DNA of 62,745 bases from a virus: positions 1 to 62,745 of the IMG/VR virus record IMGVR_UViG_3300030090_000213; one strand, given 5' to 3'. Every line of letters begins with the position of its first letter. Position 1 is the stretch's first letter. Under the pieces are notes generated by a model, which did not search any database, was not told the origin of the DNA, and saw only the letters and a list, made by a program, of their open reading frames with translations. Positions 1 through 62,745 of the stretch are shown in pieces. A program made the translations under genes and the position numbers.

Positions 1-2207
1 AATCAGCAGACGGAGTATTGGATTTAGTTTCTGATACTGAAATAGAAATTAATGCTACTACTATTGATATAAATGGTGCAGCAGATGTATCAGGAGCTTT
101 AACTGCTGGTACAGTTAATGGCGTAGGTATATCTTCTAATATATCTAACTTTACTAGCAGTATATTAATAAGTAACGATGCTGGCACAGGTACTTTAAGT
201 AGTGCTAATTACAATACAGGTTTAGGTTGGGAAGTATTTGATGACTTAACATCTGGCGATAATAATGTTGGTTTAGGTTATCAAGCACTTACAAAATTAA
301 CTACAGGTCTTGCCAATACAGCAGTAGGCTCTGGTGCTTTAGCTGCAAATACTACAGCTAACTCTAATATTGCTATTGGTACAGATGCTTTAAATGATAA
401 TACTACTGGAGCTTTAAATACAGCAGTAGGAACTTATGCACTAGACACAAACACAACAGCAGAAAGAAATACAGCTATTGGTTATGCTGCTATGGATGCA
501 AACACAACAGGGCAATACAACACAGCACTTGGAGCTAATGCTTTAGACGCTAATACTACTGCAGATAATAATGTAGCTGTTGGTTATAATTCTTTAGGAG
601 CAAACACAACAGGTCATTCAAACACAGCATTAGGCTCTGCTGCTTTAGATGCCAATACAACTGGAAATAATAATGTTGCTATAGGAATTAATGCTTTAGG
701 TGCTAACACCACAGGTACTTATCAAGTAGCTATAGGTAGAAATGCTTTATTAAATTCTGATGGTGTAAACACAAATGTAGCTGTTGGTTATAATACATTA
801 CAAGCTGTAACAACAGGTTTACAAAATACTGCCGTGGGATATGTTTCTGGTGATGCCTTAACAACTGCGAACAATAATACTTCTTTAGGTTATGCTACCC
901 TATCAACAGCTTGTGGAAATCAAAATACTGCTTTAGGCTCACAAGCTCTTTTTGTCAATGAAGAAGCTAACAACACAGCAGTTGGATATGCTGCTCTTTT
1001 TGCTAATACTACAGGTGTTAATAATACGGCAGTTGGTAGTGAAGCTGCGATTGCTAATACCACAGGTGGATATAATGTAGCAGTTGGTTATCAATCATTA
1101 GATGCTAATACCACAGGAGGTAGTAATACAGCCATAGGTTATAATACTCTAGGAGCTAATACCACAGCTGATAACAATACGGCAGTTGGCTCTAACTGCT
1201 TAAAATTAAATACCACAGGTCATAGTAATACTGGCGTTGGAGTAGCTTGTTTAGATGCTAATACAACAGCTATACATAACACGGCAGTAGGTAGAAATGC
1301 TTTAGGTGGAGCAACAACTGGTGGATATAATACTGCTGTTGGAAGCTCAGCTCTAATTACTTGTTCTACAGGAGCTAGAAATACAGCAGTTGGTTATGAT
1401 GCTCTTGATGCAGTTACAACAGGCGATGACAATACAGGAATAGGTACGATTGCAGGAGCTGCAATAACCACAGGTTCTGATAATACAATAGTTGGTGCTT
1501 ATGCAGCAAACCAAATAACAACAGGTAGTACTAATACAGCTATGGGGTATGATGCTTTAACTCGTTGTACTACAGGTGGTGGTAACTCTTGTTTTGGTAA
1601 AGATGCTGGGGATAATGTAACTACTGGAGGTCAAAATGTATGTATCGGTCAAGATGCAGGTACTACTATTGCCCAAGGAGATTATAATATCTGTGTAGGT
1701 TCAATAGCTGATGTAAGTAGTGGAACTAATGCAAACAGTATTGCTATAGGTCATAACATTGCAGCATCTGGTAATACTTTTAGTTTTGGTAAAGCAAGTA
1801 ATGTTGTTTCTAACACATTTACCTCAGATGCCACTTGGTCAAGAAGTTCAGATATTAATAAAAAGACTAATATAGAAAATACAGATTTAGGTTTAAGTTT
1901 TATTAATGAATTAAGACCTGTAACATTTAATTGGAAACCTAATAGTGAATTTCCAAAACATTTTAAAGATTATTCTGAAACAGAAAACCACATGGACACA
2001 GAAACAAATCTGTATGGAATGATTGCACAAGATGTAGAAAAAGCATTAGATAAAGTAGGACATAAAAACTTTGGAGGTTGGTCAGAAGAAGAAGATGGCT
2101 CACAAAGACTTTCACAAAGTATGTTTATATATCCTCTTATTAATGCAGTAAAAGAACTTTCTGCACAAGTAGAAGAATTAAAAGCTAAATTAAACGAAGG
2201 AGAATAA
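1..2207 (+). CDS. Tail fibre protein with S74 chaperone domain, 5' partial
   Basis: The reading frame is open from the window edge (first full codon at base 3), so the true start lies outside. Most of the protein is a tandem array of units of about 15-16 residues of the form NTAVGxxALxANTTG, as in trimeric fibre stalks. The last ~130 residues match the intramolecular chaperone (peptidase S74, endosialidase-chaperone) family: SRSSDINKK, then NELRPVTFNW, GMIAQDVEKAL and a terminal coiled coil. In that family the domain trimerises the fibre and cleaves itself off at the serine of the SDxxxK motif. It is a paralogue of the gene at 59906, with near-identical ends and a divergent middle. Confidence 0.9.
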   Translation, partial: SADGVLDLVSDTEIEINATTIDINGAADVSGALTAGTVNGVGISSNISNFTSSILISNDAGTGTLSSANYNTGLGWEVFDDLTSGDNNVGLGYQALTKLTTGLANTAVGSGALAANTTANSNIAIGTDALNDNTTGALNTAVGTYALDTNTTAERNTAIGYAAMDANTTGQYNTALGANALDANTTADNNVAVGYNSLGANTTGHSNTALGSAALDANTTGNNNVAIGINALGANTTGTYQVAIGRNALLNSDGVNTNVAVGYNTLQAVTTGLQNTAVGYVSGDALTTANNNTSLGYATLSTACGNQNTALGSQALFVNEEANNTAVGYAALFANTTGVNNTAVGSEAAIANTTGGYNVAVGYQSLDANTTGGSNTAIGYNTLGANTTADNNTAVGSNCLKLNTTGHSNTGVGVACLDANTTAIHNTAVGRNALGGATTGGYNTAVGSSALITCSTGARNTAVGYDALDAVTTGDDNTGIGTIAGAAITTGSDNTIVGAYAANQITTGSTNTAMGYDALTRCTTGGGNSCFGKDAGDNVTTGGQNVCIGQDAGTTIAQGDYNICVGSIADVSSGTNANSIAIGHNIAASGNTFSFGKASNVVSNTFTSDATWSRSSDINKKTNIENTDLGLSFINELRPVTFNWKPNSEFPKHFKDYSETENHMDTETNLYGMIAQDVEKALDKVGHKNFGGWSEEEDGSQRLSQSMFIYPLINAVKELSAQVEELKAKLNEGE

Positions 2208-2208
2208 T

Positions 2209-2541
2209 ATGGCAGTATCAAAAGCAATAGTAAGTTGTGTACCCTACGTAAATTCAAATAGTAAGGTAGATAAATGGACTATAGACATGAAATATGAGAA
2301 CGATAATGAGGGCGATAGCACTTATTATACTGCTACTTATAGCAAAACAATCAAACAACTTGATGATGACGGAAACGCTAACTTTACATTAAAGGCTAAA
2401 GGTAGTTGGACAAATGCACAGCTTGTAGCATTATGTCCTGTATCACAATGGGACACAGTTTTTGCTAGTCAAGTAGATAGCGTTATAACTAATCCACCTG
2501 CTGTAAGCACACCAGATACAGATTTTAACGTACCTAGTTAA
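2209..2541 (+). CDS. Hypothetical protein, 110 aa, behind the tail fibre
   Basis: It starts one base after the fibre stop, behind the GGAG inside the end of the fibre gene, so it is probably co-translated with it. It has no signal peptide or membrane segment. The middle is rich in Thr, Ser and Asp with alternating hydrophobic residues (beta-type), and the tail is Pro-rich. I do not recognise the family. The position suggests a fibre accessory or small virion protein. Confidence 0.7.
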   Translation: MAVSKAIVSCVPYVNSNSKVDKWTIDMKYENDNEGDSTYYTATYSKTIKQLDDDGNANFTLKAKGSWTNAQLVALCPVSQWDTVFASQVDSVITNPPAVSTPDTDFNVPS

Positions 2542-2543
2542 GT

Positions 2544-3248
2544 ATGACTGAAGGAGAGTTTCAGATTCATAATATGCCTTCGGTATATGTATTAGAAGCA
2601 CAAATGCCACAAGATATGATTGATAGTGTTAATGATTATATGGATGAGTATAGACAAGATAAAAACAAAGAATCATTAGCAAAAACTTTAGTAGGGCAAA
2701 TAAATAAAGGAGAACAATTACTGTTAGACCACAATGATAAAAGAATGGTTGAGTATAATAATTTTATCTGCAGCCTTGGTGCTGAATATATTAATCATTT
2801 TGCTGCTTCGGGTAATAGTATTAAAAGTGATAAACAAGTTCAAATAGATGAAACTTGGTCAGTACATAGTTATGATGGTGATTACAATCCAATACATGAC
2901 CACGGCACTAAAACTTTAATGGGTATATCTACTACAGCCTGGACTAAAGTACCTCCACAAATAGGTGCAAAAGCTACAGCTAATTCTCCTACTTATTCTC
3001 TTTATAATGAAAGTGGACATTCAGACGGATGTATAGCTTTTCAATACGGACAGGTATCAGTTATAGATAGTGAAAGATTAAAACCAGCTCAATCATTTGT
3101 TATGACTCCAGAAGTAGGAAAGTTATTAATTTTTCCTTCTTGGTTACAACATATGGTCTATCCCTTCAAAGGTGAAGGAGAAAGACGAACCATCGCATCT
3201 AACTTAAACTGTTGGGATGTGCAAAAAAAAGATACTTTAATAAGTTAG
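2544..3248 (+). CDS. Putative 2OG-Fe(II) oxygenase
   Basis: 234 aa. The metal site of the 2-oxoglutarate/Fe(II) dioxygenase fold is visible: HDHG (the HxD pair) near residue 119, then a distal His in FPSWLQHMVYPF followed by GERRTIASNL, whose Arg fits the 2OG-binding position. Proteins of this type are common in marine phages; their substrates are mostly unknown, and hydroxylation of a protein or nucleic acid is possible. It begins two bases after the preceding stop, in the fibre operon. Confidence 0.75.
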   Translation: MTEGEFQIHNMPSVYVLEAQMPQDMIDSVNDYMDEYRQDKNKESLAKTLVGQINKGEQLLLDHNDKRMVEYNNFICSLGAEYINHFAASGNSIKSDKQVQIDETWSVHSYDGDYNPIHDHGTKTLMGISTTAWTKVPPQIGAKATANSPTYSLYNESGHSDGCIAFQYGQVSVIDSERLKPAQSFVMTPEVGKLLIFPSWLQHMVYPFKGEGERRTIASNLNCWDVQKKDTLIS

Positions 3249-3249
3249 C

Positions 3250-3278
3250 TTTCAATTTGATTGCATAATGCTTATAAT
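3250..3278 (+). promoter_or_regulatory. Candidate sigma70-type promoter
   Basis: A perfect TATAAT at 3273-3278 lies 28 bases upstream of the next start codon. The hexamer 17 bases upstream (TTTCAA) is a poor -35. It would start the operon of holin, nuclease and curli-like genes just after the oxygenase stop. It rests mainly on the -10. Confidence 0.45.
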
Positions 3279-3305
3279 TAAATATTAATTAACTATAGGA
3301 ATATT

Positions 3306-3527
3306 ATGGAAGAAGAAAAAAAATTAACTAATGAGCAAGAATATTGCAAGGCTCAAATTGATGATTTAAATAAAAAAGCAGCAGCTTTAAATTTTCAACT
3401 TGACCAAGTAAAAGCAAGTTTATCAGTATTTACTAATATACTTGCAGAAACTACTTCTGATGTAGCAACAGAAGTTTTAAAAGAAAATAAAACTAAAAAA
3501 AAGGAAAATAAAAATGACAATACTTAA
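3306..3527 (+). CDS. Small coiled-coil protein, 73 aa
   Basis: A highly charged helical protein. Residues 10-45 form a heptad-like pattern (DDLNKKAAALNFQLDQVKA) and the tail is Lys/Asn-rich. It has no membrane segment. It is the first gene after a TATAAT -10, and its end overlaps the next small holin-like gene by 14 bases. Function is unknown; the position suggests a lysis-module accessory. Confidence 0.65.
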   Translation: MEEEKKLTNEQEYCKAQIDDLNKKAAALNFQLDQVKASLSVFTNILAETTSDVATEVLKENKTKKKENKNDNT

Positions 3528-3687
3528 TATATTAATGTGGATTACAGCTATTATTTCTATAGCTTCTGTTATAGCAGCAATTACACCTACTCCTAAAGAT
3601 GATGTATGGTTTGGTAAAATTTATAAAATTATAGATTGGTGTGCATTAAATGTTTTAAAAGCTAAAGATAAAGCACCAAAAAAGTAA
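3514..3687 (+). CDS. Small holin-like membrane protein, 57 aa
   Basis: One hydrophobic segment (residues 3-24, rich in Ile and Ala) is followed by TPTPKDD and a basic helical tail. This architecture is familiar from small phage holin-like proteins. It overlaps the preceding gene by 14 bases, and its TAA overlaps the next ATG (TAATG), so translation is coupled. It is inferred to sit in the inner membrane as a holin or holin partner. Confidence 0.65.
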   Translation: MTILNILMWITAIISIASVIAAITPTPKDDVWFGKIYKIIDWCALNVLKAKDKAPKK

Positions 3688-3872
3688 TGGCAACAATTAA
3701 AGATGCTTTAAATGCTATAGAATCTCACGAAAGAGAATGTAAAGCATTATACAAAAGCATTGACAAAAGATTAGAAGATGGCTCACAGCGTTTTGATAAA
3801 ATTGAAATGATGATATGGGCAGTCTATCCATTTATAGTAGCTACTGTAATAACAGCAGGATTTTTATCGTGA
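3687..3872 (+). CDS. Coiled coil plus C-terminal membrane anchor, 61 aa
   Basis: A charged amphipathic N-terminal helix (about residues 5-38) is followed by one C-terminal membrane span (MMIWAVYPFIVATVITAGF). This layout recalls XhlA/haemolysin-type holin partners. The start codon overlaps the upstream TAA by one base, and the stop is embedded in the GTGA that starts the next gene. A lysis role is inferred from architecture and neighbours. Confidence 0.6.
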   Translation: MATIKDALNAIESHERECKALYKSIDKRLEDGSQRFDKIEMMIWAVYPFIVATVITAGFLS

Positions 3873-4078
3873 ATAGAGCTAAAAGAAAAGTTACAGAATT
3901 TAAAAAAGGTAAAAGCACAGTAAATAAAGCTGGTAATTACACTAAACCAGGTATGCGTAAGCGTATATTTAATAGAATAAAAGCTGGTGGAAAAGGCGGT
4001 AGACCTGGACAATGGTCAGCAAGGAAAGCACAAATGTTAGCAAAAGCTTATAAAAAAGCAGGTGGTGGATATAAGTAA
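3869..4078 (+). CDS. Basic GGRPGQWSARKAQ protein, 69 aa
   Basis: I choose the GTG at 3869, which overlaps the upstream stop as GTGA; the longer frame would run through the membrane-protein gene. The protein is Lys/Arg-rich, with the motif KAGGKGGRPGQWSARKAQ and a KAGGGYK end, which I recognise from many marine phages. Function is unknown. A DNA-binding or host-directed role would fit the charge. Confidence 0.7.
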   Translation: MNRAKRKVTEFKKGKSTVNKAGNYTKPGMRKRIFNRIKAGGKGGRPGQWSARKAQMLAKAYKKAGGGYK

Positions 4079-4765
4079 ATGCCTTATTTACAAAGTAGCA
4101 TACCTTATTTTAAGTGTTGGGTTAGAAAAGAATATACACACAATCACGAAAAATATCATGGTGAATTTTTACACGCTATGGTTATTGGAGTTACAACAAT
4201 TCCAAAAAGATGTTTGTCTTTCCAAGTAATTTTTACAGGTGCAGAAACTTACGACACAGATGAACCAAATGTTCATGGTGGAGCAATGTGGGCAAGGATG
4301 CCAATTACAGCTCTTGTAGGCGATACTCCTTTTGAAGAATGGGCTGTACCTATGGAAGTATGGGAAGCTCAACCTTGGGATTGTGCATCTCGTACACATA
4401 GTATATATGTTTTAGAAAATTGTACTCCATGTCCTTGGTTAGCAAAAATAGATGGTAAATTTTATCCTGCAAAATATTATTTTACTGTTGATTATACAAA
4501 ATCTGATACATCTGATGACCCTGCTCAACATAAACAAAATCATGTACTTGAATTATTAGATGCAGGTAAATGGACAGGTAATATAGTAGCTTTACCAAAT
4601 AATAGAGTAAGAGTTACAAGACCTGCACAGTTTGAATTAGGAGAAGGTGCTCCAGATTTTAAACCTTCTCAGCATATTCATTATAGTAAATCTGATTTAG
4701 ATTACACTTTAGATGTAAATCAAGTATTTGATAATTTATATAATGATAATAATAAGGAAGATTAA
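4079..4765 (+). CDS. Hypothetical protein, 228 aa
   Basis: It begins directly after the preceding stop, and its stop overlaps the next ATG (TAATG). It is rich in Trp, Tyr, His and Cys, including CTPCPWLAKIDGKFYPAKYYF and an N-terminal KYHGEFLHAMVIGV stretch, so it is a compact globular protein. I recall similar proteins in marine myo- and podophages but no assigned function. It sits between two very basic small proteins. Confidence 0.7.
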   Translation: MPYLQSSIPYFKCWVRKEYTHNHEKYHGEFLHAMVIGVTTIPKRCLSFQVIFTGAETYDTDEPNVHGGAMWARMPITALVGDTPFEEWAVPMEVWEAQPWDCASRTHSIYVLENCTPCPWLAKIDGKFYPAKYYFTVDYTKSDTSDDPAQHKQNHVLELLDAGKWTGNIVALPNNRVRVTRPAQFELGEGAPDFKPSQHIHYSKSDLDYTLDVNQVFDNLYNDNNKED

Positions 4766-5007
4766 TGCCATTAAAAAAATCACAAAGGTCTTTAAAAAAA
4801 TGGACAGGTCAAAAGTGGACTACTCCTAGCGGAAAAAAATCATCTGAAACAGGTGAGGTATATGCACCAAAAGCACAAATAGATAGGTTAAAATCTACAC
4901 CAAAAGGTAGAAAAAAACTTGCAGCAGCTAATAGAAAAAAAAGAGCAGCTACAAGAAAAGGTAAACAACACGCAAGACATGGTTTACATAAAGGAAAAAA
5001 AAGATAA
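4765..5007 (+). CDS. Very basic small protein, 80 aa
   Basis: More than a third of the residues are Lys or Arg, with WTTPSGKKSSETGE near residue 20 and a terminal GKQHARHGLHKGKKR. It is coupled on both sides by TAATG overlaps. The composition is that of a nucleic-acid-binding protein. The family occurs in marine phages; the function is not known. Confidence 0.65.
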   Translation: MPLKKSQRSLKKWTGQKWTTPSGKKSSETGEVYAPKAQIDRLKSTPKGRKKLAAANRKKRAATRKGKQHARHGLHKGKKR

Positions 5008-5387
5008 TGGCTAATGCACCAGATGCGTTTGTATATAACGCTACACTAGAAAGAATAGTAGATGGAGACACATTTGATTGTTGTCTTGATTTAGGCTTTG
5101 ATGTAAAACTACATAAACAGCGTGTTAGACTTGCAGGTATAGATACTCCTGAAAGTAGAACTAGAGATTTAGCTGAAAAAAAATTAGGACTTGCTGCTAA
5201 AGAAAGACTTAAAGAACTTTGTTGTGGCAGTATAAAAGTTAAATCTTTAGGTAAAGGTAAATATGGTCGTATATTAGGTATACCTTATACAGAAGATGGC
5301 AAAGACATTTGTCAAATGCTTATTAATGAAGGTCATGCTGTTGAATATCATGGAGGGAAAAAGGTTAAAGTTTGGGGTGATTATTAA
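5007..5387 (+). CDS. Staphylococcal-nuclease-like (thermonuclease) protein
   Basis: 126 aa, a single SNase OB-fold domain. It has IVDGDTFDC (Ca-binding Asp), RVRLAGIDTPES (R41 and E49) and GKYGRILG (R88), which match the catalytic Arg, Glu and Arg of staphylococcal nuclease. No signal peptide is visible. It may degrade host nucleic acid in the cell or act during lysis. TAATG overlaps couple it to both neighbours. Confidence 0.88.
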   Translation: MANAPDAFVYNATLERIVDGDTFDCCLDLGFDVKLHKQRVRLAGIDTPESRTRDLAEKKLGLAAKERLKELCCGSIKVKSLGKGKYGRILGIPYTEDGKDICQMLINEGHAVEYHGGKKVKVWGDY

Positions 5388-5737
5388 TGGAATCAGCCGT
5401 TACTTTAATTCAAGAAGTTGGATTTCCTATTGCAGCTGCACTTGGTCTTGGTTGGTTTATTTATAAGCTTATCATGCGTATTGTGGATGGCATGGAGCAA
5501 AAACTAGATGTAGTTGATGAAAAAGTAGCTGGTCAAATACAAGCTATTGAAGAAAGATTAGGTACAAAATTGGATTCACAACATGGAATATTAGTAGCAT
5601 TAATAGATAGAATCCGTAGTTTAGATAATGAAATTATAAGACAAGATACTTTAATTAAAACCATATTAGGTGTACCACAACTTATTGATAGTAATAAAAT
5701 AGCAAAGGCTGATAGAGATGACCAAAGAAAAGATTGA
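5387..5737 (+). CDS. Membrane-anchored coiled-coil protein, holin-like
   Basis: 116 aa. An N-terminal membrane helix (residues 10-32) is followed by a long amphipathic coiled coil (about 35-90) and a charged tail. The plan resembles BhlA/holin-like proteins. Its 3' end overlaps the next gene by 20 bases. The role is inferred from topology and from the nearby lysis genes. Confidence 0.6.
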   Translation: MESAVTLIQEVGFPIAAALGLGWFIYKLIMRIVDGMEQKLDVVDEKVAGQIQAIEERLGTKLDSQHGILVALIDRIRSLDNEIIRQDTLIKTILGVPQLIDSNKIAKADRDDQRKD

Positions 5738-6218
5738 CCCACATGAATTAGAAAAAACTAGAATAGCTGTATGGGCTTTTTTTATTGGCATAATTATGTT
5801 TGTAGCTATTATAGGCATGAATTTAGCTGCTGATACTATAACTCATAAATTTAAAAACCCATCTTTTAGTGGTATTGGTACAAGTTCACACTATTTAACA
5901 ATAGAAAACCAAGAATTTAATCGTAAGATGTCTATCAAAGAAGAAATAAAAGCTATTCAAGAACAGTTAGAAAGAGATAAAGAAAATACTACATTAGCTA
6001 GATTTATTCGTAATTTAGAGTCAAGGATTTATGCACAGCTATCAAGACAGTTAGTAGAAAATTTATTTGGAGAAACACCAAGCACAGAGGGTACTTTAAC
6101 ATTAGAGGGTAATACTATCCAATATAGTATTAAAGATGGCATTATTACTCTTATAATAACGGATGAAAACGGAAATGTTACAGAAATACAACTACCTATT
6201 GGCGATTTTTCTTTCTAG
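5718..6218 (+). CDS. Membrane protein with periplasmic coiled coil, 166 aa
   Basis: A single N-terminal span (residues 13-35, WAFFIGIIMFVAIIGMNLA) precedes a charged helical region (about 70-115) and a short beta-rich end. It overlaps the CsgG-like gene by 56 bases, which ties it to that cluster. I do not recognise a family. A spanin-like or export-accessory role is possible but unproven. Confidence 0.6.
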   Translation: MTKEKIDPHELEKTRIAVWAFFIGIIMFVAIIGMNLAADTITHKFKNPSFSGIGTSSHYLTIENQEFNRKMSIKEEIKAIQEQLERDKENTTLARFIRNLESRIYAQLSRQLVENLFGETPSTEGTLTLEGNTIQYSIKDGIITLIITDENGNVTEIQLPIGDFSF

Positions 6219-7032
6219 TTGTAGTTTAGCTCCTGTAGATACTAATTTACAACAAGGTAAAACTTTACCTAGTATTTTACAAATACAATCTGAAGAATTA
6301 TTAAATGTAGCACAACCTAAAATACCTATTGTTGTCGCAGTATATCCTAATAGTTTTACAGACCAAACAGGTCAAAGAAAAAGTAATAGTGAGTTTGCTT
6401 TGTTTTCATCTGCTATAACACAAGCACCAAGTCATTTATTAATTAGAACTCTTAAACATACTGCAGATGGTAAATTTTTTAGAGTAGCTGAAAGAGTTGG
6501 ATTAGATAATCTTACAAAAGAAAGACAACTAATTCGTTCTGCTAGAGAACAAAATGAAGCAACAGATGGACCTAAACCTATTATGCCTTTATTATTTGCA
6601 GGTGTTCTTATGGAAGGTGCCGTAATTGGATATGACACAAATATTAAAAGCGGTGGTATAGGTGCTAGATATTTAGGGATTGGTAGTAGTAAACAATATC
6701 GTATAGACAATATAACAGTTGCCTTGCGTATGGTTTCCATAGCTACAGGAGAAGTATTAATTGATGTTTTAGTAAATAAACAAATTTATAGTTATGGACA
6801 ATCACAAGATGTTTTTAGGTTTATTGAAGCAGGTACGGAACTTGTAGAAATAGAAACAGGAGATGCAGAAAACGAGCCTACAACTTTAGCTTTACAAAAA
6901 GCTATAGAAGAAGCTGTTTTCCAAATCGTTAAAATAGGTTATAACAAAGGTTTCTGGGAGAAAAAAAATGAAACAATTAAAATTAATGAGCCTGATTGTG
7001 ATGCTGACTGCATTGACAATATACGGGGCTGA
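6163..7032 (+). CDS. csgG: CsgG-like curli secretion lipoprotein
   Basis: 289 aa. A lipoprotein signal with lipobox LSSC ends near residue 20; initiation could be at 6163 or at the internal ATG at 6175. The body follows the CsgG family: VAVYPNSFTDQTGQRK near the N-terminus, an Ala/Gly-rich region with IMPLLFAGVLMEGAVIGYD, KSGGIGARYLGIGSSKQYRIDNITVALRM, then GEVLIDVLVNKQIYS. CsgG forms a nonameric outer-membrane channel that exports curli subunits. The next gene encodes a curlin-like repeat protein, which supports the call. Confidence 0.87.
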   Translation: MKTEMLQKYNYLLAIFLSSCSLAPVDTNLQQGKTLPSILQIQSEELLNVAQPKIPIVVAVYPNSFTDQTGQRKSNSEFALFSSAITQAPSHLLIRTLKHTADGKFFRVAERVGLDNLTKERQLIRSAREQNEATDGPKPIMPLLFAGVLMEGAVIGYDTNIKSGGIGARYLGIGSSKQYRIDNITVALRMVSIATGEVLIDVLVNKQIYSYGQSQDVFRFIEAGTELVEIETGDAENEPTTLALQKAIEEAVFQIVKIGYNKGFWEKKNETIKINEPDCDADCIDNIRG

Positions 7033-7684
7033 TAACGAAATTTATGTTGACCAATCAGGTGCAACAGCTAATATAGATTTAGAACAAGTTGGTTCTGGAA
7101 ATATTATTGGTGGTCTTAATTCTGTAGCAGGAACTCTTACTGCTTTAGATTTAGATGGTATTACTATGACGCTAGATATAAACCAAATAGGTGATACAAA
7201 CAAATTTCTTGGTGATATATTAGGAGATTCTGTAACAGGTTTTTTTGAATTTGATGGTGATAGTAATACTTTTACTATTCAAGGCGACCCTACTAATACT
7301 TATGGTATTGATAGTTCAAATTATAATGTTGATGTTACAGGTAGTTCTAACACATTTACATTAGACCATGGGACAAGTGCATTGGCTGCTACATTAGATT
7401 TAGATTGGATTATACAGGGTGAAAGTAATACTTTTGATTTTGATATAAATTATGATGGCGGCACTTCTTATGTTGATGTTGATGGTGATAGCAACACAAT
7501 AAACTTTACAGGCTCTGGTTATGCTGGTGGTTATTTTTATTTAGACCAAGCAGGTAATAGTAGAACATTTAATATTACACAAGCAAGTACCCAAGATAAT
7601 GACTGGCTTAAAATTCTATCTATTGGCAATAGTGGTACTGTGTGCGTTATTCAAAACGACCAAGGTACAAGCACAAGCTGCTGA
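6968..7684 (+). CDS. Secreted curlin-like beta-repeat protein
   Basis: 238 aa with a signal peptide (residues 1-20, MKQLKLMSLIVMLTALTIYG). The mature part is a series of short beta repeats with Gln/Asn/Gly/Ser at set positions: VDQSGATANIDLEQVGSGN, then several units like GDSNTFTIQG, GSSNTFTLDH and GESNTFDFDI. Curlin repeats follow the pattern Q-x-G-x-x-N. The gene overlaps csgG by 65 bases and the FecR-like gene by 86. It is probably the CsgG-exported substrate, forming a surface or extracellular fibre. Confidence 0.75.
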   Translation: MKQLKLMSLIVMLTALTIYGADNEIYVDQSGATANIDLEQVGSGNIIGGLNSVAGTLTALDLDGITMTLDINQIGDTNKFLGDILGDSVTGFFEFDGDSNTFTIQGDPTNTYGIDSSNYNVDVTGSSNTFTLDHGTSALAATLDLDWIIQGESNTFDFDINYDGGTSYVDVDGDSNTINFTGSGYAGGYFYLDQAGNSRTFNITQASTQDNDWLKILSIGNSGTVCVIQNDQGTSTSC

Positions 7685-8714
7685 TATTGGAGATATATCT
7701 GAACTAAATGGTTCAGCACAAATTGTAAGAGATAAACCTTACGAAGCTAATTTAAAGTTTGCTATACAAAGCAATGATGAAGCTATAACTAAAAATGGTC
7801 GTATGGCTATTACTTTTTTAGATGATTCAACTGTAAAGCTAACTGAACACTCACAGCTTTTAATAGATGAATATATCTATGACCCTGACCCAAGCAAAGC
7901 AAAGATGGCTCTTACCTTTGGGCTTGGTACAGCAAGGTTTATTACTGGTAATCTAAACCGCATAGATAAGCAAAATATATCTTTAAAAACACCTACTGCA
8001 AATATAGCAATTAGAGGGACTGATTTTACGGCTACAGTTGATGAACTAGGGCGTAGCCTTATAATATTGCTACCAGACGCTCTAGGGCTTTCTAGTGGCG
8101 AAATAGAGGTAGTTACAGCTATGGGTACAGTTTTATTAAATAAACCTTATCAAGCCACTACTGTAGATGTATTTGAGAGCTCACCTACTAAACCTGTAAT
8201 ATTAGATTTAACATTAGATATTATAGATAATATGTTAATTGTTACACCACCTAAAGAAGAAGATATTGCACAAGAAGAAACAGCAACAACTAAAACAGTT
8301 AATTTATTAGATTTTAATGATTTAGATATAGATTATTTAGCAGAAGATTTTTTAGAAGATAATAGTTTAGAGTTTACAGAATTAGATATTAACTATTTAG
8401 ATGTTAATTTTCTTGAAGATTTATTAAATGTTTTAGATGCTTTAGCAATAGAAAAAGAAGAGGACCAATTAGCTTTAGCTACAGGTGTAAATATTTCTGG
8501 TACTTTAATTGGTCAAGATACAGACACACAGATAACTACAATAGTAACAGGACAAGTTATAAGTTTGCGTAGAAAAATAAGCGAATCAGTACAAATAGAT
8601 TTAAACTCAGGAAATGGCTATACAGTAATTTTGATACAAGATGGAGTATCTAATATAGTAAAAATAAATGGTGGAGGAGACTCTGTTATAACAATTAATC
8701 AAAGTAGCGGATGA
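7599..8714 (+). CDS. Secreted FecR-domain protein
   Basis: 371 aa. The signal peptide ends near VQAQA (residue 26). The FecR domain covers about residues 30-170: SELNGSAQIVRD, NGRMAITFLDDSTVKLTEHSQLLIDEY and KTPTANIAIRGTDF. FecR domains are periplasmic sensor or scaffold modules. The middle is acidic and repetitive (LDFNDLDIDYLAEDF), and the C-terminus is beta-rich and curlin-like (DLNSGNGYTVILIQDG). It overlaps the cyclase gene by four bases (ATGA). Confidence 0.8.
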   Translation: MTGLKFYLLAIVVLCALFKTTKVQAQAADIGDISELNGSAQIVRDKPYEANLKFAIQSNDEAITKNGRMAITFLDDSTVKLTEHSQLLIDEYIYDPDPSKAKMALTFGLGTARFITGNLNRIDKQNISLKTPTANIAIRGTDFTATVDELGRSLIILLPDALGLSSGEIEVVTAMGTVLLNKPYQATTVDVFESSPTKPVILDLTLDIIDNMLIVTPPKEEDIAQEETATTKTVNLLDFNDLDIDYLAEDFLEDNSLEFTELDINYLDVNFLEDLLNVLDALAIEKEEDQLALATGVNISGTLIGQDTDTQITTIVTGQVISLRRKISESVQIDLNSGNGYTVILIQDGVSNIVKINGGGDSVITINQSSG

Positions 8715-10465
8715 AAAAACTATTATTGCCTATACTTATAATATTAGCATTACCTCTAGTATTCCAAAGTACACCTACAGAAATATTAAAACTTAAAGTG
8801 TATGACACTTTTATAAAAATACCAGAAGAATCAGGCAATTTTGTCATACTTAATATTACTGAAGAAGATGTAGAGCGAGAAGGTGGTTATCCATTACCAA
8901 GACAAAGACTAGCTGAAATACAAATAGATTTACTTAATAAAGGTGCAGTAGGTATTGGTTGGGTTATATCTTTTCCACAAGCTGACAGAATGGGTGGTGA
9001 TGAAGTATTTGCTGCAGCACTAGAATATGCACCATCTGTAATAGCTATGTTTGAAGATGGCAAAGGTATTTATCCTGCTACATCTGGAACTGTTGTGCTT
9101 GGCGAAGATAATGGTGGTATAATAAGTTTGGGAGTGAAGGAAAACCATCCTCTCTTGTCAAATAAAACACTTCAAGGGTTAGCCATTGCTCCCACAGATG
9201 TTGACCAACTTGTAAGAAGAATACCTCTTTTAGTAAAAACTCCTAATAATGAATGGATTCCTAGTTTTGGAACACAGATATATAAAGCTTTATTTAATGT
9301 CAAAACTTACATTATAAAAACTAATGATAATGGTATATCAGAAATATCAATAAGAGGAATACCACCAGTTAAAACAGATAGTCTTGGGCGTAAGTGGATT
9401 TCTTGGGTTAATACTCCAGAAACTACATTACAAGAAATGGATGTTGCGGGTAAGTTTGTTTTTGTTGGTGTTACTGCAAATGGCGTTATGCCACAAATAG
9501 CAACACCTGTTGGTTTATTAGAACCACATAAAATTCAAACTGCACTTGCTGAATCAATATTAATACAAGATAGTCCTTATATACCTGATTGGCATTTAGC
9601 AGTTGAATTATTAATTTTAGTGATAACAGTAAGTTTGGTTTGGTTATGTGTAAATATTTTTGGAATGACGCTAGGAATAATATTTACTGGTCTATTATTT
9701 TTTTTAACAATATTTTCTGGACACTATCTAATACAGCTTGGAATACTAATAGATGTAAGTTGGACACTAATTTCACAATTTATAACAGCGTCAATAGGAT
9801 TTTATATAAGATTTAGAGAGCAATATAAATTAAGACAACAGATTAAAAAACAATTTGAACATTATTTAGACCCTAGACAAGTTAAAAAATTACAAGATAA
9901 CCCAGATTCTTTAGTATTAGGTGGTGAACGCAGATATTGTACATTTTTGTTTACAGATGTTAGAGGTTTTACTGCTATGTCTGAAAAGTTAGAACCAGAA
10001 GAAGTTACAGAAATAATGAATAAAGCCCTTACTATACAAGCAGATGCAGTTAAAAAGTATGGTGGTATGGTAGATAAATATATTGGTGATGCCATGATGG
10101 CTATTTTTAACGCACCGATTAACCTTCCAGACCATGAAACTTTATCTGTGTTATGTGCTGAAGAAATACAAGAAAATATTAAAAAAGCTAATTTAGGTGT
10201 TGAAATAGGAATAGGTGTTAATACTGGATATGCTGTTATAGGCAATATGGGAAGCGAAACTAGGTTTGATTATACCGCTATAGGTGATGCAGTAAACCTT
10301 GCTGCTAGGCTTGAAAGCTCTACAAAGGAAGTTGGAGAAGATATTGTTATTGGATATAATACAATTCATGTAGAAAATTTTAGTTCTGAAATAATATTAA
10401 AAGAATTAAAAAGTATATATGTAAAAGGTAAAGAAAAACCAATACAAATATATACAATAGATTAA
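8711..10465 (+). CDS. CHASE2 sensor with class III adenylate cyclase
   Basis: 584 aa. Order: N-terminal membrane helix, extracytoplasmic CHASE2 domain (about 25-290), three membrane spans (about 296-370), cytoplasmic class III cyclase domain (about 400-584). Catalytic positions are intact: the first metal Asp in FTDVRGF (~415), Lys and the second metal Asp in VDKYIGDAMM (~458), and FDYTAIGDAVNLAARLE carrying the Asn and Arg transition-state residues. The Lys/Asp pair favours ATP, so the likely product is cAMP. It is translationally coupled to the FecR gene. Transfer from a host locus is inferred. Confidence 0.9.
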   Translation: MKKLLLPILIILALPLVFQSTPTEILKLKVYDTFIKIPEESGNFVILNITEEDVEREGGYPLPRQRLAEIQIDLLNKGAVGIGWVISFPQADRMGGDEVFAAALEYAPSVIAMFEDGKGIYPATSGTVVLGEDNGGIISLGVKENHPLLSNKTLQGLAIAPTDVDQLVRRIPLLVKTPNNEWIPSFGTQIYKALFNVKTYIIKTNDNGISEISIRGIPPVKTDSLGRKWISWVNTPETTLQEMDVAGKFVFVGVTANGVMPQIATPVGLLEPHKIQTALAESILIQDSPYIPDWHLAVELLILVITVSLVWLCVNIFGMTLGIIFTGLLFFLTIFSGHYLIQLGILIDVSWTLISQFITASIGFYIRFREQYKLRQQIKKQFEHYLDPRQVKKLQDNPDSLVLGGERRYCTFLFTDVRGFTAMSEKLEPEEVTEIMNKALTIQADAVKKYGGMVDKYIGDAMMAIFNAPINLPDHETLSVLCAEEIQENIKKANLGVEIGIGVNTGYAVIGNMGSETRFDYTAIGDAVNLAARLESSTKEVGEDIVIGYNTIHVENFSSEIILKELKSIYVKGKEKPIQIYTID

Positions 10466-10478
10466 TTAAAGGAATTTT

Positions 10479-10958
10479 ATGAAAGCAATATTAAAAAATA
10501 TAGTAGGTGCTGTTGCACCAACATTAGGCACAGCAATTAGTGGACCTTTAGGTGGAATGGCTATGGGTAAAATAGCTGAAGTGTTAGGCGTATCTAATGA
10601 CCAAAAATCTATACAACAAGCTATACAAAATGCTACACCAGAGCAAATGCTAGAACTTAAAAAAGCTGAACAAGAGTTTGAAGTACAAATGAAAGAACTT
10701 GATGTAGATGTATTTAAGTTAGAAGTAGCAGATAAACAAAATGCTAGAGGTATGTTTAGCAAAGACTGGACTGCCCGTATTATAGGTTTATTTACCATAG
10801 GTGGTTTTTTAGGTTATATATTTTTAGTTACTTTACAACCACCAGAACAAAATTCTGAAGCACTTATAAATTTAGTGTTAGGTTATTTAGGAGGGTTAGC
10901 AAGTGCAATTATTTCGTTTTATTTCGGAGCATCTCATACCAGCGACAAAGGAGAATAA
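10479..10958 (+). CDS. Holin-like protein, 159 aa
   Basis: A hydrophobic N-terminal segment (VGAVAPTLGTAISGPLGGMAM) is followed by a charged helical middle and two C-terminal spans (about 98-118 and 127-150). This resembles three-segment phage holins encoded directly before an endolysin. It begins after AAAGGA and ends one base before the lysozyme ATG. Confidence 0.7.
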   Translation: MKAILKNIVGAVAPTLGTAISGPLGGMAMGKIAEVLGVSNDQKSIQQAIQNATPEQMLELKKAEQEFEVQMKELDVDVFKLEVADKQNARGMFSKDWTARIIGLFTIGGFLGYIFLVTLQPPEQNSEALINLVLGYLGGLASAIISFYFGASHTSDKGE

Positions 10959-10959
10959 C

Positions 10960-11409
10960 ATGAATATATCACAAGAGGGTTTATCTTTAATTAAAAAGTT
11001 TGAGGGTTGTGAGCTTGAAGCTTACAAATGTGCAGCAGGAGTTTGGACAATAGGTTATGGTTCAACTAAAGGTGTAAAAGAGGGTGATACTATTACCCAA
11101 GAAGAAGCTGATGAATTGTTATTACACGAAATGGAAGAATACGAAGGTTATATAAATGACTTGGTTGAAACTAATTTAAAACAAAACGAATTTGATGCTA
11201 TGGTTTCATGGGTATTTAATCTTGGACCAGCTAATTTAAAAAATTCAACTTTGTTAAAAGTGTTAAATAGTTCACATCCAGATTGGAATGATGTACCAGC
11301 ACAAATAAAAAGATGGAATAAAGCTGGTGGAAAGGTTTTACAAGGTCTAATAAGAAGAAGAGAAGCAGAAGCCTTACTATTTGAAGGCAAAGAATGGCAT
11401 GAGGTTTAA
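10960..11409 (+). CDS. T4-type lysozyme (endolysin, GH24)
   Basis: 149 aa from the ATG at 10960, behind AAAGGAG. The GH24 triad has T4-like spacing: E15 (KKFEG), C24 and T30 (GVWTIGYGST); T4 uses E11, D20 and T26. Cys at the Asp position is found in other phage lysozymes and is tolerated in T4 lysozyme. MVSWVFNLG and LIRRREAEALL complete the fold. It cleaves peptidoglycan; no signal-arrest segment is seen, so export would rely on the upstream holin. Confidence 0.93.
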   Translation: MNISQEGLSLIKKFEGCELEAYKCAAGVWTIGYGSTKGVKEGDTITQEEADELLLHEMEEYEGYINDLVETNLKQNEFDAMVSWVFNLGPANLKNSTLLKVLNSSHPDWNDVPAQIKRWNKAGGKVLQGLIRRREAEALLFEGKEWHEV

Positions 11410-11411
11410 CT

Positions 11412-13268
11412 ATGCCATTAGCAAAGTATGTATTTAAACCAGGTATAAATAAAGAAGGTACTAATTATAGTAATGAAGGTGGCTGGTTTGATGCAGATAA
11501 AGTTAGATTTCGTAAAGGTAGACCTGAAAGAATAGGTGGTTGGCAAAAACAAAGCACAGATAGTTTTATAGGTACTTGTAGAAAAATTTATCCTTATAAA
11601 GTAGCTGATGGTACTGATTATATAACTTTAGGCACTCATCAAAAATTTTATGTATTACAAGGTAATGTTTATTACGATGTAACACCTATTAGAAGTACAA
11701 CATCTGCAGGAGATGTAACATTTGCAGCAACAGATGGAAGTACAACTATTACAGCTACAGATACTTCTCATGGTGCAGTAGAAGGAGATTTTGTTACATT
11801 TAGTAATGCTGCTAGTCTAGGTGGTAATATTACTGCTGCAGTTTTAAATCAAGAGTATCAAATAGATAGTGTTCCAACTGCTAACACATTTACTTTTACA
11901 GCTACTGCAACTGCTAATTCAAGTGATGAAAGTGGTAATGGTGGTAGTTCTACAGTTGGTACATATCAATTAAATTCTGGATTAGATGTTTATGTTAAAT
12001 CTACTGGCTGGGGTTCAGGTACATGGGGTGCTGGAAGTTGGGGTGCTGCTACTGATTTATCTTTTACTAATCAATTAAGATTATGGTCAATAGATAATTT
12101 TGGTGATGATACAGTATTAAATCCAAGAGCTGGTGGTATTTTTTATTGGGATGAATCTTCTGGATTAAGCACAAGAGCAGTTAATATTTCTACTTTAAGT
12201 GGTGCTAGTGATGTACCAACAGCAGTATTACAAACAATGATTTCTGATGTTGATAAACACGCAATAGCTTTTGGTTGTAATCCAATAGGTTCTTCTGCTA
12301 TTGACCCTTTATTAGTAAGATTTTCAGATACAGAAAGTATTACAGATTGGACACCAACTGCAATAAATCAAGCAGGTGGAGTTCAACTATCTATGGGTTC
12401 AACCATTATAGGTGCATTAAGAACAAGACAAGAAATACTTATTTGGACAGACGCAGGTATAATTTCCATGAGATTTGTAGGTGCACCATTTGTATTTTCA
12501 TTTAATGAAGTAGCTCATGGACCATCTTTAATTGGACCTAATGCAGCAGTAAATGCTAATAATAGTGTTTATTTTATGGATAATGGTGGATTTTATATTT
12601 ATTCAGGTTCTGCACAAAGACTACCTTGTACTGTATTAGATTATGTTTTAAGTGATTTGAATCAAGGACAGGCACATAAAGTATTTGGTGCAGTCAATGA
12701 TAGTGCTAATGAAATTATGTGGTTTTATCCTTCAGGTACAAATACAGAAATAGATAAATATGTTATGTATAACTATTTAGAACAAGTATGGTCTATTGGT
12801 ACAACATCAGATAATTTTGTAAGAACTGCTTGGGATGAAGCTTTAATTTTAAATAACCCAATAGCAGCAAGTAAAAATGATAGTACAGTAAATGTTAATT
12901 ATCTTTATGCACATGAAATAGGACATGGAGACGATGGTAGTAATTTTAGTGCATATATAGAATCTAGTGATTTTGACTTAGACCCTGATGGTGAAAAGTT
13001 TATAGCGGTAAATAGAATAATACCTGATATACAATTTAGAGACCAACAATCTACATCTGATGATGTAACTATTACAATTAAAGGTAGAAATTATCCATTA
13101 GAAGATTTATCTACTTTATCTACTGTATCAGTTACACCAGCTTCAACATTTACTAATACAAGAGCTAGAAGTAGACAATGTGCAATAAGAGTATCTAATT
13201 CATCTAATGATTATGGTTGGAGACTTGGTGATTTAAGATTAGATATAAGACCAGATGGTAAAAGATAA
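11412..13268 (+). CDS. P22 gp10-like packaged-DNA stabilisation / tail hub protein
   Basis: 618 aa. The N-terminus KYVFKPGINKEGTNYSNEGG, with DADKVRFRKGRPERIGGW, is characteristic of the family often annotated as phage stabilisation protein (P22 gp10-like). The rest is beta-rich with many Trp, Gly, Ser and Thr residues. In P22, gp10 plugs the portal after packaging and joins the tail needle. Its TAA overlaps the next ATG. Confidence 0.72.
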   Translation: MPLAKYVFKPGINKEGTNYSNEGGWFDADKVRFRKGRPERIGGWQKQSTDSFIGTCRKIYPYKVADGTDYITLGTHQKFYVLQGNVYYDVTPIRSTTSAGDVTFAATDGSTTITATDTSHGAVEGDFVTFSNAASLGGNITAAVLNQEYQIDSVPTANTFTFTATATANSSDESGNGGSSTVGTYQLNSGLDVYVKSTGWGSGTWGAGSWGAATDLSFTNQLRLWSIDNFGDDTVLNPRAGGIFYWDESSGLSTRAVNISTLSGASDVPTAVLQTMISDVDKHAIAFGCNPIGSSAIDPLLVRFSDTESITDWTPTAINQAGGVQLSMGSTIIGALRTRQEILIWTDAGIISMRFVGAPFVFSFNEVAHGPSLIGPNAAVNANNSVYFMDNGGFYIYSGSAQRLPCTVLDYVLSDLNQGQAHKVFGAVNDSANEIMWFYPSGTNTEIDKYVMYNYLEQVWSIGTTSDNFVRTAWDEALILNNPIAASKNDSTVNVNYLYAHEIGHGDDGSNFSAYIESSDFDLDPDGEKFIAVNRIIPDIQFRDQQSTSDDVTITIKGRNYPLEDLSTLSTVSVTPASTFTNTRARSRQCAIRVSNSSNDYGWRLGDLRLDIRPDGKR

Positions 13269-13471
13269 TGGCAAATCCTAAATCAATAGTATTACCTTTA
13301 GCACAACAAGAATATAGTTCCGCAGATGAGGCAGTTACAAGAAGAATAATGGAACAAGCAATACAAGATTTAGCTATAGAAGTAGATAAATTACAAAGAT
13401 TACAAAGTGTTGTAGTTAGTAAAGGTTTAAAAAGACATCAATTTTTATTAATGGGAATGAAGCATGGCTGA
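13268..13471 (+). CDS. Small helical virion-cluster protein, 67 aa
   Basis: Coupled to the stabilisation protein by TAATG and overlapping the next gene by eight bases. Residues 20-48 are a charged helix (EQAIQDLAIEVDKLQRLQ). I know no function for it. It lies between structural genes, so a small tail or ejection component is likely. Confidence 0.6.
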   Translation: MANPKSIVLPLAQQEYSSADEAVTRRIMEQAIQDLAIEVDKLQRLQSVVVSKGLKRHQFLLMGMKHG

Positions 13472-13805
13472 TAATTTAAAAGTTTTAGGTCAAGTTGACC
13501 CTGCAGCAACAACAACAACTACACTTTATACTGTGCCTAATATGACACAAACAACAGTTAGCTCTATAGTTGCAGCAAATAGAACAGGTTCTGCAATAAC
13601 ATTTAGATTAAGTGTTCATGTAGCTGGTGCAGGTGCAGATGATAAACAATATCTTTATTATGATAAATCAGTAGCAGCAAATGATTCTTTAGCAATAGTT
13701 TTAGGCATTACATTAAATCAGACAGATGTCGTAAAAGTTTATACAAGTGCAGTAGATATGAGTTTCAATATGTTTGGTTGTGAAACCAAAGAGGAAGATA
13801 GATAA
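13464..13805 (+). CDS. Small beta-rich virion protein, 113 aa
   Basis: A Thr/Ala/Val-rich sequence with LGQVDPAATTTTTLYTVPN at the start and alternating hydrophobic residues throughout, as in small capsid or tail accessory proteins of marine phages. No specific family is assigned. It is followed three bases later by the large Pro-rich protein. Confidence 0.65.
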   Translation: MADNLKVLGQVDPAATTTTTLYTVPNMTQTTVSSIVAANRTGSAITFRLSVHVAGAGADDKQYLYYDKSVAANDSLAIVLGITLNQTDVVKVYTSAVDMSFNMFGCETKEEDR

Positions 13806-13807
13806 AT

Positions 13808-16258
13808 ATGGATATAAAACAACAAACCAAAAATGTAGCAGCACAAGGTCGTTTTGGCGATTCTATGTTACTTCATGTAAATCCTGCAGAAGTTAAAGGG
13901 TTAGCATCTGCTATGCCTATAACAATGAATCCAGAAACAGGACAGCCAGAGGCTTTTTTACCTTTCTTAGCACCTATGTTAGGTAGTTTAATAGCACCAA
14001 CAATTTTAGCTGGAACAGGATTATCAGCAGCAGCTATGGCAGGTATAGGAGCAGGTTTAGCTACTTATGCACAAACAGGTGGTTCTGGAAGTAAAGCATT
14101 AATATCAGGTCTTACAGCAGGTTTAGGAACAAAAGCTTTAGAAGGTGTAGCAAATCCAGGTTTAGATGCAGCTATAGCCGATGCACAAGTTACAGCAGGT
14201 ATAGGTACACCTGTTGACCCAAGTTTTGTTGGACCTGTAACACCACCTACAAGTTTTGCACAAACACCACCTACAACTTTAGCTGGTCAACAAGCTGCAG
14301 AACAAGCAGTAAGACAAACTGTAGGTGGACCAGTATCATCTTTACAAAAAATATTTAGTCCTGGATTAGATGAAGGTGTAAAATCATTAGGAAGTGCAGC
14401 AATGACTCCTACTGGTATGTTAGCAGGAACTGCAGCAGGTACTGGAGCTGTAATGCAATCACAAGAAGAGTTTGAAAGACAAATGGCTGAACTTGCATTA
14501 GATGAAGAAGAGCGTAAAAAAAGAATGTATGAAATGTACCCTGAACAAATACCAATAGCTTCAGGTGGTAGCACTAATTTTGCAGATGGCGGTAAAACAG
14601 GTTTTCAAAGAGGTCGTAATGTTTATTCAAACTATGACCCAATGATGAATATGAATTTTAATCCAATTCAAAATAGTTACCAAACTACTACTAGACAAGT
14701 TAGACCAATTACACCTGGATTTATGGCAGGTTTTTCTCCTGAATATAGATATTTTCAAGGCAATGACCCAAAAAGATATTTAACAAGATATGCTGGAAAT
14801 ATAGAAGATAGTAGTAATCCACAAACTTATGGATTTCAACCACCAGTACAACCATTATCTCCTCGTCAATTTATTAACGAAGGTAGATATATGCCTCCTC
14901 TAAGATTTGGTGGATATGGCAATCCTTTTATGCAAACACCAAGTTATAGAAGTTTTTATGGTAATCCTCAAATGGGTGGCATGATTAATCCTTATGCAAG
15001 ATTTAGACAACAACCTATACAACCATATTTCCCACCACCTCCAGTTTATACACCACCACCTAGAGATGATGTACCTCCTCCAAGAGATGATATACCACCA
15101 CCAGATATTCCACCACCTGATGATAATATAGGTCGTAAAGGTACACCTAGAAATATAACACCTATAATTCCACCAGATGATTTTGTTACTCGTGGACCTG
15201 TAAGAGGAGGTATGAATCGTGAAAATCCAGTACCTATAACTACACCACCTCCTACAATAACAATACCTATTGAAGGTGGAGCAGATGTAACAATACCTGA
15301 TTTTAGTAAAATAAATACTCCAATAACTCCTCCTATGATTAAAGGTTTAGAAGATAGAGATGCTATGCGTCAAGAACGACCATTAGGAAGTTTTGAAAAT
15401 CCTTTGTTTACTCAGATAGGTGTAGGATTAACAGGCACACCAATAGAGGAAAGAAATAAGCGTCTGTTGAGACCAATAGAAATTCCTAAAGGTAGTGATG
15501 AAATGTCTATAGATAGAGTAGCACCTACAGATGATATGGCTAGATTACCTGGACTACCATTACAAGCAAACCCAGCACCGATTATACCGCCTCCTGTAAC
15601 ACCTCCAACTCTTCCAACTCCATCAGCACCAGCTAATAATCCTCCTCAAATGTCTATTGGTGGACCAGGTGGTTCTAAAAATGATATGTTTAGATTTGTT
15701 AAACCAACAGCTATGTTTGCAGAAGGTAAAGATACTGATAAAGAATTACCTAATGAAGGATTAAAAGCTTTAGCTAAAACAGAAAAAGGTAAAAAAGTTG
15801 TAGAAGCAATGGGTTATCAAGAAGGTGGACCAACAGATATAATGCAAGACCCAATAACACAAGAAGTTATACAGTTTATTCTTGGTGAATCTGATAATAG
15901 CGATATAGTTAATCAATTTTTACAAAAATATGGTCAAGAACAATTTTTAATGTTAAGAGATATGATATTAAAACAAGCTGCAGGTAATGTAGATGCACAA
16001 ACAGAAGGACTAATACAAGGTGTTGGTAATAGTGGCATGGCAGATGATTTACCTATGAATATAGGTAATAAACCTATAGCTGCTGTATCACAAGATGAAT
16101 ATATTATTCCAGCAGATGTTGTATCTATGTTAGGCGATGGTAGTTCTGATGCAGGTTCTAAACAATTAGATGGTATGTTAGATAGAGTTAGAATGGCTAA
16201 GACTGGTGGTAAAACACAAGCTCCACCATTAAATCCAAATAAGGTATTACCAGCATGA
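13808..16258 (+). CDS. Large Pro-rich internal/virion protein, 816 aa
   Basis: Residues 30-120 are Ala/Gly-rich and hydrophobic (AGTGLSAAAMAGIGAGLATY), as in ejected membrane-interacting proteins. Residues ~255-640 are Pro/Tyr/Asn-rich and low in complexity (PPPVYTPPPRDDVPPP). The C-terminus has a globular segment (PITQEVIQFILGESDNSDI, then DEYIIPADVVSMLGDGSSDAG). The last part recalls proteins encoded next to phage ejection proteins. A DNA-ejection role is inferred from position. Confidence 0.65.
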   Translation: MDIKQQTKNVAAQGRFGDSMLLHVNPAEVKGLASAMPITMNPETGQPEAFLPFLAPMLGSLIAPTILAGTGLSAAAMAGIGAGLATYAQTGGSGSKALISGLTAGLGTKALEGVANPGLDAAIADAQVTAGIGTPVDPSFVGPVTPPTSFAQTPPTTLAGQQAAEQAVRQTVGGPVSSLQKIFSPGLDEGVKSLGSAAMTPTGMLAGTAAGTGAVMQSQEEFERQMAELALDEEERKKRMYEMYPEQIPIASGGSTNFADGGKTGFQRGRNVYSNYDPMMNMNFNPIQNSYQTTTRQVRPITPGFMAGFSPEYRYFQGNDPKRYLTRYAGNIEDSSNPQTYGFQPPVQPLSPRQFINEGRYMPPLRFGGYGNPFMQTPSYRSFYGNPQMGGMINPYARFRQQPIQPYFPPPPVYTPPPRDDVPPPRDDIPPPDIPPPDDNIGRKGTPRNITPIIPPDDFVTRGPVRGGMNRENPVPITTPPPTITIPIEGGADVTIPDFSKINTPITPPMIKGLEDRDAMRQERPLGSFENPLFTQIGVGLTGTPIEERNKRLLRPIEIPKGSDEMSIDRVAPTDDMARLPGLPLQANPAPIIPPPVTPPTLPTPSAPANNPPQMSIGGPGGSKNDMFRFVKPTAMFAEGKDTDKELPNEGLKALAKTEKGKKVVEAMGYQEGGPTDIMQDPITQEVIQFILGESDNSDIVNQFLQKYGQEQFLMLRDMILKQAAGNVDAQTEGLIQGVGNSGMADDLPMNIGNKPIAAVSQDEYIIPADVVSMLGDGSSDAGSKQLDGMLDRVRMAKTGGKTQAPPLNPNKVLPA

Positions 16259-16734
16259 ATCAAATAGCAGAAAAAATAGAACTAGAAACAGAACATAATT
16301 TTGAAATATCACTTGTGCCAGATGATAGATTAACTTTAGTTTGGAAACAATGTGAAAAACATTTACAAAAATCTTGTAATCGTTCTAATGGTAGAGCTTT
16401 ACCTAAAGATATATTTTATGACTGTTTAAATAAACAAGCTTCTTTATGGATTATATTTGATAAAGAAACATTAGATATATTTGGATGTTCTATAACAAAG
16501 ATAGTTGAATATCCAACTGGTAAAAGAATGTTAAATATAGACCATATTGGCGGTAAAAAAATGGATGAATGGATTGATAGAGGTCTTGAAGTTATAAACA
16601 AATGGGCTAAAAGTAATGAATGTGTAGGCATAGAAGGTATTGGTAGAGCAGGTTTTTGGAATTGGATTAAAGATAGACAAGGATGGGAAAAAACAGCAAT
16701 CTTTTTTGAATATGAATTTAAGGAGAATGAATAA
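16255..16734 (+). CDS. GNAT-like protein, 159 aa
   Basis: It overlaps the previous stop (ATGA). The pattern GRALPKDIFYDCLNKQASLWII, FGCSITKIVEYPTGKRMLNIDHIGG and then WAKSNECVGIEGIGRAGF follows a GNAT-like acyltransferase fold that many phages carry next to tail and ejection genes. The acetyl-CoA loop is weak, so catalysis is uncertain. Confidence 0.6.
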   Translation: MNQIAEKIELETEHNFEISLVPDDRLTLVWKQCEKHLQKSCNRSNGRALPKDIFYDCLNKQASLWIIFDKETLDIFGCSITKIVEYPTGKRMLNIDHIGGKKMDEWIDRGLEVINKWAKSNECVGIEGIGRAGFWNWIKDRQGWEKTAIFFEYEFKENE

Positions 16735-18161
16735 TGGGTGGAAGAAGTAAAAGCTCACCAGCACCAACAGAAACAAGAGTAACTCAAACAGATTTACCAG
16801 AATATGTACAACCATATTTTGAACGACTCCTAAAAAGAGGAGAAGCTGAATCTAATCAACCATATACTCCATATGGTGGTGAAAGAATAGCTTATTTTTC
16901 TCCTGATGAATTAGCTAGTCAAGGTATGACAAGAGGTTATGCACAAGCAGGAACTCCACCAGAATATCAACTAGCTTCACAAAGAGCTGCTATGTTAGGT
17001 GGACCATATGGTTCTGGTTATCAAGCTGATTATTTAGGCAATACATATGATGCACAAGGATATGGCTCTGGCTATCAAGCTGGTTTAGTAGGTTCTGATT
17101 ATCAAGCAGCAGCTATGGGTCCAGGTTATCAAGCACAACAATATACACCTACATATCAAGCAAGAAGTGCTGGACCTGATTATAATGTTTTAGGCTATGA
17201 ATCTAATATAAATAGATTTATGAGTCCTTATCAACAAGCTGTAACTGATATACAAAAAAGAGAAGCTATAAGACAATCAGAAATGATAGGTGATAAAACT
17301 GCTGATTCTGCAGCTATGTCTGGTGGTCTTGGTGGTTATCGTGAAGCTATTTTACAAGCAGAAAGAGAGCGTAATTTAGGTCAACAACTTGATGATATTC
17401 AAGCAAAAGGTAGTTTAGGTGCTTTTCAGTCAGCACAAGCACAACTTGCAGCAGAAAGAGCAGCACAATTAGATGCTTCAAGATTTGGTTTGCAACAATT
17501 TACTGCAGAAGAACAAGCAAGACAAGCACAAGAAAGATTTGGACAAAGTGCATATGGATTAGAAGAAGGTTCTTTCCAAAGACAAACACAATTAGATACA
17601 CAAAGATATCAAGCAGGTGAAGCTGCAAGACAAGCAGCAGCTAAATTAGGATTAACAGCAGCACAACAAAACGAAGCAGCACGACAAGCACAAGAAAAAT
17701 ATATGCAAAGTGCATATGCTCAATCAGAAAAAGCTTTCCAAGAACAAGGAAAACAAGATATTGCTGCTTACCAAGCTAGAGAAGCTGCTAGACAAGCACA
17801 AGAAAAACTTGGTCAATCAGCTTATGATATGTCTCAACGATATGGTTTGGCATCTGTAGATGCTCTTAGAGATGTTGGTGGAGATATACAAGATGATGTA
17901 AGACAAAGAATAGCTGCATTAACAGGTATAGGTGCACAACAAAGAGCAATGCAACAAGCATCTATGGATATGGGTTATCAAGACTTTTTAAGACAACAAG
18001 GTTTTGGTCAACAACAATTAGGTTTCTTAGGTGGATTATTAAGAGGTGTGCCTGTTCAACCACAACAACAAATAAGCACTTTTCAACAACAACCAGGATT
18101 ATTCCAATCAGCTTTAGGTATGGGATTACAAGGACTGGGTTTATATAAAGGATTAGCATAA
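16734..18161 (+). CDS. Gln/Ala-rich internal virion protein with YQA repeats
   Basis: 475 aa. Residues ~90-150 carry about seven imperfect repeats around GxGYQAxxxG. Residues 170-400 are a long Gln/Ala/Arg-rich helical region with repeated EAARQAQEKxGQSAY units, suggesting an extended coiled coil. The C-terminus is Gln/Gly-rich. This fits an ejection-type internal protein. It starts one base before the previous stop ends. Confidence 0.65.
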   Translation: MGGRSKSSPAPTETRVTQTDLPEYVQPYFERLLKRGEAESNQPYTPYGGERIAYFSPDELASQGMTRGYAQAGTPPEYQLASQRAAMLGGPYGSGYQADYLGNTYDAQGYGSGYQAGLVGSDYQAAAMGPGYQAQQYTPTYQARSAGPDYNVLGYESNINRFMSPYQQAVTDIQKREAIRQSEMIGDKTADSAAMSGGLGGYREAILQAERERNLGQQLDDIQAKGSLGAFQSAQAQLAAERAAQLDASRFGLQQFTAEEQARQAQERFGQSAYGLEEGSFQRQTQLDTQRYQAGEAARQAAAKLGLTAAQQNEAARQAQEKYMQSAYAQSEKAFQEQGKQDIAAYQAREAARQAQEKLGQSAYDMSQRYGLASVDALRDVGGDIQDDVRQRIAALTGIGAQQRAMQQASMDMGYQDFLRQQGFGQQQLGFLGGLLRGVPVQPQQQISTFQQQPGLFQSALGMGLQGLGLYKGLA

Positions 18162-19582
18162 TGGCAAATTTAATAGAACTATCAAATGAATTAGAGTTTG
18201 TTCCAAAAGAACAGTTAATACAAATGTCGCAAGACCCTAATGCTACTTATCCCTCTTATTTAGTATTATCTGAAATACAACGAAGAACACAAATGGAAAA
18301 GATGTATGAGGCTCAACAACCTAAACCAGAAACAACTGTTGCTGAAGAGGTAGTTAATGAGTTTGCATCTAGTCCTGCAGGTTTAGGAGCTATGGCTCAA
18401 TCATCTGATACACCAAATGCTTTCCAATCAGGTGATATGGGTAACATGGCTCCGCCTTCTCCTATGCAAATGATGGCTTCTGGTGGTAGAACTGGTTATC
18501 AAGCAGGTAGTACGACTGAACAAGAAATGTTAAAAAATCAATTTCTACAAAGTGCAGGAATAGGTGGCGGCATAGAATCAACACTTAATAATCCAATGCA
18601 AGAACAAATAACAGAAGAACAAAAAGGTTTTCTTAAAAAAAGATATACAAAACCAGATGGAAGCATTGATTTTGGAAGAGCAGCACTAGATGGTTTTAAT
18701 ACTGCAACATTAGCAATGATATTAGCTCCAGAACCGACAACAACTGTTGTAGGTGGTGCTTTAAGAGGTATTGTTGGTGCTGGTAAAGGATTATTTAATC
18801 TTGTAAGAAATCCTAAACAAACTATAGATAAAGGTTTATCTTCTTTAGGAAGATTAAAATCAAGAATTACAGAAGGTAAAAGATTTAACAATCCAATAGC
18901 TTCACCACAATCTACAAGCAATCTACCAGTACCTGCAAGTAAATTTAGAGATATGGGATTAGAAGTTGTAAAAGATGTAACTCCAAGAGCTATTGGAGCT
19001 GGAATTATAATTCCTCAATTATTACCTGATAAAATAAAAACAACAGAAACAGAAACAGAAACAGCAGAAGAAAGAGCAGCTAGATTAAAAGCAGAAGCTG
19101 CTGCAAAATTAGAAGCAGATATAGCAGCAAGACAAAAAGCTGCAGCAGATAAAGAAGCTGAATTACTTGCACAAGCTAAAAAATCTCGTCAAGCAGATAT
19201 GTTAATAGGACTTGGTGGTGCTATAGGTTCTGCTAGAAATCTAGGAGAATTAAGTAGCGGTATATCTGATGCTTACTTTGGAGTTAAATCAGCAGAACAA
19301 GCTTCAGAATTAAAAGGCTTACAAGGTAGATTATTAGAAGCACAAGCTGCTAAATATGAAGCAGATGTAGCTAATATGCCATTAGATGCTGTTCTTACAA
19401 GTTTATCTACAGCACAAAAACAATTAGAATATTTACAAGATTCAGGTGATACAGAATCAGCAAAAGAGTTAATATTATATATAGACGCATTAAATGAAAG
19501 AGCTGCACAATTACAAGGGATAACTATTGCTCAAAAAGACCAAAGAAATAAATTATTAGGTTTAGTTGAAGAATTAGGATAA
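18161..19582 (+). CDS. Internal virion protein candidate, 473 aa
   Basis: It overlaps the previous stop by one base. Residues 180-215 are hydrophobic and Gly-rich (ATLAMILAPEPTTTVVGGALRGIVGAGKGLF). Residues ~295-345 are an Ala/Glu/Lys coiled coil (EERAARLKAEAAAKLEAD) and the rest is helical. It sits between two ejection-like genes and the giant protein. Function is not assigned. Confidence 0.62.
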   Translation: MANLIELSNELEFVPKEQLIQMSQDPNATYPSYLVLSEIQRRTQMEKMYEAQQPKPETTVAEEVVNEFASSPAGLGAMAQSSDTPNAFQSGDMGNMAPPSPMQMMASGGRTGYQAGSTTEQEMLKNQFLQSAGIGGGIESTLNNPMQEQITEEQKGFLKKRYTKPDGSIDFGRAALDGFNTATLAMILAPEPTTTVVGGALRGIVGAGKGLFNLVRNPKQTIDKGLSSLGRLKSRITEGKRFNNPIASPQSTSNLPVPASKFRDMGLEVVKDVTPRAIGAGIIIPQLLPDKIKTTETETETAEERAARLKAEAAAKLEADIAARQKAAADKEAELLAQAKKSRQADMLIGLGGAIGSARNLGELSSGISDAYFGVKSAEQASELKGLQGRLLEAQAAKYEADVANMPLDAVLTSLSTAQKQLEYLQDSGDTESAKELILYIDALNERAAQLQGITIAQKDQRNKLLGLVEELG

Positions 19583-19588
19583 TAAATT

Positions 19589-22500
19589 ATGGCTGAATAC
19601 GATATTGGCAAAGGGAAAAAAATAAAAATTCCAGATAATTTAGACCCAGAAACAAGATTACAATTAGCTGAAGTTGTTAAAGATAAATATGGCATTGATA
19701 TAAATCAAACATCAGCACTAGGACAAGTAGGCGAGTTTATAAAAGCAATACCAAGAGGTGCTGCTGGATTAGCTTTAGATGTGCCTACAGGTATTGTTGG
19801 TTTATTTGATATTGGCAACGACAGTAACTTATATAAAGGTCTTGAAGGATTACAAGATAGATTAAGAGAAGATTCTGCATTAGCAGCAGACCCACGATAT
19901 GCTGATAAGTATTCTACAAAACTAGGAGAAGGTATAGGTTCATTCGGACCATTCTTAGGTGCAGGTATGGTAGGTAGAGCACTAGCTAAAGCACCAGGAG
20001 CAGCTAAGGGCATACTATCACCAACATTTACAGCACCAACAGCTTTAGCAATACCAACAGGTATAGCAGCACAAGGCGATAGACTACAGATGGCTAGAGA
20101 AATGGGCGAAGATGTAAGTGGTTTAACTGAAACTACTGCTGAATTATTTGGTGGTCTTATAGGTATAACTGAAGTATTACCTGTTGCTAGTATTTTAGGT
20201 AAAGTATCTAGTAAAACAGATTTAAACATAAAAGAAAGATTAGTATCTGCATTACAATCAGGTGCATTTGAAGGTGGACAAGAGGTAGCTGCAAGTATAT
20301 TGCAAGATTTAACAGCTAAAGGTCTTTATAGTGAGGACTTACCTATAGCAGATAGTATGTTTGAAGAGTTTACTATTGGCGGTATTATTGGTGGTGCTGC
20401 TGATTTAGTTGTTACTAGCATGGCAGGTAAAAGTTCTGCTAGAAGAAAACAACTAGAAGAAGATAATTTAAGAGCTGATGAAAATAAAGCTCAGTTAATA
20501 AATGCAAAAAAAGCTGACCTTGCAATGGAACAAGGCACTCTTGAAGAAATACAAGATATACCACCTACTATAGTTCCACAACTTATAGCACCTGAAGAAC
20601 TTGGAGTAGAGCCTTCAGTAGAAGTAATAATGACTCCACAAGAACAATTTGCTGTTGTTGATATTACTAATCCTGAAGCTCCTGCACAAGTTGATATAAA
20701 AGATACAGAAATAGAAGCTATAAAAGTAAGAGATAAGATAACAAAAGACTTTAATAATAAAAAATTAAAATCAAAACTAGATAACGATACATATAACTTA
20801 GGACTAATTAATAGTTCTACTGCTTACGAAATAGGGCAAAGTTTAGAAGATAGTAGAGCTAGTGATGTAACTATTCAACAATTAATAAATAGTGTGCCTA
20901 AAGATTCTAAACAAGAGGTAATTCTTAGAGGTTTAGTAAATAGTTTTGTTGCACAAAATCCAGGCAAAACTTCTCGTAGCTATCCTAGATTATCTATGAC
21001 AAAAGCTAAAGAATTACTAACGCCTAAACAGTTTAATGAATTTGCATCTGCATATGCACAAGGAGTATTTAAAGCTTCTGAAAAAAATGGTGAGCCTTCT
21101 ATTGTTGCAGATAAAGATAAACCAAATACATCAGCTAAATATATAAAAGAAATAGCTGAATCTAAAAATATAGATTTAGATTTTCAATCACCTGCTGTTC
21201 AATATGCAGCAGAAAAATACACAGGTACGCCTGAGTTTAAAAAAATGAAAAAAGGTCAAAAAGAATTATTTTTGGCTAAACTTCATTCACTTCCTAAGTT
21301 CAATTCAAGAACAACTTTCCCAGACTTTAGACCAAGAGATTATTCTGCACAAGATATGGCAGATTTTGTTGCTGAAATGAAAAGCAATAATATGACTTTT
21401 AATAAAGCATCCTTAAAACAAATGGATAGGAATGAACAATTCCTTGATGATTTAATTTATAGCAATAGAGCAGAAAAAATAGAAGGCACTAATAACTATA
21501 AGATAAGAGATAACTTTGAGTTTGATATAGCTAGAAGAGCAGAAGGTTTTAATGAAACACCAGAAGAGTTTGGTGCAAGACTTACTGCAGAAGGTAAGTT
21601 GCCTCCAGAAACTATTGCAGAATTAGTACAACAAGAAACAACAAAACAAGAAAGATTATTACCACCTGCAGAAGTAATACCTAAAACTATTAATTATGCT
21701 GAGACTTTAGAGCAAGGCAAAACTAATAAGTTTGCACAAGAAATAAGAAAAACAATGGATGCTAGAGGTCTTAAAGAGACTGGTATTGTTATAAGTGATG
21801 ACATAATCTCTACTAGCACATTAAGACAAATAGAAGGTGAAATAAAGTACGACCCTAGTCAAGTTAGAGCAACAGAAACACAAGGAGCTGTAGAAGGAGA
21901 ATATGATAGAAATACAGATACTATTTTCTTATCTCTTAATGCAGTAAATCCTGATGGTAGTGCTACTGATGTAGAGATACAAGAAAGACTTAACAAAGTA
22001 TTAGACCATGAGATGATTCATGCTCTTCGTGCAAAAGATTTAATTACTAAAGCAGAATATAGTTATTTAACTAAAATGGTTAAGCAAACTAAATTTCCTA
22101 AACAAAATCAAACTTTTTATCAAGAAGCTATTAATAGAACTAAGCGTGAGTTTGAAAATAGAAATTTAACAGATGCGTTTAAAGAAGAATATATTGTAGA
22201 AGAAGCTATAGCAGAACTATTTAGACAAAAAGATTTACTGGTTAATACTCCTCCTAAAGTAGAAGGTATCTACAATAAGATTATTGAGTTCTTTAAATCT
22301 ATGGGTCAAGCTATGCGTAGCTCAGGATATAAGAGTGCTACAGAAATATTTAATGATATTGAATCAGGCAGGATTGGCAGAAGAGAAAGAGGTGTAGTAA
22401 GAACTACTAGGATTGGAGATAAGGGATTACAATCATTTAACTTTGCTACAGACTTTTCACAATTAGATGAATCTGCGGTTAGACCAACAATAATTCCTGG

Positions 22501-25500
22501 TGATGAAATAAAACAAACTCTAAAGCCTACAGGTATTAGACCTTTAACTATACCAAAGCCTAAACCAACACCTCCTACGCCTCCAGCAGGTCCTACAACT
22601 CCTCCTGCAACACCTTCTACAACACCTACAACTATTTATAATACTAAAAAATTAACAGATAAAGAGTATATAGCTGAAAGGTCAAAAATTCTTAAAGGAT
22701 TGCAAGATGCAAAAGTATTAGATAAAGATATATTTGATAAAGATGGTAATGTAACTAAAACTATTAAAGGTAATAATGATTCTATAAAAATGATGAAATG
22801 GTTAATTGATAATTCACCAAGTCAAGATTACAAAATTATTGCACAAAAAGTTCATAAATCTTTATTAGCATTAAAAAAACAAGGTAGAACATTTCCTCTT
22901 AAATTAGAAGTAGGTGAAAAACAACCTGATATGCGAGGTACAGGACAAGCTGCTATACAGCCAAGTGATATGAATCCAATGGAACCATATAATTATAAAA
23001 CATTCACTATGCTTGTTAATGATGGTAGCTTAAAAAGAATAAATGCATTTGCTAATACTTCTGAATGGAGAAGAGGCAATGGAGTTCATTTTGAAGCTTT
23101 ATTACATGAAGGAATACATCAAGCTACATTAGCTCAAATATATGCTGCTCAACATAATTTAATTACTAGAAAAGGAACTAAAACATTTCAAGAAAGTGCA
23201 TCAGGTAAAAAAGTTAAAGCTGCACATAAAGAACTTGCTATACAAGCAAATAGAGTAAAAGGTTATTATCAAGAAAGAATGAGATTTTATAAAAATCTTG
23301 CTGCAAAAATAACAAAAAGAGAGACAGCCGAAATACAAAAAAAAGCAATAGAAGAGTACAAATCTATTTATAATAATGCACCTACTATAGAAAAAGATTT
23401 AGCAGATATTTATATTATTAAAGATTCAACAGGTTTTATATATGCTAGAGATGACAACTCTTTTAATGGCGTATCTGTTCAAAAGAGAATGTTTAATGAT
23501 TATAGAATTAAATATCAATTATTTTCTAATGAAGCTCAATATAATGAAGATGTATCAGAGTTATTAACTTTTGGATTAACAAATAGAGACTTCCAAGAAA
23601 TGCTTGAATATATACCTTTAGGCAAAGATGCTACTAATAGTGTATGGAATAAATTTGTAGAAACAATTAGAAAATTATTAGAGATACCTGCAAAATTAAA
23701 TACAGAATTATCTGCATTTCTTAAAAATGCTTCTACTTTATTAGACCTTAAAACAGAAGGTTTAATAGCACCAACTCCTGTAGGAGAAACTGCTGCTCCT
23801 ATAGATAAAGAAATACCTACATTTAGTAGAGCAGCAGACCAAGCTTATTTTAATAGAGAAAGAAGAAATCAAATAATATCTAATTTAGAAGCAGGTATAA
23901 AAAATAAACAAGCACAGTTAAATCAAGAAAGAGGACTTATGACTGATGCTACTGCTAAAAGATTAGAAAGAGAAATAATAAATCAAAGAAATGAAATAGC
24001 TGAGTTAAAAGCTGGAGATTTACCTTTTTTTAGTAGAGCAGCTACAGAAACACAACCTCCATACATGGACTTTAATCGTCAACAAATTAGAGACTTTAGT
24101 AGTAATAAAGTTGGTTTTTATAATGGAGTAGAAATACCTTTAACTCATGTTACAAGAATGAATGTTGATGATTTTTTAAAACTTAGCACAATTAGTCAAA
24201 ATCAAATTGATGAAATAATAGAAGAAGGTCCATCAGTTTTTGGTTTTTCTCAACAAGATGAACCTGGCTCATTTAAACCTATAAATAATAGAAGAATGGC
24301 TGATGCTGTATTTGACCCAGAAATTGCAGATACTGCATTAACTGCTTCATTGCCAAGTTTACAAATTAAAAATGATGGTCAAGTAATTAGCCATGAAGGC
24401 AGACATAGAGTTGCATTAATAAAACAAGGTGGTGGTAGAACTGTTCCTGTATTTATACATTTTCCTGAAGGTAATGTAGAACAAAATATACCTAATCCTA
24501 GTGGTCAAACTTTGCAAGAACAGGGTGTTACTTTTTTAAAAAATCAATATCCTGGAATATTTAAAGATGAATATGGTGATTTTCAAACAAATGAATTTAG
24601 TAGATTTGCTGTTCCTATAAATAAACTAAGAGAAATTGCACCTTTACATAGAGATAGTGCCCAAACTAAAGATAAATTAGATTATGCAGTACAAGTTGCT
24701 ACTGCTCCTGATATTTTAGAAAGCACAAAAGATACAGTTGCAAGTGCATCTGAATATGATATTAGGATGGCAAGATTTTTAGCATCACAAGATATACCTA
24801 CATTTAGTAGAACTAATTTAATACCTAAAGATACTGAAGTTCCTTTTGATTGGGCAAGTAATAATCGTTTTGAAACTGGTGCAATAATAGACCAATTAAA
24901 AATGAGTAGAGAAGAAGGTGGTAATAGAGATAATCCTGCACCACTTAAAATGGCTATAGTTGAAGCATTTAAAGGTAGGAAAAACAGACCTTTACTAAGA
25001 GCTAGTAAAAAATTCTTAGAAAAGTTTACAAACAAAAAAGGTAATTTAGTTTTATTTAGAGCTTTAAATATTCCTGAAGGTGAAAAGATTAAAAACTATG
25101 GACAGCTTCCACAAGATTTATTTGCAAGTACAACATTAGATAGTAGAAAAGCATTAGAAATAGGTCGTATGTTATTTAATAGAGCAAAAGAAGAAAGAAG
25201 TGAAACATGGAATATTGAAATACTTAGATATGAAGTTCCTATGAGTAAGGTAAAAGGTTATGTGCCTATGTTACTTAAAGCTATGGAATCAGATTATATT
25301 ACAGACTTTAGAAGTGATATGGCTGGTTCAGGAATTATGTACCAAGAAGAATTAGATGCAGCAATAGAAGAAGCAGATGCAAAAGGAGATTTCTATAAAT
25401 ATCAAGGAGAACAAACAATAGAAGAATTATTTGCCGATGCTATGTATAAATATGAAGAATATATAGCAGAAGCAGAAGTTGTTGCTGACCTTCGTGGCAT

Positions 25501-28500
25501 CAAACCAACATATCAATATTCTCCAGAAATAAAAGATAGACAAGCTAGTTTAATTAATGATGTGCCATTATTTAGTAGAGGTAGAAGAGATAGTAAAAGA
25601 AAGTGGGATGAACAATATTATTATGTTGCTAAAAAAGAAGATGCTAATAGAATTTTAAAAGAAGGTTTTGCTGTTGATGATTCACAATTTTTTTATAATC
25701 CAGATACAGAAATAGAAACTCCAGGATTAGTAGTATTTACTAATCCAGTAGATGCTATTGCTTATCATAGAAGCGTAGATTGGAGAGAAGAACTATCTGA
25801 TTTAGTTTTAATAGCTGTTAAAAAAGGTACTGACAGAGATATTGGTGCTTTAAATTGGCAACCTAATCCAAATTCTCTTGGATTACAAGGTCAACTACGA
25901 GGTCTTAGTGGAGAAAAAACTAAAGGATTACTTAAAGATGAAACAAATACATCTTTATATTTAGATGCAGATAATAATTTAGATTATTTTAAAAATGTTA
26001 ATAACATATTAGGTAGTGCTACATTAGAAGAACTTACTCAAACAAAAATTAATCCATACTTTGGTAGAGCAATAGATAGAACTGGTGAAGTTCCGCAAAG
26101 ATTTTATAGTCCTGAAATGACTGATATGGGAGACCCATTACCTTCAGAACAAGTTAAATCTGTTATGGAAGGTAAAGGATTACCTATGAAACCAATAGGT
26201 AATGAAACAAGAGGTTTAGCTTCATCAAAAGAAGAACTTGCAAATATTGTTACTAAATATATGAATGATATTGCTAATATATTAAATCCACCACCAAATA
26301 CACAAAAAAATATACAATTAAAACAAGCAATAGAAGAAGCCGAAGAAACAGTTAAACAAACACCTAGGGGTTCAATACCTTATTATAATTTAAATGCCTC
26401 AGACACAGCTTTAAAGATTGCTATAGACTTTAATAAAGACTTATCTGCTAAGGCACCTGATGATATACCTAATTTTTCAAGACCTACTCTTGATGGATTG
26501 CAAGATAATCTACAAGAGTTTATTAAAAGAACAGGTGGAGAAATATTACCTGACCAATCTTGGGGTGCAAGAGTAATAGAAATTGTCAAAGACCCTATTA
26601 CATCTATTAAAAATTTCTTTAAAGAGTTTAGACAAAGATATATTGACCAATACGATACTGCTACCAAAGTACTATTAGCTGGTAAAAATAAAGAATGGTA
26701 TTTAAAAATAGATGAAAGAACAGGTAAATTAAGAATAAATCCTAAAACTGGAAAACCTTGGACAGAAGAAGAAGCAATAGCAGCAGCAGAACAAGTAACT
26801 CTTGCTAATATGTTTGCAAATGCAGGTGCAGAACAATCAGTAAGAATGTCTGATAAATCAAGAGGTGTATTTCAAGGTATGCTTACAAGAGGAATACCAA
26901 CTGATTTAATAGATGGAGTTGAATCTTTAGTAAAAACAATACCTTTACCTCTTGTTGATGCTAATGGTAATAAAACTGGTAAAACAGGTGGTCTTATACA
27001 AATACTTGCACCATTATTTTCTAATCTTAAATTAAATTTAGAAGCTGTTTTTAAAAGTTATGCTATGTTAAAAAGAGCAAAAAGTCTTGATGAAAGTGGT
27101 AGAGAAATAGATACACCAGTTAAACCTAAAGACTATGTTCTTATACAGCAAATAGAACAACAACATCCTGAAGTGGTAGAAGTTTATAATAATTATCAAA
27201 ATTGGAATAATGCTTTAATTAAACTTGCAGAAAGAAAAGGTATTTTAAGTGCAGAACAATCTGCATTATGGAGAGAACATTCTTCTTATTATCCTTTCTA
27301 TAGGCAAATGGTTGATGATAGTGGCATTAAAGGACCTAAAATTGCAGGTGGTTCACTACCAGGAAATCCATTAGATATACAAATAAAAGGTTCAGAAGAA
27401 ATTATTGACGCAGACCCAATAGAAGCTATATCAAGAAACTCATTATCTATTCTTACAGCAGCATTAAAAAATGATGCAATGAATAAAATAGTTACAAACT
27501 TAGAAACAATGGGATTAGCTCAAAAAATATCTGCAAAAAACGCAGGTACAACTGATAGCTTATTCTTCTTTGAAAATGGTAACAAGCAACACTATCAGGT
27601 AGATGACCCTAGACTGGTCTATAGTTTACAAAATGTTGGAGGAGTAGCTCCAGGTGCTATAGGAAAATTTTTAGCAGTACCAGCAGGGCTACTTAGAGAT
27701 ACAGTTACAAGAGACCCAGGCTTTGTTGTTATAAATATTTTAAGAGATACCTTATCTTCTGCTGTAACAAGTGGTGCACCATATACGCCTATCATTGATT
27801 CAGTTAAAAATATGTTTGGTAGCATGGAAGAATTAGAACAGTTTGGTGTTCTTGGTGGCTATGACTATTCTGTTGATGAGGGTAGTGTAAAGCAATTTAT
27901 TACTAGAACTATGCGACAACAGGGACTTACACCAAATAATGGTATGTCTCCTACAAGTGCTTTCTTTAAGCTATGGGATGGTCTTGGAGCACTTACTACT
28001 AAATCAGATGGTGCAACTCGTAAAGCAGTCTATGATGGTGTTTATAAACAGTTAAAAGAGCAAGTTTATAGAAATCCTAAAACTGGTAAATACGAAAATA
28101 TGCCTGAAGCAGTTGCACAATCAGAAGCGGCTTATCAAGCACAAGAAATAATTAACTTTGGAAGGCGTGGTTCTGATTCATTATTTAGAATTATTACTGC
28201 TGCAATACCATTCTTAAATGCAAGAATACAAGGTCTTGATGTATTACATAGAGGATTAACTGGACAATATTCTGCTGTAGAAAAACAACAAGTTGGAGAA
28301 TCACTAAAAGATGTGCAATCAAGAATATTTAGAAGAACATTCTTTAATGCAGGATTACTTGTAAGTCTAACAGCACTTTACTACATGATGGTAAGTGATA
28401 CAGATGAATACAAAAATCTTAAACGAGAAGTAAGAGATGATAACTGGGTCATGCCTATAGGCAATGGTAATGCAGTTAAGATACCTATTCCATTTGAAGT

Positions 28501-29329
28501 AGGTATGTTATTTAAAGCTATACCAGAAAGAGTATTTGATATGACTATGGGCGATGATGCTTTTACAAGAAAGTCTGTTGATGAAGCTATGACATCTATT
28601 GGCAGACAGGCTCAAACTTCTTTCAACATACCATTCTTTCAACCTGGTGGTGGAATACAATTATTAAAACCAATATCAGAAGTAATAAATAACAGAAATA
28701 CTTTTACTAATACAGAGATTGTTCCCTACTATCAACAAAAGAAAGAACCTGGACTACAATCAAGACCAACTACCAATGAGTTTGCAAGAGTATTAGGTGA
28801 AGCTCTTAATTTATCTCCTGCAAAGATAGAGCATGTTATGAGAGGTTATACAGGAACACTTGGTGGATATGTATTAAGTGTTATAGATACTATCACTAGA
28901 GGAGCTACAGGAAGTCCTCTAATACCTTCCAACTATCAACTAAGTAAAATGCCAGTCTTTAATAGACTATTACTTGATTTAGATAAGTCGGGTGGTTATC
29001 AGCAACAGTTTTATGAGTTAAGAAATGAGGTTGACAGGGCAGTAGCAACTATCAACTCTCTACAAAAACAAAGAAGATTTGATGAACTATCAGCTTACAG
29101 AAGCAATATGCAAGGTGTGTTGAATGTCAAAGGTCAAGTGAGAGCGATAGAAAGATACTTAGATAACTGGAGAAAGCGTAGAGATAGAATCTATCAAGAT
29201 GAAAACCTATCTATAACAGTCAAGTCAGATATGATAAGAGATTTAGAACTAGAAAGAGATATGCGACTAGCTATGGTTCCTGAATTGAGGAAGAAAGCTA
29301 ACATTCCTATTTTCAGTCTTAACCTCTAA
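19589..29329 (+). CDS. Giant polyvalent protein, 3246 aa
   Basis: Recognisable segments: Gly/Ala-rich hydrophobic region (~50-290); zincin motif HEMIH (~808) with a distal EEAIAELF; Pro/Thr linker (~985-1010); second zincin motif HEGIH (~1173); a ParB-like segment with HEGRHRVALIKQ (~1600); ADP-ribosyltransferase-like segments (~1820 LVLFRAL, then FASTTLD; and ~2000-2080); a large helical C-terminal region (~2300-3246) typical of polyvalent phage proteins (RDPGFVVINILRDTLSSAV). Modules are separated by a recurring xPxFSR tag near residues 1411, 1480, 1738, 1994 and 2296. It is probably packaged and ejected with the DNA. It overlaps the convergent gene at 29267 by 63 bases. Confidence 0.85.
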   Translation: MAEYDIGKGKKIKIPDNLDPETRLQLAEVVKDKYGIDINQTSALGQVGEFIKAIPRGAAGLALDVPTGIVGLFDIGNDSNLYKGLEGLQDRLREDSALAADPRYADKYSTKLGEGIGSFGPFLGAGMVGRALAKAPGAAKGILSPTFTAPTALAIPTGIAAQGDRLQMAREMGEDVSGLTETTAELFGGLIGITEVLPVASILGKVSSKTDLNIKERLVSALQSGAFEGGQEVAASILQDLTAKGLYSEDLPIADSMFEEFTIGGIIGGAADLVVTSMAGKSSARRKQLEEDNLRADENKAQLINAKKADLAMEQGTLEEIQDIPPTIVPQLIAPEELGVEPSVEVIMTPQEQFAVVDITNPEAPAQVDIKDTEIEAIKVRDKITKDFNNKKLKSKLDNDTYNLGLINSSTAYEIGQSLEDSRASDVTIQQLINSVPKDSKQEVILRGLVNSFVAQNPGKTSRSYPRLSMTKAKELLTPKQFNEFASAYAQGVFKASEKNGEPSIVADKDKPNTSAKYIKEIAESKNIDLDFQSPAVQYAAEKYTGTPEFKKMKKGQKELFLAKLHSLPKFNSRTTFPDFRPRDYSAQDMADFVAEMKSNNMTFNKASLKQMDRNEQFLDDLIYSNRAEKIEGTNNYKIRDNFEFDIARRAEGFNETPEEFGARLTAEGKLPPETIAELVQQETTKQERLLPPAEVIPKTINYAETLEQGKTNKFAQEIRKTMDARGLKETGIVISDDIISTSTLRQIEGEIKYDPSQVRATETQGAVEGEYDRNTDTIFLSLNAVNPDGSATDVEIQERLNKVLDHEMIHALRAKDLITKAEYSYLTKMVKQTKFPKQNQTFYQEAINRTKREFENRNLTDAFKEEYIVEEAIAELFRQKDLLVNTPPKVEGIYNKIIEFFKSMGQAMRSSGYKSATEIFNDIESGRIGRRERGVVRTTRIGDKGLQSFNFATDFSQLDESAVRPTIIPGDEIKQTLKPTGIRPLTIPKPKPTPPTPPAGPTTPPATPSTTPTTIYNTKKLTDKEYIAERSKILKGLQDAKVLDKDIFDKDGNVTKTIKGNNDSIKMMKWLIDNSPSQDYKIIAQKVHKSLLALKKQGRTFPLKLEVGEKQPDMRGTGQAAIQPSDMNPMEPYNYKTFTMLVNDGSLKRINAFANTSEWRRGNGVHFEALLHEGIHQATLAQIYAAQHNLITRKGTKTFQESASGKKVKAAHKELAIQANRVKGYYQERMRFYKNLAAKITKRETAEIQKKAIEEYKSIYNNAPTIEKDLADIYIIKDSTGFIYARDDNSFNGVSVQKRMFNDYRIKYQLFSNEAQYNEDVSELLTFGLTNRDFQEMLEYIPLGKDATNSVWNKFVETIRKLLEIPAKLNTELSAFLKNASTLLDLKTEGLIAPTPVGETAAPIDKEIPTFSRAADQAYFNRERRNQIISNLEAGIKNKQAQLNQERGLMTDATAKRLEREIINQRNEIAELKAGDLPFFSRAATETQPPYMDFNRQQIRDFSSNKVGFYNGVEIPLTHVTRMNVDDFLKLSTISQNQIDEIIEEGPSVFGFSQQDEPGSFKPINNRRMADAVFDPEIADTALTASLPSLQIKNDGQVISHEGRHRVALIKQGGGRTVPVFIHFPEGNVEQNIPNPSGQTLQEQGVTFLKNQYPGIFKDEYGDFQTNEFSRFAVPINKLREIAPLHRDSAQTKDKLDYAVQVATAPDILESTKDTVASASEYDIRMARFLASQDIPTFSRTNLIPKDTEVPFDWASNNRFETGAIIDQLKMSREEGGNRDNPAPLKMAIVEAFKGRKNRPLLRASKKFLEKFTNKKGNLVLFRALNIPEGEKIKNYGQLPQDLFASTTLDSRKALEIGRMLFNRAKEERSETWNIEILRYEVPMSKVKGYVPMLLKAMESDYITDFRSDMAGSGIMYQEELDAAIEEADAKGDFYKYQGEQTIEELFADAMYKYEEYIAEAEVVADLRGIKPTYQYSPEIKDRQASLINDVPLFSRGRRDSKRKWDEQYYYVAKKEDANRILKEGFAVDDSQFFYNPDTEIETPGLVVFTNPVDAIAYHRSVDWREELSDLVLIAVKKGTDRDIGALNWQPNPNSLGLQGQLRGLSGEKTKGLLKDETNTSLYLDADNNLDYFKNVNNILGSATLEELTQTKINPYFGRAIDRTGEVPQRFYSPEMTDMGDPLPSEQVKSVMEGKGLPMKPIGNETRGLASSKEELANIVTKYMNDIANILNPPPNTQKNIQLKQAIEEAEETVKQTPRGSIPYYNLNASDTALKIAIDFNKDLSAKAPDDIPNFSRPTLDGLQDNLQEFIKRTGGEILPDQSWGARVIEIVKDPITSIKNFFKEFRQRYIDQYDTATKVLLAGKNKEWYLKIDERTGKLRINPKTGKPWTEEEAIAAAEQVTLANMFANAGAEQSVRMSDKSRGVFQGMLTRGIPTDLIDGVESLVKTIPLPLVDANGNKTGKTGGLIQILAPLFSNLKLNLEAVFKSYAMLKRAKSLDESGREIDTPVKPKDYVLIQQIEQQHPEVVEVYNNYQNWNNALIKLAERKGILSAEQSALWREHSSYYPFYRQMVDDSGIKGPKIAGGSLPGNPLDIQIKGSEEIIDADPIEAISRNSLSILTAALKNDAMNKIVTNLETMGLAQKISAKNAGTTDSLFFFENGNKQHYQVDDPRLVYSLQNVGGVAPGAIGKFLAVPAGLLRDTVTRDPGFVVINILRDTLSSAVTSGAPYTPIIDSVKNMFGSMEELEQFGVLGGYDYSVDEGSVKQFITRTMRQQGLTPNNGMSPTSAFFKLWDGLGALTTKSDGATRKAVYDGVYKQLKEQVYRNPKTGKYENMPEAVAQSEAAYQAQEIINFGRRGSDSLFRIITAAIPFLNARIQGLDVLHRGLTGQYSAVEKQQVGESLKDVQSRIFRRTFFNAGLLVSLTALYYMMVSDTDEYKNLKREVRDDNWVMPIGNGNAVKIPIPFEVGMLFKAIPERVFDMTMGDDAFTRKSVDEAMTSIGRQAQTSFNIPFFQPGGGIQLLKPISEVINNRNTFTNTEIVPYYQQKKEPGLQSRPTTNEFARVLGEALNLSPAKIEHVMRGYTGTLGGYVLSVIDTITRGATGSPLIPSNYQLSKMPVFNRLLLDLDKSGGYQQQFYELRNEVDRAVATINSLQKQRRFDELSAYRSNMQGVLNVKGQVRAIERYLDNWRKRRDRIYQDENLSITVKSDMIRDLELERDMRLAMVPELRKKANIPIFSLNL

Positions 29330-29647
29330 CATAGCCATATCCTTTTCTTCTTTCAATGGTTTCAAGGTAAAGAAGTCTTTATGTTGTGGATGTCTAGCAT
29401 GGAATAAACGGGCATAGAAACAGATGTAATCATTACTTATCTTGAAGTCCCCACCTTTAGTTTCTATCTCATTGTGCCAACGAATACGATTGATTATCGC
29501 CCAATGCGAATACTTTTTCCTACCACTATTGATAGCCTCCAATGTGTATTTCTCAAACTTATCCCAAACTTGTGGATTTTTCTTATGCCACTCCCACCAT
29601 TTCTTTTTTCGTTTATCTAACTTTTCTTGTAGTATATCTTTTAGCAT
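29267..29647 (-). CDS. Hypothetical protein, 126 aa, end of recombination operon
   Basis: I choose the ATG at 29647, behind GGGAGGAAAGCAA. The Trp/Lys-rich N-terminal helix (KRKKKWWEWHKKNPQVWDKFEKY) precedes KKYSHWAIINRIRWHNEIE and YARLFHARHPQH, a family I recall from phage and prophage genomes without a known function. Its 3' end overlaps the giant gene tail to tail. Confidence 0.72.
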   Translation of the reverse strand: MLKDILQEKLDKRKKKWWEWHKKNPQVWDKFEKYTLEAINSGRKKYSHWAIINRIRWHNEIETKGGDFKISNDYICFYARLFHARHPQHKDFFTLKPLKEEKDMAMLEVKTENRNVSFLPQFRNHS

Positions 29648-29672
29648 TTGCTTTCCTCCCAGAAAACAATTG

Positions 29673-29686
29673 ACTGGTAAATATTT
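29673..29686. repeat. CCAGT element (half-site)
   Basis: ACTGGTAAATATTT, one member of the family built on TATTTACCAGT. It lies just upstream of the 29647 gene, 37 bases after the end of rusA. A second copy at 29720-29731 overlaps the rusA stop codon. Confidence 0.6.
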
Positions 29687-29719
29687 TTTGGAGCTGCAAC
29701 CCAGCAGCGTCAAAAATAT

Positions 29720-29731
29720 TATTTACTGGTC
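29720..29731. repeat. CCAGT element overlapping a stop codon
   Basis: On the minus strand the sequence GACCAGTAAAT contains the last two codons and the TAA stop of the RusA-like gene. The same overlap of element and stop occurs in the ADP-ribosyltransferase-like gene near 39875. Confidence 0.6.
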
Positions 29732-30106
29732 TATTTTTTTTATCACCAATTCACATCTAGGATTTTCTTTATCAATCCCACCATATTTATAAATAACTTT
29801 TTTAATTTGTTTACTACTATCATCCTCTAACACACCTGCTTTAACTAAAGCATCGCAAGTAAACTTGTCAATAATAGAACAAGGATTACTTACATCTAGT
29901 CTTCTTTTACTTTTTGCATAATAGGTATAAATCAATACAACAGGTTCTTCGTATTTAGGATGACTAATCCTATCAACTAAATTGTCTGCATAAATCTTCT
30001 TGGCATTTGATAGTGTTCTGTAATGAGCATTACGATAGTTGTTTAAGTTAAGGATAAACTTCTTATTCTTTGTGTAGTAAACCTCTAGGGGTAAATCAAT
30101 CTTCAT
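29723..30106 (-). CDS. rusA: RusA-like Holliday-junction resolvase
   Basis: 127 aa. The RusA signature acidic residues are in place: RRLDVSNPCSIIDKFTCDALVKAGVLEDD, with Asp in RLDVSN, in IIDKF and in the terminal EDD. RusA dimers resolve four-way junctions made during recombination-dependent replication. The start overlaps the upstream gene's end. It fits the Sak3/nuclease set of this operon. Confidence 0.87.
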   Translation of the reverse strand: MKIDLPLEVYYTKNKKFILNLNNYRNAHYRTLSNAKKIYADNLVDRISHPKYEEPVVLIYTYYAKSKRRLDVSNPCSIIDKFTCDALVKAGVLEDDSSKQIKKVIYKYGGIDKENPRCELVIKKIDQ

Positions 30107-30398
30107 CTAACAACTTATTAACTTGCTCTAATAACTCTTCTTCTGTGCCGTAAGCTTCCTCAAATCTTTTCTTATATGGATGTCTGCTTATAGGTCTAAA
30201 TCTATTGCCTTTACGATGATGGTCAAAGCAAAGAGGTAATACAGAAAAATGTGCATTTGGTTTTGTTTTGCCAATAACATGATGAATTTCAGCAGGAGTT
30301 ATACATCCATTAGTATTTCTACAAACAATGCAACCTAGCTGACTTACCTTGTCCATGTGTTCAGCTTCTTTCTTTGTTGGTTTTCTACCTTTAATCAA
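30096..30398 (-). CDS. Ref-like HNH nuclease, 100 aa
   Basis: LGCIVCRNTNGCITPAEIHHVIG, PLCFDHHRKGN and FEEAYGTEEELL match the RecA-dependent Ref / phage HNH family. The two Cys and the His cluster would bind zinc and metal. The frame opens with TTG at 30398 over the upstream TAA; the first ATG is at residue 15, so the exact start is uncertain. The likely role is strand cleavage at recombination intermediates. Confidence 0.78.
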   Translation of the reverse strand: MIKGRKPTKKEAEHMDKVSQLGCIVCRNTNGCITPAEIHHVIGKTKPNAHFSVLPLCFDHHRKGNRFRPISRHPYKKRFEEAYGTEEELLEQVNKLLDED

Positions 30399-30849
30399 AA
30401 CGAATACCTGTATTTATGTTTACTACTCTTCTTATGGGTCTTATCTTATGAGTTTTATTATATTTTGGTATATAACTCTCTATTAGTTTTTTTTCCCAAT
30501 GTCTTTTTCTACTTTCTTTACAATATAAAATCCTAAACGAATCAAATTTTTTTTCAGATTTAATGTGAGTACATACCCTAGCATAAGGATTTATACTTTC
30601 TCCTACATAAACAACAACATTCTTCATAAATAAAATATATACTCCATGTTTAAATATTTCGTTGACTTTAAACTTTCTTCTATGTGATGCTGTCGTAGAG
30701 TATTGAGTTTTTATTTCCTTTTCTGAAAGATAATGATGTGTCAACATTCCTGTTGAACCTACTGTATCTACTGAAATAGTATTACCACAAGATGTTGTTC
30801 CTAATTCTAATTTTCCTGTTGAACTTATATGATTAACATTTATGCCCAT
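30391..30849 (-). CDS. GIY-YIG endonuclease, 152 aa
   Basis: The GIY-YIG core is visible from about residue 68: HGVYILFMKNVVVYVGES, then NPYARVCTHIK (catalytic Arg region) and HWEKKLIESYIPKYN (catalytic Glu and Asn). The ~65 residues ahead of it are unrelated. It overlaps both neighbours by a few bases. A homing endonuclease or a resident nuclease are both possible. Confidence 0.78.
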   Translation of the reverse strand: MGINVNHISSTGKLELGTTSCGNTISVDTVGSTGMLTHHYLSEKEIKTQYSTTASHRRKFKVNEIFKHGVYILFMKNVVVYVGESINPYARVCTHIKSEKKFDSFRILYCKESRKRHWEKKLIESYIPKYNKTHKIRPIRRVVNINTGIRFD

Positions 30850-30949
30850 TTTTTATTTTCTTTTTCTTTCTCTTGTTCCCAAATATCTTCTCAAAGTTCT
30901 CGTTATACTTATCTTTGTCGTAGGGTCTTTGTCTGCTACCCTTTGTCAT
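30833..30949 (-). CDS. 38-aa conserved small protein (MTKGSRxRP type)
   Basis: The ATG at 30949 overlaps the upstream stop (ATGA) behind a GGAG. The peptide MTKGSRQRPYDKDKYNENFE, then KIFGNKRKKKK, matches a very short basic protein type I recall from many phages. It overlaps the GIY-YIG gene by 17 bases. Function is unknown. Confidence 0.65.
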   Translation of the reverse strand: MTKGSRQRPYDKDKYNENFEKIFGNKRKKKKIKNGHKC

Positions 30950-31284
30950 GCTCCATATCTCTTTCTTTCTTCTCTAGCATTAACCATTTTAGTTCTCCAT
31001 TCCTCAAACCCTACTTCTAAGGCTCTTAACTCAACCTTGACTGCACTTAGTTGACCTTTAGCAACCGCCACAGCTAACCTAGATTGATACACTTCTTCTT
31101 TGTTTTCTGCAAAGTTATCTTGACCACTTGCAGTTTTAATGCCCTCAGAAAGAGCAACAGCTTTCCATAAAGCTATTACTCTTTTAACATCTGCTTCTGA
31201 CTTTAATAACTCGTATTCTGCTTTCTGCATCATAGGAGCAATGTTTCTTATTTGAACTTGCCAATTCTCTATCTGTTCATCCAT
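30946..31284 (-). CDS. Helical hypothetical protein, 112 aa
   Basis: The start at 31284 is chosen for its GGAG eight bases upstream; it overlaps the previous stop by eight bases. The sequence is almost wholly helical and charged (RNIAPMMQKAEYELLKSEA, then SAVKVELRALEVGFEEWR), suggesting a coiled-coil protein. No family is recognised. Confidence 0.65.
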   Translation of the reverse strand: MDEQIENWQVQIRNIAPMMQKAEYELLKSEADVKRVIALWKAVALSEGIKTASGQDNFAENKEEVYQSRLAVAVAKGQLSAVKVELRALEVGFEEWRTKMVNAREERKRYGA

Positions 31285-31465
31285 TAGCTTTTCTCCAACC
31301 AACAACTAAGAAATCTATATCTTCAAAGTTTTCATCTTCTAAAGCTTCATCGGGCAACCATTGAGATAGTTGTTCGTGAGATGTACCACCAAACCAAGCG
31401 AAGCCCTGTTCACTTTGCATTGGTTTCCAACCTTCTTTTCTAATATCTTTAATATTTGCTGACAT
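31277..31465 (-). CDS. Acidic hypothetical protein, 62 aa
   Basis: It starts directly after the TAA of a 30-aa membrane peptide, behind AAGGGGG. The C-terminal half is acidic (WLPDEALEDENFEDIDFLVVGW), typical of small phage proteins that mimic nucleic acid or bind host factors. The function is not known. Confidence 0.62.
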   Translation of the reverse strand: MSANIKDIRKEGWKPMQSEQGFAWFGGTSHEQLSQWLPDEALEDENFEDIDFLVVGWRKANG

Positions 31466-31558
31466 TTATTTCCCCCTTATATCTTTTTCGTTTACATAAA
31501 TTGTTGCTATCAATACTATTGAAAGTATTGAGTAAGAAATTATTTCAATTATTGTCAT
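31466..31558 (-). CDS. 30-aa single-span membrane peptide
   Basis: MTIIEIISYSILSIVLIATI is hydrophobic, followed by a charged tail (YVNEKDIRGK). It has a GAGG six bases before the ATG, and its stop abuts the next ATG (TAAATG). Such peptides often target host membrane functions; that is inference. Confidence 0.55.
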   Translation of the reverse strand: MTIIEIISYSILSIVLIATIYVNEKDIRGK

Positions 31559-31560
31559 AA

Positions 31561-31647
31561 CTACCTCACTCTGAAAATGTAAAACAAACATCTTAAACGC
31601 CATTCAGATAGATGGCGTAAGTGTTTTGGTATCTTTGTTCTATCCAT
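31561..31647 (-). CDS. 28-aa Arg/Leu-rich peptide
   Basis: The ATG overlaps the upstream TAA (TAATG), so it can be read by re-initiation. The sequence is MDRTKIPKHLRHLSEWRLRC and then LFYIFRVR. The coupling and the compactness of the operon favour a real gene. Function is unknown. Confidence 0.5.
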   Translation of the reverse strand: MDRTKIPKHLRHLSEWRLRCLFYIFRVR

Positions 31648-31910
31648 TATTCAATCCCCATCTTGTTTTTAAAGTGTTCATCTCTTGCTTCTTCTATCTT
31701 AAAAAACAGATAGTCCATAAGATGTTCGTGAGATGTAGTTCCAACACCATCTTTAACATCTTTAATTTGTTCAATCAAAGTTCTGTACGCAGACATAAAC
31801 TCAAAAAATATATACTCGTCTATGTTTTCTTCAATTTGCACTACCAAATCTTTTCCGTAGGTATATTTATCATCAGAAATGATTTGGGTTTTTCCACTTG
31901 GATTTGCCAT
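31647..31910 (-). CDS. Hypothetical protein, 87 aa
   Basis: A helical, acidic protein (YGKDLVVQIEENIDEYIFFEF, then THSEHLMDYLFFKIEEARDE-like helices near the end). It lies inside the overlapping operon and shares 38 bases with the preceding gene. No family is recognised. Confidence 0.62.
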   Translation of the reverse strand: MANPSGKTQIISDDKYTYGKDLVVQIEENIDEYIFFEFMSAYRTLIEQIKDVKDGVGTTSHEHLMDYLFFKIEEARDEHFKNKMGIE

Positions 31911-32046
31911 TGTTCTTCTCCCTTTTATTTGGTTTATCTAAGTCTAGTGAATCAATGAGCAGATGTGATTCTATCCACTCATTTTTCACTCCCTCTTTCT
32001 TCAAAGCATCTTCCAATGCTTTCTTAAATGCTTTTGATTTACCCAT
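31873..32046 (-). CDS. 57-aa basic hypothetical protein
   Basis: It starts with ATG at 32046 behind a strong AAAGGAGGGAG. The N-terminal half is a Lys-rich helix (MGKSKAFKKALEDALKKEGV) and the end is KSKWKNPNHF. It overlaps the next gene by 38 bases. The good ribosome-binding site is the main support. Confidence 0.6.
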   Translation of the reverse strand: MGKSKAFKKALEDALKKEGVKNEWIESHLLIDSLDLDKPNKREKNNGKSKWKNPNHF

Positions 32047-32057
32047 TACTCCCTCCT

Positions 32058-32369
32058 TTAAAATGGAATTTCATCATCTGTAAAGGTTTCAATATCATCG
32101 CTTGAATCCTTTACTGGCTCTTCTTTAGGCTCTTCTTTCTTCTGTGGAATGTCTAATCTAGCATACTTGTATTCTTTGCCATTCTTAGAAGTTCTATTCC
32201 ATAAAGCCACTCTTAGTTCTCCAGTCCCGCCATCTTTGACAATACTGACTAATTCTTTAAGCATATCCCTACTAATAACTACCTTACCAGTCCAGTCGGG
32301 CTGTTTATCATTCTGTTTATAGTCATTAGTGTAGATTGCTCCATCACTTTGGTTTTTGTTGTCGTACAT
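32058..32369 (-). CDS. SSB-like protein with acidic DDEIPF tail
   Basis: 103 aa. Residues 25-75 have the beta pattern of a small OB-like fold (WTGKVVISRDMLKELVSIV, then GELRVALWNRTSKNGKEYKY). The C-terminus is acidic and ends DDIETFTDDEIPF, like the tail of bacterial SSB that recruits partner proteins. It follows directly after the annealing protein, the usual SSB position. Confidence 0.7.
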   Translation of the reverse strand: MYDNKNQSDGAIYTNDYKQNDKQPDWTGKVVISRDMLKELVSIVKDGGTGELRVALWNRTSKNGKEYKYARLDIPQKKEEPKEEPVKDSSDDIETFTDDEIPF

Positions 32370-32370
32370 A

Positions 32371-33081
32371 TTAATCCTCCTTTAGGTTTGATACGATTGT
32401 TTTAAGTTCACTATCCAAGTCAGCTTTCATATTAGGAAAGTTATCCCTCAATGTAGCCAAATCTTTAGTGTTATTTTTGTAGTAAGATGTCATAGCTTCT
32501 TTAGTCTTGCTAAGTTTTGACAACTCTAAAAAGCTTTTGACAAATAACTCCGCCCATTCTTCCGTGCCATAACCTTTATCTGCTTCAACATCCTCTGTTG
32601 GAGTTTCTACTGGTGTTGGCTCTTCTTTAACAGGTTTTTCTTTAACAGGCTTTTCTTTTTTAACAGGCTCTTTGTCTGCACTAGGTACATCTTCTCCCGC
32701 ATAGATATAATGACCAAGACCATACATGGCTAAACACTTAACCAAGCATCGCATCTTAGTATCATTAACTTGTCTTGAATTTGGGTTTTGTACTGCATTG
32801 TTCTTGTAGTCCATAACACTTAGTGTCATTTCTCTATTTAAGTTATCTATAGATACCCTACATCTAACTTCTGCTGTACCATCGGGATATTGAACATAAG
32901 GCACATCGCCCTCGCCTTGATAGAATAAGTATTGTGCTTGTGGATAATGCTCTTGCAAAACTCCCCATGCCCAAGCCCAAGATAAGTAAGATAAGTTCAT
33001 CTTCTTTTCTATTTTATCAGAACAATCTATCTTAGATAGCTTGTCCCACACTTCTTTATAAGTAAGTTCTTTATCACTCAT
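32371..33081 (-). CDS. Sak3-type single-strand annealing protein (DUF1071-like)
   Basis: 236 aa. NLSYLSWAWAWGVLQEHYPQ, with EVRCRVSIDNL and TKMRCLVKCLAMYGLGHYIYAGEDVP, is the signature of the Sak3/DUF1071 annealing family. A Lys/Glu/Pro linker (~150-170) precedes a helical end. The family anneals complementary strands in phage recombination together with an exonuclease and SSB, both of which flank it here. Confidence 0.87.
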   Translation of the reverse strand: MSDKELTYKEVWDKLSKIDCSDKIEKKMNLSYLSWAWAWGVLQEHYPQAQYLFYQGEGDVPYVQYPDGTAEVRCRVSIDNLNREMTLSVMDYKNNAVQNPNSRQVNDTKMRCLVKCLAMYGLGHYIYAGEDVPSADKEPVKKEKPVKEKPVKEEPTPVETPTEDVEADKGYGTEEWAELFVKSFLELSKLSKTKEAMTSYYKNNTKDLATLRDNFPNMKADLDSELKTIVSNLKED

Positions 33082-33416
33082 TCGCTTTCTCCATAATAAA
33101 ATTCATATTCCCATTCGTATTTAGGGTTTTTGTGATGTTGCCACATTAATTCATACTCTTTTTCAGCATAATCTCCTAAAGGCATACCCTCTTCTGTTTG
33201 TTCATCTAAAACAGGTTTAACCTCTTCCCAGTTGTGTATATAAGAAATAGGTAGATAATCGCCTATACACCCAAATATTTCCCATTCAATACCTTTCTTT
33301 GTGCCAATTCCCACATCAATAATTTCTTCTGTTGACCATTCTTCCGTTAGCCAATAGATTATGTCTATGCTTAGTACCATCTTCTTTTTAATTGGTTTTG
33401 CTTGTAGTTCAATCAT
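33078..33416 (-). CDS. Hypothetical protein, 112 aa
   Basis: It overlaps both the Cas4-like nuclease gene and the annealing-protein gene by four bases, so it is tightly co-translated with them. It is rich in Trp, Glu and Tyr (YWLTEEWSTEEIIDVGIG, KYEWEYEFYYGESE). No family is recognised; it may be an adaptor of the recombination set. Confidence 0.65.
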   Translation of the reverse strand: MIELQAKPIKKKMVLSIDIIYWLTEEWSTEEIIDVGIGTKKGIEWEIFGCIGDYLPISYIHNWEEVKPVLDEQTEEGMPLGDYAEKEYELMWQHHKNPKYEWEYEFYYGESE

Positions 33417-34300
33417 TTGCTTTCCTCGTTATATTGATTACAAAATTCAGCCACATCACAATAGTTAGCACATCTAACGCACTCGCCTTTGGCTTCTACG
33501 ACTTTCAGCAACTTACTATCTTTATGACCACCTATATACTCATTAGCTTCTTCTTGGGTATCAAGCACTCTAACAGCAGTCTTTCTACCTTTCTTTTCCA
33601 CTCTATAAGTATCTTTTCTTCTCCACCTTTCTGCATCAGTACATAATGGAAGCTTATCATTGATAAGGTAATCCACTTCTGCTTCTTGATGGATTGAAAC
33701 TCTTTGTTTGATGAAAGCTTCTTGCTCTTCATCACTCCATAAATCTATATTTAAAACTGTAATTGGTGATGGCGGATAATCTCCACCGCTACGAAGATAC
33801 TGATTTTTGTTCCAGTCCCTAGCTATCGCAATAATATTTAACTGGTCTATAGTTTTTCCTGTGTTTTGCTTGTAGAGATACGCATAGATATTAAGTTGTT
33901 GTTCCCATTCTGCTTTACCCTCTTTCAAAGCAGATACAATAGACCAAACAGAAGTTACTTTGTAATCCTTTAGTGTGTTACTTTTAACATCTATGCTGTC
34001 TGTCTGACCACTAACAGTCCAGTCTTTAACTGTTGCAAACATTCTTTGTTCTGTAATGGTGTCCTCGTTATCCTCATTGGCTCTTTCTAATATGGTATGA
34101 ACTGATTGTCCTAGTAGTTTCCATATTTCATCTGATACATCTATTGTAAGCTTGTCGTAATGTTCTTGTGCCAATAATCTAATCCTTGGAGGTTGTAACA
34201 AACCAGTAGCAGATATAGTAGCCTTACCTCTGCTGTAGTTATCATTGTGTACCGCATTAATTATTTCTTGCGGGATGTTATGTTTATTCGTGTATTTCAC
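33413..34300 (-). CDS. Cas4/RecB-like PD-(D/E)XK nuclease
   Basis: 295 aa. The nuclease core is GQTDSIDVKSNTLKDYKVTS (D101, then D112 and K114), with Q-containing EWEQQLNIYAYLY downstream as motif III. Four cysteines cluster at the C-terminus (ECVRCANYC, AEFCNQ), as in Cas4/AddB-type Fe-S nucleases. It probably resects DNA ends to make substrate for the annealing protein two genes on. Confidence 0.87.
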   Translation of the reverse strand: MKYTNKHNIPQEIINAVHNDNYSRGKATISATGLLQPPRIRLLAQEHYDKLTIDVSDEIWKLLGQSVHTILERANEDNEDTITEQRMFATVKDWTVSGQTDSIDVKSNTLKDYKVTSVWSIVSALKEGKAEWEQQLNIYAYLYKQNTGKTIDQLNIIAIARDWNKNQYLRSGGDYPPSPITVLNIDLWSDEEQEAFIKQRVSIHQEAEVDYLINDKLPLCTDAERWRRKDTYRVEKKGRKTAVRVLDTQEEANEYIGGHKDSKLLKVVEAKGECVRCANYCDVAEFCNQYNEESK

Positions 34301-34472
34301 TTTCCAGTTTACTTTGACGAAACTCTAATTCTTCTTTTAGTTCTTTTGCTTCTACTTCCATACAAAAAACTATGTCTTGCATTTTTTGTACCATAGCTTT
34401 ACTTTCATCAAGTATCTTCTTGGCTTTAACAAGTTGCTCTTGAATAATATCCATGTCTTTTATAGCCTCCAT
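34284..34472 (-). CDS. Coiled-coil protein, 62 aa
   Basis: Nearly the entire protein is one amphipathic helix (EQLVKAKKILDESKAMVQKM, then EVEAKELKEELEF). It overlaps its two neighbours by 13-17 bases. It is likely a small adaptor; no function is known. Confidence 0.62.
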   Translation of the reverse strand: MEAIKDMDIIQEQLVKAKKILDESKAMVQKMQDIVFCMEVEAKELKEELEFRQSKLESEIHE

Positions 34473-34702
34473 ATGCCTACTCCATCTTCTAGTTGTCTTA
34501 CAGTAAATTTATAGTTAGGATGTTTGTGTGTAAACCTTAAACAAGCATTTCTAATTATCTTTACCTCAGAAGCTATCTTAGACTTCGCTAGAGGAACTTT
34601 TACAGTTTGTCCCTTGTTCATGTCCTCCAAGGGTAAGTCATACTTCCTAGGCTTTCCTACTCCTCTTGGTATAGGGATGCCATCTTTAATTTCAAATTCC
34701 AT
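34460..34702 (-). CDS. Hypothetical protein, 80 aa
   Basis: It starts behind AAAAGGAG at the end of the first gene of the operon. Basic, with RGVGKPRKYDLPLEDMNKGQ and CLRFTHKHPNYKFTVRQLED; the shape suggests a small DNA-binding protein, and similar proteins occur in other phages. Function is not assigned. Confidence 0.65.
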   Translation of the reverse strand: MEFEIKDGIPIPRGVGKPRKYDLPLEDMNKGQTVKVPLAKSKIASEVKIIRNACLRFTHKHPNYKFTVRQLEDGVGIWRL

Positions 34703-34705
34703 TTT

Positions 34706-34864
34706 TTATTCTCCTTTTGGTAAAAAATTAAGTTTGGTTGATAAACCTTTTACATAGTTTAAGTCCACATTTAACATAGTTCTAATGTGAGCCATTTGTT
34801 GTGGTGTGATTTTGTCTAACAAGATTTGTAGCAAAAGAATCTCTTTTTCATCTAGTGTTGTCAT
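34706..34864 (-). CDS. First gene of recombination operon, 52 aa
   Basis: ATG at 34864 behind GGAGGG with seven-base spacing. The peptide MTTLDEKEILLLQILLDKIT is followed by PQQMAHIRTMLNVDLNYVKG and ends KGE. It is helical. It is the first cistron after a leader of about 360 bases. Confidence 0.65.
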   Translation of the reverse strand: MTTLDEKEILLLQILLDKITPQQMAHIRTMLNVDLNYVKGLSTKLNFLPKGE

Positions 34865-35230
34865 ATGCTTTCCCTCCTATAAATGCTAGTTTTTTTGGTT
34901 TGGGAGTTGTAAAACTAGCAAAACACTAGACCCGCAAATTATGGCTTTGTTGTTTTAGTCTGTACAAGCCACCTCGCAACGAGGAAAAATCAGACTGGTA
35001 ATTTAGTTATAGCAGTTTATAGTCGGCTAAACTTCATCTTGTAAACGACTTACCATCATCGCCATAAGAACAAATTCAGACTTGTAAGGCGTTGTTTATA
35101 GGATGCTTATATAAACCCATCCAACAGGAATATTCCTTTAAGTGCCTTCCTGTACTAATCGCTTAGTAGCACACCTCAACGACACCAAATTTAAACTCTT
35201 AGTTAGTTCAATCCTTTGATGTCTTATATA
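34865..35230 (-). promoter_or_regulatory. Long structured leader of the leftward recombination operon
   Basis: 366 bases with no convincing gene. On the minus strand several hairpins can be drawn: CAGGAA/TTCCTG (35134-35161), GGATG/CATCC (35100-35124), AGTCG/CGACT, CCTCG/CGAGG nested inside GTCTG/CAGAC (34960-34998), and a 9-bp GCTAGTTTT/AAAACTAGC just before the first gene (34886-34920). A CCAGTC element lies near 34995. It may be an attenuator or a regulatory RNA; no known class is recognised. Confidence 0.45.
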
Positions 35231-35258
35231 AGTGTAGTTGATGTGTTGATAATGTCAA
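35231..35258 (-). promoter_or_regulatory. Leftward promoter, TTGACA-16-TACACT
   Basis: Read leftward, a perfect TTGACA (35258-35253) is followed after 16 bases by TACACT (35236-35231). It points at the recombination operon. Its -35 is adjacent to the -35 of the rightward promoter, so both polymerases would bind the same 13 bp. Confidence 0.55.
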
Positions 35259-35274
35259 GAGTTTAATGTAATAT
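35246..35274 (+). promoter_or_regulatory. Rightward promoter, TTGATA-17-TAATAT
   Basis: TTGATA (35246-35251), an exact 17-base spacer and TAATAT (35269-35274) make a strong sigma70-type promoter. The expected start of transcription falls at about 35281, the A of the first ATG, so the message may be leaderless. It drives the primase-helicase operon. Confidence 0.7.
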
Positions 35275-35280
35275 ATTTTA

Positions 35281-35574
35281 ATGCTTCAGACAGACCACAT
35301 TGATTCAGATACAGACCAAAAAACTTTAGATGGTCTTGTGGTTAAACAAGCTGTTAGAGATGTTGCTAGTAAACATCCTAAGTTATCTAACGAAGCTTTA
35401 TTATACTTTATGTCTGATGACTTTTCCAATTTATGCAATCGTAATGACATCCAATCAGATGGCATTGTAGAAGCAATTAAGGAATTAAATACCTATCCAG
35501 TATTATCTAAGAAGAGACTTGCAGAAGATGTCTGCGATATTGTTGATAAGTATTTTGGTATATATAGTAAGTAG
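35281..35574 (+). CDS. Hypothetical protein, 97 aa, first gene of primase operon
   Basis: It starts six bases after a TAATAT -10 with no Shine-Dalgarno, so translation would be leaderless unless a later start is used. Acidic and helical (LVVKQAVRDVASKHPKLSNE, IVEAIKELNTYPVLSKKRLA). Its stop codon lies within a 20-bp inverted repeat. It may be an early regulator; no family is recognised. Confidence 0.6.
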   Translation: MLQTDHIDSDTDQKTLDGLVVKQAVRDVASKHPKLSNEALLYFMSDDFSNLCNRNDIQSDGIVEAIKELNTYPVLSKKRLAEDVCDIVDKYFGIYSK

Positions 35575-35634
35575 ATACTTACTATATTTTAATATTAGGT
35601 AGTACATACTACATAGTAAGTATATACATACTAT
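35565..35634. repeat. Cluster of AGTANGTA inverted repeats before primase gene
   Basis: Three palindromic units in 70 bp: TAGTAAGTAGATACTTACTA (35565-35584, perfect 9+2+9), GTAGTACATACTAC (35599-35612) and an imperfect ATAGTAAGTA/TATACATACTAT (35613-35634), just before the primase ribosome-binding site. Related sequences precede the large terminase gene. They look like operators for one phage regulator. Confidence 0.6.
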
Positions 35635-35644
35635 AGGAGGTTTC

Positions 35645-37426
35645 ATGTATGTCAAGAGCGAAATAGATAAAAGGGACTTTTTAAGTCATATAAATAATCA
35701 ATCAAGAACAAGCGGTATGAAGCTTGGTCAACATAAAATATTATGTCCCTCATGCCAAAGTGAGAGGAGTAAAAACAAACACGATAAACCTTTGTCAGTA
35801 AATATTGAAGCTGATAAGGTTATATATCATTGTCATCATTGCGGTATCAATGGTTTAGTATCAAGGAGAGAGGAATACCATATGAAATTAGTAAAACAAG
35901 AAGTAAAAAAAGAAGTAAAAAAACCAGTAGAAACACCAAAAAATATACCCAATGACAAAGCTAGTGATTGGTTGCAGGATAGAGGTATAAGTATTACAGC
36001 CTCAGAAACGGCAGGAGTCGTCCAGACGGAAAAAAATAATAAACCAGTCATTGGTTTTACCTTCGTTAGCGATGGAGAGGTGGAAGCAGTTAAGTATAGG
36101 AGTGCAAATGGGACAAAGAGTTTTTGGTGGGATGGGAACGCACAAAAGCTTTGGGGACAACAGGTTTATGATAGCAAATTGCCAACATTAGAAAGCACAA
36201 TCATCATAACTGAGGGAGAAATGGACACACTAGCTATCAAAACAGCCTTTGAGGGTGTGATGAATGTAGATTGTTATTCAGTTCCCAATGGTGCTCCAAA
36301 CAAGATTACTGATAACAAGATAGACCCAAGTGAAGATGGGAGATTTAAGTATGTATGGAATGATAGAGATAAGTTTGATGGTGTTGAAAGGGTTATTCTT
36401 TGCACAGATGCAGATGAAAACGGAAATATACTGGCAGATGAATTAGCTAGAAGATTAAACAAGGCTAGATGTTATAGAGTAAATAACCTTGATTGCAAGG
36501 ATGCTAATGATGTATTAATTAAACATGGAGCAGAAAAGTTAAGGGATGTAATTATAAACGCAGAGCCAATCCCATTACACGGATTAAATAACCTAGACCA
36601 TTATGCAGATGAATTTCAAAGCTTGTATGAAAAAGGTATGCCAAGTGGTGTATCAACAGGCTATTCAAGTGTAGATGAAATTTTTACCCTATCTACAGGT
36701 AATTTAGTTGTTACAACTGGTCATGCGGGAGATGGCAAGTCAGCCTTTATAGACCAACTTGTAGTCAATGTAGCTAGGAACAATGGGTGGAAAACTTGCT
36801 TCTGTTCGTTTGAAAAGCCAGTTCAACTTCATGCAGTTCAGTTATCTCAAATCCTTGTAGGTAAGCCATTTTTTGAGGGTTTTAACGCAAGAATGACCCA
36901 AGAAGAAAAAGACTTTGCAGAAACTTGGATAAGAGAACACATACTATTTCAAGATTATCAAGATGGTGGGTTGCCAACAATAGAAGCTATCCTAGAAAAG
37001 GGAGCAAGTGCAGTTATGAGATATGGTGTTAGGATTTTAGTCATAGACCCATTCAACTTTATACATACAGACCATACAGGATTAGAAACTGATATGGTTA
37101 GCGAAATGCTAACAAAGGTGCAACTGTTCGCAAAGCAACATGATGTATTAGTATTCTTTGTTGCACATCCAACTAAACCATTTATTAGGGATGGCAAAAA
37201 GAATGTATGTACAGGAGTTGATGTAGCTAAATCATATGCTTGGTTTAGTAAGGCTGATACAGGATTAACAGTCTATAGAGGAGAAGAGGGAGTTGAAATA
37301 CATAACTGGAAGGCTCGTTGGGGTTGGCAAGGTAAGTTAGGAAGTGTTAATATGACCTTTAATCCAGTCAATGGGAGATATGCAGAAATTGAAGAAGTTG
37401 AAGATAACTTTGACTGGGAGTTCTGA
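35645..37426 (+). CDS. Bifunctional primase-helicase (T7 gp4 / Twinkle type)
   Basis: 593 aa. N-terminal zinc ribbon (ILCPSCQSE, C34/C37, and YHCHHCG, C63/C66), a TOPRIM segment (~185-205, IIITEGEMDTLAIKTAF, with Asp-rich CTDADENG later) and a DnaB-type helicase (~330-590) with Walker A GHAGDGKSA and Walker B VRILVIDPFNF. It makes primers and unwinds DNA at the fork. No DNA polymerase is encoded in the window, so a host polymerase probably extends the primers. It starts behind TATAGGAGG. Confidence 0.93.
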   Translation: MYVKSEIDKRDFLSHINNQSRTSGMKLGQHKILCPSCQSERSKNKHDKPLSVNIEADKVIYHCHHCGINGLVSRREEYHMKLVKQEVKKEVKKPVETPKNIPNDKASDWLQDRGISITASETAGVVQTEKNNKPVIGFTFVSDGEVEAVKYRSANGTKSFWWDGNAQKLWGQQVYDSKLPTLESTIIITEGEMDTLAIKTAFEGVMNVDCYSVPNGAPNKITDNKIDPSEDGRFKYVWNDRDKFDGVERVILCTDADENGNILADELARRLNKARCYRVNNLDCKDANDVLIKHGAEKLRDVIINAEPIPLHGLNNLDHYADEFQSLYEKGMPSGVSTGYSSVDEIFTLSTGNLVVTTGHAGDGKSAFIDQLVVNVARNNGWKTCFCSFEKPVQLHAVQLSQILVGKPFFEGFNARMTQEEKDFAETWIREHILFQDYQDGGLPTIEAILEKGASAVMRYGVRILVIDPFNFIHTDHTGLETDMVSEMLTKVQLFAKQHDVLVFFVAHPTKPFIRDGKKNVCTGVDVAKSYAWFSKADTGLTVYRGEEGVEIHNWKARWGWQGKLGSVNMTFNPVNGRYAEIEEVEDNFDWEF

Positions 37427-37919
37427 AACATTACAAGTTAATGACATTGGAAGTCCCTATCTACATTTCAGAAACCAAGTTGCAATAACCAAAATAGGTA
37501 AAAGCAAAGTTGGTAGGGCAATCGTGTTTGACCAACACATCATAGATAAATCTTTCCTAGAACAAAAACTAACAGCAGAACAGCACAATGTCTGTAATAA
37601 ATACCTTGAATTGATAGCAAAAAGTGGAGCTTTGGGAAAATCCTTCGGGCTGGGAAAAGAAATATTTACCAGTCATAGTTTTAATCAAGCTCCGCCAAGA
37701 GCTGTAATGCTTTCAAGAATACAGAAAAAACTTGTGAATGACTGTGGATATGAGAGAGAAAAGGTTTTTTGGAAGATTATGATAGATAATCCTAAAGAAA
37801 TATGCGAAACAAAGGAGTTAGTAATGCAAGAATGTTCTAATGCACTACTAACTTTTTGGTATATTAGTCAGAAAAATCCTGTTTCTTTGTTTCAACAATC
37901 CCTTGTAAGCCAAGTTTAG
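37371..37919 (+). CDS. Hypothetical protein, up to 182 aa, overlapping primase end
   Basis: The frame opens inside the primase gene. Possible starts are ATG 37371, ATG 37380 or TTG 37410; none has a clear ribosome site, so the N-terminus is uncertain. The body (VFDQHIIDKSFLEQKLTAEQ, GKSFGLGKEIFTSHS, YEREKVFWKIM) is a globular basic protein I do not recognise. A CCAGT element is embedded at 37661-37673. It is convergent with, and overlaps, the next leftward gene by 56 bases. Confidence 0.6.
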   Translation: MGDMQKLKKLKITLTGSSETLQVNDIGSPYLHFRNQVAITKIGKSKVGRAIVFDQHIIDKSFLEQKLTAEQHNVCNKYLELIAKSGALGKSFGLGKEIFTSHSFNQAPPRAVMLSRIQKKLVNDCGYEREKVFWKIMIDNPKEICETKELVMQECSNALLTFWYISQKNPVSLFQQSLVSQV

Positions 37920-38127
37920 CTTCATAATTATCACTTGTAATCGCTCCACTAAAGATAGCTTTGCCCTCTTGTTCAGCAGTATCTTCTTCAATAGATATGT
38001 TCTGCTTATCAGCTTCACTATGTATCATATGAATAATTTGCTTGTTAAGTGAGCGACTTTCTTTCTTAGCCAAAGAATGTGCCAATTCGTAGGTTTCTTC
38101 CGAACATCTAATGAATAGACTTTTCAT
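37864..38127 (-). CDS. Arc-like ribbon-helix-helix DNA-binding protein
   Basis: 87 aa from ATG 38127. MKSLFIRCSEETYELAHSLA, with KKESRSLNKQIIHMIHSEAD, fits the ribbon-helix-helix fold: a short beta strand then two helices, as in Arc/MetJ. The C-terminal ~45 residues are acidic and not recognised. Such proteins bind palindromic operators as dimers of dimers. It lies beside the palindromic CCAGT elements and the parS-like site, so it is a candidate for binding them. Confidence 0.75.
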   Translation of the reverse strand: MKSLFIRCSEETYELAHSLAKKESRSLNKQIIHMIHSEADKQNISIEEDTAEQEGKAIFSGAITSDNYEAKLGLQGIVETKKQDFSD

Positions 38128-38422
38128 AGTTATCATCCTTAAAAATAATTTGCGGACTATCTTGCACTTCTGCAATAGCAACACTTTCTCTACCAACTTG
38201 ATAATACCTATCTTCTTCTAATTGCTTTATGGCACTTTCAATTAACCATTCGTTAGACATAATTAAAGGGTCATCTAAAAGAGATATAGCAAAGGCAAGA
38301 GCATCTAGTTCAGTTTCAAATATCCATACAAAATGTTTCCATTTAGCACTAGATTTAGTTGAATAAGCATTACTTGGCTCAGGTATATCTAAATGATATG
38401 TGTGTCTTATTACCGCATACAT
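38108..38422 (-). CDS. Hypothetical protein, 104 aa, paired with RHH gene
   Basis: It overlaps the ribbon-helix-helix gene by 20 bases. The start at 38422 is the likeliest, though no Shine-Dalgarno precedes it. It contains AKWKHFVWIFETELDALAFAISLLDDP. The pair has the layout of a two-gene regulatory or toxin-antitoxin unit, but no toxin motif is visible. Confidence 0.6.
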   Translation of the reverse strand: MYAVIRHTYHLDIPEPSNAYSTKSSAKWKHFVWIFETELDALAFAISLLDDPLIMSNEWLIESAIKQLEEDRYYQVGRESVAIAEVQDSPQIIFKDDNYEKSIH

Positions 38423-38467
38423 AAGCAATTATTATACTGCAAAATGCTATCAAAGTGAAATACATAT

Positions 38468-38483
38468 TGTTCCACATGGAACA
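38468..38483. promoter_or_regulatory. parS-like 16-bp palindrome
   Basis: TGTTCCACATGGAACA, a perfect 8+8 palindrome. It differs from the parS form TGTTCCACGTGGAACA only in the two central bases (CA/TG versus CG), i.e. a single change of the central dinucleotide. No ParA or ParB gene is seen in the window. Confidence 0.55.
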
Positions 38484-38540
38484 TTTATCCTACTGCTGTG
38501 TTTCCGACACCCGTGGTATTTCCTGACAAAAATAAAATAT

Positions 38541-38549
38541 TTACCAGTC
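38541..38549. repeat. CCAGT element (half-site)
   Basis: AAAATATTTACCAGTCTATTG around this position, in the gene-poor region. Further copies lie at 38640-38650, 38933-38945, 38992-39000 and 39009-39022, giving five in under 500 bases, a density unlike any other non-coding stretch here. Confidence 0.6.
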
Positions 38550-38716
38550 TATTGTTTTACAACGCCTCATCACGCCTACTGCTGTATTATTAAACACTAC
38601 AGGTTTCTGTCATCTCTGGACTCAGGCTAAAAAAATATTATTTACCAGTCAGGGATTTTTTGATAGCAGGACTTGGTGGTATGTCAACTATCTTTATAGA
38701 CTATCAACCGACTACC

Positions 38717-38750
38717 AAAAAAAAAGGGACAATCTTGCGACTATCCCTTT
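38717..38750 (-). terminator. Leftward intrinsic terminator
   Basis: On the minus strand AAAGGGA and TCCCTTT form a 7-bp stem (38750-38744 with 38729-38723) followed by about nine T residues. It lies downstream of the stronger terminator at 39069 and may stop read-through from the ribozyme operon or a short RNA made in the origin region. Confidence 0.6.
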
Positions 38751-38782
38751 AAACTTATAAACATAAGCTTGGAGGTTAATAT

Positions 38783-38803
38783 ATGAAATTGTATTGGAAA
38801 TAA
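38783..38803 (+). CDS. Six-codon minigene MKLYWK
   Basis: ATG AAA TTG TAT TGG AAA TAA with a textbook GGAGG seven bases upstream. The leader shares the cTTGGAGG layout of the ribozyme-operon genes, on the opposite strand. No longer frame continues from it. It could be a leader peptide or a translated minigene, or chance. Confidence 0.35.
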   Translation: MKLYWK

Positions 38804-39060
38804 AATTAAAAAATCACGCAATCAAATATTAGTTTCAATAATATAATGTATTTGATAGCAAATTGCAAGAGTTATTAACAACTTTTTAACACTTTTTCCA
38901 CAGACTTATCCACGGCTTAAAAACCAGTAAATATATTATCTTCAGTCCACTTCAGAAATATCAATGTCAACACGACCCCACCCCAAACAACACCAGTAAA
39001 AACAATATACCAGTAAATATTTTTACCATCAATTTTTTTGATGGTAAACACATCCACTTT
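38804..39060. other. Candidate replication origin
   Basis: An AT-rich stretch with no gene. It holds two DnaA-box-like 9-mers, TTTTCCACA (38894-38902) and TTATCCACG (38906-38914), three bases apart in the same orientation, then three CCAGTAAA repeats (38933, 38992, 39009) and a TTTTTACCATC/GATGGTAAA-type hairpin near 39021-39050. It lies between the primase operon and the ribozyme operon. Confidence 0.45.
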
Positions 39061-39068
39061 TTTTAGAC

Positions 39069-39112
39069 CAAAAAAAAAGGCGGGACACTACCTTTTACAG
39101 TAGCATCCCGCC
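39069..39112 (-). terminator. Strong leftward intrinsic terminator of the ribozyme operon
   Basis: On the minus strand GGCGGGA (39112-39106) pairs with TCCCGCC (39085-39079), with an inner CTAC/GTAG pairing in the loop, followed by eight T residues. It is ten bases past the last stop of the leftward operon. Confidence 0.88.
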
Positions 39113-39121
39113 TTAATTTAT

Positions 39122-39424
39122 TTATATATCTTGCACTTCAACTTCTTCAATTTCATCTTTAGCTGTAAATCCAACAACCTCTACAATGTCATCATTAGCT
39201 GTAAATCCAAAATGTTTTGGGTTAGGGATGTTTAAGTTTTCCCTTTCCTTATATAAAACATCTTGCACTTTATGATTAATTGAAACCAAAGTATTAAAAT
39301 ATTTAACTAGAGCCAAATCAATATCTGATTTTTCTTCTAGTTCCCTATTAATCTTTGTATAGATTTCGTTGCAAGTTCCTATGTTTACTTTCAAAGTAAA
39401 TTCTAACAATTCCCTATTAGTCAT
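39122..39424 (-). CDS. Hypothetical protein, 100 aa, last gene of ribozyme operon
   Basis: Coupled to the previous gene by ATGA. Mostly helical, with a degenerate repeat near the C-terminus (FGFTANDDIVEVV, then GFTAKDEIEEVEV). No family is recognised. A terminator follows directly. Confidence 0.65.
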   Translation of the reverse strand: MTNRELLEFTLKVNIGTCNEIYTKINRELEEKSDIDLALVKYFNTLVSINHKVQDVLYKERENLNIPNPKHFGFTANDDIVEVVGFTAKDEIEEVEVQDI

Positions 39425-39648
39425 TCTAAACCCCCCATACCTTTTAATGTTCCAAAACTATGGGTAAGAACAAATTCATCATCATCTAAATTAGTATCAA
39501 GTTCTGCAGATAACAACTCGTTAAATTCTTTTGGATTTTCTTCTTTAAGTGTTTCTGCCATTTCAATACATCCCTTAAAAGATGATATATTGTCTGTTGC
39601 TTGAAATAATATTTCTGCAACTGTTTCTATGTCGTTATTAATACTCAT
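39421..39648 (-). CDS. Acidic hypothetical protein, 75 aa
   Basis: Helical and strongly acidic (IEMAETLKEENPKEFNELLS, AELDTNLDDDEFVL). Its ribosome site GGAGG lies in a hairpin loop, and a hammerhead ribozyme ends 35 bases upstream of its ATG. Function is unknown; small acidic early proteins often bind host factors. Confidence 0.65.
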   Translation of the reverse strand: MSINNDIETVAEILFQATDNISSFKGCIEMAETLKEENPKEFNELLSAELDTNLDDDEFVLTHSFGTLKGMGGLE

Positions 39649-39654
39649 AATAAT

Positions 39655-39670
39655 TACCCCTCCAAGGGCA
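39655..39670 (-). promoter_or_regulatory. Shine-Dalgarno hexaloop hairpin, gene 39648
   Basis: Minus strand TGCCC[TTGGAG]GGGTA: five pairs (one G-T) closing a UUGGAG loop that contains the Shine-Dalgarno. One of a family with changing stems and an invariant loop. Confidence 0.6.
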
Positions 39671-39682
39671 GTTAAGTTAAAT

Positions 39683-39741
39683 AAACTGTTTCATGCCTTT
39701 AGGCAATCATCAGTAGAAAATACACATTTTCTATACAGTTT
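39683..39741 (-). ncRNA. Hammerhead ribozyme 1 (type III)
   Basis: Minus strand. Stem III AAACTG/CAGTTT plus the A-U pair; cleavage triplet GUA (cut between 39734 and 39733); stem I TAGAAAAT/ATTTTCTA with a GTGT loop; core CTGATGA (39713-39707); stem II TGCC/GGCA with a TAAA loop; core GAAA (39692-39689). All invariant core residues are present. The base of stem II is a T-T pair rather than the usual G-C, as in the other copies. Confidence 0.85.
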
Positions 39742-39874
39742 TGGCAAAATTGTCGCTAGGAGAACTCGCCTGTTGCAAAGTTAAGAGTAGGTTAAGGGCA
39801 TAAGATACCCTAAAAAACCCTACTCTTAAATCGCATTAGAAAATTTCTATCTGTGTTTAGTCAGATAAAAATAT
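39742..39874 (-). other. Structured 3' region between ART-like gene and ribozyme 1
   Basis: 133 bases with no gene. On the minus strand AAGAGTAGG/CCTACTCTT (39829-39782) encloses AGGG/CCCT, and ATCTG/CAGAT forms a small hairpin just after the ART-like stop. It is the longest gap in the ribozyme operon. It could protect the 3' end of the upstream message. Confidence 0.45.
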
Positions 39875-39883
39875 TTACCAGTC
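39871..39883. repeat. CCAGT element overlapping a stop codon
   Basis: ATATTTACCAGTC. On the minus strand GAC TGG TAA encodes the last two residues and stop of the ART-like protein, the same arrangement as at rusA. Confidence 0.6.
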
Positions 39884-40570
39884 AATGGTTTTATCAGCAT
39901 AAATGATTTCATCTTCATTCCTATTACTTAAATACGCAATAGCTTCTGATTTATTAATAGTCTTTTCAAAAACTTCATAATCAAAATTAAATCTATTAGC
40001 AAACCATTCAGCTATTTCTTTGCTTAAAGTCCAAGACAATCCTTTATCATTAAGACCACCTCTATAGATTTTTATTTTATTAGGAAGTTTATCAAAGTAT
40101 TTTTTATCATCATCGCACATAATTAAATGTTTATCTTTGATAAAATAATCGTTTAACAAAAAATACCAATAATCTAAATTTTCATAGACATTTTCAGTAT
40201 CACACCAAATATATCTAATTAAATCCCAATACTCATCAGCTTTTGGCTTCCACCATTGCTGTATGGCATCGTAAACAAAAGGCACTCTATAAGGTCTTGT
40301 AATAAAATTTACAATTTCCATATCGTTATTTGATTTAGCTTCTTGAAATGCTTTGCTTTTAGCTTCATAACTTTTATTAGCTATATCTATTTGCAAAGGA
40401 TGTTCGCTGTAATATCCAACATAAAACTTATGATGTATCATTTTCATTCCACTTGACAATGTAATAACACATTTAGCTAGTTCGCTGTTAAGTTTTATAT
40501 CTTCATCAACATCATTAATATTTTTAATGCTATAAATTATATCTTCATTGAGTTTTTTATTTATATCCAT
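39875..40570 (-). CDS. ADP-ribosyltransferase-like protein
   Basis: 231 aa from the ATG at 40570; a longer frame would run into the ribozyme. The C-terminal third shows the R-S-E layout of ADP-ribosyltransferases: KIYRGG (R170), KGLSWTLSKEIAEWFANRF (S179) and IAYLSNRNEDEIIYA (E219/E221). The N-terminal two thirds are not recognised. Phage enzymes of this kind (T4 Alt, ModA) modify host RNA polymerase or translation proteins; that target is inference. Confidence 0.72.
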   Translation of the reverse strand: MDINKKLNEDIIYSIKNINDVDEDIKLNSELAKCVITLSSGMKMIHHKFYVGYYSEHPLQIDIANKSYEAKSKAFQEAKSNNDMEIVNFITRPYRVPFVYDAIQQWWKPKADEYWDLIRYIWCDTENVYENLDYWYFLLNDYFIKDKHLIMCDDDKKYFDKLPNKIKIYRGGLNDKGLSWTLSKEIAEWFANRFNFDYEVFEKTINKSEAIAYLSNRNEDEIIYADKTIDW

Positions 40571-40577
40571 AATAAAA

Positions 40578-40591
40578 GACCCTCCAAGGTC
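40578..40591 (-). promoter_or_regulatory. Shine-Dalgarno hexaloop hairpin, gene 40570
   Basis: Minus strand GACC[TTGGAG]GGTC: a four-pair stem closing the UUGGAG loop, eleven bases before the chosen start. Confidence 0.6.
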
Positions 40592-40603
40592 AGTTAAGTT
40601 AAA

Positions 40604-40657
40604 ATCCTGTTTCATGGTTTCCCAATCATCAGTTGCAATACACATTGCAAAACAGAA
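40604..40657 (-). ncRNA. Hammerhead ribozyme 2 (type III)
   Basis: Stem III TTCTG/CAGGA (one G-T); triplet GUU, cut between 40651 and 40650; stem I TTGCAAT/ATTGCAA with a GTGT loop; CTGATGA at 40632-40626; stem II TGG/CCA with a GAAA loop; GAAA core at 40613-40610. Stems differ from copy 1 with pairing kept. Confidence 0.85.
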
Positions 40658-40680
40658 AATTTGACTAGCAAAGAGAAAAA

Positions 40681-40696
40681 TATTTACTGGTAAATA
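40681..40696. repeat. TATTTAC-TG-GTAAATA palindrome
   Basis: Perfect 7+2+7 inverted repeat, extended by GAGAAAA/TTTTCTC to about 32 bp with one conserved mismatch. It lies between the stop of the 40727 gene and ribozyme 2. Confidence 0.8.
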
Positions 40697-40726
40697 CTTT
40701 TCTCAACGCTAATCTGCTAGAAATTT

Positions 40727-41548
40727 CTAGGCTTTTTTCTTCCTTGGTCTAGGATAGATTTCAGAAGTTCCAAATAACTTCTTCTTTTCTTCTGCAGTTC
40801 CAAAGTGAACTATAGCTTTAAACAATCTTCTAACCATGGACTGTATTGCTAAAGTTTTTTGTTCGCCAGTTCTAGCACACACTTTAGGCTGTAATCTAAC
40901 AACTTGTCTTATGGTTAGTTGTTTTTCTTCATCAGACCAAAGACCCAAGGCTTGATTATGCAAAGAAGCATACAATCCATTCATAAATCCACCACGAAGA
41001 TTATCTTCTTGTAGAATTTTGTACCCTCTTATTGCCATACCAAGAACATCTAAATCTGAATATCTATAAGACCCAAATGATGTCCAATCAATAATTTCAT
41101 CAGACACACTTGATTTACTTACAGCTTCTTCAAGTTTAGACTTCATTGCAGTATTAATATCAGAATTTTCATCTAAACATTTATTAATGATGTTAGTTGT
41201 TTTATCAACTGTTGATTTTTTCTTTGCAGAAAATACATCAACGACATTTGCATTTACAACTGGCACCATTCTTGATGTAAGTTCATCAATAACATTTGTT
41301 TCAATACCCAATTCTCTAGCCATTTCTCGTAAAGCATTACCTCTACTTTCATGGTCATCTAGTAAACTGGCAACTACAATCTTTTCTAATTGCTTTTCAG
41401 ATTTAATCATCTTTGAAAACACATAAAAAAGTTGTGTTGAAATATCAATACTATATTTATTCTTCACATTTTCTAACCATGTTTTAGTTTCATCTGAAAC
41501 ATGAGTAGAAACTGGAGAACACTCGTTTTTATAATTATCATTTTTCAT
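40727..41548 (-). CDS. Hypothetical protein, 273 aa
   Basis: Start ATG 41548, downstream of a GGAGGG in a hairpin loop. The N-terminal ~120 residues are helical (HVSDETKTWLENVKNKYSID, KMIKSEKQLEKIVVASLLDD). The C-terminal part is basic (RQVVRLQPKVCARTGEQKTL, MVRRLFKAIVHFG, PRPRKKKA), suggesting nucleic-acid binding. No family is recognised. It lies between the ART-like and VWA genes, each separated from it by a ribozyme. Confidence 0.68.
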   Translation of the reverse strand: MKNDNYKNECSPVSTHVSDETKTWLENVKNKYSIDISTQLFYVFSKMIKSEKQLEKIVVASLLDDHESRGNALREMARELGIETNVIDELTSRMVPVVNANVVDVFSAKKKSTVDKTTNIINKCLDENSDINTAMKSKLEEAVSKSSVSDEIIDWTSFGSYRYSDLDVLGMAIRGYKILQEDNLRGGFMNGLYASLHNQALGLWSDEEKQLTIRQVVRLQPKVCARTGEQKTLAIQSMVRRLFKAIVHFGTAEEKKKLFGTSEIYPRPRKKKA

Positions 41549-41555
41549 AATTATA

Positions 41556-41571
41556 TGTCCCTCCAAGGACA
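41556..41571 (-). promoter_or_regulatory. Shine-Dalgarno hexaloop hairpin, gene 41548
   Basis: Minus strand TGTCC[TTGGAG]GGACA: a perfect five-pair stem, the clearest member of the family. Confidence 0.65.
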
Positions 41572-41580
41572 GTTTTTAAG

Positions 41581-41637
41581 TTTCTGATTTCATGCTTTTG
41601 CAATCATCAGCCAAGATACACATCTTGATATCAGAAA
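41581..41637 (-). ncRNA. Hammerhead ribozyme 3 (type III)
   Basis: Stem III TTTCTGA/TCAGAAA is perfect over eight pairs including the A-U; triplet AUA, cut between 41629 and 41628; stem I TCAAGAT/ATCTTGG (one G-T) with a GTGT loop; CTGATGA at 41610-41604; stem II TGC/GCA with an AAAA loop; GAAA core. Confidence 0.87.
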
Positions 41638-41657
41638 TTTGATGCGGGAAGAAAAAA

Positions 41658-41673
41658 TATTTACTGGTAAATA
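41658..41673. repeat. TATTTAC-TG-GTAAATA palindrome
   Basis: Same 16-bp sequence as at 40681, again flanked by A-rich and T-rich arms that extend the pairing. It lies between the VWA gene stop and ribozyme 3. Confidence 0.8.
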
Positions 41674-41701
41674 CTTTTTCCTCCCCACCATGTTGTCGTG
41701 A

Positions 41702-43030
41702 TTAAAGACTAGAGAAATCTATAGCAACTTTTTCTCCAAAAGGAAGTTCATTGCTCCAATTATTCTCGCCACCACTTAATGCCCATATTACTGGAACATT
41801 TGGCTCAACTTCTGAACTACATTGTCCATACGCATCTGTAAAGTAGATAAATGCTATCACATCATCTGTATCATCAGTATAGTCATTGTATAAGTTGAAA
41901 GGCGGGTCAAAATCAGTTCCGCCACCGCCACGACAGACAAGTTCCAACTCTTCACAATCCAAGTCGTATTCATCCCACCACTCGCCTTTTGAGTTTTTGT
42001 GGACAGTAGTATCACAATAACAAACTCTAATTTTATTGATACCGCACTCTTCCGCTAGGGAATTGATTTCAGTTGCAAAAACATTAAGTTCTTCTTCTGA
42101 AACACTACCGCTTGTATCAATAGCAATAACAAGTTCTCCGCCTTTTGGCTCTTTATCTCTACTAGGTAAATTAATCCCTCGCCAAGAATGTCTTTTATTC
42201 AATCTTGTCCAAGTAGGATTATTAGAGTAAACACTTTGCAATAAATCTCGCATCACATCTACCCAATCAACATAACTTTCGTTTAGCTGTTCCATAGCTT
42301 TTCCAAAACCACCAGTAGGATTTTCTCCAATACTATCTAGCTTGTCAGCCATTGTGATAGTTCTTTGAAGTTCCTCTTGTAGTTCAGCCATTTCAGTAGG
42401 CGATAATTCTTGTCCATTTTCATTAGTTGGCATCCAAACTTCGCCACTAGGTAATTCAACATCAGCAAGTTTCTCTTCAAGAGATTTACTTTGTCCATTA
42501 CCAGTAGCATCAGTATCAGCATCTTCGTTAGCATCCGCATCAGTATCAGCATCAGCATCGCTATCAGAATTGCCATTATCAGAATTAGATTGCAAATTCT
42601 CTAAAGCATCGTTTAAAGCATCTTCATCATTAGATAAAGTTCTATAAACTTGCTCTGCACTTTGTCCCTTATACTTCCTATCAATTAATCCGCCCTCTGG
42701 TAAAGGCATATCTAAATCGTATGCTATCCAAGAGTTAATTACATAGTCAGTTGCTATGTTCCAAAGTTCGTGATTTCGCTTCCCTTTTCTTAAAGGATGT
42801 TCCCAAATAACATGACTTGCTTCGTGAACTAATACTGCTTGGATTTCTTCATCTGATATTGATTTAACAAATTCATCATTCCAATAAATATTAATTCCAT
42901 TTGTAGCCATAGTTTTACATCGCTCATTATCCTCAATCAAAGTAAGTTTTAATAACATAGTAGCCATACCAACATTACCTTTCATAAGTTTCGCTCTAGC
43001 TTTAATCATTCGCTCTTCACTATTTAACAT
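41702..43030 (-). CDS. Zinc-metallopeptidase/VWA protein (DUF2201-type)
   Basis: 442 aa from ATG 43030. The N-terminal domain has the zincin motif HEASH (69-73) followed by WNIATDYVIN. Residues ~150-185 are a low-complexity Asp/Ala/Asn linker. The C-terminal domain is VWA-like with a MIDAS motif IDTSGSVSEEE, then GGGGTDFDP. This two-domain plan matches the predicted metal-dependent peptidase family COG3864 (DUF2201), whose bacterial genes often neighbour a MoxR-type ATPase, as here. Substrate unknown. Confidence 0.85.
   Translation of the reverse strand: MLNSEERMIKARAKLMKGNVGMATMLLKLTLIEDNERCKTMATNGINIYWNDEFVKSISDEEIQAVLVHEASHVIWEHPLRKGKRNHELWNIATDYVINSWIAYDLDMPLPEGGLIDRKYKGQSAEQVYRTLSNDEDALNDALENLQSNSDNGNSDSDADADTDADANEDADTDATGNGQSKSLEEKLADVELPSGEVWMPTNENGQELSPTEMAELQEELQRTITMADKLDSIGENPTGGFGKAMEQLNESYVDWVDVMRDLLQSVYSNNPTWTRLNKRHSWRGINLPSRDKEPKGGELVIAIDTSGSVSEEELNVFATEINSLAEECGINKIRVCYCDTTVHKNSKGEWWDEYDLDCEELELVCRGGGGTDFDPPFNLYNDYTDDTDDVIAFIYFTDAYGQCSSEVEPNVPVIWALSGGENNWSNELPFGEKVAIDFSSL
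42475..42585 (-). repeat. GATGCN low-complexity repeat inside the VWA gene
   Basis: Short units of GATGC/GATAC encode alternating Asp/Ala/Thr residues (SDADADTDADANEDADTD). It is a flexible acidic linker between metallopeptidase and VWA domains and a possible site of slippage. Confidence 0.7.
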
Positions 43031-43034
43031 AATT

Positions 43035-43050
43035 AATTCCTCCAAGAATT
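43035..43050 (-). promoter_or_regulatory. Shine-Dalgarno hexaloop hairpin, VWA gene
   Basis: Minus strand AATTC[TTGGAG]GAATT: a five-pair stem. The identical element precedes the 44141 and 45351 genes. Confidence 0.6.
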
Positions 43051-43061
43051 TTATTTATGAG

Positions 43062-43116
43062 TTTCTGTTTCATGGTTTCCCAATCATCAGTTGCGATACA
43101 CATCGCAAGACAGAAG
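43062..43116 (-). ncRNA. Hammerhead ribozyme 4 (type III)
   Basis: Stem III TTCTG/CAGAA; canonical triplet GUC, cut between 43109 and 43108; stem I TTGCGAT/ATCGCAA with a GTGT loop; CTGATGA; stem II TGG/CCA with a GAAA loop; GAAA core. Stem I differs from copy 2 at a paired position (C-G for A-T). Confidence 0.87.
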
Positions 43117-43127
43117 CAAAGAAAAAA

Positions 43128-43143
43128 TATTTACTGGTAAATA
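43128..43143. repeat. TATTTAC-TG-GTAAATA palindrome
   Basis: Third perfect copy, 23 bases past the stop of the 43167 gene and just before ribozyme 4. Confidence 0.8.
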
Positions 43144-43166
43144 GTTTTTCCCTGCAACTCATTGGC

Positions 43167-44141
43167 TTACTTTTTATACATATCGTTTAAAAATCCGCCT
43201 TTCATTTCATCTGCTAAATCACTAACACTATCTTTTAAATCATCTGCAAGTTGTTTTCGCTTCTTGTCAGTATAATCATCATCATCACGAAGTGAATTAA
43301 CATCATTTATTTTTGCAAAGACAGTAACTAAATTTTGATGTGCTTCCGCTATCTTTTTGTCATTCCCTAGAATGTCAGAATTGATACTTGGAAGAGTATC
43401 TAAAAATTGTCTAAACTTATCAAAAGATGAATTTTTGAAAAACCCTCCACCTTTTGTTTTTGGGTCATAAGAACTTAACTTATCAGCTAAATGTTCTACA
43501 CTTTCCAAAAGAGTTTCAACAGTAGTTCTAGTTATTGCTTCAACATTTTTAGTTGCTCTTTTTAATGCATCGCTTTCAATCTTCTTGCGAAGTTTTTGTG
43601 ATACATTTAAACGAATATCCTTACTATTAAATTGTGGAACAGTACCAAGTTCAAAATCAAATCTGAATTTAGTCGCTATTTCATCTTTAGTTGGATAATC
43701 AGACAACTTAAAAGCATCGCCAAGTTTGTATTTATTCGCTTCAATCAAATTATCATAATTATCAAGAAACTCTTTAACTTCTTTATCAAAGTCAACTTTA
43801 GCATCGTTCACTTTATCCATAAGTGTATCAAGTTCTTGATTGGGACATAATCTCCAACCGCTTAAAACTTTACCCTCAAAGTCGCTAGTATTATCATCCC
43901 AAGGGACAGTCATAGGATAAAAATAGTTATACCTAAACTGATTGATAATTCTACGAAAATACTTATTCGTTTCCTTACCAAAGATATACTTCGCAACATG
44001 AAGTGAACTTTCATATGCTTTTTGGTCTATTGCTAGACCCTCTTTTAAATCCTTATCTGATTTAATACCGCTTGGATGCTTCGTTGTAAGTCGCACTAAA
44101 GTTGCATTTTCAGATAAAGTATTTGCATTTTCTTTTTTCAT
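43167..44141 (-). CDS. Hypothetical protein, 324 aa, between MoxR and VWA genes
   Basis: Start ATG 44141. Almost entirely helical and charged (HVAKYIFGKETNKYFRRIIN; LRKKIESDALKRATKNVEAI; LLESVEHLADKLSSYDP). Its position between a MoxR ATPase and a VWA partner recalls DUF3150-like proteins in similar clusters; I cannot confirm that family from sequence alone. It may be the third component of that system. Confidence 0.68.
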   Translation of the reverse strand: MKKENANTLSENATLVRLTTKHPSGIKSDKDLKEGLAIDQKAYESSLHVAKYIFGKETNKYFRRIINQFRYNYFYPMTVPWDDNTSDFEGKVLSGWRLCPNQELDTLMDKVNDAKVDFDKEVKEFLDNYDNLIEANKYKLGDAFKLSDYPTKDEIATKFRFDFELGTVPQFNSKDIRLNVSQKLRKKIESDALKRATKNVEAITRTTVETLLESVEHLADKLSSYDPKTKGGGFFKNSSFDKFRQFLDTLPSINSDILGNDKKIAEAHQNLVTVFAKINDVNSLRDDDDYTDKKRKQLADDLKDSVSDLADEMKGGFLNDMYKK

Positions 44142-44145
44142 AATT

Positions 44146-44161
44146 AATTCCTCCAAGAATT
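44146..44161 (-). promoter_or_regulatory. Shine-Dalgarno hexaloop hairpin, gene 44141
   Basis: Minus strand AATTC[TTGGAG]GAATT, identical to the one before the VWA gene. Confidence 0.6.
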
Positions 44162-44173
44162 ATTTATTAATAA

Positions 44174-44229
44174 ATTCTGATTTCATGCTTTTGCAATCAT
44201 CAGTTGGGACTACATCCCAATATCAGAAT
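44174..44229 (-). ncRNA. Hammerhead ribozyme 5 (type III)
   Basis: Stem III ATTCTGA/TCAGAAT is perfect (eight pairs with the A-U); triplet AUA, cut between 44221 and 44220; stem I TTGGGA/TCCCAA with a five-base loop; CTGATGA; stem II TGC/GCA with an AAAA loop; GAAA core. Stem I is rebuilt relative to other copies yet fully paired. Confidence 0.86.
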
Positions 44230-44243
44230 GAGCGGAAAAGGAA

Positions 44244-44255
44244 TATTTACCAGTC
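44244..44255. repeat. CCAGT element inside a GGAATATTTA/TAAATATTCC hairpin
   Basis: TATTTACCAGTC here lies in a longer inverted repeat (44240-44270) whose arms GGAATATTTA and TAAATATTCC pair. It follows the MoxR gene and precedes ribozyme 5. Confidence 0.65.
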
Positions 44256-44286
44256 AATAATAAATATTCCTAGTCGCTTCGTGAGT

Positions 44287-45351
44287 TTAGATTTCTAAAT
44301 CTTGGTTATCAATTTTGAATTTAGAATATACATCGCACTCTTTGAGTTCGTTTCTTAATCCAGTAATTTTTCTAACAAAGAATATAGAAAATTCTACAGT
44401 TGAAAGTTGCTTCAAATAATTTAAAGCATTTTCAAAGTAGTCATAAACATCGTTGTCATTCGCTCCATTAATTGCAGTTGTTAATGCAATCGTTGTCGCA
44501 TAGCAAAGACCCGCATTATCTACAACTTCAACATTTTTGCCCTTACATATATCAGATATGTTTGGCACATCATTTTGAAGTGAAATAAAGTTCATAAGTT
44601 CAATCGCACTTTCTTGACCAACATCGCCCTCAAACAATTTTTGCATCAATCGTTTTGGCGGGTCAGTTTTCAAAGTATCGCTTAACCTTGTCCAACTTCT
44701 TGGACTTGGCTGTGGGTCATTACATTTAGGGTCAAAGTCCCATAGTAGCTGTGGCATAAATCTAATAAGTCCTTGAACATTTAAGTCAATGTCGTTCTTA
44801 TCAGCCCACTCTAACCAATCATCTACATCGTGAGTAAACTGGATAGCAGTAGTTCTATCTTGGCAATGCCTTAATATCTTATTTGCTCCGCTTCTATCAG
44901 TATGTCTATTACCCGCTAAAACAATTTTCCACCCACTAGGAAAAACATAATCGCCTATTCTTCGCTCTTCGTTTTTTCCTTTTGGGTCTAGTAATTGTCC
45001 TATCGTTGCTTGAACTGATGAATGTGCTTGTGCAAATTCATCCAAGAAAAATAGACCCTCGCCACCTCTAGGCAAGTTGCCTAAAAATGCTTTCTTTTGA
45101 GTTCCCTCTTCAATGTAAGGCAACCCTCCCAAGTCAATACTTTCAACTAATCCCAATCTAAAAGAGATAAAACCAAATTCATCTTCTTTTGGATTAGTGT
45201 TATCAGTCAAAGTACGACCATTTGCTATTTCCTCCGCAATCTCTTTAACTATTGCGGATTTACCAACTCCAGTACCACCAATTAAAAATGGAATATTACT
45301 CCCTTTTAAAATATGTAGACATGAAGTTTTTGCTTCACTAGGTTTAAACAT
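44287..45351 (-). CDS. MoxR/CobS-type AAA+ ATPase
   Basis: 354 aa from ATG 45351. Walker A IGGTGVGKSAIV (~24-35), Walker B GLFFLDEFAQ (~99-108) and sensor 1 KIVLAGNRHTDRSGANKI are those of MoxR-like AAA+ proteins. The PRGGEGL loop before Walker B is typical. These ATPases pair with VWA proteins to remodel or activate protein complexes; the partner is two genes downstream. Confidence 0.9.
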   Translation of the reverse strand: MFKPSEAKTSCLHILKGSNIPFLIGGTGVGKSAIVKEIAEEIANGRTLTDNTNPKEDEFGFISFRLGLVESIDLGGLPYIEEGTQKKAFLGNLPRGGEGLFFLDEFAQAHSSVQATIGQLLDPKGKNEERRIGDYVFPSGWKIVLAGNRHTDRSGANKILRHCQDRTTAIQFTHDVDDWLEWADKNDIDLNVQGLIRFMPQLLWDFDPKCNDPQPSPRSWTRLSDTLKTDPPKRLMQKLFEGDVGQESAIELMNFISLQNDVPNISDICKGKNVEVVDNAGLCYATTIALTTAINGANDNDVYDYFENALNYLKQLSTVEFSIFFVRKITGLRNELKECDVYSKFKIDNQDLEI

Positions 45352-45355
45352 AATT

Positions 45356-45371
45356 AATTCCTCCAAGAATT
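45356..45371 (-). promoter_or_regulatory. Shine-Dalgarno hexaloop hairpin, MoxR gene
   Basis: Minus strand AATTC[TTGGAG]GAATT. Upstream of it an 8-bp GTTAGCAA/TTGCTAAC hairpin follows the ribozyme 6 cut site. Confidence 0.6.
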
Positions 45372-45402
45372 TTAAGTTTAATATTTGTTAGCAATTTGCT
45401 AA

Positions 45403-45464
45403 CACCAATAACATCCCAAATAGTTGAGATGTTTTCATAGCATTTCAGCTAATCATCAGTTGGT
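45403..45464 (-). ncRNA. Hammerhead ribozyme 6 (type I, circularly permuted)
   Basis: Strand order differs from the other five. Minus strand: stem I 3' strand ACCAA; CTGATGA (45459-45453); stem II TAGC/GCTA; GAAA; stem III hairpin AACATCTCAA/TTGGGATGTT (ten pairs, one G-T); triplet UUA, cut between 45409 and 45408; stem I 5' strand TTGGT. Stem I is therefore the open stem. The stop codon of the 47-aa gene is the first TGA of CTGATGA. Confidence 0.82.
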
Positions 45465-45599
45465 TTGAATTACCTTATCTATTTCTTTGATAAGTTCTTT
45501 AGCACTAGAAGTTTCTTTTAAAGTTTCCCACTCTTCACTATCAACTATGTGTTCAAGTGTATCTTTAATATCTTCTAATAGTTCTTTATCAATTTTCAT
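45456..45599 (-). CDS. 47-aa helical protein, first gene of ribozyme operon
   Basis: ATG 45599 behind GGAGGG. The peptide MKIDKELLEDIKDTLEHIVD continues SEEWETLKETSSAKELIKEI and ends DKVIQTN. It is acidic and wholly helical. Its TGA lies inside the core of ribozyme 6, so ribosomes finishing this gene would cover the ribozyme. Function is unknown. Confidence 0.72.
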   Translation of the reverse strand: MKIDKELLEDIKDTLEHIVDSEEWETLKETSSAKELIKEIDKVIQTN

Positions 45600-45603
45600 A
45601 ATT

Positions 45604-45619
45604 TAACCCTCCAAGGTCA
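45604..45619 (-). promoter_or_regulatory. Shine-Dalgarno hexaloop hairpin, 47-aa gene
   Basis: Minus strand TGACC[TTGGAG]GGTTA: five pairs with one G-T. It lies just downstream of a 10-bp TTTACTAACA/TGTTAGTAAA hairpin. Confidence 0.55.
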
Positions 45620-46168
45620 GTTTCTTGTACCCAACCATTTACTAACACCATGTTAGTAAACTGGACACTCATTCAGCACGTTAATTCGTGGACTGTTGGA
45701 GCAGTCCCAAAAGTTATATATCTTTAAGATTGATTATTAAAATTAATTAGTCTTTATAAGTTCCTTTATCTATAAAGCAAAAAGATACTTTCCTCTTGGT
45801 TTTGCGGGTCTTGTTAAAATCATCACGACTTGAACTAACCTATTGTTACGCACTAGCTACTTTAAGAGCGAATTCCTTATTGGACTGGACTGACCTTTTC
45901 TTCCCAATAAATCTTGTTGGACTTTTTTAACACCCTCCAACACTAGCACTAGGGCTGTTGATTTAACAACTCTTCAACTTTACCTTTTTCAAGACCCTTG
46001 CGGGTAGTTGGCTACAGTTTAAAGACATAATCGTTTTGGTCTGTGTAGAAACAGTATAAGGCAAGTGAACATCATCTGCAACATCATATTAAATATTTAC
46101 CAGTCCACTATTTTTGCTATCGTTTTGTGAGCATTATATTTTCTTCATATCTGCGATAAGATTTATGC
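45620..46168 (-). promoter_or_regulatory. Long leader of the ribozyme operon and terS upstream region
   Basis: 549 bases without a convincing gene. Near the 47-aa gene, three adjacent hairpins on the minus strand: GGACTG/CAGTCC, CACG/CGTG and TTTACTAACA/TGTTAGTAAA. TTATTGG/CCAATAA and TTGGA/TCCAA lie further upstream, and a CCAGT element at 46094-46104. A weak leftward promoter TTGCTT-16-TATAAA can be drawn near 45760-45785. No hammerhead core is found. Short open frames exist without ribosome sites. Confidence 0.4.
46094..46104. repeat. CCAGT element (half-site)
   Basis: TATTTACCAGTCC, the rightmost member of the family, 65 bases upstream of the terS start and at the far end of the ribozyme-operon leader. 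Confidence 0.55.
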
Positions 46169-46648
46169 ATGAGCAAAGATGAAAAACCAAATCTGAAAGT
46201 AGTCAAAAAAGAAATTGATTTGACCATAAAGCAAAGGCAGTTCGTGGATGAAATTATTAAGGGCAAGTTGGGTAGTTATAAAGAAGCATATGCAAAAGTT
46301 TATGATGTTACTCTAACGAAGCAAGGCAAGATACCTAAATGGGTAGAAGTGGAAGCATCCAAGTTAGTAGCTAACCCTAAAATAACCATAAGCATACAAA
46401 GGGCTATTGAACGCAAAGAGCAGTCAGCAGTAGCTAGTAGTATCAGAACAAGGAACTATGTCATAGACCAACTGTATCGTGAAAGCAAAGAAGCGGATAG
46501 CGATGCGACTAGAGTTAGAGCATTGGAACTGCTAGGCAAAAGTGTATCGCTGTTTAGTGATGTCGTTGAAACCAAAGAAGCAAGAACAAGCGATGAAGTT
46601 GAAGCGGATATTGAAGAGCGAATACAAGCATTACTTAATAAACAATAG
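46169..46648 (+). CDS. terS: Terminase small subunit
   Basis: 159 aa. LTIKQRQFVDEIIKGKLGSYKEAY is a Terminase_2-type N-terminal helix-turn-helix opening; KLVANPKITISIQRAIERKE and a coiled C-terminus follow. It recognises the packaging site and recruits the large subunit. The ribosome site is weak (only ATAAGA upstream). The large subunit follows after 466 bases, which is unusually far. Confidence 0.82.
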   Translation: MSKDEKPNLKVVKKEIDLTIKQRQFVDEIIKGKLGSYKEAYAKVYDVTLTKQGKIPKWVEVEASKLVANPKITISIQRAIERKEQSAVASSIRTRNYVIDQLYRESKEADSDATRVRALELLGKSVSLFSDVVETKEARTSDEVEADIEERIQALLNKQ

Positions 46649-47114
46649 TCAATCATCAACCAACTATCTAATAGAGCATTGTGTGTGCTGTGTGTGTGCT
46701 GTGCGACACATATATAAGGGCTAGTTCGTTTGCGGTTTCCCGCTATTAATAGACCACCCTCCCCCCTTTCACGCAGTCGGCTACCTGACTATCATATATA
46801 CATAGTGATTTACTCATAATATGACCTATTTTCATAGACCCCCCCCTATGTATTGCATTTTGATAGCGTTTTTTGTAGATTTAATATATAATTTTTCTAG
46901 GAAACGGCTAAGGGACCCTAGACCCCCCATATTATTTTTAAAAAATAGTTGTTTTTCCTGTGAAGATGTGTAATTATGTTAAAATCTAGCGTGATTTACA
47001 TCCAGTAGGTACCTACTTGTAAGGTATTTACTTGCTAAGTGCCACTAACTGGTAGGAACTTAGTAAGTTTTTAACTTTAGGAAGTGTCTACTTACTATCT
47101 AGTATAGGAGATGT
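46649..47114 (+). other. terS-terL gap with C-tracts and palindromes
   Basis: 466 bases with no gene. Three C-homopolymer runs (about 46758, 46841, 46922), rare in this AT-rich genome, and GTGT-rich repeats near 46680. Further right are AGTAGGTACCTACT (47004-47017), AACTTAGTAAGTT (47057-47069) and TACTTACTA (47089), the same motif class as before the primase gene. It probably contains the terL promoter and might hold the packaging site. Confidence 0.45.
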
Positions 47115-48611
47115 ATGAGTAACCAAATATTAAGTCAAGTACAAAACCTTTCTTTGGATGAAAAGAGAGAGTTATTAGGCTTATTGGATGAATTAGAGGA
47201 AGCTAAGTCCAGAGAAAAGTGTGCAGACGACTATATGGCGTTTGTTAAGGAGATGTGGACTGCTTTTATAGAGGGTCCCCATCATAAAATTATGGCGGAT
47301 GCCTTTGAAAGGGTAGCTAATGGCGATTTAAAGCGTCTAATTATCAATATGCCACCTAGACATACCAAATCCGAGTTTGCATCTTACCTATTACCTGCAT
47401 GGTTTCTAGGAAGTAAGCCAGAAAAGAAGATTATTCAGACCGCACACACCGCAGAACTAGCTGTAGGCTTTGGTAGGAAGGTTAGAAACCTTGTAGGAAG
47501 CAAAGATTTTAAGAAAATATTCCCCAATGTTAGTTTGCAGTCGGATTCCAAAGCTGCGGGTCGTTGGAATACGAATAAAGGCGGTGAATATTTCGCTATC
47601 GGTGTAGGAGGAGCAGTTACTGGTAAAGGTGCTGACCTACTCATCATAGATGACCCGCACTCAGAGCAAGAAGGAGCTTCAGCAGACATAAATGTCTTTA
47701 ATCGTACCTATGAATGGTACACATCTGGTCCTAGACAGCGTTTACAGCCTAATGGTGCAATCGTTGTAGTGATGACAAGATGGCATAACAAGGATTTAAC
47801 GGGTCAAGTGGTAGATGCTAGTATAAAGCGTGGCGGAGCCGACCAATGGGAAGTAATTGAACTACCTGCAATCTTACCTTCTGGTAAACCTTTGTGGGAT
47901 GCTTTCTGGAAATTGGAAGAGTTAGAAGCTTTGAAGGCTGAATTGCCTAGTTCTAAGTGGATGGCTCAATATCAACAAGACCCTACTTCTGAAGAAGGTG
48001 CTCTTGTTAAAAGAGAATGGTGGAGAACATGGGAAGGTAGAAATCCTCCTGATTGTGAGTTTATTATCCAATCATGGGACACAGCTTTCTTAAAAACACA
48101 AAGAGCTGACTATTCAGCTTGTACCAGTTGGGGAGTGTTTTATAAAGAAAACGATGAAGGACTTGTTGCTCCACAACTAATACTACTAGATGCCTATAAA
48201 GAGCGTTTAGAGTTCCCAGATTTAAAGAAAATGGCTTTAGAGAAGTATAATGCCTATAAACCTGATGCTTTTATTGTAGAGGCTAAGGCTGCAGGACTGC
48301 CTTTAATCTTTGAACTTAGACAAACAGGCATACCAGTACAAGAATATACACCTAGTCGTGGTAATGACAAAATATCAAGAGTTAATGCTGTATCAGATTT
48401 GTTTGCTTCAGGAGTTGTTTGGGCACCTGAAACAAGATGGGCAGAAGAAGTTATAGAAGAGTTTGCTGGATTTCCTAATATGGAACATGATGATTTAGTT
48501 GATAGCAGTACACAAGCATTATTAAGATTTAGGCAAGGTGGTTTTGTTCCTCTTGATTCAGATGAAGAAGATGAACCACTAGAACACAATAGAACAGCAG
48601 ATTATTACTAG
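47115..48611 (+). CDS. terL: Terminase large subunit
   Basis: 498 aa. The ATPase has an adenine/Walker A region IINMPPRHTKSEFASY (~77-92) and Walker B LLIIDDPHSEQEG (~175). The RNase-H-like nuclease begins IIQSWDTAFLKTQRADYSAC (~315), with later acidic residues in AFIVEAKAAG and EHDDLVDSSTQAL. It pumps DNA into the prohead and cuts it. Start chosen behind TATAGGAGATGT. Confidence 0.95.
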   Translation: MSNQILSQVQNLSLDEKRELLGLLDELEEAKSREKCADDYMAFVKEMWTAFIEGPHHKIMADAFERVANGDLKRLIINMPPRHTKSEFASYLLPAWFLGSKPEKKIIQTAHTAELAVGFGRKVRNLVGSKDFKKIFPNVSLQSDSKAAGRWNTNKGGEYFAIGVGGAVTGKGADLLIIDDPHSEQEGASADINVFNRTYEWYTSGPRQRLQPNGAIVVVMTRWHNKDLTGQVVDASIKRGGADQWEVIELPAILPSGKPLWDAFWKLEELEALKAELPSSKWMAQYQQDPTSEEGALVKREWWRTWEGRNPPDCEFIIQSWDTAFLKTQRADYSACTSWGVFYKENDEGLVAPQLILLDAYKERLEFPDLKKMALEKYNAYKPDAFIVEAKAAGLPLIFELRQTGIPVQEYTPSRGNDKISRVNAVSDLFASGVVWAPETRWAEEVIEEFAGFPNMEHDDLVDSSTQALLRFRQGGFVPLDSDEEDEPLEHNRTADYY

Positions 48612-48620
48612 GAGATTATA

Positions 48621-51092
48621 TTGGCTATAGACAAACAATTCGTTCCTGCTACACCAATAGATGGTCTAGTAGAAATGGACCCTGAACCAGAATTAGATAT
48701 AGAAGTTGAAACAACTGAAACTGATGATGGTGGCATGATTATTGATTTTGACCCTAGTGCATCACAAATGACAGATGCTAATTTTGATTCTAACTTAGTA
48801 GATTTTATTGATGAAGATGAATTAACTTCTATAGGTAATGAATTAATAGGTGCATATCAATCAGATAAAGATTCAAGGTCAGACTGGGAAGAAACCTATG
48901 TTAAAGGCTTAGACCAGCTAGGATTAAAAATAGAAGAAAGAACTACACCTTGGTCTGGAGCCTGTGGTGTATTTCACCCTATGTTAAGTGAAGCTGTTAT
49001 TAAATTTCAATCACAAGCTATATCAGAAATATTCCCTGCTGCAGGTCCTGTAAGAACTAAAATAGTAGGCAATATAGACTCTGATAAAGAAAAACAAAGT
49101 CAAAGAGTACAAGATTATCTTAATTACTTGCTTACTTATGAGATGACTGAATACAGAAGTGAAACAGAAAAAATGTTATTTTCACTACCACTTGCAGGTT
49201 CAGCGTTTAGAAAAATTTATTTTGACCCAACATTAAATAGACCAAGCGGTATTTTTGTACCAGCAGAAGATGTAGTAGTTAATTATGGTGCAAGTGATTT
49301 AGAAACTTGTGAAAGAGCTACTCATGTAATGAAGAAGTCATCTAATGATATAAGAAAGATGCAGGTCAATGGGTTCTATAGAGATATAGAGCTACCTGAT
49401 GCTACACCAACATCATCTGATATTACTAAAAAGTATAACGAGATGACTGGTGAGTCAGAAAGCTACGACTATGATACAAGACATACTATCTTAGAAATGC
49501 AGGTAGACTTAGACCTCAAAGGTTTTGAAGATAAAGATGCTAATGGTCAAGACACAGGTATAGCATTACCTTATGTTGTAACAATAGATAGTCCTTCAGG
49601 CATTATTCTTAGCATCAGAAGAAACTATTACGAAGATGACCAAGCAAAATTAAGAAGGATGCACTTTGTTCACTATCAGTATCTACCAGGATTAGGCTTC
49701 TATGGCTTTGGTTTGATACATATGATTGGTGGATTAGCTAAATCAGCTACATCAATACTAAGACAATTAGTAGATGCAGGTACTTTAAGTAACCTACCAG
49801 GTGGTTTAAAAGCTAGAGGACTGCGTATAAAAGGAGACGATAGTCCCATTATGCCTGGTGAGTTTAGAGATGTGGATGTGCCAGGTGGTGCTATTAGAGA
49901 CAATATTACATTTTTACCTTATAAAGAGCCATCAGGAACTTTGTTTCAGCTATTAGGCAATATAGTAGAAGAAGGTAAAAGGTTTGCAAGTATTTCAGAC
50001 ATGAAAACATCTGATATGAATAGTCAAGCACCTGTGGGTACAACACTAGCATTACTTGAAAGAAACATGAAAGTTATGTCAGCAGTACAAGCTAGACTTC
50101 ATGCTTCAATGAAAAGAGAGTTTGAGATATTAGTTGGTGTTATTAAGGACTTTACAGAACCAGCTTATCCATATGAAGTGGAAGAAGGTGAACAAATTAA
50201 GATACAAGACTTTGATGCAAGAGTAGATGTATTGCCTGTATCAGACCCAAATGCAGCAACTATGGCTCAAAGAATTATGCAGTATCAAGCTGCTATGCAG
50301 TTAGCACAACAAGCACCGCAGTTATATGATTTAGGTCAACTACATAGACAAATGCTTGAAGTATTAGGTATTAAAGATGCAGAAACAATAGTACCTCCAC
50401 AAGATGAAGTACCTCCAGTTGACCCAGTAACAGCAGTACAAAATATTTTAAATGGTAAACCTGTACAAGCTTATGAGTTCCAAGACCATCAAGCTCATAT
50501 ACAAACATTAACTTCTGCACAGCAAGACCCTAATGTTCAAGCTAAAGTACAACAAAGTCCAAATGCACAAGTTATACAAAGTGCTGGTTCTGATTATATT
50601 ATGCAACATCTTGCATTACAGTTTAGAGACCAAGTTGAAAGAGAGATGGGTGTAGAGCTACCTCCAGTAGGAGAACCTCTACCAGCAGATGTAGAAAAAC
50701 GAATTTCATCTCTTGTAGCTGAAGCTGCACAAAGAGTAGCAACTACAAATGCTGCACAAGCAGAACAACAAAGAATACAAGAACAAGCACAAGACCCATT
50801 AATATTAGCTAAACAAAAAGAACTTGAAATTAAAGAAAAACAAGTTGAAGGTAAGTTAAAAATTGATGAAAGTAAATTAGCTATAGATGCTGCTAAAGCT
50901 GTAGCTAATAAAGAACTTGAAGAAAAAAGAATTGATGCTCAACAAGAATCAACTGGTTTAAAAATAGGACAGCAGATTGCTAGTGATTTGCTAGATAGAG
51001 AAGAAAAAGCAGAAGATAAAGTTTTAGATGATTATAAAAAAGGTCTTGACATTGCTAAAGATATGGTTAATGATAGCAAATTGAATGAGTAA
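48621..51092 (+). CDS. Portal protein (P22-like)
   Basis: 823 aa, a TTG start behind TAGGAG. The body matches the large P22-type portals: DSRSDWEETYVKGLDQLGLK, RTTPWSGACGVFHPMLSEAV, SLPLAGSAFRKIYFDP and FYGFGLIHMIGGLAKSATSI. The last ~200 residues are a long Gln/Ala/Glu coiled region (barrel helices). It forms the dodecameric DNA channel. It overlaps the next gene by eight bases. Confidence 0.9.
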   Translation: MAIDKQFVPATPIDGLVEMDPEPELDIEVETTETDDGGMIIDFDPSASQMTDANFDSNLVDFIDEDELTSIGNELIGAYQSDKDSRSDWEETYVKGLDQLGLKIEERTTPWSGACGVFHPMLSEAVIKFQSQAISEIFPAAGPVRTKIVGNIDSDKEKQSQRVQDYLNYLLTYEMTEYRSETEKMLFSLPLAGSAFRKIYFDPTLNRPSGIFVPAEDVVVNYGASDLETCERATHVMKKSSNDIRKMQVNGFYRDIELPDATPTSSDITKKYNEMTGESESYDYDTRHTILEMQVDLDLKGFEDKDANGQDTGIALPYVVTIDSPSGIILSIRRNYYEDDQAKLRRMHFVHYQYLPGLGFYGFGLIHMIGGLAKSATSILRQLVDAGTLSNLPGGLKARGLRIKGDDSPIMPGEFRDVDVPGGAIRDNITFLPYKEPSGTLFQLLGNIVEEGKRFASISDMKTSDMNSQAPVGTTLALLERNMKVMSAVQARLHASMKREFEILVGVIKDFTEPAYPYEVEEGEQIKIQDFDARVDVLPVSDPNAATMAQRIMQYQAAMQLAQQAPQLYDLGQLHRQMLEVLGIKDAETIVPPQDEVPPVDPVTAVQNILNGKPVQAYEFQDHQAHIQTLTSAQQDPNVQAKVQQSPNAQVIQSAGSDYIMQHLALQFRDQVEREMGVELPPVGEPLPADVEKRISSLVAEAAQRVATTNAAQAEQQRIQEQAQDPLILAKQKELEIKEKQVEGKLKIDESKLAIDAAKAVANKELEEKRIDAQQESTGLKIGQQIASDLLDREEKAEDKVLDDYKKGLDIAKDMVNDSKLNE

Positions 51093-51288
51093 TGATATAA
51101 ATGAGCAATCACTATCTACTTTCTTAGTTAAAAAATTAAGAGAAATGATGAATGAATGTTCAGACCATATCTCAACAGGAAGTTGTAAAGACTTTGCTGA
51201 TTACAAAAAAATGACAGGAGTTATAGAAGGATTAGCTCTTGCAGAGCGTGAAGTTCTTGATTGGAAAGAACAACACTTAAAACAATAG
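51085..51288 (+). CDS. Small helical protein after portal, 67 aa
   Basis: Overlaps the portal end (ATGAGTAA). It contains FLVKKLREMMNECSDHISTG and a helical end VIEGLALAEREVLDWKEQHL. Similar short proteins follow portal genes in marine phages; function is unknown. Confidence 0.65.
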   Translation: MSNDINEQSLSTFLVKKLREMMNECSDHISTGSCKDFADYKKMTGVIEGLALAEREVLDWKEQHLKQ

Positions 51289-51317
51289 GAACTCGGCACC
51301 TTAAAGTCGTGCAATAT

Positions 51318-51722
51318 ATGGATAAAGCAAAAAAAATAAATATCCCAAAACCAGAAAGTGTTAAAAAACCTGAACCTAGTGAAGATGTTAAAAGTCAACT
51401 TCCAGTTCCTAAAGGTTGGAGAATACTTATAGCTATGCCTGAAGCACAAGAAAAAACTGATGGCGGTATCATAAAAGCTAGTCAAACTAAAACAAACGAA
51501 GAAACTTCAAATATTTGTGGTTATGTTTTAAAGTTAGGCACAGAAGCTTATTGTGATGAAAATAGGTTTCCTACAGGACCTTGGTGCAAAGAAGGTGATT
51601 GGGTAATATTTAGAGCTTATTCAGGTACTCGTATGAAAATGTATGGTAAAGAGTTTCGTTTAATTAACGATGATACTGTGGAAGCAGTAGTTGATGACCC
51701 AACAGGAGTAGTTAGAGCATGA
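51318..51722 (+). CDS. GroES-like co-chaperonin
   Basis: 134 aa from the ATG at 51318 (a longer upstream frame lacks a better start). Residues ~30-125 follow the Cpn10 fold: VPKGWRILIAMPEAQEKTDG, the mobile-loop region GGIIKASQT, then GYVLKLGTEAY, GPWCKEGDWVIFRAYSG and FRLINDDTVEAVVDDP. T4 gp31 is the precedent for a phage GroES used in capsid folding. It lies between portal and scaffold. Confidence 0.85.
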   Translation: MDKAKKINIPKPESVKKPEPSEDVKSQLPVPKGWRILIAMPEAQEKTDGGIIKASQTKTNEETSNICGYVLKLGTEAYCDENRFPTGPWCKEGDWVIFRAYSGTRMKMYGKEFRLINDDTVEAVVDDPTGVVRA

Positions 51723-52741
51723 GTGAAAGTATAGAACAAGTAATAGATACAAACGCAGAACCAATACCTGAACAAACATCAGAAGATAAATTTTTTGGTG
51801 TAGCAAATGAAATTAATACCTCACCCTCAAAAGATATTGAAGTAGAAGTTATTGATGAAAGACCAGAAGAAGATAGACGACCTCCAAAAGTAAAAACTGC
51901 AGAAGAATCTGTAGATGATGAAGCTTTAGACCAAGAGATTGCAGACTATAGTAAAAAAGCTGGTGAAAGAATTAATAAAATTAAATATGAATATCACGAA
52001 GAGCGAAGAGCAAAAGAACAAGCTTTAAGGGAATCTGCAGAAGCTACAAAAGCTTTAAAAACTTTGATGTCAGAAAATCAAAAGTTACAAAGTGTAGTAA
52101 CACAAGGTGGCGATGTATTAAACCAACAGGCACTTAATAATGCTCAATGGGCAAAATATAACGCACAAGAAAAGTTTAAAAAAGCTTATGAAGAAGGTAA
52201 TGCAGATGAAATGGCTAGTGCACAAGCAGAATTAGCACAAGCTACTTTAGCAGAACAACAAGCTGGTAATTATGCAGAACAACTACAAACAGATGTTGCT
52301 TCTAAATATGTAGAATCAGAACAACAAATTCAAAAACCCTCTGACCCAGATATGGATGCATGGTCTAAAAAAAATCCTTGGTTTATGGGTACTGACCCAG
52401 TACATAAAGAAATGACATCATTTGCTATGTATTTAGACCAATCATTACAAGCTAGTGGGATTGACCCTGCAAAAGATTCTCAGAAATATTATTCTGAGAT
52501 TGATTTAAAAATGAAAGAACAATTTCCAAATTTTTTTGGTGTAACACAACAACAACCTGTGGAAACAGAAGAAGTTGAAATTACACCTAAAAGACAGGTA
52601 ACCAATCCTGTCGCACCCGCAACGAGGAATAGCGGTAAAAGCCCTCGCAAAATACATCTTACTCAGTCCCAAGTTGCTCTCGCAAAGCGACTTAATATAA
52701 CACCTGAGCAATATGCAAACCAATTATTAAAGGAGACTTAA
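51719..52741 (+). CDS. Scaffold-like protein
   Basis: 340 aa, overlapping the previous stop (ATGA). Acidic N-terminus, then a long coiled coil (~75-200, YHEERRAKEQALRESAEATK) and a basic C-terminus with RKIHLTQSQVALAKRLNIT. Acidic coiled coil plus a basic helix just before the capsid gene fits a scaffolding protein. Confidence 0.7.
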   Translation: MSESIEQVIDTNAEPIPEQTSEDKFFGVANEINTSPSKDIEVEVIDERPEEDRRPPKVKTAEESVDDEALDQEIADYSKKAGERINKIKYEYHEERRAKEQALRESAEATKALKTLMSENQKLQSVVTQGGDVLNQQALNNAQWAKYNAQEKFKKAYEEGNADEMASAQAELAQATLAEQQAGNYAEQLQTDVASKYVESEQQIQKPSDPDMDAWSKKNPWFMGTDPVHKEMTSFAMYLDQSLQASGIDPAKDSQKYYSEIDLKMKEQFPNFFGVTQQQPVETEEVEITPKRQVTNPVAPATRNSGKSPRKIHLTQSQVALAKRLNITPEQYANQLLKET

Positions 52742-52742
52742 A

Positions 52743-53252
52743 ATGTCCGAAGAAAATAATATAGAAATAAAAAGTGATAGCGAAGAGCAATCACAAGAGC
52801 GTACCCCTAGGGAAATAGAAAGCCGAGAGGCTTCCCAACGTATTCAAAGTTGGGAAAATCCATCAAACTTACCAAATCCAACACCACAAGAAGGATGGGT
52901 ATTTAGGTATATTAGAACTAGCCTTTTAGGTCAAGCTGATAATCCTAATGTATCAAGAAAGTTGAGAGAAGGATGGGAACCTTGTAAATTAGAGGACCAC
53001 CCTGAACTTCAAATTCATATGATGGACCATAATTCTGAATGGTCGGTTAAAGGTAATGTTGAAATTGGTGGACAACTGTTATGTAAGATGCCAGAAGAAA
53101 AAGCGAAAGCTAGAGATGAATACTTTGCTAATTTAGCAGAATCTCAACTGGAATCTGTAGATAACACATATTTTAAGGACCAAGATTCTAGGATGGCTAC
53201 CAAACAAGTTTTTGAAAGAAAATCACGAACAACATTTGGTAAAGATTCATAG
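52743..53252 (+). CDS. Virion-cluster protein, 169 aa
   Basis: Acidic Ser/Glu-rich start, then a globular part GWVFRYIRTSLLGQADNPNV and SRKLREGWEPCKLEDHPELQ. I recall this type next to scaffold and capsid genes of marine phages. Function is unknown; it may be a capsid-assembly factor. Confidence 0.68.
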   Translation: MSEENNIEIKSDSEEQSQERTPREIESREASQRIQSWENPSNLPNPTPQEGWVFRYIRTSLLGQADNPNVSRKLREGWEPCKLEDHPELQIHMMDHNSEWSVKGNVEIGGQLLCKMPEEKAKARDEYFANLAESQLESVDNTYFKDQDSRMATKQVFERKSRTTFGKDS

Positions 53253-53289
53253 TTTCTTGATATATTAATTATTTGATTAGGAGACAATT

Positions 53290-53877
53290 ATGTCATCAAG
53301 TGCAACTCCCCACGGAGCCAGACCAGTTGGTACTATAGTTGGAAGTCCATATCAAGGAAAAGTTACACATTATAAAATTAAAAATGCGTATGGTACAGAC
53401 ATATTCTATGGCGATTTTGTAAAGTGGGGTGATGATAACCCTAATACCACTATCCAAAAAGATACTGGTACTACAGCTTGTACACCTATTGGTGTATTCC
53501 TTGGTTGTGCTTACACAGACCCATCAACAGGTCAATTTACACCAAATCAATATTTCCCAGCTTCAACTGCTGCGGATGATATTGTTGCATATGTTGCTTC
53601 TGACCCATTCATACTAATGCAAATGCAATGCGATGGTGCAGCCGACCAAGACGACCTTGGTAAGAACTGTGCTGTTGTGCAAACTGCAGGAAGTACAGCA
53701 ATAGGCACAAGCAAAAATTCGGTTGATATATCTACTGTAGCAACCACTAATACACTACCTGTTAAAATCGTTGATTTTGTTGACGGACCAGATAGTGCAG
53801 TTGGTGATTCTTACACAGATGTATTAGTAATGTTTAATGTCGGACACCAGTTGTTAAATACAACAGGTATAGGTTAA
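53290..53877 (+). CDS. Capsid decoration/stabilisation-type protein, 195 aa
   Basis: A beta-rich protein that starts HGARPVGTIVGSPYQGKVTH with a Gly/Thr-rich body, encoded directly before the major capsid gene behind TTAGGAG. Composition and position fit a head decoration or stabilisation protein. Confidence 0.65.
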   Translation: MSSSATPHGARPVGTIVGSPYQGKVTHYKIKNAYGTDIFYGDFVKWGDDNPNTTIQKDTGTTACTPIGVFLGCAYTDPSTGQFTPNQYFPASTAADDIVAYVASDPFILMQMQCDGAADQDDLGKNCAVVQTAGSTAIGTSKNSVDISTVATTNTLPVKIVDFVDGPDSAVGDSYTDVLVMFNVGHQLLNTTGIG

Positions 53878-53887
53878 GGAGTAAATT

Positions 53888-54802
53888 ATGGCAGCTATTT
53901 CAAGAGCTAATGAGTTAAAACAACTCTTACCTGGTCTTAACGCATTATTCGGTGAAGAATACAATCGTTATGAGAACGAGCATGAAGAAATCTATGTAAC
54001 TGAAAATTCTGAAAGAAGTTTTGAAGAAGAATTGAAGTTATCTGGTTTCGGAGCAGCTCCAGTAAAAGATGAAGGTTCAGCTATCAATTATGATACTGCA
54101 CAAGAATCTTTTGTCGCTAGATATACGCATGAAACTATTGGTTTAGGATTCAGCATTACAGAAGAAGCTATGGAGGATAACCTCTATGTTTCTGTATCTG
54201 CTAGATATACTAAAGCATTAGCAAGAGCTATGTCTTATACAAAACAAGTAAAAGCAGCTTATCCATTAAATAATGGATTCTCAACTACTTTTTCTTCTGG
54301 TGATGGTGTCGCTTTATTTAGCACAGCTCACCCACTTGTAAGTGGCGGTACTAATAGTAATAGACCATCAACAGGTGCTGACTTAAATGAAACATCTTTA
54401 GAAGATGCAATCATTCAAATCGGCAAATGGACTGATGAAAGAGGTCTAAAAATTGCAGCAAAAGCTAGAAAGCTTATTATTCCTTCTGACTTGCAGTTTG
54501 TAGCAACTAGATTGTTACAAAGTGATTACAGAGTAGGAACTGCTGACAATGATATAAATGCAGTCAAAACTAATGGAGTGATTCCAGAAGGTTATTCAGT
54601 TAATCATTATTTAACTGATACTAATGCTTTCTTTATCACTACTGATGTTCCTGACGGAATGAAGCATTTTGTTAGAGCTCCTATGACTACTACTATGGAT
54701 GGAGACTTCGATACTGGTAATGTTAGATATAAAGCGAGAGAAAGATATTCTTTCGGTGTATCTGACCCACTAGGTATCTTTGGTTCACCAGGTAGTTCGT
54801 AA
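53888..54802 (+). CDS. Major capsid protein (Mu gpT-like HK97 fold)
   Basis: 304 aa. The pattern ISRANELKQLLPGLNALFGE, YTHETIGLGFSITEEAMEDN, LFSTAHPLVSGGTNSN and KARKLIIPSDLQFVATRLLQ matches the Mu-like major head subunit (gpT) family with HK97 fold. No separate delta domain is obvious. A strong terminator follows directly, consistent with high expression. Confidence 0.88.
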   Translation: MAAISRANELKQLLPGLNALFGEEYNRYENEHEEIYVTENSERSFEEELKLSGFGAAPVKDEGSAINYDTAQESFVARYTHETIGLGFSITEEAMEDNLYVSVSARYTKALARAMSYTKQVKAAYPLNNGFSTTFSSGDGVALFSTAHPLVSGGTNSNRPSTGADLNETSLEDAIIQIGKWTDERGLKIAAKARKLIIPSDLQFVATRLLQSDYRVGTADNDINAVKTNGVIPEGYSVNHYLTDTNAFFITTDVPDGMKHFVRAPMTTTMDGDFDTGNVRYKARERYSFGVSDPLGIFGSPGSS

Positions 54803-54812
54803 GAACTGTTAA

Positions 54813-54838
54813 GGGGAGCACACGCTCCCCTTTTTTTT
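54813..54838 (+). terminator. Strong intrinsic terminator after capsid gene
   Basis: GGGGAGC / ACAC loop / GCTCCCC followed by eight T residues, ten bases past the capsid stop. It is the clearest rightward terminator in the window. Confidence 0.95.
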
Positions 54839-54937
54839 ATGTTATATTATATAACTCTAGGTACTTTATTAATCAATCTATCAACTGACCTAGCAGACTT
54901 TGCCAAGATGATAGATTATTTCTTTTAGGAGAAACAA

Positions 54938-55462
54938 ATGGCTAACACAACTTTTAATGGACCAGTTAGGTCCGAAAACGGCTTTCAAGTCGTATCTAAA
55001 AATTCATCTACAGGTGCTGTAACTACTGAGTTCACTTTAAATGGTGATGGTATGCAAGTTACTCCTGTAGCTTTAGCTGATACAACAGCTATTTCTTTAA
55101 CAGCAACTGCTCATGGTGGTAGAGTTTCTGTAGTTCCAGCACTTTCAGCTAACTGCACATTAACATTACCTTCTCCATCAGCAGGTGTATATTTTAAATT
55201 AATTTATGGCGGTGCTGCAGAAGAAACAGAAAATTTAATTATTAGCACAGGGTCTAATACTAATTTCTATATTGGCGGTATTGTTCATTTAGATTCTAAT
55301 GCAGACAATCTTTCTGTATATTCAGATGGTAACTCAAACTCTATATTAACTCTTACAGACTTTGGTTTGTTTGAAATTAATATATTAGCTAAAGATAGTA
55401 CTAATTGGTACATCTGGGGTAATCAAGAAGGTGCAGATGTACCAGCATTTTCTGACGCTTAA
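54938..55462 (+). CDS. Beta-rich head/tail accessory protein, 174 aa
   Basis: First gene after the capsid terminator, behind TTTAGGAG. The N-terminus NTTFNGPVRSENGFQVVSKN and the GTG-rich beta pattern recall short capsid or fibre decoration proteins of marine phages. Cys and Trp are few. Exact role unknown. Confidence 0.65.
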   Translation: MANTTFNGPVRSENGFQVVSKNSSTGAVTTEFTLNGDGMQVTPVALADTTAISLTATAHGGRVSVVPALSANCTLTLPSPSAGVYFKLIYGGAAEETENLIISTGSNTNFYIGGIVHLDSNADNLSVYSDGNSNSILTLTDFGLFEINILAKDSTNWYIWGNQEGADVPAFSDA

Positions 55463-55475
55463 TTAGGAGTAAATT

Positions 55476-55883
55476 ATGGCTGACGCAGTAACATCACAAA
55501 CCATTATTGATGGTGAAAGAAATTGTGTTATGAAGTTTACAAATGTCAGCGATGGCACGGGAGAATCCGCAGTAGCTAAGGTAGATGTATCTGCCTTAGC
55601 TTCTAACTCAGCAGGTACAGCTTGTTCAGAAGTTAGAGTTATGCGTATTAGCCATGCTATCGTAGGTATGTCTGTTCAATTATTTTTAAATGCTACTTCT
55701 AATGTTTTATTAGTAGAACTTGCTGAAAGTAGTAATGGACATATGGACTTTAAAGATTTTGGTGGACTTCCAAATAATGCAGGTAGTGGTAAAAATGGAG
55801 ATATTCTATTTACTACTAAAGGACACTCTTCAGGAGACACTTATTCTATTACTTTAGAAATGGTAAAAGTGTATTCTGATTAA
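55476..55883 (+). CDS. Small virion protein, 135 aa
   Basis: Behind TTAGGAG. SQTIIDGERNCVMKFTNVSD and a beta-rich body, in a run of small structural genes. I recall similar proteins next to marine phage capsid genes. No defined function. Confidence 0.65.
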   Translation: MADAVTSQTIIDGERNCVMKFTNVSDGTGESAVAKVDVSALASNSAGTACSEVRVMRISHAIVGMSVQLFLNATSNVLLVELAESSNGHMDFKDFGGLPNNAGSGKNGDILFTTKGHSSGDTYSITLEMVKVYSD

Positions 55884-55895
55884 TAGGATTTAATT

Positions 55896-56210
55896 ATGGC
55901 AAAAAGTAAAAATTATATAATTTCAGAAACTGGTCAATTTCCACCACAATATAAAGTTTTAGAAGCTTCAGATGATGGTATATGGAAACCAATATTTGGT
56001 CCTGACCCAGATTTAGAAGATGCACAACGAAAGTGTGATGAAATGAATGGTGAAAGGGCAAGAAACGAAAAAGGACAACTTATCGGTGATGACCCATCTA
56101 CGCCAGATATTAATGAAGCTTATGTTGGTGGTAAAAAACCAAAAAAGAAAATAACTAAAAAACCCGCAGCTAAAAAAAGAGGGCGACCTAAAAAAGCTGC
56201 ATCTAAGTAA
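55896..56210 (+). CDS. Small protein with basic Lys/Pro tail, 104 aa
   Basis: Residues 1-80 form a small globular part (YIISETGQFPPQYKVLEASD). The tail is KKPKKKITKKPAAKKRGRPK, an AT-hook-like GRPK within a Lys-rich stretch. A DNA-binding or DNA-condensing virion protein is likely. Confidence 0.65.
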   Translation: MAKSKNYIISETGQFPPQYKVLEASDDGIWKPIFGPDPDLEDAQRKCDEMNGERARNEKGQLIGDDPSTPDINEAYVGGKKPKKKITKKPAAKKRGRPKKAASK

Positions 56211-56221
56211 AGGAATTAATT

Positions 56222-56527
56222 ATGAAACCTAAAAGAGATATAGGGCAACCTAAAGCAACTGAAATGGGAACTGAATCTAATAAACAGTATGTTAAAAGAA
56301 TGTTTAGTATGGGTATGAATACTAAAATGACTAATGATATGCCTATGGAAAATAAAGGCTATCAGGCAGGTAAAAAAGTTGAAATGGGTAAAAGACCTAT
56401 GACAACTAAAGGCGGTATGTCTGGCGGTAAAGGCACAAAACGCATGATGAAAACCAAAGGTGGTATGCGTGGTGGTTATAAACGAGGCATGAAAACTAAA
56501 AGTTATGCTAGAGGCGGTAAGTCTTAA
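56222..56527 (+). CDS. Basic Met/Gly/Lys repeat protein, 101 aa
   Basis: Low-complexity C-terminal half with repeats such as TKGGMSGGKGTKRMMKTKGG and MRGGYKRGMKTKSY. Very basic, with no hydrophobic core. It probably binds packaged DNA. Position and charge match its two basic neighbours. Confidence 0.6.
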   Translation: MKPKRDIGQPKATEMGTESNKQYVKRMFSMGMNTKMTNDMPMENKGYQAGKKVEMGKRPMTTKGGMSGGKGTKRMMKTKGGMRGGYKRGMKTKSYARGGKS

Positions 56528-56536
56528 CTAATACTT

Positions 56537-56827
56537 ATGCCTATAAGAAAACAGGCTAAAATGCCTCCTAGAAATAAAAAGAACTTTCGTTCTACTAAAT
56601 CTGGTGCTGGTATGACTAAAGCTGGTGTTAAAGCTTATAGGCGTTTAAATCCTGGTTCTAAGTTAAAAACAGCAGTAACAGGTAAAGTAAAGAAAGGTAG
56701 TAAGGCTGCAAAACGCAGAAAGTCTTACTGTGCAAGGTCTTTAGGACAACTTAAAAGAAGTTCAGCTAAAACTAGAAACGACCCTAATTCAAGAATTAGA
56801 CAGGCTCGTAGAAGGTGGAAGTGTTAA
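56537..56827 (+). CDS. Basic RPGSK-type virion protein, 96 aa
   Basis: About one third Lys/Arg. KAYRRLNPGSKLKTAVTGKV and RRKSYCARSLGQLKRSS are familiar from small basic proteins of many marine phages. A protamine-like DNA-binding role is inferred. Confidence 0.68.
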   Translation: MPIRKQAKMPPRNKKNFRSTKSGAGMTKAGVKAYRRLNPGSKLKTAVTGKVKKGSKAAKRRKSYCARSLGQLKRSSAKTRNDPNSRIRQARRRWKC

Positions 56828-56840
56828 TACAGGATAAACA

Positions 56841-57536
56841 ATGGCTACAAGCGGAACAACAACATTTACATTAGATTTAGCCGACATCATGGAAGAAGCC
56901 TATGATTTGTGCGGTAGTGAGTTGCGTTCTGGTTATGACTATAAAGGAGCTAAAAGAGCTTTAAATCTTATATTCTTAGAATGGCAAAATAAAGGATTAA
57001 ATCTTTGGAAAATAGAACAAGCTACTCAAACACTTACTGCTGGAACAAGTAGTTATGCAATAGAATCTTCTGCTTTAGAAGTTATAGATGCTTTTATTAG
57101 AACTGATGCAGGAGATACAGATAATCAGTTTGACCAAAGACTAAATAGAATATCAAGAACAGAATATAATCATCAAGCTGTAAAATTATTACAATCAAAA
57201 CCAACACAGTTTTACATAGATAAAGGTACTAGCTCTAATAATATTGTATTATGGGCAACTCCTGATTCTGCAGAAACATATACTTTAGTTTATGATTATA
57301 TTAAAAGAATAGAAGATGCAGGTAATGTAGCTAGTAATAATGCAGATGTTCCTAGTAGATATTTACCATGTCTTACTTATGCACTTGCATATAATTTAGC
57401 TTGTAAAATACCAGAAGCAGTAAATAGAGTTCCAATGATTAAACAAAGGTATGATGAACTTTGGAATGATGTAAGTGATGCAGATAGAGAGAGAGCACCA
57501 GTTAAATTTGTACCTGATATGAATGTTTATAGATGA
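56841..57536 (+). CDS. Tail tubular/head-tail adaptor protein, 231 aa
   Basis: The N-terminus LDLADIMEEAYDLCGSELRS and WQNKGLNLWKIEQ, with PSRYLPCLTYALAYNLACKI near the end, fits the helical-bundle adaptor (P22 gp4 / T7 gp11-like) that docks on the portal. Overlaps the next gene by four bases. Confidence 0.72.
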   Translation: MATSGTTTFTLDLADIMEEAYDLCGSELRSGYDYKGAKRALNLIFLEWQNKGLNLWKIEQATQTLTAGTSSYAIESSALEVIDAFIRTDAGDTDNQFDQRLNRISRTEYNHQAVKLLQSKPTQFYIDKGTSSNNIVLWATPDSAETYTLVYDYIKRIEDAGNVASNNADVPSRYLPCLTYALAYNLACKIPEAVNRVPMIKQRYDELWNDVSDADRERAPVKFVPDMNVYR

Positions 57537-57847
57537 GTTATGCACTAGGTAAAAAAGCTTTAGGAGACTGTGATAGATGCGGTTTTACTTATAAGTTAAA
57601 CGATTTAAAATACGAAATAGAAGATGGTATTCGTAATGGATTAAGAGTTTGTGATGATTGTTTAGATATAGACCATCCTCAATTAAAAATTGGTGAGGTA
57701 GATACATCAGACAATCAATCACTTTATAATCCAAGACCTGATAGAGGCGAAAAATCATCTACTGAATATTATGGATTTAATCCTGTATCAAGCACAGGTT
57801 TAGTTTTAAGAACAAAAACAGGAACAGTTAAAGTGAGTACAGAATAA
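57533..57847 (+). CDS. Zinc-ribbon tail-cluster protein, 104 aa
   Basis: Two CxxC pairs, CDRCGF (residues ~13-17) and CDDCLD (~40-45), form a zinc knuckle, followed by a disordered Asn/Pro/Ser-rich tail. Overlap with both neighbours (ATGA and TAATG) puts it in the adaptor operon. Proteins of this type are common beside tail adaptors. Confidence 0.68.
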   Translation: MSYALGKKALGDCDRCGFTYKLNDLKYEIEDGIRNGLRVCDDCLDIDHPQLKIGEVDTSDNQSLYNPRPDRGEKSSTEYYGFNPVSSTGLVLRTKTGTVKVSTE

Positions 57848-58488
57848 TGGCATGGACATTTACAACATTAAAAACAGCAATACAAGATTATACTAATAAT
57901 ACAGAAACTACTTTTACAAATAATTTAGATGAATTTATTGTTAATACTGAAGATAGAATACAAAAATTAGTATCTCTTCCAGTTTTTAGAAAAAATGTTA
58001 CAGGTACTTTAACATCTGGTAATCAATATCTATCAACACCTACAGATTTTTTATCAGCACATTCATTAGCTGTAGATAATAGTGGTTATGAATATTTATT
58101 ATTTAAAGATGTAGCTTTTATTAGAGAAGCATATCCTAGTAGTTCTACAACAGGAATACCTAAATATTATGCTAGATTTGATGAAGATAGTTTTATTGTA
58201 GCACCTACACCTAATGCAAATTTTACTGCAGAATTACACTATGAATATACACCTACATCTATTACAACAAGTGGTGATGGAACAAGTTATTTAGGTACAA
58301 ATGCACCAGATTGTTTATTATATGGTTCTTTAGTTGAAGCATATACTTTTATGAAAGGTGAACCAGATATTATGGTTAATTATGAAAAAAGATTTCAAGA
58401 AGCAATACAAAGATTAAAAGTATTTGCTGAAGGTAAAAATACTAAAGATAATTATAGGACTGGTCCTGTAAGACAACAGGTAACATAA
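57847..58488 (+). CDS. Second head-tail adaptor-like protein, 213 aa
   Basis: WTFTTLKTAIQDYTNNTETT and FIVNTEDRIQKLVSLPVFRK, then FPTDFLSAHSLAV-like and Y-rich beta segments, match a phage adaptor family. C-terminal helix YEKRFQEAIQRLKVFAEG. One-base overlaps on both sides. Confidence 0.68.
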   Translation: MAWTFTTLKTAIQDYTNNTETTFTNNLDEFIVNTEDRIQKLVSLPVFRKNVTGTLTSGNQYLSTPTDFLSAHSLAVDNSGYEYLLFKDVAFIREAYPSSSTTGIPKYYARFDEDSFIVAPTPNANFTAELHYEYTPTSITTSGDGTSYLGTNAPDCLLYGSLVEAYTFMKGEPDIMVNYEKRFQEAIQRLKVFAEGKNTKDNYRTGPVRQQVT

Positions 58489-58778
58489 TGTTTAGTTTAG
58501 ATGTAACAAGTAATGTTGGTGATATATCAGTTAAAACTACTAACAACAAAGGTTTAAGTCCTGAATATTGGACTGAAAGAATTATAGATAGATTAATATC
58601 TATTAGTGATAATGCTGACCCTATGGTTAAAGCACAAGCACAAGCATATAAAAATAGTATGACACAAGTTGTACTTTTATATTTAAAACAGGCTATAGCT
58701 AGTGATAGAGCTACTGTAGCAGGATTATTACAAAAACAAGGTCATAAAGATATGGCTGATATTATAAGGAGACTTTAA
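58488..58778 (+). CDS. Small tail-cluster protein, 96 aa
   Basis: Coupled on both sides by TAATG. A Ser/Asn N-terminus and a helical C-terminal two thirds (YWTERIIDRLISISDNADPM, VVLLYLKQAIASDRATVAGL). No family recognised; probably part of the adaptor/tail assembly. Confidence 0.62.
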   Translation: MFSLDVTSNVGDISVKTTNNKGLSPEYWTERIIDRLISISDNADPMVKAQAQAYKNSMTQVVLLYLKQAIASDRATVAGLLQKQGHKDMADIIRRL

Positions 58779-59209
58779 TGGCAATTTCACAAGCAATGTG
58801 TACTTCATTTAAACAAGAATTATTAGAAGGAGTACATAATTTTAAGAATAGTGGCGGTAGTACTTTTCAATTAGCACTATATACAAGCTCTGCATCATTA
58901 GGTGCAGGTACAACTGCATATACAACTTCTAATGAAGTTAGCGGTACTAACTATACAGCTAAAGGTGGAACTCTAACAAGAGTTGACCCTTCAACATCAG
59001 GTACAACAGCATTAACAGATTTTGCTGATTTAACATTTAGTACAGCTACTATAACTGCTAATGGAGCAATGATATTTAATGATAGTGCATCAGGAGACCC
59101 TGCTGTTTGTATTCTTGCTTTTGGTGGAGATAAAACATCAACAGCAGGTGATTTTACTATTCAATTTCCAACAGCAGATGCATCAAACGCTATTATAAGA
59201 ATAGCTTAA
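58778..59209 (+). CDS. Tail protein, 143 aa, beta-rich
   Basis: CTSFKQELLEGVHNFKNSGG then FQLALYTSSASLGAGTTAYT and a Thr/Ala/Gly-rich beta body. This is a common small tail or fibre-base protein of marine phages and of several cultured phages. It directly precedes the fibre genes. Confidence 0.68.
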   Translation: MAISQAMCTSFKQELLEGVHNFKNSGGSTFQLALYTSSASLGAGTTAYTTSNEVSGTNYTAKGGTLTRVDPSTSGTTALTDFADLTFSTATITANGAMIFNDSASGDPAVCILAFGGDKTSTAGDFTIQFPTADASNAIIRIA

Positions 59210-59212
59210 CAA

Positions 59213-59872
59213 ATGGCTGGATGGGGTCGTTCTGGCTGGGGGATTGGTCCTTGGGGTCAACCCGCAGTAACTACAGTAAGTGTAACAGGAGTTGCAGGTA
59301 CTTCTGCACTTGGTAGTGAAACAGTAATAGCAAAAGCTTTAGTTAGTGTAACTGGAGCTAGTGTTACATCAACACTTGGTAGTGAAACTGTTACTGGTAC
59401 GGCTAATATATCAGCTACAGGCAATGCAGGAACATCTGCATTAGGTAGTGAAATTGTTGCTGCTGAAGCTAACATTTCCGCTTCAGGTAATGCAGGAACA
59501 TCCGCACTAGGTAATGCTATAACAGCAGGTGCAGCAGTTACAGGAGTTTCTGGTTCAGCATCAGTAGGAACTCTTGGTGATGAATCTGTATCTGCAGCAG
59601 CTAATGTTAGTATTACTGGTATTTCTGCTACAAGTTCTTTAGGAAGTATATCTTTAGTAACAAATAATATACTTTCAATTACAGGTTTATCAGCAACAAC
59701 AGCTTTAGGTAATGAAACTGTTATAGCTAAAGCACTCATTGAAGTAACAGGACTATTTGGAACTGGTCAAATACAAGGTGTAAATATTTGGACTGTTATT
59801 GATGATTCACAAACACCAAATTATACAGAAGTTTCTACTTCACAAACTCCAAATTGGAGTGAAGTTGCATAA
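59213..59872 (+). CDS. Repeat protein with VTGxxxTSALGSE units, 219 aa
   Basis: N-terminal Trp/Gly motif GWGRSGWGIGPWGQP, then about seven tandem repeats of ~23 residues ending in TSALGSExV. The C-terminus repeats SQTPNYTEVSTSQTPNWSEV. A spike or fibre-base protein is likely. Repeat number may vary among relatives. Confidence 0.7.
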   Translation: MAGWGRSGWGIGPWGQPAVTTVSVTGVAGTSALGSETVIAKALVSVTGASVTSTLGSETVTGTANISATGNAGTSALGSEIVAAEANISASGNAGTSALGNAITAGAAVTGVSGSASVGTLGDESVSAAANVSITGISATSSLGSISLVTNNILSITGLSATTALGNETVIAKALIEVTGLFGTGQIQGVNIWTVIDDSQTPNYTEVSTSQTPNWSEVA

Positions 59873-59905
59873 AAAATAAATTATAATTTTTACGAGGAAT
59901 AAAAT

Positions 59906-62745
59906 ATGGCAAGTACATATGTAAACGATTTAAGATTAAATGAAATGGCTACTGGCGATGCTAGTGGAACATGGGGTACAACTACAAATACTAATCTTGA
60001 ATTAATAGCAGAAGCTTTTAGTTATGGCACAGAAGCCATTACAACTAATGCTGATACTCATACAACAACTATAGCAGATGGAGCAACAGACCCAGGTAGG
60101 TCTATGTTCTTAAAATATACAGGTACATTAGATTCTACTTGTACTATTACTATTGGACCAAATACAGTATCAAAACTATGGATTATAGAAAATGGAACAA
60201 GTGGTTCTCAATCTATAATAATTAAACAAGGTACTGGAGGTACAGTAACTATACCTTCAGGTAAAACTAAAGTTATTTATTCTGATGGTGCAGGTTCTGG
60301 TGGAGCAATGGTTGATGCTTTTGCTTCTTTAAATTTACAAACAAGTGGCATTATTGAAAGCAGTTCTTCCATACAAACTCCCCTGATAGAATATACTGAT
60401 GGAGATGATGCCATTACCATTGCAGATGGCGGTGGTGTTACTTTTGGCTCAACTATAGCTGCAAGTGCTGCATTAACCTCAACATCTACAATAGAAGGTA
60501 CAACAATTACTGCAACTACAGCTTTTGTACCAGATGCTTCTGATGGTGCTGCATTAGGTACAAGTTCTTTAGAATTTAGTGATTTATTTTTAGCAGATGC
60601 AGCTGTTATTAATTTAGGTGATGACCAAGATACTACTCTTACTCATGTTGCAGATACAGGTATTTTGTTAAACAGCACAAGACAATTACAATTTGGTGAT
60701 TCTGGCACATATATACACCAATCAGCAGATGGAGTATTGGATTTAGTTTCTGATACTGAAATAGAAATTAATGCTACTACTATTGATATAAATGGTGCAG
60801 CAGATGTATCAGGAGCTTTAACTGCTGGTACAGTTAATGGCGTAGGTATAATAGCTGATACAACAAACTTTACTGATAGCATATTAATAAGTCAAGATGC
60901 TGGTACAGGAACATTATCAAGTGCAGCTGACAATACAGGATTAGGTAATGATGTTTTTAATGTATTAACTTCTGGTATTAGAAATACAGCAGTAGGTTCT
61001 TCAGCAGGTTTAGCATTAACTACAGCATCTGAAGCAACATTAATAGGTAGACAAGCAGGTGCAGCATTAACTACTGGTAATAGTAATACTTTTGTTGGTG
61101 GTAGAGCAGGTTTAGCTGTTACTACAGGAACAGAAAACACAGCAGTTGGTCAAGCTGCATTATTTACTGACACTACAGGTAGTTATAACACAGCTATAGG
61201 TAGAGGTGCTTTGTTATCAAATGATACAGCAACTTTTAATACTGCTGTTGGTAGAAATGCTTTAAATTTAAATACCACAGGTGCTTCAAATGTTGCTGTT
61301 GGTGGTCAATCACTAGATGCTAATACGACAGGTGCGAACAACACAGCTGTTGGAACATCTGCTCTTGGTGCGTGTACTACAGGTGGAACTAATGTAGCTG
61401 TTGGTACTGATGCTTTATCTACAACAACTACACAAGGCGGAAACACAGCAGTTGGTTATGGTGCTGCAAAAGTTACAGCTACAACAGGAGTAACTGCTGT
61501 AGGGTATCAAACACTAATAGCTAATACGACTGGGTATGACCAGGTCGCTGTTGGTCAAAGTGCATTAACAGCAAATACAACAGGTTATCAAAATACTGCG
61601 GTTGGGTTTAATTCTTTATTGTCTAATACTACAGGCAATAATAATGTTGCTATTGGTAATTCTACAGGAGATAGTATTACAACAGGTAGTGGAAACACTA
61701 TTGTAGGACAAAATGCAGGTAGTGCAATAGATACAGGTGCTGGAAATACCCTTATAGGACAAAATGCAGGAGATGGATTAAATGGTGATAATGGTAAATG
61801 GAATGTTGCTGTAGGTCTTAATGCTTTAAGTGCATCAAGTGCAAACTTTCAAAATACTGCTGTTGGTCAAAATGCTTTAAATGTTAATGCTGCAAATGGT
61901 AATTCAGCAGTTGGTTCAAATTGTCTTGCTAGTAATACTAGCGGAAGTGGTAACAATGGATTTGGTTACTTTACTTTGAATGAATGTACCACTGGTGATG
62001 AGAATTGTGCATTTGGTACTGCTGCAGGTAGATATATTACTACAGGTGATGAAAACACCTGCATAGGAAACGCAGCAGGTAACGCTATAACAACTGGCTC
62101 TAAAAATACTCTTGTTGGTAAAGATTGTGCAAATCAAGTTACGACAGCTTCAAATAATACAGCAGTTGGTTGGGATGCTTTAACTCGTTGTACTACAGGT
62201 GCAAGTAACGCTTGTGTAGGATATGAGGCAGGAGATAATATTACAACTGGTTCTAATAATGTATGTGTTGGTATTGAGGCAGGTACTAATATTGCACAAG
62301 GAGATAATAATGTTTGTATAGGTAATGCTGTTGAAACATCGGGTGCAGCAACAGGAAATTGTATAACTATTGGTCATAATATTGCAGCTGCAGCTTCTAA
62401 CACTTTTAGTTTTGGTAAAGCTAGTAATGTTGTATCTAATACATTTACTTCAGATGCTACTTGGTCAAGAAGTTCAGATATTAATAAAAAAACTAATATA
62501 GAAAATACAGATTTAGGTTTAAGTTTTATTAATGAATTAAAACCCGTAACATTTAATTGGAAACCTAATACTGAATTTCCAACACATTTTAAGGATTATT
62601 CTGAAACAGAAAACCACATGGACACAGAAACAAATCTGTATGGAATGATTGCACAAGATGTAGAAAAGGCATTAGATAAAGTAGGACATAAAAACTTTGG
62701 AGGTTGGTCAGAAGAAGAAGATGGCTCACAAAGACTTTCACAAAG
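59906..62745 (+). CDS. Tail fibre protein with S74 chaperone domain, 3' partial
   Basis: ATG at 59906 behind GAGGAA; the frame is open to the window end (946 codons seen). The N-terminal anchor STYVNDLRLNEMATGDASGT is a common start of marine podophage fibres. NTAVGxxAL repeats follow from ~61100. The S74 domain begins near 62466 (SRSSDINKK) and is cut by the window end. From 60720 onwards it is a paralogue of the gene at the left edge, with 93 fewer bases between the shared ends. Confidence 0.9.
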   Translation, partial: MASTYVNDLRLNEMATGDASGTWGTTTNTNLELIAEAFSYGTEAITTNADTHTTTIADGATDPGRSMFLKYTGTLDSTCTITIGPNTVSKLWIIENGTSGSQSIIIKQGTGGTVTIPSGKTKVIYSDGAGSGGAMVDAFASLNLQTSGIIESSSSIQTPLIEYTDGDDAITIADGGGVTFGSTIAASAALTSTSTIEGTTITATTAFVPDASDGAALGTSSLEFSDLFLADAAVINLGDDQDTTLTHVADTGILLNSTRQLQFGDSGTYIHQSADGVLDLVSDTEIEINATTIDINGAADVSGALTAGTVNGVGIIADTTNFTDSILISQDAGTGTLSSAADNTGLGNDVFNVLTSGIRNTAVGSSAGLALTTASEATLIGRQAGAALTTGNSNTFVGGRAGLAVTTGTENTAVGQAALFTDTTGSYNTAIGRGALLSNDTATFNTAVGRNALNLNTTGASNVAVGGQSLDANTTGANNTAVGTSALGACTTGGTNVAVGTDALSTTTTQGGNTAVGYGAAKVTATTGVTAVGYQTLIANTTGYDQVAVGQSALTANTTGYQNTAVGFNSLLSNTTGNNNVAIGNSTGDSITTGSGNTIVGQNAGSAIDTGAGNTLIGQNAGDGLNGDNGKWNVAVGLNALSASSANFQNTAVGQNALNVNAANGNSAVGSNCLASNTSGSGNNGFGYFTLNECTTGDENCAFGTAAGRYITTGDENTCIGNAAGNAITTGSKNTLVGKDCANQVTTASNNTAVGWDALTRCTTGASNACVGYEAGDNITTGSNNVCVGIEAGTNIAQGDNNVCIGNAVETSGAATGNCITIGHNIAAAASNTFSFGKASNVVSNTFTSDATWSRSSDINKKTNIENTDLGLSFINELKPVTFNWKPNTEFPTHFKDYSETENHMDTETNLYGMIAQDVEKALDKVGHKNFGGWSEEEDGSQRLSQ
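60720..62745. repeat. Long diverged repeat shared with bases 1-2119
   Basis: Bases 60720-60849 match 1-130 almost exactly and ~62390-62745 match ~1770-2119 closely, while the middle has diverged and differs in length by 93 bases. The two ends of the window thus carry two versions of one fibre gene region. Confidence 0.9.

Follow-up and report, generated by a model that had tools for sequence, protein, structure and literature searches.

Does a phage operon with a hammerhead-like sequence in nearly every intergenic gap make a message that cuts itself between its genes? The window analyzed here, a complete IMG/VR virus record of 62,745 bases, encodes terminase subunits, a portal, a major head protein, a primase/helicase, an exonuclease, a Sak-like annealing protein and a tail spike. 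Its closest terminases (~58–61% identity) are those of seawater and lake phages such as 023Pt_psg01, HTVC027P and DSL-LC04, and because of these relatives we infer that this uncultivated phage is probably marine. At the DNA level, the only similarity to named phages was a match between the repetitive part of the VWA gene and short records of Listeria phages. An N4-like identity, suggested by the ATPase and VWA genes and a 3246-aa protein, was abandoned, as neither gene order nor terminase agrees with it. The 3246-aa protein is encoded at 19589–29329, and its C-terminal part matches PHROGs of unknown function; Planktothrix phage Pag-Yong1 carries an 8.3-kb "large polyvalent protein" gene together with ATPase and VWA genes.

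The leftward operon (45599–39122) starts with a 46-aa ORF, followed by the AAA ATPase, DUF3150 and DUF2201/VWA genes and then by four genes without known function. The genes lying between successive hammerheads, here named A to F, are:

44287..45351, minus strand: MoxR-like AAA ATPase gene, between A and B (phrog_1297, E=1.8e-61; PF07728)
43167..44141, minus strand: DUF3150 gene, between B and C (PF11348, E=4e-7)
41702..43030, minus strand: DUF2201 metallopeptidase-like/VWA gene, between C and D (PF13203, E=1.8e-30; PF09967)
40727..41548, minus strand: gene of unknown function, between D and E (no family matched)
39875..40570, minus strand: gene of unknown function, between E and F (phrog_4776, E=1.2e-40)

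A first-pass annotation had placed one hammerhead in each intergenic gap of this operon except the overlapping ATGA pair (39421–39424), and we found the six motifs exactly there on the minus strand, with the core CTGATGA at 45459, 44203, 43090, 41610, 40632 and 39713. A full descriptor (CUGANGA, stem II, GAAA, stems I and III, U16.1 and an H17 that is not G), run at first for permutations I and III and later also for type II, matched these six places in the window and no others; with permutations I and III it gave no match in 100 dinucleotide shuffles. In the list below, E values come from R1, a model built from a 38-sequence type III alignment whose members include copies C and D of the window.

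45404..45464, minus strand: hammerhead A, type I, gap separating the small first ORF from the AAA ATPase gene; predicted cut 45409/45408 (UUA)
44174..44229, minus strand: hammerhead B, type III, ATPase/DUF3150 gap; predicted cut 44221/44220 (AUA); E=2.6e-16
43063..43115, minus strand: hammerhead C, type III, DUF3150/VWA gap; predicted cut 43109/43108 (GUC); E=4.1e-19 (training-set member)
41581..41637, minus strand: hammerhead D, type III, gap between VWA and the next gene; predicted cut 41629/41628 (AUA); E=4.0e-19 (training-set member)
40605..40657, minus strand: hammerhead E, type III; predicted cut 40651/40650 (GUU); E=4.9e-18
39683..39741, minus strand: hammerhead F, type III; predicted cut 39734/39733 (GUA); E=5.8e-13

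All six copies have the core strands CUGANGA and GAAA joining three helices, the A15.1-U16.1 pair and an NUH cut site, and the first description was accurate for the cut triplets, for the sequences of stem II and for the U-U at 10.1/11.1. The consensus G10.1-C11.1 pair, which is a consensus and not a requirement, is thus absent from every window copy. The copy at 45459 is a type I hammerhead (stem I open, stem III closed); in the remaining five stem III is open, which makes them type III. A core that occurs in two circular permutations in a single operon has hardly any explanation other than a hammerhead. Hammerhead A has stem I ACCAA/TTGGT, stem II TAGC/GCTA over the U-U and a 9-bp stem III, and the TGA stop of the small first ORF sits inside its core. 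The minimum-energy fold was the hammerhead for copies B, C and F.

Because a descriptor that demands pairing could itself mimic covariation, we drew sequences with a pattern of loop and core letters only, without any complementarity. Among the 75 distinct sequences obtained in this way, stem I was complete in 73, U16.1 was present in 73 and stem II was formed in 74, and 72 obeyed every rule with all three stems. RNAalifold, applied to the gapless 38-sequence type III alignment, returned exactly the hammerhead unaided, and 13 of its 15 pairs had changed on both sides. The covariation was 0.951, compared with 0.06–0.09 for slid partners, and supported stems I, II and III of the type III fold. 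Position N7 varies freely (T, C, A, G), and the core is common to types I and III. Outside the core, UGUGUA in loop I and NAAA in loop II are conserved, as in loop-loop contacts; no contact model was made. The hammerhead fold is supported at the sequence level by covariation, circular permutation and the free N7, and also by canonical G-C copies at the same junctions of relatives, as described below.

The first-pass annotation had proposed Rfam hammerhead models as a check, and these failed to support it: no hammerhead match was obtained at E≤10 with either the window or the operon alone. We regard this silence as uninformative because even the canonical copies of relatives fall well short of the cut-offs. 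When three relatives with canonical copies were searched at lax settings, hammerhead matches appeared in only one of them (L025), and these were weak: 28.1 bits against a gathering score of 56.3 for RAGATH-1-hammerhead (RF03152), and 20.5 bits against 48.5 for Hammerhead_3 (RF00008). The window copies, unlike L025, matched neither RF00008 nor RF03152. A gathering score is a criterion for detection and does not define a hammerhead, and the failure on both the window copies and canonical relatives suggests that many phage hammerheads go undetected.

The placement of the motifs is conserved along with the genes. A protein search with the ATPase drew 28 viral contigs; junctions were counted in the window and 27 of these, leaving out the distant L027, with a permissive check that tolerated a single additional base behind the core and accepted either A or T at position 9. 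Hammerheads were present at every ATPase/DUF3150 (26/26), DUF3150/VWA (25/25) and VWA/next-gene (19/19) junction. Upstream of the ATPase gene they occupied 23 of 26 sites, and the three exceptions carry instead the leader element described below because the ATPase gene comes first there. Position 9 was T in one copy (L020). One extra base between A9 and G10.1 recurs (CTGATGA-T-GACCC...GGGTC-GAAA), in the DUF3150/VWA gap of L004, L006, L008, L012 and L013 and upstream of the ATPase gene in L009 and L012. Since some copies have the extra base and one has T9, not every copy need be active. In the more distant L027, no ribozyme was found between the ATPase, DUF3150 and VWA genes. No hammerhead was detected in the first 50 kb of each of the relatives named by the terminase search, HTVC027P, HTVC023P, DSL-LC04, 023Pt_psg01 and Pag-Yong1.

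R1 recovered the five type III copies of the window and no further site. It found seven copies on the 53-kb contig G015. Many other contigs carry arrays of three to six, as does the GTDB bin L262. Outside the ATPase-drawn set, arrays of five to seven were seen on the L116 contig (G015:36691–41274) and in L075, L209 and L262; that of L209 consists entirely of G-C type I copies, and that of L262, a GTDB bin (isolate AlinenLipids), mixes G-C and U-U.

We consider it likely that these elements, five of type III and one of type I, are self-cleaving hammerhead ribozymes that cut the operon message into mostly single-gene mRNAs; cleavage is inferred, as no RNA data are available. Each ribozyme would cut itself at its UH site while the leftward message is being synthesized, turning the polycistronic RNA into mRNAs that mostly carry one gene. 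A 2',3'-cyclic phosphate would terminate the upstream product shortly after a hairpin, which is stem III for a type I copy and the upstream hairpin for a type III copy. The 5'-OH that starts the downstream product would likewise lie at a hairpin or close to one, namely stem I for type III and a conserved 8-bp hairpin for type I, and this product would retain its own Shine-Dalgarno sequence. Ends guarded in this way should protect each mRNA from both 5'-end-dependent and 3' exonucleolytic decay and allow the dose of each gene to be set individually; both the stability and the dosing are inferences.

The hairpins themselves are visible and conserved, and flank most of the predicted cuts:

45386..45404, minus strand: 8-bp hairpin starting 4 nt from the predicted new 5' end of cut A
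44239..44271, minus strand: hairpin upstream of hammerhead B, core GACTGGTAAATA
43117..43154, minus strand: hairpin upstream of hammerhead C, core TTTACCAGTAAA
41640..41690, minus strand: hairpin upstream of hammerhead D, 18 perfect bp
40663..40714, minus strand: hairpin upstream of hammerhead E
39781..39829, minus strand: hairpin upstream of hammerhead F, TTAAGAGTAGG...CCTACTCTTAA, read from the sequence

In type I, the predicted cut lies directly 3' of the stem III hairpin, and the 8-bp hairpin follows the cut in all 10 distinct sequences from the window and its close relatives, in three compensated versions (TGTTAGCA, TGCTATCA and TGTAAGTG); it is absent after the type I copies of L027. In type III, stem I would form the extreme 5' end, and most gaps have a long hairpin upstream of the ribozyme.

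The core of these type III upstream hairpins is a palindromic motif, ACYRGTAAATA, and it raises the possibility that the ribozymes mainly trim the 5' leaders of separate transcripts, with each type III copy standing behind its own ACYRGTAAATA promoter and cutting soon after transcription begins, as the synthetic-biology insulator RiboJ does. Among the copies of the window and its close relatives, the motif occurs within 200 nt upstream of 58 of 68 type III copies (at 23–37 nt in 52 of them) and of none of 24 type I copies. The operon start (46104) carries it too, as do intergenic sites elsewhere on both strands. This leaves room for a role as promoter or operator, and some genes may have their own transcripts. 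However, the motif is unproven as a promoter, the hairpins of which it forms the core in the gaps extend beyond it, and type I copies occupy junctions without it. We therefore think leader trimming unlikely as the main role.

Several other features of the intergenic DNA were noted. The motif AAAAC-N-ACYRGTAAATATTTTT recurs at 46104, 44254, 39882, 38649, 38548 and 37673 on the minus strand, at 29673 on the plus strand and at about 38900–39050; near 38950 it adjoins a DnaA-box-like TTATCCAC, perhaps marking an origin. The Shine-Dalgarno sequence CTTGGAGG of seven operon genes lies in the loop of a small hairpin (45615, 45367, 44157, 43046, 41567, 40588 and 39666, minus strand), the stem of which changes in a paired fashion among genes and relatives (AATTC/GAATT, TGTCC/GGACA, ATAC/GTAT); this hairpin is possibly a site of translational control. 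The operon leader (46110–45600, minus strand) includes ~430 nt of noncoding sequence with 70–77% identity in several relatives and covarying hairpins, and gave no Rfam match at E≤5. At its 3' end is one more candidate:

45618..45695, minus strand: seventh, hammerhead-like element with a conserved AA insertion before GAAA and an extra core A

Stems I and II of this element covary. We did not count it as a seventh hammerhead because stem III has no covariation support and its 5' strand pairs in another hairpin.

The U-U at the base of stem II had been offered as a caveat to the hammerhead reading, since G-C is usual there. It is indeed present in all six copies, and it does not damage the case: a natural U10.1-U11.1 hammerhead is on record in Perreault et al. 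2011 (PMC3088659) and is more active than other mispairs. Among relatives, the 10.1/11.1 state alternates between U-U and canonical G-C at the same junctions. The 88 type I copies, mostly drawn by a pattern that leaves 10.1/11.1 free, comprised 57 G-C, 24 U-U, 6 G-U and 1 A-A, and a protein-drawn set of 58 contained 45 U-U, 11 G-C, 1 G-U and 1 C-U. The state is linked to the base at the cut site. In type I, A17 was found in 24/24 copies with U-U versus 5/63 with G-C or G-U (Fisher 7e-17), and G-C goes with C17. In type III, A17 went with U-U in 80/90 versus 14/28 (4e-5), which is a tendency only; strict coupling was rejected there, copies C and E of the window being exceptions. Shuffling the cut-site bases within contigs gave p=5e-5, the floor of 20,000 shuffles, in a test that pools the types and corrects only incompletely for shared ancestry. 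If the 10.1/11.1 pair and the base at the cut site are indeed linked, a textbook ribozyme would gain a new structural constraint.

The same pair leaves room for folds that barely cleave, functioning either as structured spacers or as cutters that are slow and regulated. In the consensus of PMC3088659, U-U replaces the most conserved pair apart from A15.1-U16.1, and because all six copies depart from it, cleavage could be slow; U-U is moreover accompanied by A17. On the other hand, U16.1 and the loops are conserved in divergent copies that were not selected by pairing, and the same junctions hold G-C versions. Besides, the common 10.1/11.1 states are only G-C, U-U and G-U, whereas decay would scatter them. 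Poorly cleaving folds thus appear improbable, slightly more so than leader trimming. A chance resemblance to the hammerhead core by a different motif, such as a UGAUGA-based k-turn or a C/D-box-like element (box C contains UGAUGA), is ruled out for practical purposes by the two circular permutations, NUH in 6/6 copies, A15.1-U16.1, the free N7 and three stems that covary and follow the correct order.

Self-cleavage by the six hammerheads remains the reading that we prefer, and the one-per-junction placement, conserved with the genes across the lineage, points to mRNA processing as a directly testable idea. A broader proposal is that this is the general mRNA maturation of the operon in this phage lineage, with one ribozyme per junction, hairpin-guarded ends, and U10.1-U11.1/A17 as a distinct functional subclass beside G-C/C17; we put it forward tentatively, with slightly less than even confidence. 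Cutting of a polycistronic phage message between genes is familiar from T7, the early mRNA of which is cleaved by RNase III into hairpin-ended mRNAs. There a host protein cuts at hairpins, whereas in the window operon the proposed cutting would be done by the RNA itself.

The role of bacterial and phage hammerheads is an open question (PMC6155905). The first-pass annotation knew of no comparable array, and this was too strong: PMC3088659 describes clustered prophage hammerheads flanking genes, in Clostridium scindens, Azorhizobium caulinodans and, as a triple, Agrobacterium tumefaciens, and already proposes that such clusters process phage transcripts into single-gene or operon-length mRNAs. 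What seems new, provisionally, is one ribozyme per junction conserved across a lineage together with the U-U/A17 coupling; we did not find these in our searches of open-access literature, and subscription papers were outside our scope. The U10.1-U11.1 variants of PMC3088659 share the mismatch at the foot of stem II and are said there to be more active than all other mispairs; that paper treats them as surprising, whereas in the window lineage U-U is common (24/88 type I and most type III copies) and coupled to A17. The prophage clusters resemble the window operon in that several hammerheads flank phage genes. Their cleavage was shown in vitro, and one array, the triple, was active in E. coli as well; the largest tested array named in the text has three ribozymes, and the identities of the flanked genes are not constant. 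The window lineage differs from these clusters in having one hammerhead per junction over an operon, the same junctions conserved among relatives, mixed types and flanking hairpins.
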